Shown here: positions 1-64,000 of the stretch, one piece after another
How the letters are laid out: every line of letters begins with the position of its first letter
Position numbering within the stretch: position 1 is the first letter of the stretch
Source of the DNA: Pseudonocardia alaniniphila
Lineage (GTDB): Bacteria > Actinomycetota > Actinomycetes > Mycobacteriales > Pseudonocardiaceae
Length of the DNA stretch: 64,000 nucleotides
NCBI RefSeq assembly: GCF_022524485.1
Contig: NZ_JAKXMK010000002.1
Location: 124,001-188,000 of the forward strand
Direction: 5' to 3'
Notes under the pieces: generated by a model
Told to the model about the DNA's origin: nothing
Seen by the model: only the letters and a program-made list of their open reading frames with translations
Database searches by the model: none
Program-made: the position numbers and the translations under genes

Positions 1-2
1 GG

Positions 3-62
3 GCCGCGGCCAGCGGCGTTCTCGGCGTCGTCACCATGTGCTTGAAGCTGCTGCTGCACTGA
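3..62 (+). CDS. C-terminal end of a gene cut by the window edge
   Basis: An open frame enters from the left edge and stops at TGA 60-62. The 19 visible residues are small and hydrophobic and end in MCLKLLLH, which would suit the last membrane segment of a transporter or permease. Twenty codons without a stop mean little at this GC content, so the call rests mainly on the residue character and on the 140-bp gap to the next gene. Family not recognisable. Confidence 0.3.
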   Translation, partial: AAASGVLGVVTMCLKLLLH

Positions 63-203
63 AATCCGTAATGGATAAATCGCCCTGTTCATCCATTTTC
101 TGCCGATCACGACGGTATGCGCGATGCCGTGCTCATCCGGTCGGCCCGGACGAAGTGATTGGCCTAACGCAATCGTTGCGGTACTGCGACGAAATCGCAG
201 ACC

Positions 204-2099
204 ATGGCCGGTATGGAGCACGAAGCCGGAGCCCGGCGTGACCTACCGACGGTCGTCCGGGGGAGAGCGACCCATCTCGGTGACTTCACGCTGAACCGCC
301 GGGTGCTGGTGACCGCTGCGCTGGCCCTTCCCATCGGCGCGATCGGCGCGGTGGCGGCGTGGGTGCTCCAGATGCTGATCGGGCTGATCACGAACGTGGT
401 CTTCTACCAGCGGGTGGAGACCACCCTTGTAGCTCCGGGAGCCGCGGCGCACCCGGCGATCCTGATCCTCGCCGCGCCCGTCGTCGGCGGTCTCGTGGTC
501 GGTCTCATGGCGCGCTACGGCTCCGAGAAGATCCGTGGGCACGGCATGCCGGAGGCGATCGAGGCCATCGTCATGCGGCGCAGCCGGGTGGAGCCGCGGG
601 TCGCGGTGCTCAAGCCCGTGTCGGCCGCGGTGAGCATCGGCACCGGCGGCCCGTTCGGCGCCGAGGGTCCGATCATCATGACCGGAGGGGCGCTCGGCTC
701 GATCCTCGCCCAGCACCTGCACCTCACCGCCGACGAGCGCAAGGCGTTGATGGTCGGGGGCGCGGCCGCCGGCATGGCGGCCACGTTCAACGCCCCGATG
801 GCCTCGGTCCTCCTGGCGGTGGAGCTGCTGCTGTTCGAATGGCGGCCTCGCAGCTTCGTTCCTGTCGTGGCGGCCGTGGCGGTGGCGACCGTCGTGCGCG
901 CGCCTTTGCTCGGAGGCGGTCCGATCTTCCCGGTCGACGCCCTGACGACGGCCCCGACCCCGCTGACCGACCTGCTCTGCGTCGGCGCCGGGGTGATCGG
1001 CGGGCTGCTGGCCGTGGCGCTGACCGCGCTGGTGTACCTGTCCGAGGACGGGTTCATGCGGCTGCCGATCCACTGGATGTGGTGGCCCGCGATCGGTGGC
1101 CTCGTGATCGGGATCGGCGGGCTGATCGAGCCCCGGGCGCTCGGCGTCGGCTACGACGTGATCGACGAGCTGTTGACCGGCCGGGCGACGCTGTCGCTCA
1201 TCGTCGGGATCCTCATTGTGAAGGCGCTGATCTGGGGGCTGTCGCTCGGCTCGGGCACGTCCGGTGGCGTGCTCGCGCCGATCTTCATGATCGGCGGGGC
1301 GATCGGTGCACTGGAGGGTCACCTCTTCCCGGCCGTCGGGCCGGGGTTCTGGTCGGTGGTCGGGCTGGCCGCGGTCGTCGGCGGGGTGATGCGCTGCCCG
1401 CTGACCGGGGTGGTGTTCGCGCTCGAACTCACCCGGGACTGGCCCGCGCTGCTGCCACTGCTGATCGCCTCGGTGTCGGCCTATGCGGTGTCGGCGCTGA
1501 TCCTGCGCCGCTCGGTGCTGACGGAGCGGATCGCCCGCCGTGGCTTCCACCTGTCCCGCGAGTACGACGTGGATCCGCTGGCGGTGCTGTTCATCGACGA
1601 GGTGATGCACGCGTCCCCGGCGACGTTGCGCCGCGAGGATTCGCTGCCGCTCGCCACTGCGGCGCTCGCTGCCGTGGTGCCCCGCCGCGCGTCGGGCGAC
1701 CAGCCGGTGGCAGCGCGGGCTCCGCTGCAGCGGCTGTTCCCGATACTCGACGACGGGGGGCGGCTCGTGGGGGTGGCGCCGCGGCAGTCACTGGTCACCC
1801 CGGTCGCCGGCGTGCACACGACCGGAGACGTGATGATCGGCACGCCGGTGGTCGTGCACGCCGACGACACGTTGCGCGAGGTCGCCTCGCTGTTCGCGCA
1901 GAAGGCCGTCAGTGCGGCGCCCGTGGTCGCTCGGGACGACCCCGGCCGCCTCCTCGGCCTGGTCACCGTCGAACAGCTCCTGGACGGCCGGCTGCGCGAC
2001 TTCGCCGAGGAACACCACCGGGAACGCTCACTCGGCCTGCGGAGCCGCCGCTCCCGTGAGGTGGTTGCAGGTGGCGCCGGTCGGGACGCCTCGCGATAG
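204..2099 (+). CDS. CLC-family chloride channel/antiporter with C-terminal CBS domains
   Basis: A 631-residue membrane protein that should move chloride, possibly in exchange for protons. The three CLC selectivity stretches are visible in altered form: GHGMP (about 112-116) for GSGIP, GPFGAEGP (about 149-156) for GKEGP, and SGGVLAP (about 354-360) for GxFxP. Many hydrophobic helices span residues 35-460. The C-terminal 150 residues are soluble and contain a CBS-pair-like stretch (MHASPATLRREDSLPLA, then DVMIGTPVVVHADDTLREV), which in this family binds nucleotides and gates transport. The ATG at 204 is used; an in-frame ATG at 213 is equally possible. It stands alone and converges on a MarR gene, with a GC hairpin between the two. 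Confidence 0.93.
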   Translation: MAGMEHEAGARRDLPTVVRGRATHLGDFTLNRRVLVTAALALPIGAIGAVAAWVLQMLIGLITNVVFYQRVETTLVAPGAAAHPAILILAAPVVGGLVVGLMARYGSEKIRGHGMPEAIEAIVMRRSRVEPRVAVLKPVSAAVSIGTGGPFGAEGPIIMTGGALGSILAQHLHLTADERKALMVGGAAAGMAATFNAPMASVLLAVELLLFEWRPRSFVPVVAAVAVATVVRAPLLGGGPIFPVDALTTAPTPLTDLLCVGAGVIGGLLAVALTALVYLSEDGFMRLPIHWMWWPAIGGLVIGIGGLIEPRALGVGYDVIDELLTGRATLSLIVGILIVKALIWGLSLGSGTSGGVLAPIFMIGGAIGALEGHLFPAVGPGFWSVVGLAAVVGGVMRCPLTGVVFALELTRDWPALLPLLIASVSAYAVSALILRRSVLTERIARRGFHLSREYDVDPLAVLFIDEVMHASPATLRREDSLPLATAALAAVVPRRASGDQPVAARAPLQRLFPILDDGGRLVGVAPRQSLVTPVAGVHTTGDVMIGTPVVVHADDTLREVASLFAQKAVSAAPVVARDDPGRLLGLVTVEQLLDGRLRDFAEEHHRERSLGLRSRRSREVVAGGAGRDASR

Positions 2100-2128
2100 G
2101 GGCGCGCGGAACAACTCGGCCTCACTGC

Positions 2129-2154
2129 GGGCGGGGCTGTCGAGCACCCCGCCC
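2129..2154. terminator. GC-rich hairpin between convergent genes
   Basis: Perfect 8-bp arms GGGCGGGG (2129-2136) and CCCCGCCC (2147-2154) enclose a 10-nt loop. The hairpin fills the gap between the converging chloride channel and MarR genes and touches the MarR stop codon. There is no long T-run, as is usual in actinobacteria. Its position suggests a bidirectional terminator. Confidence 0.5.
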
Positions 2155-2657
2155 TAAGCAGTGGAGGTCGTCCACCCGAGCGCCCAGACGTCGGTCGCCG
2201 GTACCTCGCCGCCTGCCGCGGCGAACGACTCCAGCACGGGGGCGAGTGTCCGGCGCTGCTCATCCGGCATACGAGCGAGGATCTCGGCGATCGCGGCCCG
2301 CCGGTCGTCCATGACCCGCCGCACGAGGGCGCGGCCGGCCGAGGTGAGATCGAGCGTGAGGTTGCGACGGTCCCCCGGGTCGTCGCGTCGATCCAGCAGC
2401 CCGGCGGCGACCAGCCGGTCGCAGGCGCGCGTGGCGTTCGAGGGATGCACGCCGAGCGCACGAGCCACGGCACCGAGGTTCACCGGCCCGGTGCTGGCCA
2501 CCATCACGAGCACCCGGAACTGGGGGAGCGTGATCTGCCCGTCGAGGCCGGCGACCGATCGCGCGCTGAGCGCGACCAGGACACGGGTGGCCGCCATCAC
2601 GGCATCGACCTCGTCGGGATGGACGTCCTCCTGCTCCTCTGCCACCCCTTGCGCCAT
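2154..2657 (-). CDS. MarR-family transcriptional regulator
   Basis: A 167-residue protein with the MarR winged-helix fold. The HTH and wing are seen around residues 60-105 (VNLGAVARALGVHPSNATRACDRL followed by GLLDRRDDPGDRRNLTLDLT). The DxRR wing signature is present. Such proteins act as dimers that repress nearby genes and release DNA on binding small aromatic ligands. It lies 37 bp downstream of the FGGY kinase on the same strand, so it may be co-transcribed with it. An inverted repeat 13 bp before its start codon could be its own operator. The ligand cannot be predicted. Confidence 0.9.
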   Translation of the reverse strand: MAQGVAEEQEDVHPDEVDAVMAATRVLVALSARSVAGLDGQITLPQFRVLVMVASTGPVNLGAVARALGVHPSNATRACDRLVAAGLLDRRDDPGDRRNLTLDLTSAGRALVRRVMDDRRAAIAEILARMPDEQRRTLAPVLESFAAAGGEVPATDVWALGWTTSTA

Positions 2658-2670
2658 GTGTTCCAGTGTG

Positions 2671-2689
2671 CCTCAACGTGCGGTTGGGG
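2671..2689. promoter_or_regulatory. Inverted repeat upstream of the MarR gene
   Basis: Arms CCTCAAC (2671-2677) and GTTGGGG (2683-2689) match in six of seven positions around a 5-bp centre, 13 bp before the MarR start. MarR proteins commonly autoregulate through such sites. This is inference from position and symmetry only. Confidence 0.3.
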
Positions 2690-2694
2690 CTGCG

Positions 2695-4170
2695 TCAGCC
2701 GACCGCCGTGCGCCAGACGTCGAGCGCGGAGTGGATCTCGGCGAGCGCCCGGTGGGAGGCCGTGTAGACCTCGTACAGCGAGTCGAGGCGCCGGGCGTTC
2801 GCGGGCATCGGCGTGAAGACCCGATCGGCCTCCACGACCCTGTCCGCCGCCGTCTCGACGTCCGGGTGGATACCGGCCCCCACGGCGCCGAGGAGTGCGG
2901 CGCCCAGCACCGCGCTGTCGTGCACGCGCAGCCGCTGGACGGGACGGCCGAGTACGTCCGCGTGGATCTGGGCCCACAGGTCGCTGCGTGCTCCGCCGCC
3001 CGAGAGCACGACCCGGGACAAGGGCAGGCCACACGCCTCCTCGACGCCGCCGAACACGTGGCGGGCCGACATCGCGACGCCTTCGAGGACCGCGCGTGAC
3101 ATCTCGTCCCTCGTGGTGGCAGAGCTGAGCCCGAGGAAGCTCCCGCGGACGCTGGCGTCCCACAGCGGTGCCCGTTCGCCCATCAGATGCGGCGTGAAGA
3201 CCACGCCGGCGGAGCCCGCGGCCGCGCCGGCCGCCTGTGCCAGCACCGTGTCGATGTCCAGGCCGCAGGCCTGGCTCCACCAGCGCAGCGAGTCACCGGC
3301 TGCCTGCGTGGGGCCTGCGTGTATGTACAGCCCGGCGCGTGGCGGGAACGTGGCGATGCCGCGCGTGGGGACGGCCCGTGCCGAGGCGCCGGCGGCCACC
3401 AGCGAGGTACCGATCGTGATCATGGCCCGGCCGGCCTGTGTGGTCGCGGTGCCGACGATGTCGCCGAAGGTGTCCATAGTGCCGACCACGACGACCGCGG
3501 ACCCGATCCCCAGCTGCGGATCCGTCACGGGCCCGAGCGGGGCGGTCGACTCGGCGATCGGCGGCAGCCGCTCGGCCAGCCCGTCGACGAGGTCGACCGC
3601 CTGCGGCAGGTAACGCGTGCCGCTGCGGTCGGCCAGGCGGACGGCTGCCCGGCCGTCGGTCCGGATCGCACCGGTGAGCTTCGCCGCGACGAAGTCCTTC
3701 GGGCTCAGGATCCACCGCGTGCGGGCCCACTCCCGCGGTGCGTTGCGGGAGTACCAGAGCGCCCGGGACGCGGTGAAGGAGGCGTCGAGGGTGATCGGCG
3801 CGCCCCAGAGCCGGACCTTCACCGGCGGTGCGAACCGTGCGTCGATCTCCGCGGCGATCTCACTGCCGCGCTGGTCCTGCCAGATGATGGCGGGGGAGAG
3901 CGGCTGCAGGTGCTCGTCGACGAAGACGTGGGTGTTGACCTGGCCGACCAATCCGATTGACCGCACCGTCGACCCGGCCGGGAGCGCGGACACCACCGCG
4001 CCGATGCCGTCGACGCAGCCGCGCCACCAGCCGAGCGGATCCTGCTCGGCCCACCCCGGCCGGGGCCGTGCGGTGACGCAGCCGGTCCGGTGCCGGCGCA
4101 GCAGCGTGCCGTCCGGTCCGAACGCGGCGACCTTGACCGAGGTGGTGCCGATGTCGACGCCGAGGATCAC
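2695..4170 (-). CDS. FGGY-family carbohydrate kinase (xylulokinase-like)
   Basis: About 491 residues, the usual length for xylulokinase and gluconate kinase relatives. The N-terminal phosphate-binding motif DIGTTSVK is at residues 6-13, the hinge region reads IIWQDQR, and the C-terminal FGGY-like stretch is VLSGGGARSDLWAQIHADVLG. These proteins phosphorylate a sugar or polyol with ATP in the cytosol; the substrate is not evident. The open frame runs up to 4404 but overlaps trpC. The GTG at 4170 puts DIGTTS at the normal distance from the N terminus; a GTG at 4227, overlapping the end of trpC, is the alternative. It follows trpC on the same strand. Confidence 0.9.
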   Translation of the reverse strand: MILGVDIGTTSVKVAAFGPDGTLLRRHRTGCVTARPRPGWAEQDPLGWWRGCVDGIGAVVSALPAGSTVRSIGLVGQVNTHVFVDEHLQPLSPAIIWQDQRGSEIAAEIDARFAPPVKVRLWGAPITLDASFTASRALWYSRNAPREWARTRWILSPKDFVAAKLTGAIRTDGRAAVRLADRSGTRYLPQAVDLVDGLAERLPPIAESTAPLGPVTDPQLGIGSAVVVVGTMDTFGDIVGTATTQAGRAMITIGTSLVAAGASARAVPTRGIATFPPRAGLYIHAGPTQAAGDSLRWWSQACGLDIDTVLAQAAGAAAGSAGVVFTPHLMGERAPLWDASVRGSFLGLSSATTRDEMSRAVLEGVAMSARHVFGGVEEACGLPLSRVVLSGGGARSDLWAQIHADVLGRPVQRLRVHDSAVLGAALLGAVGAGIHPDVETAADRVVEADRVFTPMPANARRLDSLYEVYTASHRALAEIHSALDVWRTAVG

Positions 4171-4213
4171 GTCCTCAGCCGCGTGCGACGATTCCGCGTT
4201 CGGTGACGTCGGG

Positions 4214-4999
4214 TCAGCCGGCGGCACTGATGAATTCGCCGACAGCGGAACGCGGGTCACCGGAGCGCACCAGCGCCTCCCCGACCAGCACGACGTCGGC
4301 ACCCCAGCGGCGGTACTCCGCGACGTCGGCCGCCTCCGCGACGCCCGACTCGGCCACGCGGACGGCCCCGTCGGGCACCTGGGGCACCAGCTTGGCGAAC
4401 ACACCGCGGTCCACGGAAAGCGTGGTGAGGTCGCGGGCGTTGATCCCGATGAGGTCGGCGCCGACCTGCGCAGCCCGCTCGAGCTCCTCCTCGGTGTGCA
4501 CCTCGACCAGCGGCGTCAGCCGAAGCTCGCGCGCCAGGCCCAGCAGGTCCTCCAGGAGACCGCCCGGCAGCGAGACGACCATGAGCAACGCCAGGTCGGC
4601 GCCCCAGGCCCGGGCCTCCCAGAGCTGGTACGGGGTGACGATGAAGTCCTTGCGCAGCACCGGGACGTCCACGGCGGCGCGCACCGCCGCCAGGTCCTCG
4701 AGCGAGCCACCGAACCGCCGTCGTTCGGTCAGCACGCTGATCGCCGACGCACCACCTGCGGCGTACTCACCCGCCAGCGACGCCGGGTCCGGGATGTCGG
4801 CGAGCGCACCCTTGCTCGGGCTGCTGCGCTTCACCTCGGCGATGATGGAGACCTTCGAGGAACGGAATGCGGGCATCGGGTCCAGCGGGTCGGGCGCGCT
4901 GTCCAGTACGCGAGCCTTCAGCTCGTCGAGCGACACCTCCTGCTGCCGCCCGGCAAGGTCCTCCCGAACGCCTTCCAAAATGCCGTCAAGGACGCTCAA
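4214..4999 (-). CDS. trpC: Indole-3-glycerol-phosphate synthase
   Basis: A 261-residue (beta/alpha)8 enzyme that closes the indole ring of CdRP to make indole-3-glycerol phosphate in tryptophan synthesis. Family signatures are in order: [10 protein letters not shown] (about 55-64), [22 protein letters not shown] with the catalytic lysine near 117, IGINARDL and VAESGV. The start is TTG at 4999, chosen because AGAGGGG lies five bases upstream and the protein then has the normal N terminus. No other trp gene is adjacent, and a sugar kinase follows on the same strand, so this may be a second copy outside the main trp operon. Confidence 0.97.
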
Positions 5000-5127
5000 A
5001 ACTACCCCTCTCGCGTTACGCGACGTCAGTTCATTCGAGAGTAGCCATATGATGAGCAGGGAGTGAGCGCGATTTCGTCACACGCGATGATTCTTTGAAT
5101 CGGTCGATCATCGCCGTACCGCGCGAT

Positions 5128-5739
5128 TCATCGGTTCGGCCGGATCTCGCCCGTCAGGAGACGGAACAGCTCCTTGATCTCCGCGGTGAGCGCGCCCGGT
5201 TCGGCCGCGGCGAGCGCGGGGGTCCCGATGACCTTGCGCATCAGCCAGATGCCCGCGATCAGCGAGAGCAGCAGTTCGGAGCGCTCGCCTGCCGCGGCGC
5301 CGGTGAGCTGTGCCTCGACCCGGCTGCCGACGTGCCGCTCGATGCCGGCGCGGATGATCTCCGCCGCCCGCGGATTGGGCGCCGACCGCAGCATCAGGAG
5401 GAACGGGTCGAGATGCTCGGCCTCGGGAGCGGTCCTGGCGACGAGTTCGGTGGCGGCTCCGTGTGCCAGGCCGGGCCCGTCCTCGACGAGGATCGTCCGC
5501 GGCGCGAAAGCGATATCCACCGCTTCGGCGAAGAGTTGCTCCTTGGTGCCGAAGTAGCGGTTGACCATCATCGCCGTCACGCCGGCGGACCCCGCGATCT
5601 CCCGGAGGCCGGCCCCGTCGTAACCGGAGCGCGTGAAGGCGCTCACCGCGGACCGCAGGATGGCCTCGCGGGTGGCGGCGCCGTCGCGCCGGTGTGCGCG
5701 CGGTCGGTCCTGATCGTCGTCGATCGCGTCGAGAGTCAC
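5128..5739 (-). CDS. TetR-family transcriptional regulator
   Basis: A 203-residue protein. Residues about 20-65 form the TetR DNA-binding domain (REAILRSAVSAF, then LREIAGSAGVTAMMVNRYFGTKEQLFAEAV). The C-terminal all-helical half is the ligand and dimer domain and gives no ligand clue. The start is GTG at 5739. An inverted repeat GTAGAC/GTCTAC lies just upstream and is a plausible autoregulatory operator. The gene that would normally be divergent from it is a decayed SDR relic, so its original target may have been lost. Confidence 0.9.
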   Translation of the reverse strand: MTLDAIDDDQDRPRAHRRDGAATREAILRSAVSAFTRSGYDGAGLREIAGSAGVTAMMVNRYFGTKEQLFAEAVDIAFAPRTILVEDGPGLAHGAATELVARTAPEAEHLDPFLLMLRSAPNPRAAEIIRAGIERHVGSRVEAQLTGAAAGERSELLLSLIAGIWLMRKVIGTPALAAAEPGALTAEIKELFRLLTGEIRPNR

Positions 5740-5749
5740 CTATACGACT

Positions 5750-5777
5750 GTAGACTTTGCTGGTCACTGCGGTCTAC
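5750..5777. promoter_or_regulatory. Candidate TetR operator
   Basis: GTAGAC (5750-5755) and GTCTAC (5772-5777) are perfect inverted arms separated by 16 bp, starting 11 bp upstream of the TetR start codon. Spacing and position suit a TetR dimer-of-dimers site. Not otherwise supported. Confidence 0.35.
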
Positions 5778-5801
5778 GGCGGGCAACATAGACCGCTCCC
5801 G

Positions 5802-6003
5802 TCAGGCACGTGCCTCGTCGAAGGCAATGGAGACCGCGACGGTGCGCCAGGCGTCGAGCTCGGATGTGGGAGAGCTGCTCCTCGACGCGCGCGACGCAGT
5901 CGGCGCCGATCTGCAGGCGCATGGGCTGCTCGGCCGCCTCGGCGACGTCGGCGATCACCTTCGCGGCCTTGACCGGGTCGCCCATCTGCTGGTGGTTGGT
6001 TGG
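5802..6003 (-). pseudogene. Frameshifted C-terminal relic of a short-chain dehydrogenase
   Basis: Reading on the minus strand from about 6003, one frame gives NHQQMGDPVKAAKVIADV, then a stretch ending GADCVARVEEQLSHIR. This is the typical C-terminal part of a classical SDR of the kind ending in a DAWR segment. At about 5860 the frame must shift by one base, after which ELDAWRTVAVSIAFDEARA and a TGA (5802-5804) follow exactly as expected for that family. The catalytic and nucleotide-binding parts are absent, and the sequence upstream is the 72-bp duplication. So this is a 5'-truncated, frameshifted remnant of about 65 codons rather than a working gene. Confidence 0.7.
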
Positions 6004-6078
6004 TGGTCGCCCCGTCGCGGACCGATCCGACGGTCGGGACGTTGCCCGTTGCCCGTCGCCCGCGGACGCGAGCGCCCG

Positions 6079-6222
6079 CGTTCCGAGATCTGTGTTTCCG
6101 CCTTCCCGAGGGCGCGTGGCCACTTCTCGCGGCGATCTTGAGGCGTTGATCGTTCCGAGATCCGCTTGTACGCCCTGGCGGGGGCAGATCGACGGATCTC
6201 GCGGCGATCTTGCGGCTTGCGT
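6079..6222. repeat. Two imperfect 72-bp tandem units
   Basis: CGTTCCGAGATC occurs at 6079-6090 and again at 6151-6162, and TCTCGCGGCGATCTTG at 6125-6140 and 6197-6212. Both are offset by exactly 72 bp. The sequence between these conserved blocks differs strongly between the two units, so only the ends of each unit are conserved. It occupies the gene-poor stretch between the SDR relic and the acyl-CoA ligase. Confidence 0.75.
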
Positions 6223-6298
6223 AAGTGTGTCCATGTGCTCCGCGACGCACGTTCGCGTCGCGACCCTGGTGCGAGGTTCGCGAAGCTGTCGGGGACCG

Positions 6299-7846
6299 TC
6301 AGGAGACGTGCCGCTTCTGGTGGTTCCAGTGCCGGTCCCGCAGCTGACGCTTGAGGATCTTGCCGGCGCCCGACATCGGCATGGAGTCGACGAACTCGAA
6401 ACTGCGCGGAACCTTGTAGCCGGCGATGCGTTCCCGCACGTGCCTGCGCAGCTCCTCCTCGGTGGCCCGGACGCCGCCTGCCGGCAGCACCACGGCGTGC
6501 ACGCGTTCCCCCCACCGCGGATCCGGGACGCCGATGACCGCGCACATCCCGACGCCGGAGTGGGTGGCCAGCGTGTTCTCCACCTCGGTCGAGTACACGT
6601 TCTCGCCGCCGGAGATGATCATGTCCTTGACCCGGTCGACCACGAAGAGGTAGCCGTCGTCGTCGAGGTATCCGGCATCGCCGGTGTGCATCCAGCCGTT
6701 CGCCAGCGCCTCGGCGGTCTCCTTCGGCCGGTTCCAGTAGCCGAGCATCCGGCCGCCACCACGGGCGACGATCTGGCCTGCGGTGCCGGGCGGCACGTCG
6801 TTGTCGTCCTCGTCGACGATCCGCATCTCGACGTGCGGGGCTGCACGCCCTCCCGAGCGCCGCAGGAGCGGATCGTGATGCTCCTCGGGCCCGAGCAGTG
6901 TGATCACCGGGGACATCTCGGTCATCGCGTACGCCTGCGTGAGACGGGTGCCGGGCAGCCGGGCGATGGTCCGTTCGATCAGCGCCTCCGACATCGGGGA
7001 GCCCCCGTACAGCAGGCGCTGCAGGCTCGACATGTCGGCGTGGGCGGCCTCGGGTGAGTCGACCAGCATCTGGATCATCGTGGGCACGAGGATCGTGTCG
7101 GTGATGCGGTGCTCTTCGATCATCCGCGCCACCGCCCCGGCATCGAAGCGGGGTGTGAACACATGGGTGCCGCCGGCGAGGTTCACGGCGACCCATCCGG
7201 AGATGTCCGCGGCGTGGAACATCGGAGCGGTGTGCAGGTAAATGGCCCCGGGACGGGTCCAGTGGCCGGAGGCCATCGATCCGAGCGCCGAGACGATCAG
7301 GTTGTCATGGCTGAGCATCACGCCCTTGGGCACGCCGGTGGTGCCGCCCGTGTAGAAGATGGCGGCCAGGGCGTCACCACCGCGATGGACCTCCGCCACG
7401 GGCTCGCTGCCGGCGATGAGCTCCTCCACGGAGGATGCGTCGTCCGGGCCCGAATCGTCGCCGTCGAACAGGACGTGCTTCAGAACCGGAGCCTGCGTGC
7501 GGAGATCGAAAATCGACGAGGCGAAGTTCTCGTCGACGAGCAACACCGCGGTGCCGGAATCCTCCAGCGAGAACGCGATCTCCGCAACGGACCACCGGGT
7601 GTTCACGGGAACGAATGCCGCGCCGATCCAGCACGCCGCGAGCATGAACTCGTGGTAGATGTCCGAATTGGCCGAGAGAATCGCCACGCGGTCGCCGGGC
7701 TGCACGCCGAGCCCGCGCAGGGCACCGGCCAACCGGGCGATCCGTTCGGCGGACTCGGCCCAGGTCCGCGTCCGTCCCATGAAGACGGTGGCGGGTGCGT
7801 CGGGGCCCTGTTGCACTGCGCGCAGCAGCCCTTGGGTGATTTCCAT
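6299..7846 (-). CDS. AMP-dependent acyl-CoA synthetase/ligase
   Basis: A 515-residue adenylate-forming enzyme that activates a carboxylic acid with ATP and transfers it to CoA. The P-loop-like A3 motif is FYTGGTTGVPKGVMLSHDN (about residue 170). The A5 motif is YAMTEMSP, A7 is GWMHTGDAGYLDDDG, A8 is RVKDMIISGGENVYSTEVE, and the catalytic lysine of A10 lies in SGAGKILKRQLR near the C terminus. All core motifs are intact. The ATG at 7846 is the start. It may act with the aromatic hydroxylase upstream on the same strand, for example by activating an aromatic or fatty acid, but the substrate cannot be read from sequence. Confidence 0.93.
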   Translation of the reverse strand: MEITQGLLRAVQQGPDAPATVFMGRTRTWAESAERIARLAGALRGLGVQPGDRVAILSANSDIYHEFMLAACWIGAAFVPVNTRWSVAEIAFSLEDSGTAVLLVDENFASSIFDLRTQAPVLKHVLFDGDDSGPDDASSVEELIAGSEPVAEVHRGGDALAAIFYTGGTTGVPKGVMLSHDNLIVSALGSMASGHWTRPGAIYLHTAPMFHAADISGWVAVNLAGGTHVFTPRFDAGAVARMIEEHRITDTILVPTMIQMLVDSPEAAHADMSSLQRLLYGGSPMSEALIERTIARLPGTRLTQAYAMTEMSPVITLLGPEEHHDPLLRRSGGRAAPHVEMRIVDEDDNDVPPGTAGQIVARGGGRMLGYWNRPKETAEALANGWMHTGDAGYLDDDGYLFVVDRVKDMIISGGENVYSTEVENTLATHSGVGMCAVIGVPDPRWGERVHAVVLPAGGVRATEEELRRHVRERIAGYKVPRSFEFVDSMPMSGAGKILKRQLRDRHWNHQKRHVS

Positions 7847-8021
7847 GAGGATCCCCTGTTCGACCGCGGATTTCCTGTGATCCTGCGCGACATCCGCTGC
7901 GCCAACCGTACCAGGGCGGCAGGAAAGCTAAACGTTCGACAAATCACCACCGGAGGATCGCTGGAATACCGGAGGAAAGCGTTCAGGTCGGTCGATCGGG
8001 CTTTTCCGGCCGGGCGGGATA

Positions 8022-9218
8022 TCAGGTGTGATACAGCCAGTCCACGTGCCGGTAGTCGGTGGGGTCGCGATCGCTCAGGTAGGCGTTGCGCACGGATCGG
8101 AAGAGCCCGTCGCAGTGCCACAGCTCGCCCCAGGTGCGAGCGACCCGCTGGACCTGGGCTGTGCGGGCGGTGCGCAGGTCTGCGTAGTCGGTGAGCGCGG
8201 CGTCCCAGGCGTTCCGGTCGGAGGTGCCGGCACCGGCGTGCTTGGTGATCCGCCCGGCGAGGCAGTCGGCGTCCTCGAGGGCCTGGCAGGCGCCCTGGGC
8301 GAGGTACTGCAGCATCGGGTGGGCGGCGTCGCCGGTGAGGGCGAAGCGGCGGTCGACCCAGCCGCTGATCGGCTCGCGGTCATACATCCGCCACCAGCGA
8401 TCGCGCCACAGGTCGGGCAGGGCGGCGCGGATGGCCTCGCAGGAGCCGGCGAACGCCGCGTCCAGCTCGTCGGGGGTGCCCCAGTCGGGCTCGCCGGCGA
8501 GTGCGCGTGGTGAGCGGAACACCGCCACCTGGTTGAGGATCTCGCCACGACGCAGGGGGTACTGCACGAAGTGGCGTGTCGGCCCGATGTAGACGACGAC
8601 GTCGTCGAGGGTGTGTGCGCTCGTGTCGGGCAGCGCGTCCACCGGCAGCGTTCCCCGGTAGGCGACGTAGGCGGAGCTCACCGGCTCGTCGTCGCTGAGC
8701 AGCCGGCGCAGCCGGGAGTTCAGCCCGTCGGCGGCCAGCACGAGCCGGCCGGTGTCCCGTCGCTCGCCCGACACGGTCGTGGCCTGCTCGTCGTCGATCT
8801 CGATGTCGGTGACCGCGGCCTCGGTCACCAGGTCCACCCCCGCGACGCGGCACGCCTCCAGCAGGATCGAATGCAGGTCGCTGCGGTGAATCACCACGTA
8901 CGGGGCCCCGTAGCGGCGCTCCAGGTCGGCAACGTCCAGGTGGGTCAGCTCCTGTCCGTCGAGGGCATCGCGCAGGACGAGCCGCCGGGGGAGCACGCCG
9001 TGGGCGACGACCTGGTCGAGCAGTTCCCACGAGCGCAGGATCCTGGTGGCGTTGGGTGCCATCTGCAGCCCCGCGCCGACCTCCCCGAACTCGGACGCCT
9101 GCTCCAGCACCCGCACCTGCAGCCCGGCGCGGGCGAGCGCGAGGGCGCTGCCCAGCCCGCCGATCCCGCCGCCGACGACGACCACGTCGACGTCCGTGCC
9201 ACCCGAGGACACCGCCAT
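8022..9218 (-). CDS. FAD-dependent aromatic hydroxylase, 3-hydroxybenzoate 6-monooxygenase-like
   Basis: A 398-residue class A flavoprotein monooxygenase. The Rossmann motif VVGGGIGGLGSALALARAG is at about residues 14-32. The GD motif GDAAHPMLQYLAQGA is near 290. Long stretches resemble, from memory of the family, the Rhodococcus 3-hydroxybenzoate 6-hydroxylase: EFGEVGAGLQ, DEPVSSAYVAYRG, HFVQYPLRRGEILNQVAVF, LWRDRWWRMYDREPI, WGELWHCDG and the DWLY near the C terminus. That enzyme makes gentisate with NADH and O2. No gentisate dioxygenase gene is in the window, so the pathway is incomplete here. Related enzymes for salicylate or hydroxynicotinate are possible. Confidence 0.9.
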   Translation of the reverse strand: MAVSSGGTDVDVVVVGGGIGGLGSALALARAGLQVRVLEQASEFGEVGAGLQMAPNATRILRSWELLDQVVAHGVLPRRLVLRDALDGQELTHLDVADLERRYGAPYVVIHRSDLHSILLEACRVAGVDLVTEAAVTDIEIDDEQATTVSGERRDTGRLVLAADGLNSRLRRLLSDDEPVSSAYVAYRGTLPVDALPDTSAHTLDDVVVYIGPTRHFVQYPLRRGEILNQVAVFRSPRALAGEPDWGTPDELDAAFAGSCEAIRAALPDLWRDRWWRMYDREPISGWVDRRFALTGDAAHPMLQYLAQGACQALEDADCLAGRITKHAGAGTSDRNAWDAALTDYADLRTARTAQVQRVARTWGELWHCDGLFRSVRNAYLSDRDPTDYRHVDWLYHT

Positions 9219-9318
9219 CCGCCCACCTCCGCGTCGAGCATGCCGCTAGCCGCCATGCGAGCGGCACCCCGGTGCCCACGATCTGGACCGAGGTGCCGAT
9301 CGCACGGTCGAGTGCGGC

Positions 9319-9813
9319 TCAGCGGAGCGAGACGGCCACCTGCTCCAGGTGGTCCAACGCCTCCTGCATCCCGTCCTCCATGCCGGAGTTGATGTGGCCG
9401 TCGCGGTTCTCCTGGTTCTGGTGCTGCACGAGGACCGTGAGGGTGGAGCGCCCGTCCTGCTCGGTGAGCGTGACCGTGTTCACGGCCTCTGCGTCGGGCA
9501 TGCCCTCGTAGACCTCGGTGGCGACGATGCGCTCGTTCGGGACGATCTCGCGGTACTCGCCGTGGAAGCCGAACTCGGCTCCGTGTGCTCCGAGGACGAA
9601 GCGCCAGGCGCCGCCGACCCGCAGGTCGACCTCGGCGACCGTGACCTCGCCTCGGTCCCCACCCCACCAGCGCTTGATCAGTTCGGGCGTGGTGTACGCC
9701 CGGAACACCAGATGCCGGGGTGCATCGAATTGCCGGGTGATCAGGATCTGTGTGTCCGTCGGAAGCGTCACCACGGCGCTACGGCTGCTCGTTCCGCTGT
9801 TCATCGTCGCCAT
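9319..9813 (-). CDS. SRPBCC/AHSA1-family protein
   Basis: About 164 residues with the START/AHSA1 fold: ITRQFDAPRHLVFRAYTTPELIKRWW at the front, GGAWRFVLGAHGAEFGFHGEYREIVPNERI in the middle, and a long C-terminal helix (GMEDGMQEALDHLEQVAVSL). These small proteins bind hydrophobic ligands; many are encoded directly after an ArsR regulator, as here. The open frame extends into the ArsR gene, so ATG 9813 (35-bp overlap with ArsR) is taken as the start, with ATG 9804 as an alternative. Translation is probably coupled to ArsR. Ligand unknown. Confidence 0.88.
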   Translation of the reverse strand: MATMNSGTSSRSAVVTLPTDTQILITRQFDAPRHLVFRAYTTPELIKRWWGGDRGEVTVAEVDLRVGGAWRFVLGAHGAEFGFHGEYREIVPNERIVATEVYEGMPDAEAVNTVTLTEQDGRSTLTVLVQHQNQENRDGHINSGMEDGMQEALDHLEQVAVSLR

Positions 9814-10153
9814 TGTCCTCATTCTCCAGTCTCTTGAGATCGTCGAGTACGACATCGAGCCGATCGAAACGCTGCGACCACCACTGCTCGTAGTTCTGCA
9901 CCCAGTCGTGAATGGTTTTGAGGGGGCGGCCGTCGAGCCGGTACATCCGCTGCCGTCCCTCGTCGCGGACGCTGACGAGTCCCACCTCACGCAGTACGCG
10001 CAGGTGCTTGGACACGAGCGGTTGTGCCAGGCCGAGCAGCGCGACGAGTTCGTTCACGGAACGCTCGCCGCCGGCGAGGACGTCGAGGATCTGCCGTCGC
10101 CGAGGTTCGGCCACTGCGTTGAACGCGTCCGATGTCGTCGGTGCTCGTGCCAT
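9779..10153 (-). CDS. ArsR-family repressor
   Basis: A 124-residue winged-helix protein. The HTH lies around residues 15-75 (AEPRRRQILDVLAGGERSV, LAQPLVSKHLRVLREVGLV), followed by a wing (RDEGRQRMYRL). The metal-binding ELCVCDL box of metal-sensing ArsR proteins is absent (VNELVALLG instead), so this belongs to the group coupled to SRPBCC proteins and is unlikely to sense arsenic. A near-perfect promoter with an embedded palindrome lies directly upstream, implying tight autoregulation and a leaderless mRNA. Confidence 0.92.
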   Translation of the reverse strand: MARAPTTSDAFNAVAEPRRRQILDVLAGGERSVNELVALLGLAQPLVSKHLRVLREVGLVSVRDEGRQRMYRLDGRPLKTIHDWVQNYEQWWSQRFDRLDVVLDDLKRLENEDNGDDEQRNEQP

Positions 10154-10159
10154 GAGGGA

Positions 10160-10187
10160 ATCATATACCCATATGGGAATGCGTCAA
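10160..10187 (-). promoter_or_regulatory. Leaderless promoter of arsR with embedded operator
   Basis: On the minus strand TTGACG (10187-10182) and TATGAT (10165-10160) are separated by 16 bp, a near-consensus housekeeping promoter. The -10 element ends six bases before the ArsR ATG, so transcription should begin at or next to the start codon. The spacer holds the 16-bp palindrome ATACCCATATGGGAAT (10165-10180; 14 of 16 symmetric), ideally placed for an ArsR dimer to block RNA polymerase. Confidence 0.65.
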
Positions 10188-10217
10188 GACGCTGCTGCGG
10201 CCCGGATACTTCGGTTC

Positions 10218-11153
10218 ATGGACGAGCCGGCCTCCAGCGAGATCACTTTTGCGGATCTCGAGATGTTCGTGAGCTTCGCCGAGCGCGAACACTTCGGGCG
10301 CACTGCCGCTGACCTGGGCGTCAGTGTGGCGACCGTCCAACGTGGAGTTCGCGCCCTGGAGCGCAAGCTCGGCATCGCGCTCGTCGAGCAGGCGGGCCGC
10401 CAGGTCCGGATGCTCGACGCGGGGCGCGTGCTCGTGCGCGAGGCGCAGGCCGTGCTGCGGGCCCGCCTGGACGCCGTGGACACCACCCGGGCCGAGGCCG
10501 GACGCCCGCAACGGCTCCTCCGGATCGCGCACACCTACTCACTGGGGCTCGGCTTCGTACCCGCTGTACTCGCCGAGCTGCTGCAACAGCAGGCAGGGCT
10601 GCGGTTCCACTGCCGGCAGAGCTCTGCCAACGAGGTGGTGTCCACGTTGCTGCGGGGCGAGTGCGACGTCGCGTTCACCTCGGTCTCGCCGACCGAGGCC
10701 GACCTCGTGGTGGAGCCGCTCTTCACCGAGTACGTGCTCCTCGCGGTCCCGGTCGGCGACCCACTGGCGGAGCGTGACCAGGTGTCGTTGCGCGAGGTGG
10801 CGGGTCGGCCGTTCATCTCGATGGAGCTCGGAGCCAGCAGCCGGACCCACATGATCAACGCGTGTGCGCGCGCCGGGTTCGTGCCCCGGTTCGCGATCGA
10901 GGTCAGCGATCTGTTCGTCGTGGAGGCGATGGTGGGCGCCGGGATCGGTGTGTCGGTGGTGCCCGAGGGGATGAACGACCATCGGCATCCGCGGGTCGCC
11001 CGGATCCGGATCCACGATCCGGACTGGGCCGGGCGCACGATCTTCCTCGCCTACCAGCGGGCGATCGGGCAGCACCCCACCGTCCAGGCCCTCGCCCGCA
11101 TCGCACGGAGACGGGGCCGGGAGCGCGTCTCGGCTCGTGGCTGCGCAGGGTGA
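10218..11153 (+). CDS. LysR-family transcriptional regulator
   Basis: About 311 residues. The N-terminal winged HTH reads FADLEMFVSFAEREHFGRTAADLGVS, with VQRGVRALERKLG completing the recognition region (about residues 9-60). The C-terminal periplasmic-binding-like domain runs from about residue 95 (LRIAHTYSLGLGFVPAVL) to the end and should bind an inducer. The ATG at 10218 is preferred because it puts the HTH at the usual distance; an upstream in-frame ATG lies in the arsR operator. It is 91 bp upstream of the MmgE/PrpD operon on the same strand and may control it, although LysR regulators more often act on divergent genes. Confidence 0.9.
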   Translation: MDEPASSEITFADLEMFVSFAEREHFGRTAADLGVSVATVQRGVRALERKLGIALVEQAGRQVRMLDAGRVLVREAQAVLRARLDAVDTTRAEAGRPQRLLRIAHTYSLGLGFVPAVLAELLQQQAGLRFHCRQSSANEVVSTLLRGECDVAFTSVSPTEADLVVEPLFTEYVLLAVPVGDPLAERDQVSLREVAGRPFISMELGASSRTHMINACARAGFVPRFAIEVSDLFVVEAMVGAGIGVSVVPEGMNDHRHPRVARIRIHDPDWAGRTIFLAYQRAIGQHPTVQALARIARRRGRERVSARGCAG

Positions 11154-11244
11154 GCGCCGGCCGAGTCGATCATTGCGTCGAGTGCAACGGTTCCGGCCGG
11201 GGATGGCGTTGTTCCCTCGCCTTCGCGTTTCTAGCGTCGCTCCC

Positions 11245-12630
11245 ATGCTCCCCGCCGTGTCCGTCGGCTCCACGACGTCCGAGTTCTGCACGCGGCTGGT
11301 GGCCGCAGGTGCCACGCCGCTGCCGCCGCAGGTCGCCCGGGCCGCGCGACGCAGCCTGTTCAACGTGCTCGGCACCGCCATCGGCGCAGCCAGGACGGCC
11401 GCTGTGGACGTGCTGCTGGCGACGGCGCGGGAGCAGGACAGCGGTGCCGAGAACAACGTCATCGTCGCCGGGCGCGACGACACCGTGGACGCGTACTGGG
11501 GCGCCCTGCTCGCGGGCACAGCGGCTCACCTCGACGACTTCGACGACACCCACCTCGCCACGGTGATCCACCCCGGTGCCGCCGTACTCGGGACGCTGCT
11601 CGCGCTGGCTCCCGAGCTCGACGTGGACGGGGAGCGCTACCTCAGCGCGTTCGCGCTGGGCTGCGAGTCGCAGCTGCGCATCGGGAACGCCGTGTCCCCG
11701 AACCACTACGACCGGGGCTGGCACATCACCGGCACGTGCGGGGTGTTCGGCGCGGCCGTGTCCGCGTCGCTGCTGCTGGGGCTCTCGGCAGAGCAGCTGG
11801 AACAGGCGCTCGCCATCGTCTCGACGATGGTGCTCGGGCACCGCGAGGGCTTCGGCTCGATGACCAAGCCGTTCCACCCGGGCAAGGCGGCTGTCAACGG
11901 TGTGCTGGCCGCGCGGCTGGCCGCCGCCGGGATGACCGGCGTCGCCGACCCGCTGGGTGACGGGGGAGTGCTCACGGTGTTCGCGGACGTCGTCGACAAC
12001 GCGGCGCTCGGCGGCAGCTGGGAGCGGGACTGGGAGCTCGAGTACAACGCCTTCAAGCCCTATCCGTGCGGCATCGTGGCGCACCCGGCGATCGATGCCG
12101 CCCGGGCCGCGTCCGCCCAGCTCGACGACCCGGCGGCGATCACCGCGGTGGAGCTGATGTGCCACCCGCTGGTGCCGGAGTTGATGGGCAGACGACAGCC
12201 ACGTGACGGGTTGCAGGCGCGCTTCAGCGCGTACCACGCCGGGGCGGTCGGCCTGCTGGACGGGGAGGTCGGGCTGGTGCAGTTCGGCGACGACCGTGCG
12301 GTTGCGCCCGACGTGGAGCGGCTGCGGGAGCTGATCACGCTGCGACCCAGCGAGGACTGCGCGCGAGACGAGGCGACGATCCGGGTGAACCGGGCCGGCC
12401 GTGACCCGATCTGCGTCCACGTTCCGCACGCCCGCGGGAGCCTCGATCGGCCGCTGACCGACGAGGAGCTCTTCGAGAAGGTCGACCGGCTGGTAGAGCC
12501 GGTTCTCGGCACGGGGGCGGCGCGACGTGTCGCTTCTGCCGTCGATGCCCTCGCCGGGGCGGTGGGGTTCGACGCGGTGATCGCCGCGATCCGCCCGGGC
12601 GGGATCTGCGAGGGGGAGAAGAACCAATGA
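11245..12630 (+). CDS. MmgE/PrpD-family protein (full length)
   Basis: About 461 residues, the normal size for this family of 2-methylcitrate dehydratase and aconitate decarboxylase relatives. Recognisable parts are the N-terminal helix bundle (ARAARRSLFNVLGTAIGAAR), HLDDFDDTHLATVIHPGAAV, the histidine-rich DRGWHITGTCGVFGAA, and FGSMTKPFHPGKAAVNGVLAA. These are family active-site surroundings. The family removes water or CO2 from tricarboxylic or related acids. The ATG at 11245 is chosen over an earlier start that would overlap LysR. It starts an operon with the half-length paralogue, the serine-hydrolase relic and an MFS transporter. Substrate unknown. Confidence 0.88.
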   Translation: MLPAVSVGSTTSEFCTRLVAAGATPLPPQVARAARRSLFNVLGTAIGAARTAAVDVLLATAREQDSGAENNVIVAGRDDTVDAYWGALLAGTAAHLDDFDDTHLATVIHPGAAVLGTLLALAPELDVDGERYLSAFALGCESQLRIGNAVSPNHYDRGWHITGTCGVFGAAVSASLLLGLSAEQLEQALAIVSTMVLGHREGFGSMTKPFHPGKAAVNGVLAARLAAAGMTGVADPLGDGGVLTVFADVVDNAALGGSWERDWELEYNAFKPYPCGIVAHPAIDAARAASAQLDDPAAITAVELMCHPLVPELMGRRQPRDGLQARFSAYHAGAVGLLDGEVGLVQFGDDRAVAPDVERLRELITLRPSEDCARDEATIRVNRAGRDPICVHVPHARGSLDRPLTDEELFEKVDRLVEPVLGTGAARRVASAVDALAGAVGFDAVIAAIRPGGICEGEKNQ

Positions 12631-12645
12631 GGGGGAGACACACCA

Positions 12646-13356
12646 ATGATCACCACCACCGAGGTCGTGGACTTCGTCCGGGAGACCGCGCCGCCGCCCG
12701 CGGCCCTCGACCGCGCCGTTGCTGAGCTCGGCCGCTTCCGGCAGGCAGCTCGCCGCGGATCCGACACGGCCTCTGTGCGCGCGCTGAAGCAGGTCGCGGT
12801 GCGCCCGAGCAGTCTGCTCTGGGCCGCGTGGATCGACGGTGCGGCCGCGGCGGCGGTCCCCGACAGACCGGCATGGGTCGCGGTGTGCGCCGCCGCGAAC
12901 GCGCTGGCCGCCGACGATGCCGCCGCCGCGGAGGCGATCGCCATCGGTGAGGTGGTGGCCGACCGCATCCGTGCCGATCTCGGTGACGCGCACAACGAGT
13001 CGGGCTGGAGTGTGCAGGCCACGGCCGGAGCCATCGGCGCGGCCGCAGCAGCCGGTCGGGCACTCGGCCTGGAGGTCGGCCACCTGCACCACCTGGTCGG
13101 CATCTGTGCGACGCAGGCGACGGGCCTCGCCGCCGCCGCCGAGACGGACACCGGACCCGTGCAGATCGGCAAGGCCGCGGCCAACGCGGTGGAGGCCGCG
13201 CTGCTGAGCCGCAACGGGTTCACCTCCGCGGCCCAGCCTCTCGAAGGCCGACGGGGCCTGTTCGCGTTGATGTCCACCTTCTCCGGAGCGGAGGAGCAGG
13301 ACACGGAGAAGGCGCGGCCCGCGCGCCTGGGCGAGGGTTGGCTCGCCATGGGCTGA
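12646..13356 (+). CDS. Half-length MmgE/PrpD-like protein
   Basis: A 236-residue protein with the helical signatures of the MmgE/PrpD N-terminal domain: WAAWIDGAAAAAV, WSVQATAGAIGAAAAAGRALG, GICATQATGLAAAAETDTGPVQ, IGKAAANAVEAALLSRNGFTS and LEGRRGLFALM. The C-terminal domain of the family is missing, and no decayed remainder of it is visible before the next gene. A good ribosome site (GAGGGGGAGA) precedes ATG 12646, 15 bp after the full-length paralogue ends. It may form a hetero-oligomer with that paralogue, as seen for some split families, but this is inference. Confidence 0.75.
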   Translation: MITTTEVVDFVRETAPPPAALDRAVAELGRFRQAARRGSDTASVRALKQVAVRPSSLLWAAWIDGAAAAAVPDRPAWVAVCAAANALAADDAAAAEAIAIGEVVADRIRADLGDAHNESGWSVQATAGAIGAAAAAGRALGLEVGHLHHLVGICATQATGLAAAAETDTGPVQIGKAAANAVEAALLSRNGFTSAAQPLEGRRGLFALMSTFSGAEEQDTEKARPARLGEGWLAMG

Positions 13357-13406
13357 GCGAGCCCTGCAGGACGACGAGGTCCGCTACCTGATGAAGGGAC
13401 GACGGC

Positions 13407-14757
13407 GTGACCCGCAGCGTCGGTGAGGTCGCCGAGCGGCGCCGTAACGCGCTCGGCCTCAGTACCAAGGAGCTGTGTTCCGCACTGTTCGTGTCCGGAC
13501 GTCGCGGGCCCGACGTCGTCGAGCACGACCTGGGAATGCTGTGCACCAGATTGGCCGGCGGCGTCCTCGATCCCGATGAGATCGCGTTCGCCGTCGGCCC
13601 GGGCATCGTGGTCGGCGCGTTGTCCGACGGGAGCAGGCAGCGTGCGGTCGCGTCCGGTGACAGGGGCGCGGCGTTGGTCGCGTCCGGCCGGCCGGATGTC
13701 TCCGGACGCCCGCTTCGAGCCCGCGAGCTCGACGCGAGGGAGTGGCCCCGGGGGGACGGCTTCCGAGCCGTTGCGGGGTACGCACCGCTGCACGATGCGG
13801 TGCGTACCCACCTCGCGACCTCCGGCGGTCGCGGTGTCGCCGTGGTCCACCGTGGCGTGCTCGTCGCCCAGGACTTCGCGCCGGGATTCGGCCCCGCGGT
13901 CCCCACCCGGGGCTGGGAGACGGCCACGACCTTGACAGCTCTGATCGTCGGGCGGCTGGTCCAGTTGGGACTGCTCGACCCCGAGGCCGCCCCCGTCCCG
14001 ATCCCCGCCTGGCACGGCGACGGCGACGTGCGGGCGGACATCAGCGTCCTCGACCTGATCGGCCTGAAGAGCGGCCTGTCGGTCACGTGCTCCGAGGACG
14101 GTTCGGACGACATGCTGACCGACGCCGACGAGTACTTCGCCCCGTACTTCCGGCCGGTCTCTGTTGCCCAGATGGTGGGAGCGGCGCGCAGCGTGACCTC
14201 CCCGGGCAAGACGTTCTCCTACAAGAACATCGACCATCTCGCGGTGTCGCTCACGTTGCGCGAGATCCTCGGCCCGGACGTCCACGGCTTCCTCAGCGCC
14301 ACGGTTCTTCCCGCGCTGGGGCTGTGGCACTCGGTGCTGGAGACCGACGCCGAGGGTGTGCCGCTGCTCTGCGGTGCCTGGTACACCACGCCGGGCGACC
14401 TGGCCCGGATGGGCGCGCTGCTGCTGGCACGGGGGCGGCCGGCCGGGGAGCAGGTGCTGCCCGGCGCCTGGGTCGACACGATGCTCACCGAGTCGGAGGC
14501 CTCCGGCGCCGGCCGCACGGAGGGGCCTGCTGCCATGTGCCACCCCTACGGCGCCTCGGTGTGGCTCAACCGCGACGCGCATCTCGCCGCCACCGCGCCG
14601 CACGTTCTACGCGCTCGGCAGCTTCGGCCAGGCGGTCTTCGTCCTGCCGGAGCAGGACCTGGTGATCGCCCGGACCGGGCTCGATCACACACCGGACCAC
14701 AACCGACTGATCGGCGCGGTGCTGACCGCGCTGTCCCTCTGCGAGGTGTCACGATGA
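13407..14757 (+). pseudogene. Frameshifted serine-hydrolase (beta-lactamase-fold) gene
   Basis: The product resembles the beta-lactamase/6-aminohexanoate-dimer-hydrolase family: CSALFVSGRR near residues 24-33 and YKN of the YxN motif near 272. At about 14600 the frame breaks. Continuing one base later gives TFYALGSFGQAVFVLPEQDL and a natural stop at 14755-14757, which overlaps the next ATG as ATGA. One extra C around 14601 explains this. The SxxK motif is also lost: WETATTLTALIVG stands where WSxxKSxTALLVG is expected, so Ser and Lys are replaced by Glu and Thr. Without the shift the frame runs on into the MFS gene as an artificial fusion. Either a real pseudogene or a sequencing error on a non-catalytic homologue. 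Confidence 0.7.
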
Positions 14758-16127
14758 CCGTCACCGCGAGGCTCGACCGCATTCCCTGGTCCTCTTATCA
14801 GCGCCGGGTGGCCGGCGTCCTGGCTCTGTGTTTCGCCTTCGAGCTGGCCGACATCAACACGTTCGCCTTCGCCGCTCCCGCTCTGCGCACCTCGCTCGGC
14901 ATCAGCGTCAGAGAAGTCTCGGTGATCACGTCGGCCGGGTTCCTCGGGATGTTCCTCGGTGCCGCCATCGGGGGCCGCGTGGCCGAGCGGTTCGGCCGCC
15001 GCCGGTCGCTCCAGGCCTCGGTGGCGTGGTTCTCCGTCTTCTCGCTGCTGAACGCCGGGGCGTTCGACGCCGCCAGCCTGTTCGTGGCCAGGATCGCGAC
15101 CGGCATCGGGCTGGGCGCGATGACGATCACCGCCATCACCTACCTGGTCGAGCTCGCACCGGCCACCCAGCGCGGACGACTGCAGTCGATCACACTGGCC
15201 ATGGGACTGCTGGGCATCCCCGCGATGTCGTTTTTCGCGCGCGCAGTGATCGGAACCAGCCCCGAGGCGTGGCGACTGGTCTTCATCTTCGGAGGGCTCG
15301 GGCTGCTGCCGCTCCTGCTGATCCGCACGCTTCCGGAGTCGCCGCTGTGGTTGCTCGCGCGTGGCCGCACCGGAGATGCCGAGCGGGTGGTCGACGGCAT
15401 CGAGGTCGAGGTGGCGCGCAAGCACACGCTGCCCCCGGTCATCGTGGAGCCTGCGCCGCCAGAGGCGACCGGCCGGACGAGCGTGCGGATTCTGTTCCAG
15501 GGCGCGCTGGCACGGCGAACGATCATGCTGATGCTGGTGTGGACGTTCCTCACCACCAGCTATTACGGGTTCGCCTCCTTCGCCCCGACCCTGCTGCACG
15601 AACACGGGTTCACCGTCACCGCCAGCGTCGGCTACTCGGCCCTCACCACGCTCGGAGCGGTGCCCGGCGCGCTTCTGGCCTGGCCGGTTGCCGACCGGTT
15701 CGGCCTGCGCGGGCCGGTTGCCGTGTTCGGCCTGGCGTTCGCCGCCTGCGGGCTCGCCTACGGGCTGACGTTCGAGCCCGTGGCGATCGTCGTCTTCGGC
15801 CTTCTCGTCTCGGCGCTGAACCAGACGCTGGTCGCGCTCATGTACTCCTACACCCCGCGGTTGTTCCCGAGCGGCGTCCGCGCCACCGGCACCGGCTTCT
15901 GCTACGGCGTCGGCCGCGTGCTCAACGCAGTGGGTCCCCTGGTGGTGGGGCAGATCTACCTGTCGCTCGGGTACGTGCCGGTCTTCGTGTTCATCGGAGC
16001 TTGTGGCGCGATGATCACTCTCTCCGTCGTGCTGCTGGCCCCCGCCCGGCAACGCATCGACATCGACAGAGACACGGACACCGGTACACGCATGCAAGCC
16101 GGCCCCGCTCGGCCCGCAACGGCCTGA
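14754..16127 (+). CDS. MFS transporter
   Basis: About 457 residues with twelve predicted membrane helices in two halves. The first loop signature is GGRVAERFGRRRSLQ after TM2, and its repeat after TM8 is WPVADRFGLRGPVAVFG. TM1 contains FELADINTFAF and the segment near the second half reads PRLFPSGVRATGTGFCYGVGR, typical of sugar or aromatic-acid proton symporters. The ATG overlaps the natural stop of the upstream gene by four bases, which implies translational coupling. It probably imports the substrate handled by the MmgE/PrpD operon. Confidence 0.9.
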   Translation: MTVTARLDRIPWSSYQRRVAGVLALCFAFELADINTFAFAAPALRTSLGISVREVSVITSAGFLGMFLGAAIGGRVAERFGRRRSLQASVAWFSVFSLLNAGAFDAASLFVARIATGIGLGAMTITAITYLVELAPATQRGRLQSITLAMGLLGIPAMSFFARAVIGTSPEAWRLVFIFGGLGLLPLLLIRTLPESPLWLLARGRTGDAERVVDGIEVEVARKHTLPPVIVEPAPPEATGRTSVRILFQGALARRTIMLMLVWTFLTTSYYGFASFAPTLLHEHGFTVTASVGYSALTTLGAVPGALLAWPVADRFGLRGPVAVFGLAFAACGLAYGLTFEPVAIVVFGLLVSALNQTLVALMYSYTPRLFPSGVRATGTGFCYGVGRVLNAVGPLVVGQIYLSLGYVPVFVFIGACGAMITLSVVLLAPARQRIDIDRDTDTGTRMQAGPARPATA

Positions 16128-16142
16128 GCGGGGCGCGCAGTC

Positions 16143-16499
16143 CTACTCGGCGAACTCGGGGAGTTTCAGCTCGTGAGCGCGCGACCATGTGAAACCGCAG
16201 CTCGGGCACCGGTAGTGGGCGTCGAGCCTGCCGCCCGAGACCACGGCCGCGTACGGCGCGGGAATCGGGACGGGGCCTGAGCACTCGACGCACGCGTCGG
16301 CGAAGGGGAGGGCGGCGCTCATCTCGCAGACGACCTCGAGCCACCGCGACTGCTCGAGTTCGTCGCCCGCGCGGCGGGACGCCTGGCTCAGCGCGTCGAG
16401 CGCCTTGCTCGCCTCCGCGTACTCCGGGAGATGGACGACGGCCGTGTGGTCGAACGTGTCGATTCCCGTGGGGTTCTCGGTGGTGACGCGCGGGGTCAT
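16143..16499 (-). CDS. Small zinc-ribbon protein of unknown function
   Basis: A 118-residue soluble protein. Two CxxC pairs, CVEC (about 70-73) and CPSC (about 97-100), can bind one zinc ion. The N-terminal half is helical and acidic (LPEYAEASKALDALSQASRRAGDELEQ). No catalytic motif is seen. It converges on the MFS gene and has no evident operon partner. I do not recognise the family. Confidence 0.65.
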   Translation of the reverse strand: MTPRVTTENPTGIDTFDHTAVVHLPEYAEASKALDALSQASRRAGDELEQSRWLEVVCEMSAALPFADACVECSGPVPIPAPYAAVVSGGRLDAHYRCPSCGFTWSRAHELKLPEFAE

Positions 16500-16630
16500 G
16501 AGGGGTGGCCTCCAGGCGGGGAGCGTTGGGGGTGCACCTGATCTTTCCGACGCCGCAGCCGGATCGTTACTCGATGTGGGTTACCCGATCGAGGGATATT
16601 GCCGATGAACACGAGTCCGGTAGATGCGCA

Positions 16631-17644
16631 TCACGCCCCGGTCGCCACGCGCTCCGCCGCCGCCAGACGCGGGCCGATGATCGTCCCGAAGGCCGTGACG
16701 TCGGCCGCCGGCAGGTCGTATCCGGTCTCCGCGGTGTGGGACGGGAAGAAGAACACCCGCTGCACCCCGGACTCCTCGTGGGCGCGCAGGAGTCGGTCGG
16801 CGCAGTACTCCGGCGGCCCGAACAGCCCGAAGGCGTCGCACACCCGCGCCGCGAGCTCCGGGGAGAGGTCCTCGGGCCGGTGGTCGGCGGGGATGTCGAT
16901 CCCGGCGGCGTGCAGCCACCTCAGGTTGGCGACGCTCGGGTAGTCGAGGAACGGCTGGCCGGGGCGGAACCAGCGCCGCGGCCACTCCCGCGCCGTCTCG
17001 AAATCCTCGACCGCCGTGGGAACGATGAAGATCTCCTCCACCTCACCGGCCGAGCGACCGGCGCGCGCCGCCCCCGCGCGGACGTGCTGCCGAGCCGCCT
17101 CGATCCCGTCGGGGTGCAGCCCGACCAGCATCACGACGCCGTCGGCCACCTCGCCCGCGAGCTCCAGCATCTTCGGGCCAGCGGCCAGGATGAAGATCTT
17201 CGGGGCGGGTGCCGCCACGTTGTTCATCCGCAGCTCCTGGCCCTCCACCAGCGCAGGGTGCCCCGAGAGCAACAGCCGCAGAGCGGTCACCACCTCGCCC
17301 AGCTGCCGGCGCCGGGCCTGCGGTTTGCCCGCCTTCTCGACCGACAGGAAGCCGGGCGCGAGGGTGAGCATGATCCGTCCGGGCGCGATCTCCACCAGCG
17401 AGTTGGCGATCGCGGCGAGCACGAGCGGGTGCCGCGTGACCGTGTTGGTGGTGGCCGGGTAGAGCGTGAGGCGCTCGGTGGCCGCGGCGGCCAGGGTGAG
17501 CGCGGCGTACACGTCGCGGCCCGAATGGTGGTGGTCGTGGATGCCGACACCATGGAAGCCCGCGTCCTCGCAGGAGCGGATGAAGTCCATCAGCTCGGGT
17601 AGCGGGCGGCCAACGGGTACGCGGATGTCCACCTCTACGGCCAT
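16631..17644 (-). CDS. LLM-class flavin-dependent oxidoreductase (F420- or FMN-type)
   Basis: About 337 residues with the luciferase-like (beta/alpha)8 fold: MDFIRSCEDAGFHGVGIHDHHH near the N terminus, ALTLAAAATERLTLYPATTN, NSLVEIAPGRIMLTLAPGF, then PKIFILAAGPKMLELAGEVADGVVM. Such enzymes are F420-dependent reductases or FMNH2 monooxygenases acting on small ring or sulfur compounds. The ATG at 17644 follows AGGAGA closely. It is the last gene of the creatininase/GntR/Pht5-like/MFS operon, 50 bp after the transporter, which suggests an oxidative step in the same catabolic route. Confidence 0.88.
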   Translation of the reverse strand: MAVEVDIRVPVGRPLPELMDFIRSCEDAGFHGVGIHDHHHSGRDVYAALTLAAAATERLTLYPATTNTVTRHPLVLAAIANSLVEIAPGRIMLTLAPGFLSVEKAGKPQARRRQLGEVVTALRLLLSGHPALVEGQELRMNNVAAPAPKIFILAAGPKMLELAGEVADGVVMLVGLHPDGIEAARQHVRAGAARAGRSAGEVEEIFIVPTAVEDFETAREWPRRWFRPGQPFLDYPSVANLRWLHAAGIDIPADHRPEDLSPELAARVCDAFGLFGPPEYCADRLLRAHEESGVQRVFFFPSHTAETGYDLPAADVTAFGTIIGPRLAAAERVATGA

Positions 17645-17694
17645 CGTTCTCCTCGTCATTCGTCGTGCCGGTTCGTCGTGATGGGCGAGCGGGG

Positions 17695-18945
17695 TCACTC
17701 GGGGAGCGGCTCGCCCTTGGTCTCGGGCAGGAACAGCACCGCGAGGATGCCGACCAGGTAGATCGGGGCGAAGATGGCCGCGGCCCGGCCGAACCCGCCC
17801 AGTGCGGTGGCGAGGCTGCCGGTGAGCACCGCGCCCGCCATCGCGATGTAGCGCGAGCCGCTGAACACCACGCTGATCGCCGTGGCGCGATGCCGTGTGG
17901 AGAAGAGCTCGGGTGTGTGCACCGTGTACCAGCTGTAGACGCCGCCGGTGAGGAAGCCCGCCGCCAGCTGGAGCCAGGTCGCGGCCACCGCGTCGTGGAC
18001 GGCGAGGAACACGACCGGCACGATCACCAGGCATCCGACGAAGTACAGCTGGATGGAGGCCTTGCGTCCCCAGGACTCCGCGAGGAAGCCGAACGCGATG
18101 CAACCGACGATCTCGCCTGCGTTGTAGAGCGCGGCTGCCCAGCCGGTGAAGAACGCGATGCGGCTCGGGTCGTGGACGAGTCCGCCCACGAAGCTGGGTA
18201 GGTATGAGCTCACCGCCCACCACCCGCCGGTGATCGCGATGGACACCACCAGCGCACCGAGGAAGTTGCGGCGCACGCCGCGCTGGAGCAGATCGGCGAT
18301 CGATGTCCTCGACCGGCGCCTGGCCCACATCGCGGATTCCGGGATGCGCCGCCGCACCAGCAGCACGAGCACCAGCGGCAGGATGCCGAACAGGTACATC
18401 CAGCGCCAGGACAGCTGCAAGGTGGAGCCCATCAGCACCCAGAGCGCCGAGACCAGGAGCCCGCCGACCGAGAAGCCCGCCTGCAGCAGGCCCGCGCCCT
18501 TGGCACGCCATCGTTGCGGCCACACCTCCTGAAGCAGGGAGGTGCCGACCCCCCACTCGGCGCCGATGCCCACGCCGGTGAGGAACCGCGCGATCCCGAA
18601 GATCCACCAGTTGCCCGCCAGGCCGGACAGCGCGGTGAACACGCTGTACACGACCACCGCGATGATCATCGTGCGCCGCCGGCCCAGCCGGTCGCCGACG
18701 ATGCCGCCGATGATCCCGCCGGTCGCCCACCCGGCGAGCGTGATGGCCACCAGGTAGCCCTGGTAGGTGGGAAGGTTGTGCAGCTGCTCGACCGGCAGCA
18801 GCTCGGTGAGCGTGGGCCGGGCCGTGATCAGCAGGACGAACGTGTCGTAGCCGTCGGCCACCCAGAACACCATGGTCAGCGCGAGCACGCCCCATGCGCG
18901 GCGGTCGAGCCCGGCCTTGGGCTCGGCGAGGAGCTGTTCGGTCAC
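17695..18945 (-). CDS. MFS transporter, aromatic-acid/proton symporter type
   Basis: About 416 residues and twelve helices. TM1 carries the DGYDTF sequence matching the D-G-x-D motif of the aromatic-acid symporter group, followed by GGIIGGIVGDRLGRRRTM in the first loop and RFLTGVGIGAEWGVGTSLLQE in TM4-5. The end matches LFLPETKGEPLPE of sugar/acid carriers. GTG at 18945 begins one base after the stop of the Pht5-like gene, so the two are co-translated. It is the likely uptake system for the substrate of this operon. Confidence 0.92.
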   Translation of the reverse strand: MTEQLLAEPKAGLDRRAWGVLALTMVFWVADGYDTFVLLITARPTLTELLPVEQLHNLPTYQGYLVAITLAGWATGGIIGGIVGDRLGRRRTMIIAVVVYSVFTALSGLAGNWWIFGIARFLTGVGIGAEWGVGTSLLQEVWPQRWRAKGAGLLQAGFSVGGLLVSALWVLMGSTLQLSWRWMYLFGILPLVLVLLVRRRIPESAMWARRRSRTSIADLLQRGVRRNFLGALVVSIAITGGWWAVSSYLPSFVGGLVHDPSRIAFFTGWAAALYNAGEIVGCIAFGFLAESWGRKASIQLYFVGCLVIVPVVFLAVHDAVAATWLQLAAGFLTGGVYSWYTVHTPELFSTRHRATAISVVFSGSRYIAMAGAVLTGSLATALGGFGRAAAIFAPIYLVGILAVLFLPETKGEPLPE

Positions 18946-18946
18946 G

Positions 18947-19930
18947 TCAGATCCGGGAGTCGGCGAGTGCGGAGGGTGCGAACAGCTCGGCCATGGCCGG
19001 CGGCTCGGACACCAGGCCCTGCTCGGCCAGGTAGCCGGCGAAGGTGTCGAGCGTCTCCCGGTTCGCGGCGTAGCCGTAGGACCACGGGTCATGGCCCAGG
19101 ATCTCGGCCTGGCGTTCCAGCGCGTCGAGGAGGAAGGGAATCGTGTAGCGCAGGGCCGGGCGGTCCGCCGCCTGCTCGACCGCGATGCGTTTGGCCTCGC
19201 TGAACGCCTTGTACACACTGCGCACCACCCACGGATGGGCGCGGTGCACGTCGGCCCGCACCACCATCATGTGCATGATCGGAAAGATCCCGGTGCGGGT
19301 GAAGTACTCCGCCTCGCGCGCGGCGTAGTCGGGCCACAGCCGGCGCATCCGGGAACCGACGCGGAACTCCGCTGGCACACGGGCCGTCATCAGCGCGTCG
19401 ATCGAGCCGTCGACCAGCGCCTGCGAGAGCGGCTGCTCGACGCGCTCGATGCGCACCCACTCGGGCAGTTGCGGCGTCCGGGGCTCCACGCGTCCCGGCT
19501 GCTCCAGCCCGCCCGTACACCAGACGATGCCGGAGGTGTCCACGTCGAAGTCGTGGCGCAGCAACGCCCTGGCCCACACCGCGGCGGTCAGCTGGTACTC
19601 GGGCACCCCGATGCGTTTCCCCGCGAGGTCACGGGCGTCGGTGATGTCGGAGTCCTTGCGCACGTACAGCGTGGAATGCCGGAAGCTGCGCGAGAGGAAC
19701 ACCGGCACCCCGACGAAGCGGTCGTCCCCGTTCGCGTGGGCGATGGCGTAGCTGGACAGCGACATCTCGGAGGCGTCGAACTCGGCGTTCGTGAGCATCC
19801 GCGAGAAACACTCCTCGGGTTCGAGCCTCACGAGGTTGAGGTCGATGCCCTCCGGCCGGACGCGGCCGTCGGCCAGCGGCCACACCCGGTCGTAGTCGCC
19901 GCAGGCGAGCGTCAGGGGAACGCGCGTCAT
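18947..19930 (-). CDS. 4,5-dihydroxyphthalate decarboxylase-like (PBP2-fold) protein
   Basis: About 327 residues beginning LTLACGDYDRVWPLADGRVRPEGIDLN, then EFDASEMSLSSYAIAHANGD, DLAGKRIGVPEYQLTAAVWARALL and the WCTGGLEQPGR segment. This is the family of Pht5, the decarboxylase that turns 4,5-dihydroxyphthalate into protocatechuate, built on a type-2 periplasmic-binding fold. No signal peptide or lipobox is present, which argues for a cytosolic enzyme rather than a transport receptor. The ATG at 19930 lies 11 bp after GntR. Many homologues are annotated as decarboxylases without proof, so the reaction is uncertain. Confidence 0.85.
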   Translation of the reverse strand: MTRVPLTLACGDYDRVWPLADGRVRPEGIDLNLVRLEPEECFSRMLTNAEFDASEMSLSSYAIAHANGDDRFVGVPVFLSRSFRHSTLYVRKDSDITDARDLAGKRIGVPEYQLTAAVWARALLRHDFDVDTSGIVWCTGGLEQPGRVEPRTPQLPEWVRIERVEQPLSQALVDGSIDALMTARVPAEFRVGSRMRRLWPDYAAREAEYFTRTGIFPIMHMMVVRADVHRAHPWVVRSVYKAFSEAKRIAVEQAADRPALRYTIPFLLDALERQAEILGHDPWSYGYAANRETLDTFAGYLAEQGLVSEPPAMAELFAPSALADSRI

Positions 19931-19941
19931 GGGGTAGTTCC

Positions 19942-20724
19942 TCAATCGTCGAGATAGGTACGGATCACCGAGAACCGGAGGTACTCGTCGTTGACGTGCG
20001 CCACGGTGACGGCGACGGGCTGCTCGTCGGCACGGATGTGGATGTGCCGCAGCCGCAGCAGCGGATGGGTCGCGGGGACCCGCAAGGTCTCCGCCAGCGC
20101 GGGGGAGGGGAGCACGGGTCGTACCTCGGCCACCGAGTAGCAGACCGGCGGCCCGGCGTGGGCCTCGACGAACTCGAAGGTCGACCGGCGGGCGTCCAGG
20201 TGATCCGGCTCGTCGCCCAGCAGGTGGGCAGGCACGAGGTCGACGCTGTGCACCGCGGGCTCGCCGTTCGCGTCGAACACCCGCTCGATCCGCACCGCCT
20301 GCGCCCCGGCGTCGAGGCACAGCGCCGTCGCGTCGTCCTGATCCAGCTCGACGACCCGCTGGCCCACGACCCGCATCGACGGCTCGTACCCGGCGCGGCC
20401 GAGCAGGTCGACGAACGGGCCGGCCTCGGCGAGGTTGGCGCCGACGCCGAGCGCGTACCGGTTGATGAACGTGCCGCGCCCGTGCAGCCGGCGGATGCGT
20501 CCTTCCTGCTGCAACGCCTGCAGGGCCGAGCGCAGGGTGGCCCGGCTCACGCCGAGCGCGGCCGAGAGCTCCGCCTCGGACGGCAGCCGGAGCGTGCCGT
20601 TCGCGCCCAGCCTGATGACCACCTCGCGCAGCTGGTCGCGCACCTGCCGATAGCAGTCGGTGGTGATGGCCTCGACCTGCAGCAGCTCGGCGAGCGCCGC
20701 GTCACCGGTCTTCCTGATGGCCAT
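19942..20724 (-). CDS. GntR-family regulator, HutC type
   Basis: A 260-residue protein with an N-terminal winged helix (YRQVRDQLREVVIRLGANGTLRLPSEAELSAALGVS, then TLRSALQALQQEGRIRRLHGRGTF) and a C-terminal UTRA ligand domain of the HutC/FarR type (VRIERVFDANGEPAVHSVDLVP through LLRLRHIHIRADEQPVAVTV). UTRA domains bind small organic acids or sugars. It sits inside the operon between the creatininase-family gene (4-bp gap) and the Pht5-like gene (11 bp). It is the obvious reader of the palindrome at 21571-21595. Confidence 0.93.
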   Translation of the reverse strand: MAIRKTGDAALAELLQVEAITTDCYRQVRDQLREVVIRLGANGTLRLPSEAELSAALGVSRATLRSALQALQQEGRIRRLHGRGTFINRYALGVGANLAEAGPFVDLLGRAGYEPSMRVVGQRVVELDQDDATALCLDAGAQAVRIERVFDANGEPAVHSVDLVPAHLLGDEPDHLDARRSTFEFVEAHAGPPVCYSVAEVRPVLPSPALAETLRVPATHPLLRLRHIHIRADEQPVAVTVAHVNDEYLRFSVIRTYLDD

Positions 20725-20728
20725 GGGA

Positions 20729-21553
20729 TCAGCCGTCCGACGGCTTCCCGATCGGTCCGTGGTAGCTCCGCAGCCACTCCACCAGCTCGGCGAGCCTGGT
20801 CACGATGTGGTCGTGGTAGCGCTTGCCCTTCTCCTCGGAGAGTCCGAGGGACGAGCTGAAGCTCCCGGTCGGGGTGAAGGCGCGCTGCTCCTCGCCCGAC
20901 CAGATGATCTCCACGCCGTCCGGGGCGGGACCGAACAGATCGTTGCCCACGAACCCGCCGAACACCTCGTCGAAGTCCACGGAGGCATCGGTGAGGCGAT
21001 CGGTGCGGATCTTGCCGGGGAAGCGGTAGTGCACGTGGGAGAGCTCGAGCTCACCGGCGTGGTGCTCGTTGGTCTCCTTGATCGTGGGCGCGCTGGAGCG
21101 GGCCAGATGCAGGGGATCGGCCACGGCGAAGAGCACCTGCGGCAGCTCCTCGTCGTGCAGCACACGCACCGCGCTGTTCAGAGCGGGAAGGTTCGAGCCC
21201 TTGTGCCCGTTGAGCAGGATGATCCGATCGAACCCGTGGCGCGCCAGGCTGCGGGCCACGTCCCGGATGAGCAGGGTGAGTGTGTCCGGGCGGATGGTGA
21301 TCGTGCCGGGGAAGCCACCGTGGTGCGACGAGTCGCCGTACCAGATCGGGGGCGCCACGAGCACGCCCGTGCGCTCGGCCACGTCCTCTGCCAGCGTGAT
21401 CGCGACATAGGTGTCGACGCCGAGCACACCGGCAGGCCCGTGTTGCTCGGTGCTGCCCACCGGCACGATCGCGATTCGATCGTGCTGGAGGTAGGAATCC
21501 ACTTCTTCCCACGTCAGGTCCTGGATCCAGACCGACGGTCGGCTTCCCGTCAT
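20729..21553 (-). CDS. Creatininase-family amidohydrolase
   Basis: About 274 residues. The metal-binding signatures are VPVGSTEQHGPAGVLGVDTYVA (Glu, His, Asp ligands, near residues 31-52), GDSSHHGGFPGTITI, ILLNGHKGSN, and ETNEHHAGELELSHV with the further His/Glu ligands. Family members cut ring or peptide amide bonds using Zn or Mn; creatinine itself is only one substrate. ATG 21553 has GAGAGG five bases upstream. It is the first gene of the leftward operon and starts 18 bp from the palindromic operator. Confidence 0.9.
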   Translation of the reverse strand: MTGSRPSVWIQDLTWEEVDSYLQHDRIAIVPVGSTEQHGPAGVLGVDTYVAITLAEDVAERTGVLVAPPIWYGDSSHHGGFPGTITIRPDTLTLLIRDVARSLARHGFDRIILLNGHKGSNLPALNSAVRVLHDEELPQVLFAVADPLHLARSSAPTIKETNEHHAGELELSHVHYRFPGKIRTDRLTDASVDFDEVFGGFVGNDLFGPAPDGVEIIWSGEEQRAFTPTGSFSSSLGLSEEKGKRYHDHIVTRLAELVEWLRSYHGPIGKPSDG

Positions 21554-21570
21554 GGCACCTCTCACTCTTT

Positions 21571-21595
21571 AGGCTAGACGTCTGACGTCTAACCT
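21571..21595. promoter_or_regulatory. 25-bp palindromic operator between divergent operons
   Basis: TAGACGTC (21575-21582) and GACGTCTA (21584-21591) are perfect arms around one central base. The symmetry extends to AGG/CCT at 21571 and 21595, with only one mismatched pair in 25 bp. It lies in the 74-bp gap between the creatininase-family gene and the NRAMP-like gene. The TAGAC...GTCTA form resembles HutC-subfamily operators, and the neighbouring GntR regulator is the natural ligand. It could control both arms. Confidence 0.7.
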
Positions 21596-21627
21596 AGACT
21601 CGCTCGCAGTCGCGAGCGAGGAGTGTG

Positions 21628-22869
21628 ATGGACGGCTCTACCAGCACGGATGAATCCACCGGGGACGTGCCGCGCCGGGTGCGACTTCGGGTGCCCCCGT
21701 TGCTCGGTGCCGCCGTACTGATGGCGATGAGTGCCGCAGGCCCGGGCTTCATCACCCAGACCGCCTCGTTCACGGTGCTCTACGGCGCCTCGTTCGCCTG
21801 CGCGGTGGTGGTCTCGATGCTCATCGACATCGCCGTGCAGCTGAACGTGTGGCGGATCCTCGGGATCTCCGGGCAGCGGGCCCAGGATCTCGCCAGCAAG
21901 GTCTTCCCCGGCGCGGGCCAGATCCTCAGCGCGTTCGTCGTGCTGGGCGCGATCGTCTTCAACATCGGCAACGTCGCGGGCGCGGGCCTCGGGCTGCACG
22001 ACCTGCTCGGCATCGATCCCCGGATCGGCACCGCGATCAGCGGCTGCCTCGCCATCGCGATCTTCCTCGGCAAGTCCGTCTTCACCGCGGTCGACCGGGT
22101 CATGGTGGTGCTCGGCCTGGTCAAGATCGGGCTGATCATCGCCCTCGTCGCCGTCACGGCTCCGCCCGTGGGTGAGGCGGTCATCGGCACCGTGGACCCG
22201 CAGGGCCTGCCGTTCCTGCCGATCCTCACGCTGATCGGCGGCACCGTAGGCGGCTTCATCACCTACTCCGGCGCCCACCGCCTCATCGACAGCGGGATCA
22301 CCGGGGCCCGGAACGTCTCCCGTATCAACAGCGGGGCTCTCACCGGCATCCTGGTGGCGTGCATCCTGCGGATCGTGCTGTTCCTCGGGTTCTTCGGTGT
22401 GGTGGCCACCGGGGTGCATCTCGCCAACCCGAACGACGCGGCAGGCTCGAGCTTCCTGGCCGCGTTCGGCCCCGTCGGACTGCACCTGTTCGGACTGGTG
22501 TTCTGGGCGGCCGGGATGACGAGCACGATCGGCAACTCCTACACCACCGCCACCTTCCTGCGGTCCTACGCGGCCCCGATCCGCCGGCACATGAACCGCA
22601 CGGTGATCGTGCTGATCGCGCTGGCCACCGTCGTGTTCGTCGCCGCGGGGCAGACACCGCAGTCGATGCTGGTGTTCGCCGGTGCGATCAACGGCCTCGT
22701 CCTGCCGATCGGGCTCGCCATCATCCTGTGGGTCGCGCTGCGCCGCCGCGACCTGATCGAGCGCTACCGGTATCCCACCGTGCTGCTCACCGCCGGCATC
22801 GCCGCCTGGCTGTTCACCGCCTTCGCGGCGGTCGTCTCACTGACTTCCATCGGATCGATCTTTCACTGA
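21628..22869 (+). CDS. NRAMP-family transporter, YcsG-like
   Basis: About 413 residues with roughly eleven membrane helices. The first helix contains AAGPGFITQTASFTVLYGASF, corresponding to the DPGN region of NRAMP metal carriers but without the Asp and Asn metal ligands. TM6 reads GTVGGFITYSGAHRLIDSGITG in place of the MPH motif. So it keeps the fold but probably not divalent-metal selectivity. YcsG-like members are encoded with YcsI/DUF1445 proteins, as here. ATG 21628 follows GAGGAG. It is divergent from the creatininase operon across the palindrome. Confidence 0.85.
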   Translation: MDGSTSTDESTGDVPRRVRLRVPPLLGAAVLMAMSAAGPGFITQTASFTVLYGASFACAVVVSMLIDIAVQLNVWRILGISGQRAQDLASKVFPGAGQILSAFVVLGAIVFNIGNVAGAGLGLHDLLGIDPRIGTAISGCLAIAIFLGKSVFTAVDRVMVVLGLVKIGLIIALVAVTAPPVGEAVIGTVDPQGLPFLPILTLIGGTVGGFITYSGAHRLIDSGITGARNVSRINSGALTGILVACILRIVLFLGFFGVVATGVHLANPNDAAGSSFLAAFGPVGLHLFGLVFWAAGMTSTIGNSYTTATFLRSYAAPIRRHMNRTVIVLIALATVVFVAAGQTPQSMLVFAGAINGLVLPIGLAIILWVALRRRDLIERYRYPTVLLTAGIAAWLFTAFAAVVSLTSIGSIFH

Positions 22870-22878
22870 GGAAGCGCC

Positions 22879-23709
22879 ATGACCATCCCAGCTCAATCCA
22901 CTCCGGCACCGGCCCTCCCGGTCCCAGGCCCTGCCGCTTCCACGATCGGCCCCGCCGAGGCTCGTAGCCGCTTCCGCGCCGGCGTGCGGGTGCCGACCGC
23001 GGGCTGGGCGCCCGGCTACGCGCAGGCCAACATGATCGTCGTCCCGCGCGAGTACGCCTACGAGACGCTCCTGTTCGGACAGCGCAACCCCAAGCCGTGC
23101 CCGATCATCGACGTGACCGAGCCGGGCAGCCCCTACACCGCGCTGGCAGAAGGCGCCGACCTGCGCACCGACCTGCCCGCCTACCGCGTGTGGCGCGACG
23201 GCGAGCTGGTGGACGAGCCCGACGAGATCACCCGCTACTGGTCCGACGACCTCGTCGCGTTCCTGATCGGTTGCAGCTTCACCTTCGAGACGCCGATGCT
23301 GGCGGCGGGCATCGAGGTGCGCCACATCAGCCGGGGAAGCAACGTCTCGATGTACCGCACCAACCGGCAGTGCCGGCCCGCCGGGCGCCTGAGCGGCCCG
23401 CTGGTGGTGTCGATGCGGCCGATTGCCGCCGACCGTGTGGCCGACGCGGTGCGCATCAGCGGCCAGTTCCCCTCCGTGCACGGGGCCCCGGTGCACATCG
23501 GCGACCCGGAGGCGCTGGGCATCACGGACCTGTCCGCTCCCGACTTCGGCGACCCGGTCGAGATCCGCGACGGCGAGGTGCCCGTCTTCTGGGCCTGCGG
23601 GGTGACCCCCCAGGCCGCGATCATGACGTCCCGGCCGCCGTTCGCGATCACCCACGCGCCCGGGTACATGTTCATCAGCGACGTGCCGGACCACACCTAC
23701 GCGGTCTGA
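22879..23709 (+). CDS. DUF1445 family protein (putative hydro-lyase/D-glutamate cyclase, YcsI-like)
   Basis: A 276-residue soluble protein with the full set of family signatures: [38 protein letters not shown]-like [69 protein letters not shown], and near the end [14 protein letters not shown] with [11 protein letters not shown]. Mammalian and bacterial relatives are D-glutamate cyclase or putative hydro-lyases. It starts 9 bp after the NRAMP-like transporter, so the pair probably imports and processes one substrate. Exact reaction unproven. Confidence 0.92.
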
Positions 23710-23731
23710 CGCGCCCGGTCGTTCGCTGCTG

Positions 23732-24112
23732 TCAGGGCAGCTGTTCGAGATCGACGCCGGCCAGGTCGGTGTCGATGTAGCGGCTGGCGTCCCTCGTGAC
23801 CAGTGGCCACCCGCGATCCCGCGCGCAGAGCAGCGCGTGGGCCTCGAGCAGTTCGCCCCCCGCCCAGCCGACCGTGCGCGCACGCGCGGCGGTGAGGTCG
23901 TCGATGACGGCCACCGGTAACTGCAGCAGAACCTCCAGCACCGGACGGTCCTTCTCGTCCAGCAGCGCCCATGCTGCTGCCACCCCCGTGGAGGGGATCG
24001 AGAGCACAAGCCCTTCCTCGACGGCGGTCCACACCAGGGCGGCGGAGTACACCGACCTCCCGGAAGCGAACGCGACCACGGCTGAGGCGTCGAGCACACG
24101 GCCGCCGATCAC
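23732..24112 (-). CDS. PIN-domain toxin of a type II toxin-antitoxin pair
   Basis: A 126-residue PIN-fold ribonuclease candidate. Acidic residues at the expected places are Asp8 (GRVLDASAVVAF), Glu90 (GELLEAHALLCARDRGW) and Asp108 (LVTRDASRY), enough for Mg2+ binding. The start overlaps the end of the RHH antitoxin gene by four bases, the usual order antitoxin-toxin. PIN toxins of this type cleave RNA or tRNA when the antitoxin is degraded. Confidence 0.85.
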   Translation of the reverse strand: MIGGRVLDASAVVAFASGRSVYSAALVWTAVEEGLVLSIPSTGVAAAWALLDEKDRPVLEVLLQLPVAVIDDLTAARARTVGWAGGELLEAHALLCARDRGWPLVTRDASRYIDTDLAGVDLEQLP

Positions 24113-24339
24113 GCGGACGCGAGTCCCAGGTCGCGGCGCACGGTGTCGAGCACCTCACGCGGTGGGCGTCCGCCGAGCACGCGCTCGAGCTCGGCCAGTG
24201 CGTGGGCCCGCGTCAGCTGGTTGCGCAGGGCGTCGGCGACGAACGCCGACAGGCTCTCTGCTGCGCCTGCGGCCACTGCTTCGCGGGCGCTGCTCAGTAC
24301 GTCCGGCGGGAGACTTACCGTCACACGCTCAGCAGTCAT
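24109..24339 (-). CDS. Ribbon-helix-helix antitoxin
   Basis: A 76-residue protein. ERVTVSLPPDVLSSAREAVAAG gives the beta strand and first helix of an RHH DNA-binding unit, and LSAFVADALRNQLTRA gives the second helix. The C-terminal tail (LERVLGGRPPREVLDTVRRDLGL) should wrap the PIN toxin. Direct repeats at its start suggest autoregulation. Together with the downstream PIN gene it forms a VapBC-like module. Confidence 0.85.
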   Translation of the reverse strand: MTAERVTVSLPPDVLSSAREAVAAGAAESLSAFVADALRNQLTRAHALAELERVLGGRPPREVLDTVRRDLGLASA

Positions 24340-24363
24340 ACTCGGAGCTTACTTCAGTCATAC
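24333..24363. promoter_or_regulatory. Direct-repeat operator of the toxin-antitoxin pair
   Basis: CAGTCATAC occurs at 24333-24341, spanning the antitoxin ATG, and again at 24355-24363, a 22-bp offset equal to about two helix turns. RHH antitoxins bind repeated half-sites on one face of DNA, so this is a good candidate for autorepression. Confidence 0.45.
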
Positions 24364-24411
24364 CGCACGGCTTGCAGCGTTCCTCCGTCCGATACCGCGG
24401 CGGCGGTCCGC

Positions 24412-24759
24412 CTACGGCCGCCCGGCGGCGTGGCGGGCCCGCTGCACGCTCACGTCCGCCCCCACCCCGTCCGCCTCGGCCGCGGCCAGCACGCTCGCCA
24501 GCAGGCCGGGAAAACGTTCCTCGATCTCATCGCGGCGCAGGCGCACGAAGCAGCGCGTGCCTTCCTTCCGGGTGCAGGTGACTCCGGCGTCACGCAGGAG
24601 CTTCAGGTGGTAGCTCAAGGTCGACTTGGCGACCGGGGTGCGCAGGTCGCCCCATCCCTGCTCGGAGCCGTCGGCCAGCGCGCGGACCAACCCGATGCGC
24701 GTCGGGTCGCTCAGCGCGGTGAGCACGCGGGGCAACGTCATCTCGCCGGTCTCTTCCAT
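24412..24759 (-). CDS. ArsR-family repressor
   Basis: A 115-residue winged-helix protein: LPRVLTALSDPTRIGLVRALADG, VAKSTLSYHLKLLRDAGV as recognition helix, and CTRKEGTRCFVRLRRDEIEERFPG as wing. Two cysteines (TCTRKEGTRC) bracket the wing, which could sense redox state or electrophiles, but this is speculative. It is divergent from the SDR gene with only 22 bp between the start codons, so one site probably controls both. Confidence 0.9.
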   Translation of the reverse strand: MEETGEMTLPRVLTALSDPTRIGLVRALADGSEQGWGDLRTPVAKSTLSYHLKLLRDAGVTCTRKEGTRCFVRLRRDEIEERFPGLLASVLAAAEADGVGADVSVQRARHAAGRP

Positions 24760-24773
24760 GCGGCGATGCTACC

Positions 24774-24804
24774 TTCGTTCTATGGTCGACGAACATCGAA
24801 CGAA
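24774..24804. promoter_or_regulatory. Inverted repeat across the SDR start codon
   Basis: TTCGTTC (24774-24780) and GAACGAA (24798-24804) are perfect arms 17 bp apart, and the SDR ATG (24782) lies between them. An internal CGAAC (24790-24794) adds a further half-site. ArsR-type binding here would block a leaderless SDR transcript. Confidence 0.4.
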
Positions 24805-25549
24805 TTCCTTCGCCGGGCTGGCCGTGATCGTGACGGGGGCGGGTTCGGGTATCGGGCGGGCGGCAGCGCGCGCGCTCGGCGCGGCGGGGGCCGACGTCCT
24901 CGTCGTGGGCCGACGCCCCGACGCGCTGGACGCCACGGCGGACGGGCTCCCGTCGGTCGTCCCGTTCGCGGCCGACGTGCGGGCCCCGGACGCGGCCGGA
25001 GCGATCGTGGCAGCGGCCGCGGAGCGGTGGGGCCGGATCGACGTCCTGGTCAACAACGCCGGAGTGTTCGCGGCGATGCCGCTGGCCGACGTCACAGCGG
25101 AGGGCATCGCCGACCTCGTCGACACCAACATCACCGCACCGAGCCTGCTGGCCGCGGCTGCGCTGCCGTGGTTGCGCGAGAGCCGCGGCGCGATCGTCAA
25201 CGTGTCGAGCACGTTCGGCCACCTGCCCGCCCCGGGCTTCGCCCACTACGGCGCGTCCAAGGCGGCGCTCGAACACCTCACGCGAAGCTGGGCGCTGGAA
25301 CTGGCGCCGCACCGCGTGCGGGTGAACGCCGTCGCGCCCGGACCGACCGAGACCGGCGCCCTCACAGCGGCCGGGCTGTCCGAGGCGGTCATCGCCCAGG
25401 TCAAGGACGAGGAGGCCGCCCGCATCCCGCTCGGCAGGCGCGGTGAGGCCCACGAGGTGGCCATGTGGATCGTGCAGTTCGCCGACCCGTCGGCTGCGTG
25501 GGTCACGGGCCAGGTCCTGTCTGTCGACGGTGGGCTCGGGCTGACGTGA
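24782..25549 (+). CDS. Short-chain dehydrogenase/reductase
   Basis: About 255 residues, a classical SDR. The cofactor motif TGAGSGIG is at residues 18-25, NNAG follows, the catalytic serine is in NVSSTFG, and the YGASK motif gives Tyr and Lys. The C terminus VTGQVLSVDGGLGLT is typical. It oxidises or reduces a hydroxyl/keto group with NAD(P). Divergent from an ArsR repressor, which probably controls it; such pairs are common and often respond to electrophiles. The substrate is unknown. Confidence 0.93.
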   Translation: MVDEHRTNSFAGLAVIVTGAGSGIGRAAARALGAAGADVLVVGRRPDALDATADGLPSVVPFAADVRAPDAAGAIVAAAAERWGRIDVLVNNAGVFAAMPLADVTAEGIADLVDTNITAPSLLAAAALPWLRESRGAIVNVSSTFGHLPAPGFAHYGASKAALEHLTRSWALELAPHRVRVNAVAPGPTETGALTAAGLSEAVIAQVKDEEAARIPLGRRGEAHEVAMWIVQFADPSAAWVTGQVLSVDGGLGLT

Positions 25550-25578
25550 CCGGGCCGGCACCGCTGCTGACATGTGGG

Positions 25579-26780
25579 TCGAGCGGGGTGCCTGGGAGGA
25601 CGCGCTCGGCTGGCCGGCGCGGGGTGGACGAGCGGCGCGTTGGTTCGGTGGGGCGGGGCGGGGCGCTCGTTCGGCTTGCCGCTTGGTCGGGCGGTGTCAT
25701 GATCACCGGTTTGGTTCCGGCAACTGTTGATGACACGGTTGCCGCTCCCCGATCGTTGATCATGGGGCCGGGTGGGCTGCTGGGCCGACCGGCCGGCTCG
25801 GGAGGTGGATGACGGGTCGGCGGGCCGCTCGTTCGGCTGGCCGCTTGGTCCGGTGGCGTCATGATCACTGGTTCGGGGTCGGTAACCGGTGCTGGCGCGG
25901 TTGCTCGTCCCGATCGTTGATCATGAGGCCGGGATGGGGTGCCTGGGAGGACGGCCGCCCGGCTGGCCGGCGCGGGGTGGACGAGTGGCGCGTTGGTGCG
26001 GTGGGTCGGGGGCAGGCCCCTCGTTCGGCTTGCCGCTTGGTCGGGCGGTGTCATGATCATCGGTTTGGTCCTGGCAACTGCTGATGACGCGGTTGCCGCT
26101 CCCCGATCGTTGATCATGGCGCCGGGGTGGGTGCCTGAGAGGCCGGCCGCGCGGCTGGCCGGCGCGGGGTGGACGAGTGGCGCGTTGGTGCGGTGGGTCG
26201 GGGGCGGTCCGCTCGTTCGTCTGGCCGCTCGGTCCGGTGGCGTCATGATCACTGGTTCGGGGTCGGTAACCGGTGCTGGCGCGGTTGCTCGTCCCCGATC
26301 ATTGATCATGAGGCCGAGGTGGGGTGCCTGAGAGGCTGGCTGCCCGGCTGGCCGGCGCGGGGGTGGACGAGCGGCACGGTCGTGCGGTGGGTCGGGGGCG
26401 GGCGGCCGCTTGTCGTCTTCCCGCTCGATCCGGGTCTCATGATCACCGGCTCGGGCGCGGTAACCGCTGTCGACACGGCTGCCCGTTTCCGATCGGTGAT
26501 CATGAAGCCGGGTACGAGTGCTCGGCCGCTCGTTCGGCTGGCCGCTCGGTCCGGTGGCGTCATGATCACTGGTTCGGGGTCGGTAACCGGTGCTGGCGCG
26601 GTTGCTCGTCCCCAATCGTTGATCATGAGGCCGGGATGGGGTGCCTGGGAGGACGGCCGCCCGGCTCGGGAGGTGGGCGAGCGGCCTTTCGTGCGACAGG
26701 TGGGGGCGGCGGGCCGGTCGTTCGTCTACCCGGTCGGTCCGGGCGGTCTCATGATCACCGGTCCGGGCTCGGCTACCGGG
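25579..26780. repeat. Tandem array of hairpin-forming 69-bp elements in ~190-bp units
   Basis: Six full cores lie at 25697-25765, 25859-25926, 26051-26119, 26243-26311, 26437-26505 and 26560-26628, and a truncated one at 26749-26780. Each starts TCATGATCA and ends TGATCATGA (or TGATCATGG). Core starts are 162, 192, 192, 194, 123 and 189 bp apart, and the spacers are also homologous (GGGGTGCCTGGGAGGAC, GGCGCGGGGTGGACGAG, CTCGTTCGGCTTGCCGC). Cores fall into subtypes: A (1, 3), B (2, 4, 6) and C (5). Inside, GGCAAC pairs with GTTGCC in type A and GGTAACC with GGTTGC in type B, with CGGGG/CCCCG around it in B. So each core can form an interrupted hairpin. The array sits between the ends of two convergent genes. 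Confidence 0.9.
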
Positions 26781-28035
26781 TTCTCGTGGCGTCCAGGTGC
26801 ATGGACAGCCAGCTGAAGATCCGTTGGGCGGTCCGGCGGGGTGCGAGGGGCTGGCAGTGGAAGTTCGCCCCGTCGGCCACGCTGAACGGCGCGAGCTCGT
26901 GCGGTGCCTTCAGCAGGCCCGCGAGCTGCTTGGACTGGCCTGGCCAGAACTGCTCGTCCTCCGGGTCGGTGATCAGCAGGGGAGTGCGGATCCGGGCGGC
27001 GACGTCGCGAAGCTGGTAGGTGCGCACCGCGGTGAACAGGTCGAAGGAGTCGTCGATGCCGTAAGGGCGGGCGCGGAAGGCGAAGGTGCGCTCCAGCGCG
27101 GGATCCTGGCCGGCGGCCTCGGCCATGTACGCGTTGAAGGTGTCCTTCTGGCCGTTGTCGAGCAGCGCGATCATCTCCGGTGGCATGTAGCTCATCCAGG
27201 AGGCCGACACGTCGACGACGCCCGGATCGGCCACGGCCGCCACGAAGCGATGCTCGAACGCCAGCGCCCGAGGGAGCCAGTACCCGGCCTGGCTGATCCC
27301 GTACGCCGTGAGTGCCTGCGCGTCCACGTCAGCACGGTCGACGAGCACGTCCACCACGGGCGTCAGCACGGCCTCCCAGTCGGGCCGGAACGTCACACCG
27401 CGTTCGAACAGCAGGGACTGCTGGCCCGGGCCGTCGTACACGAAGGCGTTCCACCCACGCGCGAGTGCTTCGGCCGCGCCGCTCGACCAGAGGCCGGTGA
27501 GGGCGCCGTCGCTGCCGTTGGTCATGACGAAGGTCGGACGCGGCGCACCGGAGGAGTCGGGCCGCAGCAGGTAACCCGGCAGCGTCGCTCCCTCGTAGGG
27601 GATCTCCACGCGGACGAATCGGCCGCCCGACGAGTCGATCATCGCGTTCCAGCTGCGGCGCGAGCTCCGGAACGTCGGAAGCATGAGGTCCGCGGCCTCC
27701 CCAGCGGGCAGTCCGTCCACCGCGGCGAGGGCCCGGGAGTAGGCGGCCGACGCGGACAGGTGCGCCCACATGGCCCCGGGTGGATCGGCGGCGCTCGCGA
27801 CACCGAGCGCGGCGAACTGGTCGCCCCTGTGCGTCCACGCGGAGAACCAGCCCCGCCAGTCGCCGTCCGCGATGCCGTTGACGGTGGCGAGCACGCTGCC
27901 CGGGTCGCCGACGCCGTAGGCGGTGGCACCGAGGGCGAGGCGCGTCTCGAAGTCGAAGTCGGTGTCGGCGAAGAACCCGCCGGTCAGGGCGCGGGAGCCG
28001 GTGGCGGCGGGACGGACGGACTGGGAGGTCGTCAT
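26773..28035 (-). CDS. Alpha/beta hydrolase (pseudooxynicotine-hydrolase/acyl-peptidase type)
   Basis: A 420-residue serine hydrolase with an N-terminal helical region and a C-terminal alpha/beta fold. The nucleophile elbow is GISQAG (about 243-248), the acid is in TDPEDEQFWPGQ (about 357-368), and the histidine is in NFHCQP (about 391). The oxyanion region is TFVMTNGSDGALTGLW. The layout resembles dipeptidyl-peptidase-like carbon-carbon or ester hydrolases such as 2,6-dihydroxypseudooxynicotine hydrolase. Its TAG stop lies inside the truncated last repeat of the neighbouring array, so the normal C terminus may have been trimmed. Confidence 0.87.
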   Translation of the reverse strand: MTTSQSVRPAATGSRALTGGFFADTDFDFETRLALGATAYGVGDPGSVLATVNGIADGDWRGWFSAWTHRGDQFAALGVASAADPPGAMWAHLSASAAYSRALAAVDGLPAGEAADLMLPTFRSSRRSWNAMIDSSGGRFVRVEIPYEGATLPGYLLRPDSSGAPRPTFVMTNGSDGALTGLWSSGAAEALARGWNAFVYDGPGQQSLLFERGVTFRPDWEAVLTPVVDVLVDRADVDAQALTAYGISQAGYWLPRALAFEHRFVAAVADPGVVDVSASWMSYMPPEMIALLDNGQKDTFNAYMAEAAGQDPALERTFAFRARPYGIDDSFDLFTAVRTYQLRDVAARIRTPLLITDPEDEQFWPGQSKQLAGLLKAPHELAPFSVADGANFHCQPLAPRRTAQRIFSWLSMHLDATRTR

Positions 28036-28194
28036 TGTCGGTCCTTCCGGGCTGGTTCGGGTCGGCCGTGACGGCCTCCGCGGCTTTCGCCGGACGTGCC
28101 GTCACGCGCGCGGAATGCCCCGTGCGCCGCGGCACGAGTCCTCATCGCGGCCGAGCAACTCCATCGGCTGACATGTACGGCGACGTTTCGCTGG

Positions 28195-28833
28195 TCAGGC
28201 GGTCCGCCGGCGGTCCGCCGGGGAAGTGGCGTGCGTCTGAGCCGCCTCGTGCGGGCCCTTGCTGTATCGGATGGTGTAGCTGACCGCCCACCAGATCACC
28301 GCGATCGGCAGGATCCAGTTGAAGAACAGGTCGATCGGCCTGCTCGGCACGCCGACGTCGGTCCCCACGGAGATGAACAGGGCCGCCAGGAGGTGACTCG
28401 CCGCCATCACGGCGATCGCGACGCCCCAGGCTGCGCTGATGCGGCGGTTGATCGACCGGAACCGGGCGGTGTGCCAGTACTCGCGGGGCACGCTCTCCCG
28501 CGCGTACTGCTCGGTGAACGGCATGAACGGCAGCATCGCGAAGATCACGATCGCCAGCGTCCAGGTGGCGAGTGAACGCCCATAGGTGGCGAGGAAGGCG
28601 TCCGCCCTCGGATCCACGAGCGCGGCGATCGCGATCGCCGCGAACGCAATTGCTCCGCTCACCTCGAGCACCTTGGGCGACTCGCCGCGGCGAGCGTCCC
28701 GAATGATGAACAGCACGGCGACGACGCACGCCAGGAACCCGGCCGTGGCCACGGTGCCCGTGCCCGTTCTGGTGGCGAACAGGCTGAAGACGATCCACGG
28801 GATGAACCCGGCAAACACCTTGAGCTTCGACAT
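28195..28833 (-). CDS. Multispanning membrane protein of unknown function
   Basis: A 212-residue protein with about six hydrophobic helices: FAGFIPWIVFSLFA, TAGFLACVVAVLFII, VSGAIAFAAIAIAALV, TLAIVIFAMLPFMPF, AAWGVAIAVMAASHLLAALF and WILPIAVIWWAVSYTI. Short charged loops and an Ala/Arg-rich cytosolic tail follow. No transport or catalytic motif is recognised. It is a single gene with a promoter-sized gap upstream that contains an 8-bp-stem hairpin (28939-28960). Confidence 0.75.
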   Translation of the reverse strand: MSKLKVFAGFIPWIVFSLFATRTGTGTVATAGFLACVVAVLFIIRDARRGESPKVLEVSGAIAFAAIAIAALVDPRADAFLATYGRSLATWTLAIVIFAMLPFMPFTEQYARESVPREYWHTARFRSINRRISAAWGVAIAVMAASHLLAALFISVGTDVGVPSRPIDLFFNWILPIAVIWWAVSYTIRYSKGPHEAAQTHATSPADRRRTA

Positions 28834-29435
28834 GTGACGACTGTTACGCCGCTTCGCTGCGGAAAACAGCCCCCGATCTGCTCGTTTTTGCCGGCGATCT
28901 CCCGGTTCGGGGGAAATCGATCGCCTCGAACGCGCACAGCTCCGCGGCCGATCGCGGAGCGGGTCGCAACGGTCTCACTCCGGGCGATCACAATGCCGGG
29001 TCGGGTGTGTCCGGAGAGTGGTCATCCTCCCGCCATGAACGCGTGGTTCTTGCGTCACCGGATGATCACTATTATTGTTTCGAACACATCATCTGTGTGT
29101 TGAGTGTCAATCACAGGTAAAAGATGGGAGTCGATCCGGGAATGGGGGACCGCGTGGCCGACGGCATTTCCGGCGGCGTGCCGACATCGCCTCCCCATTT
29201 CCGGCGAGCCGCGAAGGGCCTGGGCCCGGGACGAGGAAACGGTCCGTCCTGCGGTTGTCCGCCCAGCCGGTGGGCGCCGGTCCACCGTGTCCCGCAGGCG
29301 GACGGCTGCGCCGGGCGCCCGGTGCGGTTGCGCAAGCCAAGGGTGTGCCGGCAGTCCGCGACGGATGGTCCGGCCGGCGGTGGGGATCGGCGGCGGACGC
29401 AGGGCCGGTCGGTCGGCGCTGACCGACCGGATGGT
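28834..29435. other. Intergenic stretch without a convincing gene
   Basis: About 600 bp between the divergent ends of the membrane-protein gene and the ketoreductase. It holds a hairpin GCTCCGCG/CGCGGAGC (28939-28960) and an unusually AT-rich patch around 29055-29125 with an inverted repeat ACACA/TGTGT (29084-29098). No open frame here has family resemblance on either strand, and I see no RNA gene. Confidence 0.5.
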
Positions 29436-30176
29436 CTACATGTCCATGCCGCCGTTGACCGACACGACGGACCCGGTGATGTACCCGGCCTCGTCGTCGA
29501 CGAGGAACTGCACCGCGCGGGCGACCTCGTGCGCCTGCGCCAGCCGTCCCACGGGGATGCCGGAGACGATCTTCTCGAGCACCTTCTCCGGCACCGCGGC
29601 CACCATCTCGGTCTCGACGTAGCCGGGAGCCACGCAGTTCACGGTGATCCCCTTGCGGGCCACCTCCAGGGCCAGGCTCTGCGTCATGCCGAACAGGCCG
29701 GACTTCGACGCCGCGTAGTTGACCTGCCCGATGTTGCCCTTCTGCCCGATCACCGAGCTGATGTTGACGATGCGCCCGGAGCCACGCTCCAGCATGTGGT
29801 TCAGCACGGCCTTCGACATGTAGAACGCGCCGGAGAGGTTGATCCGCAGCACCGCGTGCCAGTCGTCCATCGACATCTTCCGCATGGTCTTGTCGACGGT
29901 GATGCCGGCGTTGTTGACCAGGTGGTCGACCCGGCCCCGCTCGGTGAGCACCTCGTCGACCACCCGGTGGCAGTCATCGGGTTCGCCCACGTTGCCCTGG
30001 TGCACCGACACCGAGCAGCCGTCGGCCTTGAGCTTCTCGGACAGTTCCTCGGCGGCCTGCCGGTTGGTGCTGTACCCCGCAGCCACGTGCACGCCCGAGC
30101 GGGCCAGCACGCTGGTGATCGCAGCGCCGATCCCGCGCGCGCCCCCGGTCACGATGGCCACCTTCTGGTCGGTCAT
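29436..30176 (-). CDS. Beta-ketoacyl/acetoacetyl-CoA reductase (FabG/PhaB-like SDR)
   Basis: About 246 residues. TGGARGIG (11-18) binds NADP, NNAGITVDKTMRKM follows the FabG/PhaB pattern, the catalytic set is Ser in NISSVIGQKGN and YAASKSG, and the end is ITGSVVSVNGGMDM. It reduces a 3-oxoacyl thioester to the 3-hydroxyacyl form. It lies 110 bp downstream of a KASIII-like gene on the same strand, so the pair would condense and then reduce an acyl chain. Start at ATG 30176; an upstream extension without family resemblance is rejected. Confidence 0.93.
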   Translation of the reverse strand: MTDQKVAIVTGGARGIGAAITSVLARSGVHVAAGYSTNRQAAEELSEKLKADGCSVSVHQGNVGEPDDCHRVVDEVLTERGRVDHLVNNAGITVDKTMRKMSMDDWHAVLRINLSGAFYMSKAVLNHMLERGSGRIVNISSVIGQKGNIGQVNYAASKSGLFGMTQSLALEVARKGITVNCVAPGYVETEMVAAVPEKVLEKIVSGIPVGRLAQAHEVARAVQFLVDDEAGYITGSVVSVNGGMDM

Positions 30177-30286
30177 GTCGAGCCCCTTTTCGTCGACGTC
30201 CACCCGCCCGCGGCCTCCTGGCTCGGGCCACGTATTTCTGGTCTTTCCCGGGGGTGTACCCGGCACATGACTCCGCTCACGTCGCG

Positions 30287-32254
30287 CTACTGTCCGAACG
30301 CGACCCGGACGTCCTCGCTGGTGGGGTTGGGAGGTGTCCGCGGCGCGGGCAGGTCGGCCAGAGCCTCGTCCGGCTCCGGGGCCGCGATCGCAGGGTCCAT
30401 CGTGAGCACCGCGTACCCGCCGACGGCGCCGGCGCCGAAGCCGGGCGCGAACACCCTGGTCGGACCGGTGATCACGCCGTCGCGCACGGCGTCATACAGC
30501 GCGATGGGGATGCTTGCGGCCGAGACGTTGCCGATCTCGGCGATGTTGAAGTAGAGCTGCTCCTCCTTGAGCCCTGCCTTGCGCGCGAGGTCGACGACCA
30601 TCGTCTTGTTCGCCTGATGGGGGACGATCAGCTCGATGCTCTCCAGCAGGCTCCGGCCGGCGGAGTCAGGGTCGCTCTGCTCCTCGAGCTCGGAGATCAT
30701 CTGTGCCAGGTAGCGTCGCACCAGCGACTTCACCTCGGGCCCGTACACCGTGATGTCGTTGTCGAACTCCGGGTTCGGCCAGACGATCGAGTTCACCTCG
30801 CTGGCCGGGCCGCTGGCGTAGGTCTGCAGTACCTGCACGTCACCGGCCTCGTCCGCCGTGGCAGGCGCGACGACGATCGCGGCGGCGCCATCGCCGAAGA
30901 TCATCCGGGAGGTCCGGATGCTGCCGATCTTGTCGGAGAACTTCTCCACGCAGACCAGCAGGACCGGGCGTCGCACCTCCTGCAGCTGCCGCACCGCTTC
31001 GGCGAGGCCGTAGGGCAGACCCGCGCAGGCCGCGACCAGGTCGACCGACGCGTGCGTCTGCAGGATTCCGAGCTCGCCGGAGAGCCAGCACGCCGTCGAC
31101 GGGATCAGGCGGTCGCTCGTGCAGGTCGCGACGAGCACGGCGCCGATCTCCTCCGGCGCACGTCCGGCGTGCGCCAGCGCGGCCCGCGCCGCGTCGAGCG
31201 CGAGCTGCTCGAGCGGACGTGCCGAGTAACGACGCTGCTCGATGCCGGTCTTCGCGCTGATCTCCGCGGCACTCATCGGCGACCACGAGAAGCACGAGTT
31301 CCGGATGACGTCGTCGTTGCTGCAGACGTGCTCGCCTCGGACGACCGACAGCGCCTCCAGCTTCGGCAGCACCGCGAACGCCTCGCCCACGCGGACGGGC
31401 GGGTAGGGCCGGATCGGGGGCCGCGCCTCGGTCACCGTCCTTCCCGTCGACCAGAAGGCGACCGGTGCGTCCTCCGCGCCCTGGGCCCGGGCCCGGTCGA
31501 TGAACGCCGCGACCTCGCGGCTGCGCGGGTGCAGGGCGATCACGAAGTCGTCGTCGCCGATGGTGCTCACCGGACGCAGGGCGGTGTGCTCACGTGCCCA
31601 GGGGTACTGGTTGTGCAGCACCATCGCCCACCGCAGGAGCGCCTCCAGTTCGGGCACGTCCTCGTCGGCGTCGATGATCTGGCCGGAGCGGAACACCGGG
31701 TAGTCCGGGTCGTGCTGGTGCAGCACGTAGGTCAGCGAGTCCGGCCGCGCCGTCATCTCGGCCACGGTCGGCGGGATCACCGGAAGCTCGGTGGCCTGGT
31801 GGCGCTTGTTCCGGAACACGTCGAAGAGCAGGTCGAAGATCCGGCCCTCGGCGTCGGCGTCCCACGCCGCGGGCAGCTCCTTGTAGGCCTGCTCGACGGC
31901 GGCCACCTTCCGGTCGGCGTCCTCCCAGGGGTGGAGCAGGGGGAGAAAGACATCGGAGCGGTTCCGTGGCATGTCGCGCCAGCGGGTCGGCCGCTTGTCG
32001 AACATCGGCAACGCGTACCGGTTGACCCAATACAGGTTCTGACCGAGGTCGCGCAGCAACGCGAAGCGGTTCGGGTACTCGCCGGAGTTGACCCGGGCGA
32101 GGATGTCGGTGCCGGTCGGGGCCTTCGCTTCGAAGTCGCGTCCGATCACGGCTCTGAACTGATCGATTGTGTCGAGTACTGAGAAGTCGAGTGCTCCGAG
32201 GACGTTCGCAGGGAAAACGATCCGTCCGTGCCGGTTCACGACAAAGGGCTTCAT
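30287..32254 (-). CDS. KASIII-type beta-ketoacyl synthase with a ~300-residue N-terminal extension
   Basis: A 655-residue protein. From about residue 300 it is a FabH-like thiolase-fold condensing enzyme with the complete triad: Cys in VDLVAACAGLPYG (near 411), His in VPHQANKT (near 542) and Asn in FNIAEIGNVSAASIP (near 575). These are spaced as in FabH (112/244/274) with a constant offset of about 300. The first 300 residues have no signal peptide or membrane helix and match no family I know; they are rich in Trp, Arg and acidic residues (WVNRYALPMFDKRPTRWRDM). The tail after 630 is proline-rich. It probably starts a chain from an unusual acyl donor. Confidence 0.88.
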   Translation of the reverse strand: MKPFVVNRHGRIVFPANVLGALDFSVLDTIDQFRAVIGRDFEAKAPTGTDILARVNSGEYPNRFALLRDLGQNLYWVNRYALPMFDKRPTRWRDMPRNRSDVFLPLLHPWEDADRKVAAVEQAYKELPAAWDADAEGRIFDLLFDVFRNKRHQATELPVIPPTVAEMTARPDSLTYVLHQHDPDYPVFRSGQIIDADEDVPELEALLRWAMVLHNQYPWAREHTALRPVSTIGDDDFVIALHPRSREVAAFIDRARAQGAEDAPVAFWSTGRTVTEARPPIRPYPPVRVGEAFAVLPKLEALSVVRGEHVCSNDDVIRNSCFSWSPMSAAEISAKTGIEQRRYSARPLEQLALDAARAALAHAGRAPEEIGAVLVATCTSDRLIPSTACWLSGELGILQTHASVDLVAACAGLPYGLAEAVRQLQEVRRPVLLVCVEKFSDKIGSIRTSRMIFGDGAAAIVVAPATADEAGDVQVLQTYASGPASEVNSIVWPNPEFDNDITVYGPEVKSLVRRYLAQMISELEEQSDPDSAGRSLLESIELIVPHQANKTMVVDLARKAGLKEEQLYFNIAEIGNVSAASIPIALYDAVRDGVITGPTRVFAPGFGAGAVGGYAVLTMDPAIAAPEPDEALADLPAPRTPPNPTSEDVRVAFGQ

Positions 32255-32674
32255 ATCGGGTTACCCCCTCCTGCGGCGGGGCCAACTGAACTCGCCGGAG
32301 CCACACGCGCACAACCGACGAGTGGGGGAACCGGATCCGCCGATTGCGCCGATCAAGAAGCGGTACCGTTGGCGAGTCGTTGCCTGCCATTGGTCTTGGT
32401 GGGGGATACCCGGCTCGAGCGGAGGTCTCTGTGGTGAACGACACTGCCTACTCTGCGATATGTCAGGACATCCAGCTGGGACGTGTGTTGCTGTGGATCC
32501 GCTGAGGGAATAGGTGATCTCGGTGTTTTCTCAGGGTCGCTTCAGGTGGCCTTCCTTACAATCTCGCGTCATGCGCGTAACGAGCTCGCTTTGCCATGGC
32601 GTATGCCCGCTTACGGGCGGATTTATCGGGACCGTCGCGATCGCGTCGGGCATTCCGTTTCAGGGGGATCAGAC
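32255..32674. other. Divergent intergenic region with a possible micro-ORF
   Basis: About 420 bp between the KASIII gene and the RmlC-like gene. It contains a GGAGG-preceded 23-codon frame at 32434-32505 and a small hairpin GCCCG-CTTA-CGGGC (32605-32618). No larger coding frame is convincing. Confidence 0.4.
32434..32505 (+). CDS. Possible 23-residue leader or micro-protein
   Basis: GTG 32434 (or GTG 32431) follows GGAGG by about seven bases and reads VNDTAYSAICQDIQLGRVLL before ending at TGA 32503-32505. The ribosome site is better than most in the window, but the frame is very short. It could be a leader peptide for the RmlC/GMC genes 170 bp downstream. Low confidence. Confidence 0.2.
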   Translation: MNDTAYSAICQDIQLGRVLLWIR

Positions 32675-33232
32675 ATGATGGTGCGCCGCACCGAACTGGA
32701 GGGCGTTCTGCTCTTCGAGCCCACGCCGCACCGTGACACGCGGGGCTTCTTCAGCCGCACCTTCGACGCGGCCGTCGCGGAGTCGGTAGGGCTGCAACCT
32801 GCGACGTTCCGGCAGGACTCCCAGTCGCGCTCGCATCGCGGCGTCGTGCGCGGTCTCCACGGCCGGCAGGGATGCGGTGAGGGAAAGTTGGTGCGTTGCT
32901 CGTTCGGCGCAGTCCACGACATCGTCGTGGACGCGCGGCCGCAGTCGCCGACCTTCGGACGGTGGATTGCGTTGCGGCTCGATGACCGGGACATGGTTCA
33001 CGTGTACATCCCGCCCGGGTTCCTGCACGGCTTCCAGGCGCTCTCCGAGGTGGCCGACGTCTGCTACCGGATCGATCGGGAGCACGACCCCGCCGCCGAC
33101 GTCGCCGTCCGCTACGACGACGCCGTGCTCGGTATCCGCTGGCCCCTCGAGGTCATGGACGTCAGCGCACGGGACCGGAAAGCGGGCAGCTGGTCGGATT
33201 TCTGCGAGCTGCTGAGCACCCCCGCCGCATGA
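32675..33232 (+). CDS. dTDP-4-dehydrorhamnose 3,5-epimerase family protein (RmlC-like)
   Basis: About 185 residues with the double-stranded beta-helix of RmlC: LFEPTPHRDTRGFFSRTFD, FRQDSQSRSHRGVVRGLH with the catalytic histidine, GEGKLVRCSFGAVHDIVVDAR, SPTFGRWIALRLDD, VYIPPGFLHGFQALSE and GIRWPLEV. Family members epimerise dTDP-4-keto-6-deoxyhexoses for cell-surface or antibiotic sugars. ATG 32675 is preceded by AGGGGG. The usual RGLHYQ is RGLHGRQ here, so the substrate may differ. It is followed 28 bp later by a GMC oxidoreductase. Confidence 0.88.
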   Translation: MMVRRTELEGVLLFEPTPHRDTRGFFSRTFDAAVAESVGLQPATFRQDSQSRSHRGVVRGLHGRQGCGEGKLVRCSFGAVHDIVVDARPQSPTFGRWIALRLDDRDMVHVYIPPGFLHGFQALSEVADVCYRIDREHDPAADVAVRYDDAVLGIRWPLEVMDVSARDRKAGSWSDFCELLSTPAA

Positions 33233-33260
33233 CCGTTCACGACGAGAGGAGCGGGGTTCG

Positions 33261-34934
33261 ATGACCGCGTCGGGCGGGAGTGACCGCGTGGTCGACTTCG
33301 TGATCGTCGGGTCCGGGTCCGCGGGTTCGGTGCTGGCCAACCGGCTCAGCGCCGACCCGGCCAACCGCGTGCTGCTGCTGGAGGCCGGCCGACCCGACCA
33401 CCTGTGGGACGTCATGGTCCACATGCCCGGCGCGTTGGGCTTCCCGGTCGGTAGCCCGTTCCACGACTGGCGCTATGAGTCCGAGCCCGAGCCGCACATG
33501 CACGGCAGGCGTATGCAGCATCCGCGCGGCAAGCTGATCGGCGGCTCCAGCAGCATCAACGCGATGGTCTTCCAGCGCGGGCACCCCCTGGACTACGAGC
33601 GGTGGGGCGCCGATCCCGGCATGAGGGACTGGGACTACGCCCACTGCCTGCCCTACTTCAAGCGGCTGGAGACCAGCGCGATCGGGTCGGCCGGGGCCGT
33701 CCGCGGCTACGGCGGCCCGCAGCGGCTCGAACGCGGCCCTGTCACCAACCCGCTGTTCGCGGCGCTGTTCAGCGCCGCGCAGCAGGCCGGTCATCGGTTG
33801 GCCGAGGACCTCAACGGGACCGACCCGGAGGGGTTCGGCGCGTGGGAGCGCACGATCCACCGCGGCCGTCGGCTCTCGGCGGCCCGGGCGTTCCTGCACC
33901 CCGTGGCCGACCGGCCCAACCTGAAGGTTCGCTCGAACGTCCTGGTCACGCAGGTCCGTCTCGAGGGCGACCGCGCAGTCGGCGTGCGCTACGAGGAACG
34001 GTCGGGCCGGATGGTCGAGGTCACAGCGGGCGAGGTCGTGCTGGCCGCGGGCGCGTTCAACTCCCCGCAGTTGCTGCAGCTGTCCGGCATCGGCAACGCG
34101 AGCGCGCTCGCGGCCGCCGGTGTCCGGGTGGTGCACGACCTGCCGGGCGTCGGGGACAACCTGATGGACCACCTGGTGGCCAAGGTCCAGCACGCGTGCG
34201 CGCAGCCGATCTCGATGGGCGAGATGCGGCGCAAGCGCAACTGGCCCGGTATCGGGCTGCAGTGGCTGGCCGGGCGCGGACCTGCGGCGACCAACATCTT
34301 CGAGGCCGGCGGGTTCCTGCGCAGCAACCCCGGGGCCACCTACCCGGACCTCATGCTCGGCTTCGCACCCGTCGCGATGCGGTTCCACGACGACGCCCCG
34401 GAGCACGGCTACCAGCTGATCATGGCCGGCATGCTGGCCGAGGCCACCGGCACCGTGGCGATCACCTCGCCCGATCCGCACATCCCGCCCGCGATCCGGA
34501 TGAACTACCTGTCCACCGAGGCCGACCGGCGGTTCTGGGTGGATGCGCTGCGGATCACCCGGGAGATCTTCGCGCAGGACGCGTTCCGTGACCTCGACGC
34601 GGGCGAGACCTGGCCCGGCCCGGACGTGGTGAGCGACGAGGACGTCGTGGACTGGGTTCGGCGCACCGGCGAGACCGACATGCATCCGACGTCCACCTGC
34701 CGGATGGGCACCGGTCCCGGCTCCGTGCTGGACCCCTCGACGATGCGGGTGCATGGTCTCGACGGCCTGCGCGTGGTGGACGCGTCGGCGATGCCGTACT
34801 GCCCGAACAGCGCCACGCACGCGCCGACGATGATGCTCGCGGAGAAGGCGGCCGACCTGATCCTCGGCAACACCCCGCTGCAGGTGGAGCGACCTGCGAG
34901 AGTCGGCGGGGCGAGCGGGCGCGGGTCGGGCTGA
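33261..34934 (+). CDS. GMC-family FAD-dependent oxidoreductase (choline/alcohol dehydrogenase type)
   Basis: A 557-residue flavoprotein. FAD motif FVIVGSGSAGSVLANRLS is near residue 13. GMC signature 1 is around GKLIGGSSSINAMVFQRG (about 89-106), and signature 2 is around GAFNSPQLLQLSGIG. The C-terminal active-site pair lies in DMHPTSTCRMG and PNSATHAPTMM, where a second family histidine is replaced by Asn. It oxidises an alcohol or aldehyde; choline dehydrogenase is the best-known relative. GAGAGGAG precedes ATG 33261. Co-transcribed with the RmlC-like gene. Confidence 0.92.
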   Translation: MTASGGSDRVVDFVIVGSGSAGSVLANRLSADPANRVLLLEAGRPDHLWDVMVHMPGALGFPVGSPFHDWRYESEPEPHMHGRRMQHPRGKLIGGSSSINAMVFQRGHPLDYERWGADPGMRDWDYAHCLPYFKRLETSAIGSAGAVRGYGGPQRLERGPVTNPLFAALFSAAQQAGHRLAEDLNGTDPEGFGAWERTIHRGRRLSAARAFLHPVADRPNLKVRSNVLVTQVRLEGDRAVGVRYEERSGRMVEVTAGEVVLAAGAFNSPQLLQLSGIGNASALAAAGVRVVHDLPGVGDNLMDHLVAKVQHACAQPISMGEMRRKRNWPGIGLQWLAGRGPAATNIFEAGGFLRSNPGATYPDLMLGFAPVAMRFHDDAPEHGYQLIMAGMLAEATGTVAITSPDPHIPPAIRMNYLSTEADRRFWVDALRITREIFAQDAFRDLDAGETWPGPDVVSDEDVVDWVRRTGETDMHPTSTCRMGTGPGSVLDPSTMRVHGLDGLRVVDASAMPYCPNSATHAPTMMLAEKAADLILGNTPLQVERPARVGGASGRGSG

Positions 34935-34944
34935 AGCCCGGCTG

Positions 34945-36183
34945 TCACGTCGTGGGAGCAGGCCCGCTCCGGGCCAGGCGTTCGGTTCGACGGCGCAGGG
35001 TCGCCTGGACGTCGTGCTCGTGGATCCAGGCGATCTCCTGCGGGAGGCGCGCCAGCGCCCGGTTGCGTTCGTCGGCCGCGGCGCCGTCCGGCAGGTGCAG
35101 CAGGGCGTTGGTGAGCCACGACAGGCGTTGGATCCGGCGGGTCCGGCCGCGCCGCAGCGCCTGGTAGGTCGCGAACGCGCTGGGCAGCTCGATCGTGTCC
35201 GGCACCTGCGCGAGGAGCGCGGCCAGCGTGAAGGCGTCCTCCACGGTCGTGTTCGCGCCCTGGCCCTGGTGGGGCAGCATGGCGTGGGCCGCATCGCCGA
35301 GCAGGACGGCACGGCCCCGGTGCCAGCGCGGGAGGGGGCGCACGGCGAACAGGCCCCAGCGCACGGCGTGCGTCACTGCGCCGATCATCGCGGTGGCCGC
35401 CGGATGCCACCCGTGGAACGCGCGCAGCGGTTCGTCAGCGGCGACGTCGTCGACCCAGCCGTCGGTGCGGGCCCACGTCCGCGGGCCCTCGACGACCGCG
35501 AGGAAGTTGACGCTGTCGCCCGTCGGGCCGATCGGATAGTGCAGCAGGTGCGCGCCGGGACCCGTCCAGAACTGGATGGACTGCGGATCGGGCAGGCCCG
35601 GTAGTCGGTCGACGGGCACGATCCCGCGGAAGCCACTGGTGCCCGAGTAGATCTCGTGGTCGTCGCCTGCCACCCAGCGCCGGACGGTGGAGCGGATCCC
35701 GTCGGCGCCGACCACGACGTCGGCGTGCGCGGTGTCCCCGGCGGAGAACCCGAGCACGAGCCCATCGGGTCGCTCGGTGAGGCCGACGAGCCGGTACCCC
35801 AGGTGCAGTGTGCCGGCGGCGAGCGCGCTGCTGAGGATCACCTGCAACTGCGCCCGACGGATGCCGTGGACGGGCGCCTGGAACCGGTTCCGGTACCACG
35901 ATCCACTGTGGACCGGGTGTGCGGCGATCCTGGCGCCGTCCCGCCAGTGCCGGTGGATCAGTTCCTCGGGGGTCGTCGACGCCGCCGCGAGCCGGTCGCC
36001 CAGGCCGATGCGTTCGAGCTCGCGCGTGGCGTTGGCGGTGAGCGCCACCGCGGCCCCGATCTCGGTCAGTTGTGGTGTCTGCTCGTACACATCCGCCGTG
36101 AGTCCGCGCTCGCGCAGCGCGAGAGCAAGGGTCAAGCCGCCGATTCCGCCGCCGATGATCGCCACTCTCAGTGTCGAAGCCAT
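34945..36183 (-). CDS. FAD-dependent monooxygenase, salicylate-hydroxylase-like
   Basis: About 412 residues. The Rossmann motif IIGGGIGGLTLALALRERG is close to the N terminus, DADGIRS is present as GADGIRSTVR, and GDAAHAMLPHQGQGANTTVEDA carries the second FAD contact. These are the class A aromatic hydroxylase signatures and match salicylate 1-hydroxylase relatives. ATG 36183 places the FAD motif at the usual position; an upstream ATG at 36216 adds eleven residues. It converges on the GMC gene. Aromatic substrate not determinable. Confidence 0.9.
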   Translation of the reverse strand: MASTLRVAIIGGGIGGLTLALALRERGLTADVYEQTPQLTEIGAAVALTANATRELERIGLGDRLAAASTTPEELIHRHWRDGARIAAHPVHSGSWYRNRFQAPVHGIRRAQLQVILSSALAAGTLHLGYRLVGLTERPDGLVLGFSAGDTAHADVVVGADGIRSTVRRWVAGDDHEIYSGTSGFRGIVPVDRLPGLPDPQSIQFWTGPGAHLLHYPIGPTGDSVNFLAVVEGPRTWARTDGWVDDVAADEPLRAFHGWHPAATAMIGAVTHAVRWGLFAVRPLPRWHRGRAVLLGDAAHAMLPHQGQGANTTVEDAFTLAALLAQVPDTIELPSAFATYQALRRGRTRRIQRLSWLTNALLHLPDGAAADERNRALARLPQEIAWIHEHDVQATLRRRTERLARSGPAPTT

Positions 36184-36262
36184 GACGGAACGGTAGATCG
36201 GGTTTTTGTCGTTCATCTTCGGTTTCGGGGCACAAACCCGGTGCGCAGGCGCTACCAGTGGC

Positions 36263-37024
36263 TCAGCCGACCACCCCGACCGCCGACCATGCGACCGCCG
36301 TGATCTCGAACGGCGCCGGTGGCTGTAGCTCGGCGCAGTGGGTCCGCAGCGCCTCCCGCCGTTCGTCGTCGAGCCCGGCGATGTAGGTCCCGGCCGGTCC
36401 GACGCCGAGCATCATCGGATCCCACCAGTCGTCGAAGGTCGGGTAGGCGACCGTGACGTGGAGCTCCGACGAGCGGATGTCCCGCAGTCCGGCGGCGGCG
36501 AACAGCTCGGCCAGCTCGCCCGCGCGTGAGCCGGGACGGTCGGATTCGCCGGGCGCGTCCGGGTCGAGGTCGTACACCGCCCGCCAGAGCGGCGACAGCG
36601 GTCCGCGGCCGCCGGGGTGGTCCCAGACGCAGGCGGCGACGACGCCGCCGGAACGCGTGACGCGGGCCATCTCGGCGAGGCCGGCACCGGCGTTCGCCAT
36701 GAAGTGCACGACGAGATGCGCCGTTGCGACGTCGAACCCGTCGTCCTCGAACGGCAGGTGCTCCGCGACGCCGTGACGGACGTCGACGCCCGGCAGGCGC
36801 GACCGCGCGGCGGCCACGAACGGTTCGGACGGGTCGACCGCCGCGACGGCACCGGCTCCCAGGCGCGCGACGAGCACCGCGGTCAGGGCGCCGGGTCCGC
36901 AGCCGACATCGAGTGCCCGCTGCCCGGCGCGGAGCCGGAGCTGGTCGGCGAACCCGCCGGCGAGCGGTTCGGAGTAGCGGCCCATGTATCGCTCATAGGC
37001 GTCAGGGGGGACGACGAAGCTCAT
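36263..37024 (-). CDS. Class I SAM-dependent methyltransferase
   Basis: About 253 residues. Motif I is LDVGCGPGALT (38-48), post-I is AAVDPSEPF, and motif II/III follow as LPFEDDGFDVATAHLVVHFM and ARVTRSGGVVAACVWD. The fold is the ubiquinone/menaquinone methyltransferase type. The acceptor is unknown. It lies upstream of the salicylate-hydroxylase-like gene on the same strand with 79 bp between, so they may be co-expressed. ATG 37024 is used. Confidence 0.88.
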   Translation of the reverse strand: MSFVVPPDAYERYMGRYSEPLAGGFADQLRLRAGQRALDVGCGPGALTAVLVARLGAGAVAAVDPSEPFVAAARSRLPGVDVRHGVAEHLPFEDDGFDVATAHLVVHFMANAGAGLAEMARVTRSGGVVAACVWDHPGGRGPLSPLWRAVYDLDPDAPGESDRPGSRAGELAELFAAAGLRDIRSSELHVTVAYPTFDDWWDPMMLGVGPAGTYIAGLDDERREALRTHCAELQPPAPFEITAVAWSAVGVVG

Positions 37025-37177
37025 GCAGGCGATCGTGCTCCGTGCGGGCCGCGACGTCACCACGCTGTGTGACGCACCGGCTGCCTACCAGATCGGGCGA
37101 TCGATCCATACCCCCGATCCGGCTCAATAGCTCGCTGTAGCCTGCCGGAACTCCCCGAGTCCGCCATCCTGCTCGGC

Positions 37178-37771
37178 ATGCGCTCGAGACGACTGCTGAT
37201 CCTCGGCCTGCTCTGTGTCCCGCTTGCCGCCTGCGGAGGTGGCGGCACGGCTCCGGCGGCGCCCCCGTCTCCCGCTGCGCCGCCGGCCGCCGGCGAGACC
37301 ATCCGGGCGAGCGGCACGTTTGCGGCGCCGCCTCCGGGAGTGGCGGTGACCTACGACCAGACGCTGGTCCCGGTCGGTTCCACGGCCGTCGTCGACGCCA
37401 CCGAGGGCGATGGCCGCACCACCGTCACGATGGACGTCACCGGGCTCGAGCCGAACCGGCGCTACGGTGCCCACGCGCACGCGAACCCGTGCGGCGCCAC
37501 GGGTGCCGATGCCGGACCCCACTTCCAGTTCACACCCGACCCCGTTCAGCCCAGCGTCGACCCGGCCTACGCCAACCCGCAGAACGAGATCTGGCTCGAC
37601 TTCACCACCGACGCGCAGGGCGCCGCCACGGCGACCTCCACCGTGAACTGGGAGTTCCCGGAGGATCGGCGTGCCCAGTCCGTGGTCATCCACACCATGC
37701 CGACCTCCATGGAGCCGGGCAAAGCCGGTACCGCGGGGGATCGCGCGGGCTGCATCACAGTGGGGTTCTAG
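37178..37771 (+). CDS. Lipoprotein of the Cu/Zn superoxide dismutase family
   Basis: A 197-residue exported protein. The signal peptide ends in the lipobox LAAC with Cys19, followed by a Pro/Ala linker. The SodC-like domain shows metal ligands His99 and His101 (GAHAHANPCG), His115 (GPHFQF) and His172 (VVIHTM), and the conserved disulfide pair Cys105 and Cys192. The active-site loop Arg and some zinc ligands of true SodC are not clear, so copper binding or dismutase activity is uncertain. It is a lone gene converging on the SDR. Confidence 0.82.
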   Translation: MRSRRLLILGLLCVPLAACGGGGTAPAAPPSPAAPPAAGETIRASGTFAAPPPGVAVTYDQTLVPVGSTAVVDATEGDGRTTVTMDVTGLEPNRRYGAHAHANPCGATGADAGPHFQFTPDPVQPSVDPAYANPQNEIWLDFTTDAQGAATATSTVNWEFPEDRRAQSVVIHTMPTSMEPGKAGTAGDRAGCITVGF

Positions 37772-37775
37772 CCCG

Positions 37776-38570
37776 TCAGTAGTGGATGGTGCCTCGGCTG
37801 CCGCCGCCCACGGGGATGGCGTCGCCGCTGATCGCGACGCTGCGCGGTGAGGCGAGGAAGGTCACGACATCGGCCACCTCCTCGGCGGTGATCAGCCGCC
37901 CGATGCTCGTGGAGGCGGCGAAGCGGGCGGTGATCTCCTCCGCTGTCACACCGGCACGCTCGGCCATGCCGGCGTGGAACTCGGAGACGCGCTCGGTGAC
38001 CGTCATCCCGGGGTGGACGGCCGTGACCGTGATGCCGCTTCGCCCGAGCTCGTCGGCGAGGTTCTTCGTCATCGCGACCACAGCCACGTTGCGGATGGAA
38101 CCCACGATCGAGCCGGTGAGGCGGGCCGCGAGCCCACTGACGTTGACGATGCGGCCCCAGCCCGCGGCGGTCATGTGCGGAGCGACGGCGCGGGCACAGC
38201 GCAGGTAGCCGAGCACCTTCGTCTCGATCTCCACGCGGAGCGCGTCGTCGGTGAGCTCCGCGAGCGGCGGCACGGCTCCGGCCGCGGGTTCTGCCGCAGC
38301 GTTGACCAGGATGTCGACTCCGCCCAGTGCGGCGACGACGTCCTCGACCATGGCGCGCACATCGCCGTCGTCGCGTGTGTCCGTGGGGCGGACGAACACG
38401 GCGGTGCCGTGCCGCGCGACCTGCTCGGCGGCCTTGTCGAGTGCGACGCGGTCGCGAGCGACCAGCGCGACGGACGATCCTTCTGCGGCGAGCCGGTCGG
38501 CGACAGCCAGTCCGATGCCGCGGCTGCCGCCCGTGACCACGGCGCGCTTGCCCTTGAGTTCGAGATCCAC
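37776..38570 (-). CDS. SDR-fold protein lacking the catalytic Tyr and Lys
   Basis: About 264 residues. The NAD(P) motif TGGSRGIG (13-20), NAAA in place of NNAG, and Ser145 (NVSGLAAR) are present. Where YxxxK should stand, the sequence is GSIRNVAVVAMTK (157-169), so Tyr is Gly157 and Lys is Asn161. The C terminus keeps AISGDAIPVGGGSRGTIHY. The nucleotide-binding fold is intact but normal SDR chemistry should be impossible, so it may be a binding or partner protein. GTG 38570 has AGAGGA upstream. Confidence 0.88.
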   Translation of the reverse strand: MDLELKGKRAVVTGGSRGIGLAVADRLAAEGSSVALVARDRVALDKAAEQVARHGTAVFVRPTDTRDDGDVRAMVEDVVAALGGVDILVNAAAEPAAGAVPPLAELTDDALRVEIETKVLGYLRCARAVAPHMTAAGWGRIVNVSGLAARLTGSIVGSIRNVAVVAMTKNLADELGRSGITVTAVHPGMTVTERVSEFHAGMAERAGVTAEEITARFAASTSIGRLITAEEVADVVTFLASPRSVAISGDAIPVGGGSRGTIHY

Positions 38571-38754
38571 TCGGTCCTCTCTACCAGGTGCCGGAAGAGA
38601 GGGTTCACATACCACATGGGGGATTGAAGACGTACGCCGGGTACATCACCCTTGCCTGAGGGCTCCGATCGGGTGATGATCTTCTGGCACCGACAGGAGC
38701 GCTCCGATCACGGAGAGTGACAAGCGGTGGGTACGGCGGTCAAAGGGGACGTGG

Positions 38755-38934
38755 ATGTCGAGCGATCACGAGTACACCGGTGATTACGGCTACGACCTGC
38801 TGCACGAGGTGCGGCGGATGAAGGTCTTCGTCCCGGCCGCCCGGACGCCCCTGCCGGTTCGTGGTGTTCGCGCCTGCGGCAGTGATCTCGACCCGGACGG
38901 CGACCTCGGGTACGACCAGGCACACGAGAAGTAA
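38755..38934 (+). CDS. 59-residue protein with duplicated GYD-HE motif
   Basis: ATG 38755 is preceded by AAGGGGAC and the frame ends at TAA 38932. The N terminus has GDYGYDLLHEV and the C terminus GDLGYDQAHEK, two copies of G-D-x-G-Y-D-x-x-H-E separated by a basic, proline-containing linker (RRMKVFVPAARTPLPVRG). It is acidic at both ends, has one cysteine, and no membrane segment. I do not recognise a family. The internal repeat and ribosome site support real coding. Confidence 0.6.
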   Translation: MSSDHEYTGDYGYDLLHEVRRMKVFVPAARTPLPVRGVRACGSDLDPDGDLGYDQAHEK

Positions 38935-39137
38935 TTCGCATCTTTCGAGCGCGAGCGCATTCTCGATTCTCCGCGCTGACTCGAACTGTTAGTGTGAGTG
39001 ATGCCGTTCCTCGAGGCATCGCGCGGCGCAGCTGTCCTTTTTCGGGTCGTGGAATTTCGGTGTCCGGTTGGTGCTCGTCCCGATCGAGGGCGGAATTCCT
39101 GCGGCGATGTCGCCCGCGCCCCGATCGAGGAGTGAGT

Positions 39138-40307
39138 ATGACCACTGCCGCCCGTCCTTCCCCGAAGGACGTGGACCCCCTCGCGCTCCCGGACGTCCTG
39201 CGGCCGGCCATCGAAGCTCGGCGCACGGAGATCGAGAGTCAGCGGCGACTGCCATCGGAGCTGGTGGCGACGTTGCGCGCGTCGGGGGCCTTCCGCATTT
39301 TCACCCCACGTGAGTACGGCGGTTTCGAGTCCAGCCTGACCGACATGGTGACGGTGCTGGAAGCCATCGGCCGTATCGACGCCTCTGTCGTATGGACGAT
39401 GTGGAACGGCAACCTGGGTTTCTTCGCCGTATGGCTTCGCGATGCCGGGGTTGCGACGATCTGGGACGCGCATCCCGACCCGATCATCGTCAACTCGACC
39501 CGCCTGACGGGCAGTGCCACTCCCGCGGAGAACGGCTACACCTTGTCCGGGCGGTGGGACATCGTCACCGGCGTGGACGCTGCCGACTGGATCGCGCTCT
39601 TCGCACTGGTGCCCCCGCCGGGCGGAAGCGACGATTCCGAGCACCCGGAGGTCAGGGTGTTCTGTGTGCCTCGGGACGCCGTCACGGTCCTCGACACCTG
39701 GCATGTCGGGGGCATGCGCGGCACGGGGAGCAACAGCGTGGTCGTCGACCAGCTGTTCGTTCCCGCCGAGATGACGAACGACGTGTTCGCCCCGTTCCGG
39801 ATCGACCGGCCGCTCTATCGCATCCCCGCCTTCACGCTGGCCTCGACCGGTGGTGCGGGCGCGGTGCTGGGCATCGCCAGGGCCGCGGTGGACGAGATCG
39901 TGGAGCTGGCCGGCACCAAGGTCACCGAGATCGGGACGCCCCTCGGGCACGGCGAGCACGTCCAGGATGCGATCGGACGGGCGGAGGCCGCTCTGCGGTC
40001 AGCGCGGCTGCTGCTGTTCGCCGCGACCGGAACGATCGACGATGCCGCGGCGGCCGGTGCCCCGATCACCGAGGCGATGCGCGCCGAGCTGCGGGCGGCG
40101 ATGAGCAACGCGGGCGAGATCAGCCGCATCGTGCTGACCAGCATGTACGAGCTGGGCGGATCGTCGTCGCTCTACACGGGGAACCGGGTCGAGCAGCTCT
40201 TCCGCGACGGTCTCGCGGGTACGCAGCACGGCATCCTGGGCCGGGCGCAGTTCGCGCTCGCCGGCCGGGTGCGCCTCGGCCTCGATCCGCAGAGCCCGAT
40301 CTTCTGA
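39138..40307 (+). CDS. Acyl-CoA dehydrogenase-fold flavin monooxygenase (HsaA/DszC type)
   Basis: About 389 residues. N-terminal helical bundle (ESQRRLPSELVATLRASGAFRIF), the middle beta domain with SGRWDIVTGVDAADWIALF, then WHVGGMRGTGSNSVVVDQLFVP, and a C-terminal four-helix bundle ending SSSLYTGNRVEQLFRDGLAGTQH. The pattern matches two-component monooxygenases that use reduced FMN or FAD from a separate reductase, rather than true acyl-CoA dehydrogenases. ATG 39138 has GAGGAG seven bases upstream; a longer frame from 38994 lacks family sequence. Substrate unknown. Confidence 0.88.
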   Translation: MTTAARPSPKDVDPLALPDVLRPAIEARRTEIESQRRLPSELVATLRASGAFRIFTPREYGGFESSLTDMVTVLEAIGRIDASVVWTMWNGNLGFFAVWLRDAGVATIWDAHPDPIIVNSTRLTGSATPAENGYTLSGRWDIVTGVDAADWIALFALVPPPGGSDDSEHPEVRVFCVPRDAVTVLDTWHVGGMRGTGSNSVVVDQLFVPAEMTNDVFAPFRIDRPLYRIPAFTLASTGGAGAVLGIARAAVDEIVELAGTKVTEIGTPLGHGEHVQDAIGRAEAALRSARLLLFAATGTIDDAAAAGAPITEAMRAELRAAMSNAGEISRIVLTSMYELGGSSSLYTGNRVEQLFRDGLAGTQHGILGRAQFALAGRVRLGLDPQSPIF

Positions 40308-40315
40308 CGAAGCGA

Positions 40316-41488
40316 TCACGCCGGGGACGGGGCCTCGTCGGGCATGCTGAACGGCCAGCGCCGCCCGATCCCGACGTAGAGGACCACGGAGGTGCCGATG
40401 CTGTTGAGTGCGACGTGGCCCACCCAGTCCTGAGGAGTCGCCTTCGTCCAGGACAGGTTGTCGGCGCAGACCGTGAGGACCACATAGAGGGCTGCGGCCA
40501 GGAGCACGACGATCAGGAACGAGCCGACCCGGGAGCGGATCCAGCCCTCGAACAGCATCCCGATGACGAGCCCGGCAGCGATGAACGAGCCCGCCCCGGC
40601 GGTGATCGCGGCCGAGGGCACACCGGCGAGATCGTGGACGAGGGCGTAGGTCAGCAGACCGCCGCCGATCACGACGATGTTGCCGGCAGCGATGCGCTGC
40701 CAGCGCTGCCGCCACTCCGCGAAGGGCCATCCGCGCCAGACGACGAAGAACAGCACCTGCCATGCCCCGATGACGGCGAGGATGGCACCGACCTCGGCTC
40801 CCGGCAGCGGTCCGCTGTGGGCGGTGAGGCCGGAGCCCGGGGCCGCGTCGACGTCCACGACGGCGGCGTAGAGGGCGAGGGCGACGACCCACGACACCGC
40901 CAGCGCGGCGACTCCCGCTGCGAACCGGCCGAGCCGCCGCAGCGGCCAGCCCTCGCAGACGAGCGTCAGCTGGAGGATCGCGACGAAGGCGGTGCCGGCC
41001 AGCGGGAGCGTGGCGGGGTACGTCGTGAAATGCCCCGGCCCCGGCGCCGGATCGAAGATCCCGCGCACGTCCAGGTGGCCCACGACGATCTGGCCGAGCA
41101 TCGCCAGCAGGATCGCCGCGACGATGACGAGACCGGTGTCGAGCAGCCCGGACCAGCCGGGACGCAGGCTCGACCCCGGCCAGTCCTCCCACCAGAAGGC
41201 GATCATGGCCACGGCCGGGAGCGCGAACGTCACCAGCGGGCCGAGCACCAGCGCCGAGGGTTCGGGGCCGCCCGCACCGACCGCGATCAGGACGGCCACG
41301 GGGACGACGAGCAACAGACCGGCCAGGCCGAGCGCAGGCTGCCGGGCGAAGCGTCCGCGTCCGGGGTCGGCGGGCGTGCGCCCGCGCGCGGCCGGGTTGC
41401 TGATCGTCGGGCGATGGGGCAGAGCGCGTGAGAACCTGCCGACGTCTGCGGGCTGCGCGAGCGGGACCTCGGGCGGGGGAGTGGTCAT
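40316..41488 (-). CDS. Multispanning membrane protein coupled to the Pao-like operon
   Basis: A 390-residue protein with about ten hydrophobic helices after a basic, proline-rich N terminus of 50 residues. Segments such as LGLAGLLLVVPVAVLIAVG, TGLVIVAAILLAMLGQIVV and SFLIVVLLAAALYVVLTVC are clear. No known transporter motif is seen. Its ATG overlaps the stop of the molybdenum-subunit gene by four bases, so it is translated with the aldehyde oxidoreductase. It might anchor the complex or move its substrate, which is inference. Confidence 0.78.
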   Translation of the reverse strand: MTTPPPEVPLAQPADVGRFSRALPHRPTISNPAARGRTPADPGRGRFARQPALGLAGLLLVVPVAVLIAVGAGGPEPSALVLGPLVTFALPAVAMIAFWWEDWPGSSLRPGWSGLLDTGLVIVAAILLAMLGQIVVGHLDVRGIFDPAPGPGHFTTYPATLPLAGTAFVAILQLTLVCEGWPLRRLGRFAAGVAALAVSWVVALALYAAVVDVDAAPGSGLTAHSGPLPGAEVGAILAVIGAWQVLFFVVWRGWPFAEWRQRWQRIAAGNIVVIGGGLLTYALVHDLAGVPSAAITAGAGSFIAAGLVIGMLFEGWIRSRVGSFLIVVLLAAALYVVLTVCADNLSWTKATPQDWVGHVALNSIGTSVVLYVGIGRRWPFSMPDEAPSPA

Positions 41489-43737
41489 GCGGGGACGGGT
41501 GCCGTGTCCATGACCAGCTCGGCTGCCATGGGTAGCTCCCTGATCCGGTGTCCCGTGGCGTGGAACACGGCGTTGGCGATCGCCGCCGCGACACCGACCT
41601 GCCCGATTTCGCCCACGCCCTTCACGCCGAGCGGGTTCACGATGCTGTCGCCGACCTCGACGAAGTCGACGGTCACCTCCGGTGCATCGGCGTTGACGGG
41701 CACCAGGTACTCGCCGAGGCTGCTCGCGCCCCAGCGCCCGTACCGTGCATCCATCCTGTTGCCCTCCAGCAGTGCCTGTCCCAGGCCCCAGAGCATTCCG
41801 CCCATGAGCTGGCTGCGGGCCAGCTTCGGGTTGAGCACGCGCCCCGGCGCGAACACCCCGACCATCCGCCGGACCCGCACGAGTCCGCTGTCCGGATCGA
41901 CGGCGACCTCGGCGAACTGGGCACCGAAGGTCAGCAGGCCGTGCGGTGTGTCGAGCGGTGGCGGCGTCCAGCTGCCCGTCGCCTCGATGGTCGCCTGCCG
42001 GTTGCGCGCCATGAGCTCGGCGCAGGTCTCGCTGCTTCCGAGGCCGTCCCGGCGCGCGATGCGCCCGTCGCGCACCTCGATCGACGCGGGGTCGGCCCCG
42101 TGCAGCGGCGCCCCCGGATCGACGACCTCCAGCGCGAGGACCTGGTCGGACAGCGCCGTCGCCGCGGCGTGCACGGCTGCGCTCACCATGCCCGCTCCCG
42201 CCGACCCGACTGCCGCCGTGGTGTTCGGCAGGTCCGTGTCGCCCGCTTCGAACCGCACCGAGCCCAGCGGCAGGCCGAGGCCGTCGGCGGCGACCTGCGT
42301 CATGGCCGTCAGGACCCCGGTCCCGAACTCCTGGGTCCCGGTCTGGACAACGGCGCTGCCGTCGGCGTAGAGGCGTGCCCTGGCGTGCTGGGTCGGCATG
42401 AACAACGCCACCGGGTACGCGGCGGCCGCCATACCGGTGCCGATCAGCTGGTCGCCCTCACGGCGTGACCGCGGTGTCGGGTGGCGATCGCTCCAGCCGA
42501 AGAGCTCCGCGCCGCGGCGCATGCACTCCTGCAGCCCGTCGCTCGACCACGGGTTGCCGCGATCGTCCGTGTCGCCGTGGTTGCGGACCCGCAGCTCGAT
42601 CGGATCGACCCCGATGTCGTGGGCGAGCTCGTCCATCGCCGTCTCGAGCACGAACACGCCGAGCGACTCACCCGGCCCGCGGGTGAACGTGGGCGTCATC
42701 GTGTTGCCGTGGATCAGCCGGTGCTCGCCGAGGTAGTTCGGGCAGGCGTAGAGCTGCGACGAGACACCAGTGGCCGGTTCGGCCCAGTCGTCGAACGGCG
42801 AGGTGATCGACAGCTTCTCGTGGCGGATCGCGGTCAGGAGCCCGTCCCGGGTCGCGCCGACGGCCATCCGTTGCTCCTGCTCTTCCCGGTGGCCTGCGGA
42901 GGTGTACATCTGCGCGCGGGTGAGGCTGAGCTTCACCGGGCGGCCGACGTGCCGGGCGGCCATCGCGGCCAGCGTGGAGTGTGGCCAGACCATCGCCTTG
43001 CACCCGAACCCGCCGCCCACGAAGTGGGTGACGACCCGCACGTCGGACAGTGGCATGCCGAGCAGCTGCGCCACCGTGAGCTGGCTGGCCCGGATGCCTT
43101 GGGTCGACTCGTAGATCGTGAGTCGCCCGTCTTGCCACACCGCTGTGGTGGCGGAGGGCTCGATCGGGTTGTGGTGGTTGGCCGCGAACCGGTAGGCGAC
43201 GTCGACCCGCACGTCGGCCGCGGCCAGCGCCGTCTCGACGTCGCCGCGCTCGTTCCGTCCGGGGAGGAGCCCTCCGAACAGCCGCTCGGCGTCGTAGGCG
43301 GCTGTGCGTCCCTCGTCGATCGTCGTCGTCGAGGGGGTGCGCTCGTACCGGACGTCGACCAGCGATGCCGCGTACTGAGCGCTCTCGTGGCTCTCGGCGA
43401 CGACCAGTGCGACCGGCTGCCCGGCGTAGTGCACGACGTCGTCCTGCATCGGGAAGAAGCTCTCGCCGGGGGCTGCGGCGCCGACGAGGGAAGGCAGCAG
43501 GTGCGGCTGCGCCGCCACCTTCGGCAGGTTCGCGTGGGTGAGGATCGCCAGGATCCCGCCTGCCGCGCTCGCCCGCGTGGTGTCGATCGCGGTCACCGTG
43601 CCGCTCGGGATCGCAGCCCCGACGATCGCGGCGTGCGCCAGGTGCGGCAGCGGGATCTCGGCGGAGTAGCGGGCGGCACCGGTGACCTTCTGGTGGCCGT
43701 CGACCCGGTCGAGCGGGGTGCCGATCGCGGGGCTCAT
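41485..43737 (-). CDS. Molybdopterin-binding subunit of a PaoABC-like aldehyde oxidoreductase
   Basis: A 750-residue xanthine-oxidase-family large subunit. The molybdopterin-binding glycine-rich segments are FVGGGFGCKAMVWPH and TQEFGTGVLTAMTQVAADGLG, the substrate side has TFTRGPGESLGVFVLETAMDEL, and the catalytic glutamate is Glu710 in KGVGEIGQVG. It oxidises aldehydes or N-heterocycles with water as oxygen donor. It overlaps the FAD subunit and the following membrane-protein gene by four bases each. The arrangement and cluster details match the PaoC/YagR branch. Confidence 0.93.
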   Translation of the reverse strand: MSPAIGTPLDRVDGHQKVTGAARYSAEIPLPHLAHAAIVGAAIPSGTVTAIDTTRASAAGGILAILTHANLPKVAAQPHLLPSLVGAAAPGESFFPMQDDVVHYAGQPVALVVAESHESAQYAASLVDVRYERTPSTTTIDEGRTAAYDAERLFGGLLPGRNERGDVETALAAADVRVDVAYRFAANHHNPIEPSATTAVWQDGRLTIYESTQGIRASQLTVAQLLGMPLSDVRVVTHFVGGGFGCKAMVWPHSTLAAMAARHVGRPVKLSLTRAQMYTSAGHREEQEQRMAVGATRDGLLTAIRHEKLSITSPFDDWAEPATGVSSQLYACPNYLGEHRLIHGNTMTPTFTRGPGESLGVFVLETAMDELAHDIGVDPIELRVRNHGDTDDRGNPWSSDGLQECMRRGAELFGWSDRHPTPRSRREGDQLIGTGMAAAAYPVALFMPTQHARARLYADGSAVVQTGTQEFGTGVLTAMTQVAADGLGLPLGSVRFEAGDTDLPNTTAAVGSAGAGMVSAAVHAAATALSDQVLALEVVDPGAPLHGADPASIEVRDGRIARRDGLGSSETCAELMARNRQATIEATGSWTPPPLDTPHGLLTFGAQFAEVAVDPDSGLVRVRRMVGVFAPGRVLNPKLARSQLMGGMLWGLGQALLEGNRMDARYGRWGASSLGEYLVPVNADAPEVTVDFVEVGDSIVNPLGVKGVGEIGQVGVAAAIANAVFHATGHRIRELPMAAELVMDTAPVPA

Positions 43738-44738
43738 CGCGGGCCTCCCGGTGCCGCCACGGCCATGGCCTCGCTCAGGCCGCGCACGATCGCCCGCTGT
43801 GCGAGCGGGACCTTGAACGCGTTGTGCTCGCGCACCACCGCGAGGCGCAGCTCAGCGGCCGCCGCGTCGACGAACGACGTCGTGGTGGCGGGAGCGCCGA
43901 TCAGCTGTGCCTCGGCTCGCCGCGCCCGCCACGGGACGGTGCCGACCCCGCCGAGAGCGAGTCGCACGTCGGCCACCAGCCCGTCCTGCACCTGCAGCGC
44001 GGCGAGCACCGACACGAGTGCGAACTCGTAGGACTGACGATCGCGGAACTTCAGGTACAGCGACTGTGCGGCCAGGGGGAGCGCCGGAACCTCCATGGCG
44101 ACGATCAGCTCACCGTGTTCCAGCGGATGTTCGATGTGGGGGGTGTCGCCGGGCTGCAGATAGAAGTCCTCGATCGCCACCATCCGGGCCCCGCTCGGGC
44201 CGATCGAGTGCACCTGCGCGTCGAAGGCCACGAGAGCCACCGCGACGTCGGACGGGTGGGTGGCGATGCAGTGCTCGCTCGTGCCGAGGATCGCGTGGCC
44301 GCGGTTCTGCCCGTCGAGCGCCGAGCACCCCGTCCCGGGGTCCCGCTTGTTGCACGGCGAGACACCGTCCCGGAAGTAGGCGCAGCGCACCCGCTGGCAG
44401 AGGTTGCCGCCCATCGACGCCATGTTGCGCAGCTGCTCGGACGCTCCCAGCAGCAGCGCCTGCGAGATCCCCGGATACCGCGCGACGATCCGGGGATCTC
44501 TCGCCACGTCGTTCATCCGGGCCAGCGCGCCGATCCGCAGGCCACCACCGGGCAGGTCCTCGACGTCGTCCAGTGGCAGGTCGTTGATGTCCACGAGCAG
44601 GTCGTGGGGGGCCACGCCGAGGCGGACGAGATCGACCTCGGTGGTGCCGCCTGCGAGGAACGCGCCGGCAGGATCCGCGCTGACCGTCGCGACGGCCTGT
44701 TCGACCTCGGTGGCCCGCGTGTAGCGCAGCGGTCGCAT
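43734..44738 (-). CDS. FAD/[4Fe-4S] subunit of the PaoABC-like oxidoreductase
   Basis: About 334 residues. FAD contacts are FLAGGTTEVDLVRLG (about 27-41) and the ASMGGNLCQRVRC segment. Four cysteines, Cys114, Cys119, Cys129 and Cys138, lie in the insertion followed by LDGQNRGHAILG. In the PaoB/YagS branch this insertion carries an extra [4Fe-4S] cluster that ordinary CoxM subunits lack. It passes electrons from the 2Fe-2S subunit to FAD. The start is ATG 44738, five bases after the 2Fe-2S gene ends. Confidence 0.92.
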   Translation of the reverse strand: MRPLRYTRATEVEQAVATVSADPAGAFLAGGTTEVDLVRLGVAPHDLLVDINDLPLDDVEDLPGGGLRIGALARMNDVARDPRIVARYPGISQALLLGASEQLRNMASMGGNLCQRVRCAYFRDGVSPCNKRDPGTGCSALDGQNRGHAILGTSEHCIATHPSDVAVALVAFDAQVHSIGPSGARMVAIEDFYLQPGDTPHIEHPLEHGELIVAMEVPALPLAAQSLYLKFRDRQSYEFALVSVLAALQVQDGLVADVRLALGGVGTVPWRARRAEAQLIGAPATTTSFVDAAAAELRLAVVREHNAFKVPLAQRAIVRGLSEAMAVAAPGGPR

Positions 44739-44743
44739 CGGCC

Positions 44744-45298
44744 TCAGCCTTTCGCGCCCACGTCGCGGATCGCCGCGCGGATGTTGGGATACGCCGCGCA
44801 GCGGCAGATGTTGCCGCTCATGGATTCGGCGATCTCCTCGTCGGTCGTCGCATTGCCCTCCTCGAGCAGGGCGACGGCGGACATGATCTGGCCGGCGGTG
44901 CAGTAGCCGCACTGGAAGGCGTCGCGTTCGATGAACGCCTGCTGCATCGGATGCAGCGTCCCGTCGTCGGCGGCGAGCCCCTCGATCGTGGTGACCTCCC
45001 GGCCCTCGCACGTGATCGCGAGCGTCAGGCACGCCAGCACGCGCCTGCCGTCGACCCAGACCGTGCATGCGCCGCAGGTGCCCTGGTCGCAGCCCTTCTT
45101 GGAGCCGGTCAGCTCCAGGTGTTCGCGCAGCGCGTCGAGCAGGCTCACCCGAGGTTCGAGGCCCACCACGTGAGACGCGCCGTTGATCCGCAACGTGACC
45201 GGGACCGTGGCCGGGCCGCATATCCCGGGTGGCGCCGGTGCGGCTGCGACGGCCGCGGTCGCGCCGGAGGCGGTTGTGGCTGTGGGCGGGGCCATCAC
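44744..45298 (-). CDS. [2Fe-2S] subunit of the PaoABC-like oxidoreductase
   Basis: A 184-residue protein. The plant-type cluster uses Cys70, Cys75, Cys78 and Cys90 (GCDQGTCGACTVW); the second helical cluster uses Cys130, Cys133, Cys165 and Cys167 (CGYCTAGQ and CRC). An Ala-rich N-terminal extension of 30 residues precedes the fold. It has no twin-arginine signal, unlike periplasmic PaoA, so the complex is probably cytosolic. It is the first gene of the operon. GTG 45298 or the following ATG may be the start. Confidence 0.93.
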   Translation of the reverse strand: MMAPPTATTASGATAAVAAAPAPPGICGPATVPVTLRINGASHVVGLEPRVSLLDALREHLELTGSKKGCDQGTCGACTVWVDGRRVLACLTLAITCEGREVTTIEGLAADDGTLHPMQQAFIERDAFQCGYCTAGQIMSAVALLEEGNATTDEEIAESMSGNICRCAAYPNIRAAIRDVGAKG

Positions 45299-45599
45299 GG
45301 TTCCTCGGGTGCTCGGTATCCGCAGGTCATCGGCGGGATGTCACGACCGAAACCACGACGGTCCGAAATTCTCCGCAGGTAAGTCGATGGTGGCGACGGC
45401 CACTCGGACCAACCCGGTCGCCGTCAGGACTGCCCTGGATGGCGCCCTTCGGCATCCCCGCGGCGCCCGTGGGGACGTGCCGGACGTGAGACTCCCGGCC
45501 ACCGCGCCCTCCAGTCCCCTGCCGGAGACGAGAGCGACGGTGACCGGGAGTCGGCTCCTCCTGAGGCCGCGATCAGGAGGTCGATCCACGGGCGGGCGG
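45299..45599. other. Promoter-sized gap upstream of the Pao-like operon
   Basis: About 300 bp between the [2Fe-2S] gene start and the end of the DUF998 gene. It should hold the operon promoter. I see no convincing gene, strong palindrome or RNA structure. Confidence 0.4.
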
Positions 45600-46331
45600 T
45601 CACACCCGCAGCGGGTTGCGCAGGCCTCGCACCGCGATGACCACCCCGATCACGATCAGCCAGACGAGGATCGGGTAGCTGGCGACGCGCTGCATCCCGC
45701 CACTGCCGAGGCCCAGGTAGAGGGACGTTCCGGCGTACTCACCGATGGTGCCCATCACGGTGCCGAAGAGTCCGATGGCAGCCAGCACCATGCCGATGCG
45801 GCTGAGCACCGGATCGCTGCGGAAGAGCACCATGCTGAGCAGGAGGATCCCGAGGGCGCCGAGTTGGACGTTAAGACAGCCGATCAGGTGAAGGCCGATG
45901 TTGGTGTTCTCCGGAGCCAGGCCCACGAGGATCTTGCCGAAGCCGAGCATGACCCACAGCACGGTGGCCGTGTCGGCGAGCCACCCGGTGGGCCAGTGCT
46001 TCCAGAGCAGCAACGCCCCGACGATCACCAGCACGCCGTTGAGCACGAACGACGCGTTCATGACCGCATGCAGGGGGGAGCACACGTAGATGGGCTCCCC
46101 GTTGGGGACCGAGAACAACCCGCACTGTGTGTTGGCGAGATCCCCGATGTGGTTGCGCGACCAGTTGTAGGCCGGGTTCCACGCGGCCGCCACTGCTACG
46201 TGGGCGACGGCGAACTGCACCGCCGCGAGCGCCCACGCCGCGCCTCCGACCACGACGGCGCTCTGAGGAACCTCCCACGTATCGCCGCCGGTTCTCGATC
46301 GGAAGAAGGTCGCGTTTCCTGCCGTTGTCAC
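45600..46331 (-). CDS. DUF998-family membrane protein
   Basis: About 243 residues with six to seven membrane helices. YNWSRNHIGDLANTQCG in the first external loop is the family hallmark, followed by FVLNGVLVIVGALLL, TATVLWVMLGFGKILVGLAPEN and GTVMGTIGEYAG. Function unknown for the family; members resemble small membrane enzymes. Start at GTG 46331. No operon partner is evident. Confidence 0.82.
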   Translation of the reverse strand: MTTAGNATFFRSRTGGDTWEVPQSAVVVGGAAWALAAVQFAVAHVAVAAAWNPAYNWSRNHIGDLANTQCGLFSVPNGEPIYVCSPLHAVMNASFVLNGVLVIVGALLLWKHWPTGWLADTATVLWVMLGFGKILVGLAPENTNIGLHLIGCLNVQLGALGILLLSMVLFRSDPVLSRIGMVLAAIGLFGTVMGTIGEYAGTSLYLGLGSGGMQRVASYPILVWLIVIGVVIAVRGLRNPLRV

Positions 46332-46487
46332 TGGGGTGGTCGCCTGTCTCTCGTCGTTGCGCCTGAACCGCCCTCACGGTCGATGCGGGCGGTGTCTACT
46401 GCATGGAGTATTCCGTCCGACGATGTGAGTCGACATCAGTCATGTGACTGCATGACGAGGCCCGGCCACAGAACGACGGCGGCAGGC

Positions 46488-47165
46488 TCAGGCGACGAGC
46501 CCGAGGCGGCGCTTGCGGCTGTGGTAGCGGGCGATCAGGAGCGGTCGCAGCGCCCGGGTGGAGAGCGGGATGCTGTTCAGCATCGAGGCGTAGCCGGCCG
46601 TCGGCGTGGGATCGGACATGAGGCCGAGCACCAGGTCGGGCCGCGCCGAGGGAGCGCTCCTCGCCATCGCCGCGCGCAGGGTCCGCACAACCGGGTCGTC
46701 GAGCAGCGCGAGCAGCGCCTTGAGGAGTGCCTCCTCCTCGTCGAGGTGGTCGGAGATGTTCACCGCCGCGGACTCCAGGGCCGCCAATGCGGCCTCGGCC
46801 ATCGCGCGTGTCTCCGGCGAGGCGGCGACGGCGCTGAGCTCCTCGAGACGGTCGAGGCGCCGTGCGAGCCCGTCGAGCTCCCGGTCGATCGCGACGTGCT
46901 GAACGCTGAGGTCGTGGAGCTCGACCACGTCGGGCGGGGAGGCCTGCGCGAGCGGCCTCCACAACACCTCTTCCTCGCGGCGCTGGTGAGAGTGGACGAA
47001 CTCGATGAGCCATCGCCCCACCCCGACACAGCTGTCGACCTCGCCGGCGGTGGCCGGTGCGTGCTTCAGCGCCGCCCGCATGAGGTCCACGCCCCGGCGC
47101 ATGATCGTGTGCGCGGCGATGAGCTCGTCGTAGATCTTGTCGCTCTCGGACTCCGCGCTCCGCAT
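46488..47165 (-). CDS. Hemerythrin-domain protein
   Basis: About 225 residues. A four-helix HHE bundle with di-iron ligands is visible: His19 (AAHTIMRR), His60 and Glu64 (HSHQRREEE), His84 or His90 (LHDLSVQH), and His140 with Glu144 (ISDHLDEEEALL). Such proteins bind O2, NO or sense oxidants. A C-terminal arm of 70 residues (PLLIARYHSRKRRLGLVA) is basic. ATG 47165 has AGGAGG five bases upstream and is preferred over the GTG at 47186. It is a single gene divergent from the KDPG-aldolase gene. Confidence 0.9.
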   Translation of the reverse strand: MRSAESESDKIYDELIAAHTIMRRGVDLMRAALKHAPATAGEVDSCVGVGRWLIEFVHSHQRREEEVLWRPLAQASPPDVVELHDLSVQHVAIDRELDGLARRLDRLEELSAVAASPETRAMAEAALAALESAAVNISDHLDEEEALLKALLALLDDPVVRTLRAAMARSAPSARPDLVLGLMSDPTPTAGYASMLNSIPLSTRALRPLLIARYHSRKRRLGLVA

Positions 47166-47449
47166 CCGATCCTCCTCGGTATACACACTGTTCGTTTAGC
47201 CGAGTGTGGATCCGCCTCACCGTTGCGGGCATCGGTCAAATGACTCCGGGCGTTCCGCCCGATGTGACCTGCGTCAACAGAAGTGTCGGCGATCACGCGG
47301 GAGCGCCCGGCTGAACGGGTTCGATCCGGCTTGTGGGGTGACAACCCGTCGCGCATGATTCAGTTCCGGAGCGTGACGATCACTGGCGATCAGGGTCGTC
47401 GGCCCGGCTGCCGTGCGGCGTGCCGGAGGAGGAACGGAGGCCACCACCC

Positions 47450-48142
47450 ATGACCGCCGACCCGGCGCCGCCCCTGTGCCCGCGTGTCCCGATGGGCGAG
47501 GGACTCTCCGCCACGCGAGTCGTCGCCATCCTCCGGGCCGGCGATGCCTCCCGCGCGGAGGCCGTGGTCGACACGTTGGTCGAGGGCGGTATCCGCTGCC
47601 TCGAGCTGACGATGACCACCCCCGGTGCCCTCGACGTCGTCGAACGTCTTGCGGCCCGGCTGCCCGCCGAGGTCGAGGTGGGGATGGGCACGGTGCTCAC
47701 CGCACGGGAGGTCGACCGCGCCGTCGCGGCCGGCGCGCGCTTCGTCGTCTCGCCGTCGGTCGTGCCCGCGGTCATCGACGCGGCGTTGCGCCACGGGATC
47801 GCGAGCTACCCCGGGGCCCTCACACCAACCGAGATCCACAGCGCGTGGACGGCGGGTGCGACCGCGGTGAAGCTGTTCCCCGCAGGTTCGCTCGGTCCCG
47901 GGTACCTGACGGCGGTCCGTGCGCCGCTGCCGGACATCCCCGTCGTGCCCACGGGCGGGATCGACATCACGGCGGTGCGGGCGTGGCTGGTTGCGGGAGC
48001 CTGCGCCGTCGGCATGGGTGGACCGTTGATCGGCGACGCCCTCGGCCCTGCTGGTGACCTTGCCGCGCTCGCCGGCCGGGTGGCTGCCGTCCGTGCCGCC
48101 GTCCGTGCCGCGGTGGCCGAGGTCTCCGGAGCACAGCGGTGA
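47450..48142 (+). CDS. eda: KDPG/KHG aldolase
   Basis: About 230 residues. Class I aldolase of the Entner-Doudoroff and uronate pathways that splits 2-keto-3-deoxy-6-phosphogluconate to pyruvate and glyceraldehyde-3-phosphate. Catalytic Glu is in CLELTMTTPGAL, the GMGTVLTAREVDRA and FVVSPSV segments follow, and the Schiff-base lysine is in AVKLFPAGSLG. VPTGGID binds phosphate. It overlaps the KDG-kinase gene by four bases. ATG 47450 is chosen. Confidence 0.93.
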   Translation: MTADPAPPLCPRVPMGEGLSATRVVAILRAGDASRAEAVVDTLVEGGIRCLELTMTTPGALDVVERLAARLPAEVEVGMGTVLTAREVDRAVAAGARFVVSPSVVPAVIDAALRHGIASYPGALTPTEIHSAWTAGATAVKLFPAGSLGPGYLTAVRAPLPDIPVVPTGGIDITAVRAWLVAGACAVGMGGPLIGDALGPAGDLAALAGRVAAVRAAVRAAVAEVSGAQR

Positions 48143-49116
48143 CCGCACCCGGGGACATGCCCGCCGCCGGCCTGGTCACCCTCGGCGAGACGCTCGGGCT
48201 GCTCGTCGCCGAGGACACCGGGCCGCTCGCGCTGGCCCACGGGATGCGCCTGAGCATGGGGGGCGCGGAGTCGAACGTCGCCATCGGGGTGTCGCGGCTG
48301 GGGGTGCCCGCCACCTGGATCGGACGTCTCGGCCGCGACCCGGTCGGCGACCTCGTGGAGCGCCACCTGCTCGCCGAGCGGGTCCGGCCGGTGGTGCACC
48401 GCGACGATGCGCCCACCGCACTGATGCTGAGGGAACGGCGCACGGGCACCTCGTCGCACGTGTCGTACTACCGGCACGGCAGCGCGGGTTCGCACCTGTG
48501 CCCCGCCGACCTGCCCGAGCGCGTGATCGAGGAGGCCGGCATCCTGCACGTCACCGGGATCACCCCGGCGCTCGGGGCGGAGCCCGCCGCGGCCGTCCGC
48601 GAGGCCGTGCGGCGGGCGCGGGCGGCGGGAGTCCCGGTCTCGGTCGACCTGAACTTCCGGTCACGGCTCTGGGGCGCGGCCGAGGCGGGCGCGGTGTTCC
48701 GGGAGTTGGCGGCCGCCGCCGACATGCTGTTCGCGGGCGACGACGAGGCGCGGATCGCCCTCGGCATCGACGACCCGGCGGCGGCCACGCCCGCGGAGCT
48801 CGCGACGGCGCTCGCCGATCTCGGACCGGGCGAGGTGGTGGTGAAGAGAGGCCGCCACGGCGCCACCGCCAGGATCGACGGCGCCGTGATCGACGTTTCT
48901 GCTGTGCCCGTCACGGCCGTCGACACCGTGGGCGCGGGTGATGCCTTCGTCGCCGGCTACCTCGCCTGCCGGCTCAGCGGGTGTGACGCCGACGAGCGGC
49001 TCTCCACCGCCGCGATCACCGGGGCCTTCGCCGTGACCGTCCCCGGCGACTGGGAGGCGTTCCCCCGTCGCCACGAACTGACTCTCCTCACCGCGGAGGA
49101 GACGGTGCATCGCTGA
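48139..49116 (+). CDS. kdgK: 2-keto-3-deoxygluconate kinase (PfkB family)
   Basis: About 325 residues. LGETLGLL near the start, GGAESNVAIGVSRLG (about 42-56), GRLGRDPVGD, and the ATP/anion-hole motif AVDTVGAGDAFVAGYLA (about 258-274) with catalytic Asp. The family phosphorylates sugars; its GTGA overlap with the KDPG aldolase gene shows that it makes KDPG from KDG for that aldolase. No KDG-producing dehydratase is in the window. Confidence 0.92.
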   Translation: MTAPGDMPAAGLVTLGETLGLLVAEDTGPLALAHGMRLSMGGAESNVAIGVSRLGVPATWIGRLGRDPVGDLVERHLLAERVRPVVHRDDAPTALMLRERRTGTSSHVSYYRHGSAGSHLCPADLPERVIEEAGILHVTGITPALGAEPAAAVREAVRRARAAGVPVSVDLNFRSRLWGAAEAGAVFRELAAAADMLFAGDDEARIALGIDDPAAATPAELATALADLGPGEVVVKRGRHGATARIDGAVIDVSAVPVTAVDTVGAGDAFVAGYLACRLSGCDADERLSTAAITGAFAVTVPGDWEAFPRRHELTLLTAEETVHR

Positions 49117-50067
49117 GTCACGCGTCCGATCTCGGGGGAGATACAACGGACCGCAACGAAGCGAGTACGACACATACCTGTCGCGACCCGAGGTTTCTGA
49201 TCGAGCGGAACCTCGCGCAGTGGCGCGAATGGTGGCGTTCGCGAACAAGCGGCGGCTCTGCACCTTTGTGCCGCGATGATGATGTTCAGTCACGCCGCGC
49301 TGCTGATCGCGATCAATCGCACGATGCTCCCGAAGCAGATCCGCATCAGCGGTCCGCGGGGGACCGGTGCAGCAGCAGATCGGCGCCTTCGCCCGCCTTC
49401 GGGGATGCGGGTTCCGCTTGTCCTGATGCATCGGCGGCACCCCGGAGATCGCTTCCGGTTCACTGGTAGCTCACAGGCCCAACGGAAGTGCGCACGAATC
49501 GACGCGGTGGTCCGGTCACTCGCTCGGAGGTGTTCTTCGTCACTCTGCGCGCCCAGACCCCCGTTCGTCCTATGCCCGATCCACCCAGATGGGGGAGACA
49601 AGATCCCTTCGGTGACATGTGTGTCGATGTAATGCCGGGTAAGGAGTGCTGTCCGTATGCAGTATGTACGTCGGGTTCATGTCGAAGAGTCGGGCGGTGA
49701 TACGGCCGTACCGGTGATGGGCGTCACAAGATCTGTCTCCGTGCCCCATGGCACAACGGGAGCCGCTGCGCAAATCGCGATTATGTGAGCCTTCGTTAAC
49801 AAGTGCCCGCCACCCGGTCGGCGTCCTTGCTGAGGGGGATTCCCGCCGGTTAGGTTGTCCTTCCCGCCGAGGAGATCGTGCTGACCCGGTGTTTCGCAGC
49901 ATCGGGCCCTGGGTGCTGCAACACCTGGGTTCCAGTGTCGTATCAGTCACGCCCTCGGCCTCGCGGCGAGCGCCGTCCCTCATGGGAGCGTCGGCGTCGT
50001 GATCGGATGCGGTCGATCACTGGGGGCCCAGCGCTCCCGGCGTGACCACTGACATCTCTGGAGGCAT
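49117..50067. other. Long intergenic region without a recognisable gene
   Basis: About 950 bp between the KDG kinase and the LuxR-type regulator. Several short frames exist on both strands, but none has family resemblance or a good ribosome site. It is less GC-rich in places than its surroundings (around 49620-49830) and contains the palindrome TACGGCCGTA near 49700. It may hold regulatory sequence for the downstream regulator or decayed DNA. No tRNA seen. Confidence 0.5.
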
Positions 50068-52848
50068 GTGTTGAGCGATCCTGACCCTGGTCGGGCGGGC
50101 ATCGCCGCCGGCCTGGTCGGACGTGACGAGGACCTCGAGCGGGTCTGCTCGTTCCTGAAGTCGGCGGCGGCCGGCGGTGCGGCCCTGCTCCTGGTCGGGG
50201 AACCGGGCGTGGGCAAGTCGGTGCTGGTGGACGTCGCGGTGGCAGAGGCGTCGGAGCAGGGAATGCTCGTACTGCGCGCAGGTGGCGCGGAGTTCGAGGC
50301 GGATGTCAGCTTCTCGGGCCTGAACCAGGTGCTGATCCCGTTGCTGGGTGAGTTCGGAAGGCTGCCCGAAGCGCACCGGGCGGCCCTGTCGGTGGCTCTG
50401 GGTATGGAGGAGGGGTGTACCCCGGACCGCTTGGTGGTGTCCAGCGCGACGCTCGGGTTGTTGCGCGCGGTGGCTGCACAGCGAGCGGTCCTGGTGGTGG
50501 TGGACGACGTCCACTGGATGGATCGGGCCAGTGCTGCCGTACTGGCTTTCGTCGCCCGCCGGCTGGCCGGTAGCCGCGTGGGTTTCCTGGCCGCCTCACG
50601 GCCGGGCATGGAGAGCTTCTTCGAGGGTGCCGGCCTGCCCGAGCACGAGCTACAGCCGCTGGACGACGACGCGGCACTGGCGCTGATGGGCTACCGGTTC
50701 CCGTCCCTCGGCACGAAGGTGCGTCGCCGCGTGCTGGCCGAGGCACGGGGCAACCCGCTCGCGCTGCTCGAGCTTCCTGCCGCGCTGACGGGACCGCAGC
50801 GTCCGGCCCTACGGGCGCTGCCCGCCGTGCTGCCGCTGAGCCGACGGTTGCAGGCCCTGTTCGTGTCGCGGATCTCGGAGCTTCCCGCGGCCTCCCGCCA
50901 GTTGCTGCTGCTCGGGGCGCTGGACAGCACGGCCGACCTGCGCGTGCTGAAGGCGGCCACCAGCGAGCCCGACGACGAGGACCCACTCGCGCCGGCGGAA
51001 CACGCACAGCTGCTGCACGTGGAGGAGAGCACCGGGCGGCTGACCTTCCGCCATCCGCTCACCCGCTCGGCCGTCGTGGAGCTCTCGACGGCCGACCAGC
51101 GCAGGCGGGCCCACATGACGCTGGCCGACATGTCACAGCGGCCCGAGCATCGGGCATGGCACCTCGGCGAGGCGACCATCGAGCCCGACGAGAGGGTGGC
51201 GGGCCTGCTCGAAGAGGCCGCCGACCGGATCCTCGGCCGAGGGGACCCTGCCGGTGCCGTCGCCGCGCTGAGCCGGGCGGCCCAGCTCAGCCCCCTACGT
51301 TCCGACCGCAGCAGGCGGCTGGCCGAGGCCGCCTACGTCGGCCTCGAGACCGGTGACATGGAGGTCGCATCCCAGCTGCTCGGGGACGCCCGGCGGGCCG
51401 ACCCGGCGCACGGCGGCGGGTCGCTCTACGCCGCCGCGACCGCCGCGTACCTGCTCAGCGTCGGGGACAACGACGTCGAGACCGCACATCGCCTGCTGGC
51501 GCGGGCGATCGAGACCCGCACCGATCCCGACGACGGCGCGCTGGTCGAGGCGGTGTGGACCCTGTTGCTGCTGTGCTGGTTCGGCGGCGAGGCCGAGATG
51601 TGGAGGCCCTTCCACACGGCGGTTGCCGAACTCGGGTCGCGGCTGCCCCCGGACCTGGCGCTGATGAGCGCGACCTTCCCCGATCCGGTCCGCACCGCAG
51701 GCCCGGTGCTCGACCAGCTGAACAGCGCGATCAACGGGCTGCGCAACGAGGTCGATCCGGTCCGGATCGCCCGCATCTGCCACGCCGCCGTCAACGTCGA
51801 CCGGCTCGCCGGCTGCCGCGACGCGCTGTGGCGGGTCGTGGGCCGGGCCCGCGAGGTCGGGCCGTTCCCGCTGGCCGTGGTCGCGTTGATCCACCTGTGT
51901 CTCGACGACTACATCAGCGGCCGGTGGGACCAGATCTCCGAGCTCGCCGACGAGGGTCTCGAGACGGGTGATGCGCAGGGCTATCGCCACTTCGCGTGGC
52001 CGTTCCACTACTTCCTGGCGCTCGTCGCCGCGGCCCGTGGCGACCAGGACACCTCACGGGCCCAGATCGACAAGGCGTTGCAGTGGGCCACGCCGCGAGG
52101 GGCGCGTGGTGTGCAGCACTACGTGCACCATGCGCAGGCCGTGGCCGCTCTCGCGCGGAGCGACTTCGAGGACGCCTACCGGCACGCCGTGGCGATCAGT
52201 CCCGCGGGGGAGTTCGCCTCGCACGTGCCCGCCGCCCTCTGGGCGATGATGGATCTGGTCGAGGCCGCGGTACGCACGGACCGGCGGGCCGAGGCGGCGG
52301 CGCACGTGAAGGCGATGGAACAGGCGAAGGTCGCGGACCTGTCCCCGCGCATGGCCCTGCTGGCGACGGGATCGGCGGCCATGGCCGCCGACGACGACAG
52401 CGCAGGCGAGTTGTTCGAGAAGGCTCTTGCTCTTCCCGGTGCGGACCGCTGGCCGTTCGAGGCGGCGAGGGTTCGTCTCGCCTATGGGGAGCAGCTGCGC
52501 CGGGCGCGCGCCACCAGCGAGGCGCGGGTGCAGCTCACCGGCGCGTTGGAGACGTTCGAGCGACTGGGTGCCCGGCCGTGGATGGATCGGGCGGGCCACG
52601 AGCTCCGCGCCGCCGGGCTCGGCACGGCCCATGCCTCGGGTGCCGGGCTGCTCACGCCTCAGGAGCGCGAGATCGCCGTGCTCGCTGCCGCAGGTCTTTC
52701 CAACAAGGAGATCGGGCAACAGCTGTTCCTGTCGCATCGCACGGTGGGTGCGCATCTGTACCGCGCATTCCCGAAGCTCGGAATCACGTCGCGCGCTGCA
52801 CTGCGGGACGCGCTCGCTACCCTGCCGACCGGTCCGAGTGAGAGTTGA
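50068..52848 (+). CDS. Large ATPase LuxR-family regulator (LAL type)
   Basis: A 926-residue STAND-type regulator. Walker A VGEPGVGKS is at 43-51, Walker B VVVDDVHWMD near 145-154, and the ARNPLALLELP segment marks the end of the NTPase. The middle 500 residues are TPR-like helices. The C-terminal LuxR HTH (LTPQEREIAVLAAAGLSNKEI, then HRTVGAHL) spans about 860-915. Such proteins hydrolyse ATP on ligand binding and activate transcription, often of sugar or secondary-metabolite genes. GTG 50068 lies only three bases after GGAGG; TTG 50071 has better spacing. Its target is not apparent. Confidence 0.92.
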   Translation: MLSDPDPGRAGIAAGLVGRDEDLERVCSFLKSAAAGGAALLLVGEPGVGKSVLVDVAVAEASEQGMLVLRAGGAEFEADVSFSGLNQVLIPLLGEFGRLPEAHRAALSVALGMEEGCTPDRLVVSSATLGLLRAVAAQRAVLVVVDDVHWMDRASAAVLAFVARRLAGSRVGFLAASRPGMESFFEGAGLPEHELQPLDDDAALALMGYRFPSLGTKVRRRVLAEARGNPLALLELPAALTGPQRPALRALPAVLPLSRRLQALFVSRISELPAASRQLLLLGALDSTADLRVLKAATSEPDDEDPLAPAEHAQLLHVEESTGRLTFRHPLTRSAVVELSTADQRRRAHMTLADMSQRPEHRAWHLGEATIEPDERVAGLLEEAADRILGRGDPAGAVAALSRAAQLSPLRSDRSRRLAEAAYVGLETGDMEVASQLLGDARRADPAHGGGSLYAAATAAYLLSVGDNDVETAHRLLARAIETRTDPDDGALVEAVWTLLLLCWFGGEAEMWRPFHTAVAELGSRLPPDLALMSATFPDPVRTAGPVLDQLNSAINGLRNEVDPVRIARICHAAVNVDRLAGCRDALWRVVGRAREVGPFPLAVVALIHLCLDDYISGRWDQISELADEGLETGDAQGYRHFAWPFHYFLALVAAARGDQDTSRAQIDKALQWATPRGARGVQHYVHHAQAVAALARSDFEDAYRHAVAISPAGEFASHVPAALWAMMDLVEAAVRTDRRAEAAAHVKAMEQAKVADLSPRMALLATGSAAMAADDDSAGELFEKALALPGADRWPFEAARVRLAYGEQLRRARATSEARVQLTGALETFERLGARPWMDRAGHELRAAGLGTAHASGAGLLTPQEREIAVLAAAGLSNKEIGQQLFLSHRTVGAHLYRAFPKLGITSRAALRDALATLPTGPSES

Positions 52849-52934
52849 AGCGCTGTAAAAACAATTCGTTCCCGGTGTCTGATATGAAGACATTCGATTT
52901 CTTGGTCACCTGTGGATCGGGCTAGGCTGAGCCC

Positions 52935-53768
52935 ATGTCGGGGGGATACGCAACTGCGGCCGTGCTGGAGAAAGTCGAAGCCGCATTCATGTACCAGCTC
53001 GAGTCCGGTACGCCCGCGCCCGCCGTGACCGACATGGGAATGGCCTCGGAGTGGATCGGCGGCGGTGCCGTTCTCGCGGTGCGCCGGGACGTCACGGAGT
53101 ACTGGAACAAGGCGGTAGGTTTCGGCTTCGACGAACCGGTCACCGACGAGCTGATCGGCCGGGTGTGTGAGTTCTACCGGAAGCATGACGCTCCGATGGC
53201 CGTCCTGCAGATCGCGCCGGCCGCGCTGCCCGACGACTGGGACGACATCCGCGCTCACTACGGCCTCGAGCCTGGTGGGGCCGTGGTGAAGTCGACGCAC
53301 GACCTCCTGTTCATCGACGCGCAGAAGACGGACCTGGGGGTCGGGGAGGTCGACGTCCACGGCGCACGACAGTGGGCGTCCACGCTCCTGCGCGCTTTCG
53401 GCATGCCCGAGGAGGGCCTGGCGGAGATGATCGCCGCCGCTGTCGGGAGCCCGGGCTTCCGGTGCTACGCGGCCTGGGACGGTGACGAGATCGTCGCCGT
53501 CGGCGGCGCGTTCGTCCACGGCGACGTCACCGAGCTGTGGGGAGGCGCCACGCTGCCCTCCCACCAGCGGCGCGGCGCGCAGTCCTCCTTGCTGGCCATC
53601 CGCCTCCTCGACGCGAAGGCCGCCGGGTGCCGGATGGCGGTGGTGGAGACGGCGGCCGAGGGTCCCGGCGAGCGCAACCAGTCGTTCCACAACGTCCTGC
53701 GGCTGGGCTTCTCGCCGCAGTACGAGCGGCGGAACTGGGTGTGGCGCCCGGCCCGTCAAGCGCGCTGA
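52935..53768 (+). CDS. GNAT-family N-acetyltransferase
   Basis: About 277 residues. The C-terminal half is a GNAT domain with the acetyl-CoA motif LPSHQRRGAQSSLLAIRLLD (about 211-230) and the final strand LGFSPQYERRNWVW. The N-terminal half resembles a degenerate GNAT unit (VLAVRRDVTEYWNKAVGFGF). The acceptor is unknown. It stands alone, 38 bp before the HxlR operon on the same strand. Confidence 0.87.
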   Translation: MSGGYATAAVLEKVEAAFMYQLESGTPAPAVTDMGMASEWIGGGAVLAVRRDVTEYWNKAVGFGFDEPVTDELIGRVCEFYRKHDAPMAVLQIAPAALPDDWDDIRAHYGLEPGGAVVKSTHDLLFIDAQKTDLGVGEVDVHGARQWASTLLRAFGMPEEGLAEMIAAAVGSPGFRCYAAWDGDEIVAVGGAFVHGDVTELWGGATLPSHQRRGAQSSLLAIRLLDAKAAGCRMAVVETAAEGPGERNQSFHNVLRLGFSPQYERRNWVWRPARQAR

Positions 53769-53805
53769 GCTGCTGGGTCTCTTCTGGGGACCGTATGATT
53801 CGCCC

Positions 53806-54324
53806 ATGAGGCGCACATCATTCGCACAGTGGCCGTGCTCGGTCGCGCGCACCATGGACCTGCTGGGCGACTGGTGGACCCCTCTGGTGCTGCGTGACGC
53901 GTTCTACGGCATCCGGCGGTTCGACGAGTTCCAGCAGGGGCTCGGGATCGCCCGCAACACGCTGGCCGATCGCCTGCGCCGGCTGGTGGACGAGGGGTTG
54001 CTGGAGAAGCAGCCGTACCAGACCGACCCCGTGCGCTACGACTACGTGCTCACCGAGAAGGGCCGCGACTTCTGGGGAGTGCTCGTCGCGATGGCGCGCT
54101 GGGGCGACCGCTGGCTCGCCGGGGAGGGCGGACCGCCGGTCACGCTCCACCACGATCGCTGCGACCACGACGCACACGCGGAGGTGGTCTGCTCGCACTG
54201 TGGAGAGCGGCTGACCGCGGAGGACACGACCATGCGGATGGGGCCGGGCTACCCCCCGAAGCTTGCCCGCCACCCGGAGGCGCTGAAGCGGTTCGGCGAC
54301 GGTTTGACAGGTGAGTCCATCTAG
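53806..54324 (+). CDS. HxlR-family regulator with a zinc-ribbon tail
   Basis: About 172 residues. CSVARTMDLLGDWWTPLVLRDAF with the HxlR cysteine, GIARNTLADRLRRLVDEGLL as recognition helix, and KQPYQTDPVRYDYVLTEKGR as wing. A tail with HDRCDHDAHAEVVCSHCGE may bind zinc or sense thiols, since HxlR proteins often respond to electrophiles. It is the first gene of an operon with SRPBCC, LLM and molybdopterin oxidoreductase genes. Confidence 0.9.
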   Translation: MRRTSFAQWPCSVARTMDLLGDWWTPLVLRDAFYGIRRFDEFQQGLGIARNTLADRLRRLVDEGLLEKQPYQTDPVRYDYVLTEKGRDFWGVLVAMARWGDRWLAGEGGPPVTLHHDRCDHDAHAEVVCSHCGERLTAEDTTMRMGPGYPPKLARHPEALKRFGDGLTGESI

Positions 54325-54372
54325 GCAACTCTACTGGTGAGGCGCTCAAGCAACCCGAGGAGTGCGCACGCC

Positions 54373-54879
54373 ATGGAGTGGACCGGTGCCCGTTATGCGG
54401 ACAGGCCGACGGTCGAGGCGAGGACCTGGATCGACGCTGCGCCGGAACGGGTGTGGTCGATCGTCGCCGACGTCGAGCTGATGCCGACGATGAGCAACGA
54501 GCTGGAGTCGGTACAGTGGTGCGACGGCGCCACCGGGCCTGCCGTGGGCCACCGGTTCGTCGGCCGCAGCAGGCACGACGCTCTGGGGGAGTGGGCCACC
54601 ACGTCGCACGTCATCGAGTGCGAGGAGCCGCGGGTGCTCGCGTGGGCGGTGCAGGACCCGGAGAACCCCACGGCGCTCTGGCGGTTCACCCTCGAGCCCG
54701 CCGAGGGCGGCACCCGGCTGTGCGAGTGGATGCAGATGGGACCCGCCCGCTCGGGGCTGAGCCACGCGATCGATCGGATGCCCGACAAGGAGCAGAAGAT
54801 CGTGTTCGTCCGGATGCGTGAGTTCGAGAACTCGATCATCCACACGCTCGCTGCCATCAAGAAGCGGGCCGAAGGCTGA
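54373..54879 (+). CDS. SRPBCC-family polyketide-cyclase/START-like protein
   Basis: About 168 residues. ARTWIDAAPERVWSIVADVELMPTMSNELESVQW is the classic N-terminal strand and helix, followed by GHRFVGRSRHDALGEWATTS and a long C-terminal helix (VFVRMREFENSIIHTLAAIKKRA). It forms a hydrophobic pocket for a small molecule. It ends five bases before the LLM oxidoreductase, so the two are likely co-translated. Ligand unknown. Confidence 0.88.
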   Translation: MEWTGARYADRPTVEARTWIDAAPERVWSIVADVELMPTMSNELESVQWCDGATGPAVGHRFVGRSRHDALGEWATTSHVIECEEPRVLAWAVQDPENPTALWRFTLEPAEGGTRLCEWMQMGPARSGLSHAIDRMPDKEQKIVFVRMREFENSIIHTLAAIKKRAEG

Positions 54880-54884
54880 TCCGG

Positions 54885-55946
54885 ATGCGCACCGCCACCA
54901 CGATCGAAGCATCAGAGGCGGACGGCTGGCCGGAGACGGTCGAGTTCGTCATGGAGGCAGAGCGTCTCGGTCTCGATGTCTGCTGGGTGGCCGAGGCGTG
55001 GGGTGCGGACGCGCCGTCGGTGCTCGGCTACCTCGCGGCGCGCACCGAGCGCATGCTGCTGGGTTCGGGTGTGATCCAGCTCGGCACCCGCACACCCGTC
55101 GCGATCGCGCAGGCGGCGCTCACGCTGGCCCAGATGTCACAGGGACGGTTCCTGCTCGGCCTCGGCCCCTCGGGCCCGCAGGTGATCGAGGGCCTGCACG
55201 GGGTGCCCTTCGCCGCTGCCCGCACCCGGGCGCGGGAGACCGTGGAGATCATCCGCCAGGCGTTCGCCGGGGAGAAGATCTCCTTCTCGGGCACCCGGTT
55301 CCAGATCCCGCTGCCGGGCGGGGAGGGCAAGCCGATGCGGCTCTCGATCGCCCCCAACCCGGACATCCCCATCTACCTGGCCGCGATGTCGCCCCGGCTG
55401 CTGGAGCTGACCGGCGAGATCGCCGACGGGTGGCTCGGCACGAGCTTCGTTCCCGAAGGCTCGGCCGCCTACTTCACCCACCTCGACGACGGCCTTGCCT
55501 CCTCGGGGCGGACCCGCGCCGACATCGACGTCTGTGAGGGCGCCGAGGTCGCCTTCGCCGAGGACGAGGACGAGCTGCGCGAGATGGTGGTCCCCCGGAA
55601 GAAGAAGCTGGCGTTCAGCCTCGGAGGCACGGGCTCGGCCGCCACGAACTTCTACAACGACGCCTACAGCCGGCAGGGCTGGGCCGACGCGGCCGCTGCG
55701 ATCCACGAACGCTGGCAGGCCGGGGACCGGGACGGGGCAGCCGAGCTCGTGACCGACGAGATGGTGCTGGGCACCACGTTGATCGGCACCGAGGAGATGG
55801 TCGCCGCGCGCCTGCGGGTCTGGCGCGACGCGGGCGTCGACACCGTCCGGCTCTACCCGGCAGGCGACACCCTCGACGCCCGGCTCACCACCCTCGGCCG
55901 TGCGATTGACATGGTCCGGGCCCTCGACGCCCCCGACTCCGCCTGA
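54885..55946 (+). CDS. LLM-class F420-dependent oxidoreductase
   Basis: A 353-residue (beta/alpha)8 protein: VEFVMEAERLGLDVCWVAEAWGADAPSVLGYLAART, GSGVIQLGTRTPVAIAQAALTLAQMSQGRFLLGLGPSG, then PIYLAAMSPRLLELTGEIADGWLGT. These are the signatures of F420-using reductases. It should take hydride from F420H2 or give it up to F420. The gene is in a tight operon between an SRPBCC protein and a molybdopterin oxidoreductase, with 5 and 18 bp gaps. Confidence 0.92.
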   Translation: MRTATTIEASEADGWPETVEFVMEAERLGLDVCWVAEAWGADAPSVLGYLAARTERMLLGSGVIQLGTRTPVAIAQAALTLAQMSQGRFLLGLGPSGPQVIEGLHGVPFAAARTRARETVEIIRQAFAGEKISFSGTRFQIPLPGGEGKPMRLSIAPNPDIPIYLAAMSPRLLELTGEIADGWLGTSFVPEGSAAYFTHLDDGLASSGRTRADIDVCEGAEVAFAEDEDELREMVVPRKKKLAFSLGGTGSAATNFYNDAYSRQGWADAAAAIHERWQAGDRDGAAELVTDEMVLGTTLIGTEEMVAARLRVWRDAGVDTVRLYPAGDTLDARLTTLGRAIDMVRALDAPDSA

Positions 55947-55964
55947 GCGACAACAGGAGAAGAC

Positions 55965-58295
55965 ATGCCTGCCGACTGGCACAAGACCGCGTGCAGCCTC
56001 TGCTACCTCAACTGCGGGCTGGAGGTGCAGATCGAGGACCGGTCGATCACGCGCGTGCGAGGGGACAAGCAGCACCCGCGCTCGCAGGGGTACCTGTGTC
56101 AGAAGGCGCAGCGGCTGACGTTCCTCGGGGACCACGACGACCGGTTGACCACCCCGCTGCGGCGCCGGCCCGACGGCACCCACGAGCCGATCGACTGGGA
56201 CACCGCGTTGAGCGAGATCGCCGGCCGCCTCACCGCGCTGCGTGACGCCGACCGCGCCGCGGGACGCCCGGGATCGCTGGCCTATGTCGGCGGTGGTGGG
56301 CAGGGCAACCACTCCGGTGGCGGCTACGGAAAGGCGCTGCTGAGCTGGATGGGCGGCACCCGGTACTTCAACGCGCTGTCGCAGGAGAAGACCGGGGACT
56401 TCTGGGTCAACGGCAGGATGTTCGGGGACCAGACCTGCCACACCGCCGAGGGCGTCGAGGAGTGCGACCTGCTCGTCGTCCTTGGCTGCAACCCCTGGCT
56501 CGCCCACGGCTTCAGCAACGCCCGCAGCGCGCTCAACACGATCAAGAACGACCCGGCGCGGAAGATGATCGTGGTCGATCCGCGCCGCACCGAGACGGCT
56601 CAGGCGGCGGAGCTGCACCTCGCGCTGCGGCCGGGCACCGACGCCTACCTCCTCGCCGCGATGATCGCGATGATCATCGAGCGGAACGGGCAGGACGCCG
56701 AGTTCCTCGCTGCCCGCACCGAGGGCTTCGCCGAGGTCGCCGAGGTGCTCGCACGGGTGCCCGTGGACGCGTGGATCGCCCATGCGGAGGTGGAGCGCGC
56801 CGACGTCGAGCGCGCGGTCGACATGATCCTCGACGCGCGGGCGATGACAGTGCGGGTCGAGCTCGGCATCCAGCAGGGACGCCACTCCACGCTCAACAGC
56901 TACCTCGAGAAGCTGCTCTACCTGGTCACCGGCAACTTCGGCCGCGCCGGCACAAACAACCTGCACACCTGGCTGCTCCCGCTGTGGGGCAACTCCCGCG
57001 GCCAGCGCTCGGAGATCACGGGCTTCGAGTACATCGGAGGACTCCTGCCGACGAACACGATGGCCGAGGAGGTCCTCACCGACCACCCGCACCGGATCCG
57101 GGCGCTGTGGGTGGAGTCGTCGAACCCGGCCAACACCTACGCCGACACCGCGCGCGTCGAGGAGGCCATCCGCGCGTGCGAGCTGTCGGTGGTGGTCGAC
57201 GTCGCCTACACCGAGACCGCGGCGCTGGCCGACTACGTGCTGCCGGCAGCGGCCCAGCACGAGAAGTGGGAGTTCACGCTCTTCGACTTCGAGTGGCCCA
57301 CCAACTACTTCCAGGTCCGCCGCCCGCTGTTCGAGCCGCTCGCCGGCACCCTCGTCGAGGCGGAGATCTACGCCCGGCTGTTCGAGATGCTGGGTGTGCT
57401 GCCCGACGCCGCCACGCTCGCCGAGCTCACCGAGACCGCCCGCAGCGACCGGACGAACCTGCTGCGGCGCGCGGGCGAGGTGATGTCGGACCACCCAGGT
57501 CTGGCGGAGATCGTGCCCGTTCTGCTCTATAGCACGCTCGGCGCGACGCTGCCCGACGGCGCCGCGTCCATCGCGCCCCTCTGGGCGGGATGCCAGCGGC
57601 TGGCGGGGCGGATGACCACCCCGCTGCAGCGGGCGCTCGGCTCCGACTCGACCGGGCCCGAGCTCGGGAACGAGCTGTTCGACCGCATCCTCGCCTCACC
57701 CAGCGGCACCCCGTTCAGCCGCCACACCCATGACGAGGTCTGGGAGCTGGTGAAGCGCGAGCGGGTGCAGCTTGCGGTGCCGGAGCTGCTCGAGTGGCTC
57801 GACCGCCTCGATCCCGACGCCGAGCGCCCCGACCCGCAGTACCCGTTCTCGCTGGTCAGCGGCCAGCGCCGGTCGCACAACGCCAACCAGATCCTGCGGC
57901 CGCCCGCGTGGCGCAAGACGGATCTCGACGGCGCGCTGCGAGCGCGTTCTGCCGACCTGGCGTCGATCGGTGCCGACAACGGCGACTGGGTGGCGGTCGC
58001 CACCCGGACCGGGCGGATCGTGGTGCGCGCCGAGGTCGACGAGAGCATGCGCGCGATGCAGCTGGCGCTGCCGCACGGCTTCGGCATGTCCGTGCCCGAC
58101 GGCCAGGGCGGCCGGGTGGTCAACGGGCCGCGGATCAACCTGATCACCGACGCCGCCGATCGCGATCCCATCGCGGGCACGCCGCACCACAAGGACGTCC
58201 CGGTGCTGCTGGAGCCTGCCACCGCCGCGGAGCGGGAGCTGGCGGAGCGGGACAGCCTGCGCGTGCGTGAGGTCGTCGCCGCGACCAAGGGCTGA
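55965..58295 (+). CDS. Molybdopterin-bis-MGD oxidoreductase (DMSO-reductase superfamily)
   Basis: A 776-residue enzyme. A [4Fe-4S] cluster is bound by Cys10, Cys13, Cys17 and Cys45. The QTCHT segment (Cys near 158) lies where a molybdenum or tungsten thiolate is expected, and LVVLGCNPWLAHG resembles the acetylene-hydratase/anaerobic-dehydrogenase branch. The molybdopterin C-terminal domain shows SGQRRSHNANQILRPPAW, DWVAVATRTGRIVVRAEV and LPHGFGM. No twin-arginine signal, so cytosolic. It could oxidise or hydrate the product of the LLM enzyme. Substrate unknown. Confidence 0.9.
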   Translation: MPADWHKTACSLCYLNCGLEVQIEDRSITRVRGDKQHPRSQGYLCQKAQRLTFLGDHDDRLTTPLRRRPDGTHEPIDWDTALSEIAGRLTALRDADRAAGRPGSLAYVGGGGQGNHSGGGYGKALLSWMGGTRYFNALSQEKTGDFWVNGRMFGDQTCHTAEGVEECDLLVVLGCNPWLAHGFSNARSALNTIKNDPARKMIVVDPRRTETAQAAELHLALRPGTDAYLLAAMIAMIIERNGQDAEFLAARTEGFAEVAEVLARVPVDAWIAHAEVERADVERAVDMILDARAMTVRVELGIQQGRHSTLNSYLEKLLYLVTGNFGRAGTNNLHTWLLPLWGNSRGQRSEITGFEYIGGLLPTNTMAEEVLTDHPHRIRALWVESSNPANTYADTARVEEAIRACELSVVVDVAYTETAALADYVLPAAAQHEKWEFTLFDFEWPTNYFQVRRPLFEPLAGTLVEAEIYARLFEMLGVLPDAATLAELTETARSDRTNLLRRAGEVMSDHPGLAEIVPVLLYSTLGATLPDGAASIAPLWAGCQRLAGRMTTPLQRALGSDSTGPELGNELFDRILASPSGTPFSRHTHDEVWELVKRERVQLAVPELLEWLDRLDPDAERPDPQYPFSLVSGQRRSHNANQILRPPAWRKTDLDGALRARSADLASIGADNGDWVAVATRTGRIVVRAEVDESMRAMQLALPHGFGMSVPDGQGGRVVNGPRINLITDAADRDPIAGTPHHKDVPVLLEPATAAERELAERDSLRVREVVAATKG

Positions 58296-58313
58296 GCGCG
58301 CCTTCCGGGTGCC

Positions 58314-59525
58314 TCAGGCACGCCTGGCGGCGAACGGCCCTCCGGCGGCGAAGGCCACGGCGGCGAAGCGCTCGCCGATGCGGCGGTGGGTGGCAGCGTC
58401 CGGGTGGAGCTGGTCGGGCAGCGGGAGCTCGGCGAAGTCGGCCTCGCCGTAGAGGTCGCGGCCGTCGAGGTAGTGCAGGTTCGCGTCGTCGGCCGCCCGC
58501 TGCTTCACGATGCGGGCCAGCTCGTCCCGGATGACGGTCAGCGTCAGCTTCCCGCCTGCCCGTTCCGCCGGGTCACCCATGGCGCGGAACTGCAGTCTCC
58601 CTTCCACGAGGTTGCTGAAGTCCGGGGCGCTGGGGCCGGGGGTGTCCTCGTGGATGGGGCACAGGATGGGCGAGACGACCAGCAGTGGAGTGGCGGGATG
58701 TCCGTCGCGGATGGTGTCGAGGAAACCGTGCACCGCCGCAGTGAAGGCACGCAGGCGCATCACGTCGGTGTTGACCAGGTTGATGCCGATCTTGACGCTG
58801 ATCAGGTCCGCCGGGGTGTCCCGCAGAGCTCGGGCGGTGAACGCGTCGAGCAGGGCGCTTCCGCCCAGACCGAGGTTGATCAGCTCCACGCCGCCGAGAG
58901 ACGCAGCCAGCGCCGGCCACGTCGTGGTGGGGCTCGCCGCGTCGGAGCCGTGGCTGATCGAGCTGCCGTGGTGCAGCCACACGCTGCGGCCCGCCTCCGG
59001 CACGGGCTCGACGGGGGCGTCGGTGCGCAATGCGACCAGCTGCGTGATCTCGTTGTAGGGCAGCCAGATCTCGACGTCCTTCAGCCCGTCGGGCAGACCG
59101 GGGAATCGGACGGTGCCGACCGGGCCGGGCCTGGTCTCCGCCGATCCGGTGGCCATGTCCACCATCAGGACGTTGCCGCCGGTCACGCCGGCCCGCCCGG
59201 TCAGGCGGCCGTCGACGAGCAGGTCGTACACGCCATCCGGTCGGGGCGGGGCGCCTTCGTAGGCCACCTTGGTGCGGAGTGCGTCCAACTCGATGGCCGT
59301 GGCCCGGGTGCGGAACACCACCCGCACGCCGGAGGGCTGGGCTTCGGCCATGGTCAGTTGCCCGTCGGCGCATTGTGCGCGAGCCCTGGCGGGCAGCCGG
59401 TGCGGCAGCACCCCGCGTTCGGTGCGCTCCACGTCGAGAGCGCCGCGCAGGAGGTCGGCGGTGACGGGCGTCGTGGTCCAGTCCGTCGACCCGGACGGGG
59501 TCGAGGAGTCGTGCGGGGAGCTCAT
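58314..59525 (-). CDS. SGNH/GDSL-family hydrolase
   Basis: A 403-residue protein. An N-terminal beta domain (GVRVVFRTRATAIELDALRTKVAYEG) precedes an SGNH hydrolase. Block I is WLHHGSSISHGSDA with the nucleophile Ser, block II is NLGLGGSALLDAF, block III is KIGINLVN, and block V is LPLPDQLHPDAATHRRIG with Asp and His. It hydrolyses an ester, thioester or carbohydrate acetyl group. No signal peptide is clear. It converges on the molybdenum enzyme gene. Confidence 0.88.
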   Translation of the reverse strand: MSSPHDSSTPSGSTDWTTTPVTADLLRGALDVERTERGVLPHRLPARARAQCADGQLTMAEAQPSGVRVVFRTRATAIELDALRTKVAYEGAPPRPDGVYDLLVDGRLTGRAGVTGGNVLMVDMATGSAETRPGPVGTVRFPGLPDGLKDVEIWLPYNEITQLVALRTDAPVEPVPEAGRSVWLHHGSSISHGSDAASPTTTWPALAASLGGVELINLGLGGSALLDAFTARALRDTPADLISVKIGINLVNTDVMRLRAFTAAVHGFLDTIRDGHPATPLLVVSPILCPIHEDTPGPSAPDFSNLVEGRLQFRAMGDPAERAGGKLTLTVIRDELARIVKQRAADDANLHYLDGRDLYGEADFAELPLPDQLHPDAATHRRIGERFAAVAFAAGGPFAARRA

Positions 59526-59577
59526 GCACTCAGCCTGTCAGGCAATCCGTGATCCGCACCTGAATTCGGGGAGGGAC

Positions 59578-60015
59578 TCAGAGATCCGCGAGGGCGGTGG
59601 TCACGTCGGGATGCAGCGGCAGGATCTGTTGCAGGTTCATCGTCTCCCACGGGCGGATCACCGCCTGGTTGTCGGGCGGCGCCACGAGGCGCAGCGCGGG
59701 CCGGGGAGTCTGGTTCGGGGCGGGATAGGGGCCGGGGCCCCGGCTCGCGGTCGTGCGGGTGGCGAGCTCGGCGAGCGTGCCCAGCCCGGAGGAGCCGAGG
59801 AAGCTCACTGCTGTGAGATCGATCACCAGCGCGGTGAGGTCAGGCCATGCCAGCGTCTCGTCGACCACGGACATGAGCTTGCGCGCGGTCTGCAGGTCCA
59901 GCTCGCCCCTCACCGTCACCACGGCCGCGGATCCGATGCGGGTCACGTCCAGTGTCAGCAGGTCAGCGGGCGCGGACGACGCGTGGTCGGGAGCAGCGTT
60001 GTCGCGGTCGGTCAC
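59578..60015 (-). CDS. STAS-domain anti-anti-sigma-factor-like protein
   Basis: About 145 residues. The STAS fold reads AVVTVRGELDLQTARKLMSVVDETLAWPDLTALVIDLTAVSFLGSSGLGTLAEL. Ser in FLGSSGLG is the usual site for a serine kinase. It should bind an anti-sigma factor when unphosphorylated. A proline-rich tail and 40 extra residues follow. GTG 60015 is used; the frame stays open to 60078. No kinase gene is nearby. Confidence 0.87.
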   Translation of the reverse strand: MTDRDNAAPDHASSAPADLLTLDVTRIGSAAVVTVRGELDLQTARKLMSVVDETLAWPDLTALVIDLTAVSFLGSSGLGTLAELATRTTASRGPGPYPAPNQTPRPALRLVAPPDNQAVIRPWETMNLQQILPLHPDVTTALADL

Positions 60016-60130
60016 AGCATCACCGTAGTGGCTCAGGGTCGCCACGCCGGACTGCCGCGACGGCGCGCGCCGTGTCAAGCCAGTGGCGGCGTCACCCTCT
60101 GTTCATCGGATGTCATCCGCGAGAAACCCC

Positions 60131-60146
60131 AAACTGTATACCGTTT
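60131..60146. promoter_or_regulatory. GTATAC-centred operator before the SIS gene
   Basis: AAACTGTATACCGTTT is symmetric in 14 of 16 positions and lies eight bases before the SIS-domain start codon. An almost identical site is at 61402-61415. The FadR-type GntR protein encoded at 61489-62178 is the likely binder. Confidence 0.65.
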
Positions 60147-60153
60147 GATCGTG

Positions 60154-61317
60154 ATGGCTTCCCGGATCAGATCGACGGCGGGGGTAGACGCGTTGGACGA
60201 CCGGCAGCGTGCGGTCCTCGTGCGCGTCGCCGACGCCGAGCGGGCCGCGATGCTCGCCCTGCCGACCGACGATCCGTGCGACGCCGAGCAGCGCCGCAGG
60301 GTCGAGGCGACCCGCGATGAGCTGCTCGCGCAGCCCGCGGTCGTGGACCGCAACTGGGCGGGCAACCGTGACGTCCTCGACGAGGTCGCGTCGATGATCG
60401 CCGTTCGCGATCTCGACCGCGCCTTCCTCGTGGGAGCGGGCGACTCGCTGGCCGTGATGGCGGCAGCCCGGATCGCGCTGGAGTCGATGCTCGGCGTGCC
60501 GTGCGAGCCGGTGCAGAGCCTCGATCTGGCCTCGTACCTCGCGCCCGCGGTCACCGAGCGGTCGCTCGTGATCGCGCTCTCGCATTCGGGCGAGGCCACG
60601 CGCACGGTGGAGGCCCTGCTCGTCGCGCAGTACGCCGGAGCCCTCACCCTCGCCCTCACCGACACGGCGGGCTCGACCCTCGACGAGGAGAGCAACCACG
60701 CGCTGCACGTCGACGCCACGCGGCTGGGCTGGCCCACCCAGTCGTCCACCGCGGCGCTGGCCCTGCTGTTCCGGCTGGCCGGGCTCGTGGGCCGCGGCCG
60801 CGGTGCGGCCGGAGCCGATGCCCTCCTTGCGGAGCTCGCCATCGTGCCCGGGCTGATGTCGGCGGCACTCGCGATGAGCGACCCGATCGTGGCCGAGGTG
60901 GCGGCGCGGGAGGCCGGGCGGCACATGTACCTGTTCTCCGGCGCCGGGCCGAACTGGGCCTCTGCGGTGCTGGGCGCGGCGACGGTCGAGGAGTGCTCGC
61001 GGGACCACGCCATGGCCGTCCAGCTGGGGGAGTGCCGCCGCTGCAACTCCCGGAAGGCAGACGATCCGCTGTGGCTGCTGGTACCGAGCGGTCCGTCCAT
61101 CGAGAGCGCGGTCGACACGGCCAGGAGGGCGCGCAAGCTCGGTGGGCAGGTCTACGTGGCCACCACCGCGGGTGAGCACGCGTTCGACGGTCTCGCCGAC
61201 GCGGTGGTGCGGTTACCCGACGTCGCCGAGGTGCTGAGCCCATTGCTGTACCTGCTGCCCGCCCAGCTCATGGGCTACCACGTGGCGATGGCGAAGTTCG
61301 CGGCCGCCGGCGCCTGA
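60154..61317 (+). CDS. SIS-domain sugar isomerase/deglycase
   Basis: About 387 residues. Two SIS domains: FLVGAGDSLAVMAAARIALESM with ALSHSGEATRTVEALLVAQ, then YLFSGAGPNWASAVLGAATVEECSRDHAMAVQLGECRRCNSRK and the phosphosugar-binding LVPSGPSIESAVDTARR. The fold is shared by GlmS, AgaS and FrlB; it isomerises or deglycates phosphosugars. ATG 60154 (or the GTG at 60151) lies just after a GTATAC operator, so control by the GntR regulator is very likely. The natural substrate is not determinable. Confidence 0.88.
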   Translation: MASRIRSTAGVDALDDRQRAVLVRVADAERAAMLALPTDDPCDAEQRRRVEATRDELLAQPAVVDRNWAGNRDVLDEVASMIAVRDLDRAFLVGAGDSLAVMAAARIALESMLGVPCEPVQSLDLASYLAPAVTERSLVIALSHSGEATRTVEALLVAQYAGALTLALTDTAGSTLDEESNHALHVDATRLGWPTQSSTAALALLFRLAGLVGRGRGAAGADALLAELAIVPGLMSAALAMSDPIVAEVAAREAGRHMYLFSGAGPNWASAVLGAATVEECSRDHAMAVQLGECRRCNSRKADDPLWLLVPSGPSIESAVDTARRARKLGGQVYVATTAGEHAFDGLADAVVRLPDVAEVLSPLLYLLPAQLMGYHVAMAKFAAAGA

Positions 61318-61383
61318 TCGGCCGTGTCGCAGCGTGCTCGGCTGAATACGGAGCTTGTCGATTGACCCGCCGGAAGCCCGATT

Positions 61384-61415
61384 TTGCCGACGTTGAATAC
61401 AAACTGTATACAGTT
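61384..61415 (+). promoter_or_regulatory. Promoter with GTATAC operator, no obvious gene downstream
   Basis: TTGCCG (61384-61389) and TATACA (61407-61412) are 17 bp apart, and the -10 lies in the perfect palindrome AACTGTATACAGTT (61402-61415). It faces right, into the 3' end of the GntR gene, which runs the other way. So it may make an antisense RNA to GntR or be left from a lost gene. Confidence 0.5.
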
Positions 61416-61488
61416 GCGTAGGTGCAAGCGAGACGCCGCGCCGCGTGGTGTCACCGGCCGGCGCGGCGGCGATGTGAGTCGCGCCTGG

Positions 61489-62178
61489 TCAGGCCGGCTC
61501 GTCGCGGATGTCGCTCGACGCGCGCAGCGCCCGCAACGAGTCGAGCCGGTAGTGCTCGATGTGGGTGTACGCGACGGCCTCCGCCACGCGCTCGTCGCCC
61601 GACTCGATGGCGGCGAGCAGCTCCTCGTGGCCGTTGTGTGCGTGGAGCGGGCCGGGCTCGTGTGTCATGAAGAACAGCCACATCATCCGGCCCGCGAGTG
61701 AGCGCATCACGGCTCGCATCAGCGCGTTGTCGGTGAGATCGACGATCCCCTCGTGGAACCGGGTGCTGTCGTCCGCGATCCGGTAGGCGTCGCCGCTTCC
61801 CAGGCTGCCGCGCGCGGTCTCCAGCGCGGCCCGTAGCGGGGCGATCGAGGCGCCTGCGGCGATCCTGCGCGCGGCGTACCGGGCTGCGCCGACCTCGAGG
61901 CACAGCCGCAGGTCGAACAGGTCGTGCACCGATCTGATCGTCCACGTGGTGACGATCGCGCTGCGGCGGGGCAGTGTGGAGACGAACCCCTCGATCTCCA
62001 GTACGGGCACGGCCTCGCGCAGCGGGACGCGCGATACCTGAAGTTCCTCGGCCAGCCGCTGTTCCGCGAGCCGGGATCCCTGTGGGTAGCGGCCGCGGAT
62101 GATGCCCTCGCGCAGGGTGGCGTAGATCTGGCGCGAGAGCGAATCGGGCCTGGTAGTGGGATCGATCGGCGCCGCCAT
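61489..62178 (-). CDS. GntR-family regulator, FadR (FCD) type
   Basis: About 229 residues. N-terminal winged helix (SRQIYATLREGIIRGRYPQGSRLAEQRLAEELQVS, then PLREAVPVLEIEGFVSTLPRRSAIVT) and a C-terminal FCD domain with metal or acid-binding residues (FDLRLCLEVGAARYAARR, RFHEGIVDLTDN, HNGHEELLAAIESGD). It binds small carboxylates or sugar acids and represses neighbours. ATG 62178 is preferred; a longer frame overlaps the MarR promoter. It is the likely reader of the two GTATAC operators. Confidence 0.91.
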   Translation of the reverse strand: MAAPIDPTTRPDSLSRQIYATLREGIIRGRYPQGSRLAEQRLAEELQVSRVPLREAVPVLEIEGFVSTLPRRSAIVTTWTIRSVHDLFDLRLCLEVGAARYAARRIAAGASIAPLRAALETARGSLGSGDAYRIADDSTRFHEGIVDLTDNALMRAVMRSLAGRMMWLFFMTHEPGPLHAHNGHEELLAAIESGDERVAEAVAYTHIEHYRLDSLRALRASSDIRDEPA

Positions 62179-62230
62179 GACGGGATTGTCCAGCACCGGC
62201 GGGGCTCCCTCCAAGCCGCAGGATCCGCTC

Positions 62231-62291
62231 TTGACCACAGACGCGATCGACTTCACTATGGGAACCTAACTGTTAGGGGCCCTTAGTTAGG
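62231..62291 (+). promoter_or_regulatory. Promoter and operator of the MarR gene
   Basis: TTGACC (62231-62236) and CACTAT (62254-62259) are 17 bp apart. Just downstream, 62265-62291 forms an imperfect palindrome with CCTAAC and TTAGG ends and an AGGGGCCCTT centre. It overlaps the transcription start and the ribosome site GGAG of the MarR gene, so MarR binding should shut off its own expression. Confidence 0.55.
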
Positions 62292-62298
62292 AGAACGC

Positions 62299-62802
62299 GT
62301 GAGCTCAGGACCGAGCGGTGAACGCAGGGACGAAGACCTCGGCGTGCTTCTCGTGTCGGTCTCGGCTCGTCTCACCCGGCTCTACGGCCGGGTGCTCGGG
62401 CAGCTCGACACCCCGTTGACGTTCCGCCAGCACCGGATGCTCCGAAGGGTCTCCGAAGGGCACACGTCGATGGCGGCGCTCGCCGCCTTCGGAAACCTCA
62501 CCGTCCCGACGGTGTCCGAGAGCGTCGAGGTGCTCGTGCGGCGAGGCCTGATGAACCGGCAGGAGAACCCGCAGAACAGGCGGTCGCTCCTGCTGAGCCT
62601 CACTCCGGAGGGGCAGGCCGCCAAGGAGGCGGCCGACGTGGCGCTGGCCGATGCCGGCGAGCAGTTGCTGCAGGCCGTGCCGGAGGAGCGGCGGCAGATC
62701 CTGCAGGAGTCGCTCGCGTCGATCTTCGACGCGGCCACGGAGATCTTCCAGCAGCCGAGCGCGGCCGGCCCGGCGACGGCGGCCGCGCGGGGGTCGAAGT
62801 AG
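62299..62802 (+). CDS. MarR-family transcriptional regulator
   Basis: A 167-residue protein. MarR fold: LTFRQHRMLRRVSEGHTSMAALAAFGNLTVPTVSESVEVLVRRGLMNRQENPQNRRSLLLSLTPEG, with the recognition helix at TVPTVSESVEVL (about 70-81) and the wing at NPQNRRSLLL. GTG 62299 has GGAG five bases upstream. It directly precedes an ABC importer with 27 bp between, so it probably controls uptake of an aromatic or sulfur compound. Confidence 0.92.
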   Translation: MSSGPSGERRDEDLGVLLVSVSARLTRLYGRVLGQLDTPLTFRQHRMLRRVSEGHTSMAALAAFGNLTVPTVSESVEVLVRRGLMNRQENPQNRRSLLLSLTPEGQAAKEAADVALADAGEQLLQAVPEERRQILQESLASIFDAATEIFQQPSAAGPATAAARGSK

Positions 62803-62829
62803 CAGCTACAGGTGCGAGAGGAGATCACA

Positions 62830-63876
62830 ATGAAGTGTTCGAAACGGTGGCGCTGGCAGGTGGCGCTGCTGGGGGTTGCGAGCCTCGCCCTGGCCGCATG
62901 CGGCGGCGGGGGTGGTGATGCGGGCTCACCCGAGGCGGCGAGCTGCGCGCCGCTCACGTCGAAGCAGCCGCTGAAGCTCGGTGTCAACCCGGGTGCGCAG
63001 GATCTCGTCACGTTCGTCATGCAGGAGCAGGGCTTCGCGGCCAAGCACAACCTCGAGGTGACGGTCAGCTCGTTCCAGAACCCCTCCGCGCTGCACGCCG
63101 CGATCGGGCAGCACACCGTCGACGTCGGGTTCGGGGGGCTCACCGCGATGGCGGTGGCCCGTCAGCAGGGGCGCGGCGCGATGATCTTCGACGTCCTGAC
63201 CAGCCCGTCGAACGTCGTGGTGACGCGCAACGATTCCGACATCCGCACCTTCTCCGACCTGCGAGGACGCAAGCTAGGGGCGTTCGGGGGCCGGTCCAGT
63301 GCCACGTTCGCGATCACGTCGATCGTGGCGAAGGAGAAGTACGGGATCGACGATCTCGGCGGCCAGGTCGACATCATCGAGGCCCCCGACGCCGCGATGC
63401 TGGGCCTGCTCGACGCCGGCAACATCGACGCTGCCCTGATCGGCACGACGGCGACGGTGCAGGCCCTGCTCTCGGGCAAGTACCGCACCCTGAGCGACAT
63501 CTCCGAGGACTACCAGGCCGCGTTCGGCAAGCTGCCTGGTCACGTCCTCGGGGCCACCACGGACGAGTACGCGGAATCGCACTGCGGCGTGCTCAACGCG
63601 TTCAGCGGGGCCCTCGACGACACGGTGGCGTTCATCCAGACCGACCCGAACGTCTGGGCCGACTACGCGAAGAAGATCGAGCTGACCGACCCGCGGGCGC
63701 CGCAGATGCTCAAGGAGCGCGTCGGATCGCGCTACATCGCCGACTGGAACCAGGAGCAGGCCGACGCCGAGTCCAAGCTCATCGAGCAGCTCATCCCGGT
63801 GCTCGGCGCGGACAACTTCGTGCCTGCCGTTCCTGAGGGTCTCTTCCGCACCGACCTGCGGACGGCCACGTCATGA
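62830..63876 (+). CDS. ABC-transporter substrate-binding lipoprotein (SsuA/ThiY/TauA type)
   Basis: About 348 residues. The signal ends in the lipobox LAAC with Cys24. The mature protein has the NMT1/SsuA fold: LKLGVNPGAQDLVTFVMQEQGFAAKHNLEV, the ALHAAIGQHTVDVGFGGLTAMAVA helix, then DLRGRKLGAFGGRSSATFAITSIVAKEKYG. These receptors bind aliphatic sulfonates, taurine, pyrimidine precursors or aromatic acids. ATG 62830 follows GAGAGGAGA. Its stop overlaps the permease ATG. Confidence 0.9.
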   Translation: MKCSKRWRWQVALLGVASLALAACGGGGGDAGSPEAASCAPLTSKQPLKLGVNPGAQDLVTFVMQEQGFAAKHNLEVTVSSFQNPSALHAAIGQHTVDVGFGGLTAMAVARQQGRGAMIFDVLTSPSNVVVTRNDSDIRTFSDLRGRKLGAFGGRSSATFAITSIVAKEKYGIDDLGGQVDIIEAPDAAMLGLLDAGNIDAALIGTTATVQALLSGKYRTLSDISEDYQAAFGKLPGHVLGATTDEYAESHCGVLNAFSGALDDTVAFIQTDPNVWADYAKKIELTDPRAPQMLKERVGSRYIADWNQEQADAESKLIEQLIPVLGADNFVPAVPEGLFRTDLRTATS

Positions 63877-64000
63877 GCACGCTGCACAGCGACCGCGAAC
63901 CGGACGTCTCGCTCCCCACGGCCGTGGTGCCGGTCGCGGGTGAGGCCGACCTCGTGCCGGTGGTCCGCCGCTCCTGGCGGGGCGTCTGGCTGCGGGCCAT
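63873..64000 (+). CDS. ABC-transporter permease, 5' part (cut by the window edge)
   Basis: ATG 63873 overlaps the stop of the binding-protein gene as ATGA. The 42 visible codons are a soluble N-terminal tail ending in VRRSWRGVWLRA, where the first membrane helix of a SsuC-like permease would begin. The gene continues past the window. Identified mainly by its position. Confidence 0.7.
   Translation, partial: MSTLHSDREPDVSLPTAVVPVAGEADLVPVVRRSWRGVWLRA

Follow-up and report, generated by a model that had tools for sequence, protein, structure and literature searches.

The window, that is the whole 64-kb stretch of DNA analysed, carries an array of palindromes in an intergenic gap of 1,223 bp (25550..26772). 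The gap lies between two convergent genes, as an earlier note on this DNA had claimed. The left-hand gene (24782..25549, plus strand) encodes a short-chain dehydrogenase (Pfam adh_short_C2) and the right-hand gene (26773..28035, minus strand) encodes a protein of 420 residues; both are given for context only. Six complete palindrome cores are present on the plus strand: core 1 (type A, 69 bp, 25697..25765), core 2 (type B, 68 bp, 25859..25926), core 3 (type A, 69 bp, 26051..26119), core 4 (type B, 69 bp, 26243..26311), core 5 (type C, 69 bp, 26437..26505) and core 6 (type B, 69 bp, 26560..26628). They are followed by a lone left half-site without a right arm (26749..26781, plus strand), detected in the half-site scan, which runs with its inner end into the 3′ end of the right-hand gene. 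The count of six complete cores and one partial core given in the earlier note is therefore correct, and its subtype order A-B-A-B-C-B can be read in the core sequences. Its core length of 69 bp holds for five cores but not for core 2, and its array start at 25579 has to be replaced by the first base of core 1. The start-to-start distances are 162, 192, 192, 194, 123 and 189 bp, which agrees with the claimed intervals of 123-194 bp.

The exact motif TCATGATCA, considered on both strands, is confined in the window to the array cores, so the statement that the end motif is absent elsewhere stands for the exact form. With one mismatch permitted, 29 matches were found in the window, against a mean of 6.6 and a maximum of 16 in 100 shuffles. 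The spacers are homologous to each other within the array, and we therefore conclude, as had been proposed for a unit of ~190 bp, that tandem duplication enlarged the array by units measuring at most about 190 bp. A 370-residue open reading frame on the minus strand (25503-26615) spans the whole array; the gap is G+C-rich and codon usage gave no gene call. At 11 loci besides the present one that carry homologues of the right-hand gene, neither the array nor the left-hand gene was found and another neighbour was present instead; a single two-mismatch site in one of them (L326) was treated as chance. These array-free loci fit an insertion or rearrangement point, without proving one.

A dispersed palindrome family

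The earlier note had envisaged that no other copies of the core might exist. The search of the source genome revealed instead a large family. The pattern TCATGATCA-N35-65-TGATCATG gave 31 forward and 25 reverse matches, most places matching on both strands, and a 16-base half-site with one mismatch permitted gave 250 + 203 = 453 matches; the reversed control gave 0 in both cases. On one 386-kb contig, four arrays of 6, 5, 7 and 6 sites occupy gaps of 1.15-1.22 kb. Core orientation is uniform within each array examined for orientation. Some distant arrays have spacer sequence in common, with 71-85% identity among the best 40 by length of 119 matches, and core-plus-spacer units have therefore been copied between loci. 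The closest core in another array is at most 96% identical (median 81%), and nothing pointing to an empty site, a target duplication or recent dispersal has come to light in this genome. Half-sites without a partner account for 27 of the 279 in the source-genome DNA examined, most of them within arrays or at array ends. Lone half-sites at the ends of other arrays resemble the one at 26749-26781 in the window.

The core also recurs in related genomes, where a search had been suggested. The sequence-only model R1 matched in 37 of 62 genomes of the genus, with at least 17 matches in nine of them, the source genome included. Match counts obtained with R1 and R2 often list one palindrome twice, once per strand, and are capped at the numbers of candidates scored (82, 20 and 150 per genome), so that the counts rank genomes and are not numbers of sites. 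The half-site pattern of the source genome gave 26 matches in genome G001, none exact, compared to 2 in the control; it fails to separate G001 from the control because the G001 consensus differs. At least 116 stretches were pulled by a DNA-pattern scan of genome contigs, and one of the 30 tested with R1 gave a weak match. In G001 and G004 the sites are spread over the chromosome, which speaks against clustering at the origin or terminus.

The positions of the sites relative to genes were compared with the background of intergenic gaps. Of the site groups in the relatives, 18 fall between convergent, 17 between tandem and 3 between divergent genes; another 6 lie inside predicted genes and 3 at the ends of loci. 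The background in the same DNA, counted over gaps no shorter than 75 bp, is 27 convergent, 94 tandem and 53 divergent; the loci used are the best matches and their genes were called by a simple script. At the source-genome loci the groups are 8 convergent, 5 tandem and 3 divergent, with 5 inside genes, and on the contig of the window the array gaps are 2 convergent, 1 tandem and 2 divergent, eight in-gene matches being treated as chance. Avoidance of promoters by the palindromes is clear in the relatives only. In nine cases, counted by eye, the upstream gene ends at the first TGA within the palindrome, which serves as its stop codon. Four palindromes at L247:5706-6044 lie within a predicted long open reading frame, at spacings of 93, 90 and 90 bp that are all multiples of three; this reading frame may have been wrongly called as a gene. 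At L241 (about 6970-7130), palindromes are adjoined by short tandem repeats of the GACTCGCGCGCACGCAG type. A link of the arrays to one class of neighbour genes was rejected, as no dominant Pfam family emerged among the 93 of 107 listed neighbours that were scanned, the other 14 having been left out before the neighbour set A3 was formed.

Duplex site or folded strand

Conservation along the half-site has its maxima at CATGATCA, CG, TT, GG(ga)C and A(r)CCG, and is at background level outside position -3. The arms are conserved to about position 27 and enclose a variable centre of about 9 bp. Half-site positions 11-18 (TTSGGGAC) may resemble the half-site of the mycobacterial DosR box, in a different arrangement, and the palindromes may also resemble integron attC sites.

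The earlier note had argued that the folded form matters, as RNA or single-stranded DNA, on account of a pairing-preserving base change between types A and B. The change from G-C to G-U is indeed seen, but it is one-sided and not compensatory. Folded as single-stranded RNA, each window core reaches a z-score of -5.1 to -6.7, as expected of any palindrome. For the test of covariation, which had been suggested, palindromes lying well within predicted genes, those of any length but 63 bp and copies at least 85% alike were left out. The arms show no tendency to match in the source genome (69 de-duplicated copies, Stouffer -1.9) or in three relatives (25 copies, Stouffer -0.5). When species were pooled, symmetric positions changed together (38 copies, Stouffer +6.7, relatedness uncorrected). 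For the helix formed by the two arms, 84.5% of the cells in alignment A1 are paired, compared to 84.6% with the arms redealt among copies. In the source genome, hairpins with swapped arms are more stable than the real ones, by 1.4-1.7 kcal/mol (n = 75; p 0.012 on one strand and 0.006 on the other), and in G006, G033 and G048 (n = 11, 7 and 7) the difference is not significant. The RNAalifold covariation term is -0.13 kcal/mol. A search of Rfam returned two matches only, both far under the cut-offs, and no family near threshold. The cores thus fold strongly while their arms vary independently within a genome, and the claim for a folded form is not supported. Independence of the arms within species, together with joint change between species, is the trace expected of a protein with two equal half-sites. 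The palindrome is accordingly best regarded as a putative two-fold-symmetric site for a protein on duplex DNA, to which the sequence comparison points.

The spacing of the copies was also analysed. In the source genome, the distances between neighbouring copies, where below 140 bp, cluster near 72, 93, 103, 113 and 123 bp. With one value taken for each combination of array and distance class (n = 35), the phasing to the helix was equalled in 1 of 5000 jittered sets; over all 87 spacing values, it was equalled in 41 of 5000. In the relatives the spacings are mainly 81-83 and 90-93 bp (16 spacings).

The likely partner nuclease and the palindromes beside its gene

Cross-species comparison of the genes adjacent to sites exposed a recurring nuclease family, first noticed beside typA. 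All seven family matches in the DNA fetched to that point lay 0-126 bp from a site; these seven include four query genes, the loci had been fetched for holding sites, and only two matches on a G006 contig were free of this selection. As site-selected DNA biased this adjacency count, loci were chosen by protein alone. The protein-only search found nuclease matches in all 62 genomes of the genus (E <= 1e-10). With up to three end-motif mismatches, 28 of 30 loci picked in this way have a palindrome within 400 bp, and 20 have one on both sides; with up to two mismatches the figures, read by eye from the rows, are 25 and 15. Control genes of similar length (n = 183 and 205) have a palindrome on any side in 16% and 21% of cases and on both sides in 0.5% with up to three mismatches; with up to two, the values are 5% and 4%, with 0 on both sides. 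For 12 further genes of the nuclease loci, a site was present on a single side in 8 cases and on both sides in 0, as would be expected of neighbours. The two loci without a palindrome are L345 and L358, the latter cut by a contig end; the near-duplicate genomes G014/G015 and G046/G056 were retained among the 30.

The closest nuclease gene of the source genome lies on another contig than the window (G000:C26:158818-159690). An eight-site array begins at its stop codon, and no site was found just upstream. More distant relatives of the nuclease occur in the same genome at G000:C25:79267-80085, C14:240415-241197 and C33:123845-124675, some with a stop inside the match; the C25 relative (L389) has one weak palindrome nearby. 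About 20 of the 58 nuclease loci of the genus and the bacterial family, counted by eye, have typA within 1.5 kb (L333-L350 in part, L380, L381, L387), and the source-genome gene is near typA too. This linkage indicates that the nuclease lineage concerned was inherited in place and that its loci are not independent; in that lineage the gene may move rarely, or no longer. In L407, from another bacterial family, a TypA match (59% identity) also stands near the nuclease; the neighbourhood of the two genes is an old one. Among the at least 116 pattern-pulled stretches listed, the sole nuclease match, from Pseudonocardia sp. 73-21, has palindromes on both sides. Across the 62 genomes, the R1 match count correlates with how similar the best nuclease is to the query (Spearman 0.59, p 4e-7; 0.55 without the source and query genomes), phylogeny being uncorrected in both values. 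R1 gave no match in three genomes that do have a close nuclease, G026, G046 and G056.

The palindromes share the ends TGATC..CG, and the interiors outside these ends differ by nuclease lineage. Inside the end motif, half-sites around one gene are 67% identical, compared to 39% between genes. Half-site distance tracks protein distance (Mantel rho 0.40, p 0.0002, 37 loci, the near-duplicates L348 and L362 left out), and the difference in palindrome length does so weakly (rho 0.13, p 0.05). In g42, another genus of the bacterial family, the ends differ, being of the CAAGATC, AGATGTAGC and GAGTGCGGC types, and a matched palindrome pair was seen by eye around 6 of 8 genes looked at. A motif-free comparison of left and right flanks exceeded the 95% null of mismatched pairs at 21 of 27 loci of the bacterial family and 11 of 26 loci of the phylum; in the genus 10 of 29 loci pass against a null that itself includes related palindromes. 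By eye, matched pairs are present at 9 of 29 phylum loci. In the bacterial family, one query sequence (E <= 1e-20) detected the nuclease in 15 of 150 genomes and 3 of 46 genera. A profile search found the nuclease family to be widespread in the phylum (102 of 396 genomes and 79 of 237 genera sampled), beside which the palindromes were examined in just 29 loci beyond the bacterial family. No nuclease match was obtained in a search of phages, and one record matched in a search of plasmids. On the Tsukamurella tyrosinosolvens plasmid NZ_LR134454.1 (L421:2860-3960), a pair of 42-bp palindromes, about 90% alike and mutually inverted, flanks a gene annotated as a DUF559 domain-containing protein.

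The nuclease protein has about 293 residues, with an AbiEi-like half (about residues 1-175) and a half of the Vsr/I-Bth0305I type (about residues 190-290). Four full-length proteins were scanned, and their C-terminal hundred residues match MTES_1575 and DUF559 (Pfam PF18741 and PF04480) above the cut-offs. MTES_1575 is described as a Vsr-family REase in the available text of PMC3710099, and DUF559 as frequent in Vsr-like endonucleases in that of PMC12907096. The N-terminal half is matched by the AbiEi models of PADLOC. Among solved structures, profile matches were obtained to 3hrl, 3r3p (I-Bth0305I, E 7e-5), AbiEi 6y8q and AbiGI 9hlo. An AlphaFold2 model (pLDDT 93, pTM 0.77) matches AbiEi 6y8q (E 2.5e-7) and I-Bth0305I (E 1.4e-3, TM 0.82 on the target) by fold, and its match to Vsr (1cw0) is weak by E-value. 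Glu232, Asp234, Gly235 and His239 are invariant in 43 aligned proteins. Alignment A4 left out 15 of the 58 nuclease loci: seven were duplicates or divergent, and eight were set aside as short, cut or stop-flagged, although three of these eight are in fact full length. E232, D234 and H239 are putative catalytic positions, assumed from the Vsr-like fold. According to the available text of PMC7319586, AbiEi binds two 23-bp inverted repeats 3 bp apart, the repeat pairs of Rv2827c are 13 bp apart, and paired inverted repeats of the AbiEi type are located upstream of the gene to which they belong. By analogy, a palindrome of 62-63 bp, whose arms measure about 27 bp and whose centre measures about 9 bp, would have the geometry of an AbiEi operator.

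Interpretation and likeness to known systems

We consider that each 62-69-bp palindrome is probably a duplex operator or target of the chromosomal AbiEi-Vsr nuclease, the solo copies being non-autonomous; the assignment is a putative one, drawn from flanks, conservation and protein likeness. In the proposed mechanism, two AbiEi-Vsr monomers would bind the two arms of one palindrome, one per arm, as inferred from AbiEi and its paired 23-bp repeats. Neighbouring sites on one helical face could be bound together, with cooperation across helical turns. The nuclease half may act at or near palindromes, making nicks or breaks. Repair of such breaks between direct copies would expand and shrink arrays, and copying into a cut site would generate palindrome-gene-palindrome units and solo palindromes. 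The window array would then consist of non-autonomous copies of the palindrome-gene-palindrome unit. Two of the four guesses in the earlier note, a protein-binding array and a small non-autonomous element family, fit together in this explanation; the other two, a structured-RNA array and a terminator cluster, do not. With intact target sites next to the gene, the chromosome would be open to attack by its own nuclease, and this was counted against the nuclease-target reading. A bolder proposal, which we put forward tentatively and hold to be somewhat doubtful, is a phylum-wide class of transposase-less mobile elements: a gene for an AbiEi-guided Vsr-type nuclease, bracketed by its own palindromic targets, would spread itself and solo palindromes by break repair. 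The duplex operator could conceivably then be the minimal mobile unit, a counterpart of REP/RAYT made of unrelated parts. Both proposals were judged slightly less likely because the source-genome gene has palindromes on a single side and because some of the loci are related by descent.

The palindromes might instead be operators only, those beside the gene being AbiEi-type autoregulatory operators and the solo copies binding sites kept for another role, such as chromosome organisation, insulation or decoys, while the nuclease half moves none of them. This would agree with the upstream position of AbiEi-type paired repeats (available text of PMC7319586), with the strict length and helical phasing, which suit a binding array, and with the nuclease lineage that stays beside typA. 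However, palindromes lie downstream of the gene as well in most loci and between convergent genes in the relatives, and the copying of array spacers between distant loci looks like spread rather than regulation; we therefore regard a purely regulatory role as unlikely. Spread could also be due to an ordinary DDE transposon of which the palindrome is a miniature inverted-repeat element, the nuclease gene being a frequent passenger or neighbour. The pair of long inverted arms in the palindromic unit, its high copy number and the spacers common to several loci would suit such an element. This origin is very unlikely, as palindrome sequence tracks nuclease lineage, the few unpartnered half-sites keep mostly to arrays or their ends, and no larger element with the same ends is apparent in the source-genome DNA examined. 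A parent insertion sequence was sought in the half-site scan of the source-genome DNA examined and none was apparent.

A family of structured RNAs or bidirectional terminators working through a folded transcript would account for the strong folding of each core and for the many relatives' sites in convergent or tandem gaps, some with the palindrome TGA as gene stop codon; the G006 hairpins are also nominally more stable than arm-swapped ones (not significant, n = 11). It is extremely unlikely given the lack of covariation within the genome, the lower stability of the real source-genome hairpins and the lack of an Rfam family near threshold; moreover, 2 of the 5 array gaps on the contig of the window are divergent. 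REP elements of a Y1 (RAYT) transposase have the same layout of extragenic palindromes, arrays and bracketed gene (available text of PMC2817692 and PMC3733652), and two Y1_Tnp matches occur in the source genome. Nevertheless, Y1_Tnp (PF01797) is present in 5 of the 62 genus genomes and in 2 of the 9 with at least 17 R1 matches. Its distribution does not follow the repeats, which largely refutes this explanation; in addition, a GTAG or CGTC tag is not apparent and the pairing evidence favours duplex DNA. Such an origin is almost certainly wrong, and the earlier statement that the array is no standard REP is upheld, the REP-element transposase being missing as partner.

Compared with known systems, the AbiEi-Vsr nuclease and its putative duplex targets combine features found separately elsewhere. 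The N-terminal half of the protein matches AbiEi antitoxins of the type IV toxin-antitoxin system AbiE by profile and fold, and an AbiEi-like protein is encoded beside the repeats. The palindromes resemble the operators of AbiEi and Rv2827c in having two inverted half-sites around a centre, which is of 3-13 bp there (available text of PMC7319586) and about 9 bp here. Unlike AbiEi, the protein runs on into a nuclease domain, and unlike AbiEi operators, the sites are also found downstream of the gene and at many distant places. The C-terminal half resembles I-Bth0305I (3r3p) and Vsr (1cw0) by profile or fold, with invariant acidic and His positions. A homing endonuclease gene such as that of I-Bth0305I interrupts its one target site, whereas the present gene sits between apparently whole palindromes and its product has an AbiEi-like DNA-binding half. 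The nuclease half belongs with DUF559/MTES_1575 (PF04480, PF18741) by both Pfam cut-offs, but the available text of PMC3710099 and PMC12907096 describes no palindromic repeats beside such genes. A literature search, outside preprints and most subscription papers, found no link of DUF559/MTES_1575 genes to palindromic repeats, and the association of nuclease and palindrome is provisionally regarded as novel. Should it be true, this family of unclear function would gain a DNA target that can be read from the gene flanks. Many natural protein-site pairs would become available for testing DNA choice by AbiEi-like domains, and repeat amplification by a lone nuclease in a bacterial genome would become directly testable.

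As short, non-coding units with inverted arms and high copy number, the palindromes also resemble MITEs; they differ in that no parent element with the same ends is apparent in the source-genome DNA examined, a small part of the genome. The closest likeness in layout is to REP/RAYT systems (REPtrons, TIRtrons), which comprise high-copy extragenic palindromes, arrays, a dedicated bracketed gene and solo copies (available text of PMC2817692 and PMC3733652). The partner here is an AbiEi-Vsr nuclease and not a Y1 transposase, the unit is of 62-69 bp compared to the 20-40 bp given for REPs in the available text of PMC3733652, and recognition appears to be of the duplex and not of a hairpin, with no conserved pairing within the genome. 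We have filed the array as a variant of gene-associated extragenic palindromes, because it has the layout of REP/RAYT but lacks its defining enzyme. For high-copy extragenic palindromes there is a single well-argued maker, the RAYT transposase; the same layout is found here with an unrelated protein.
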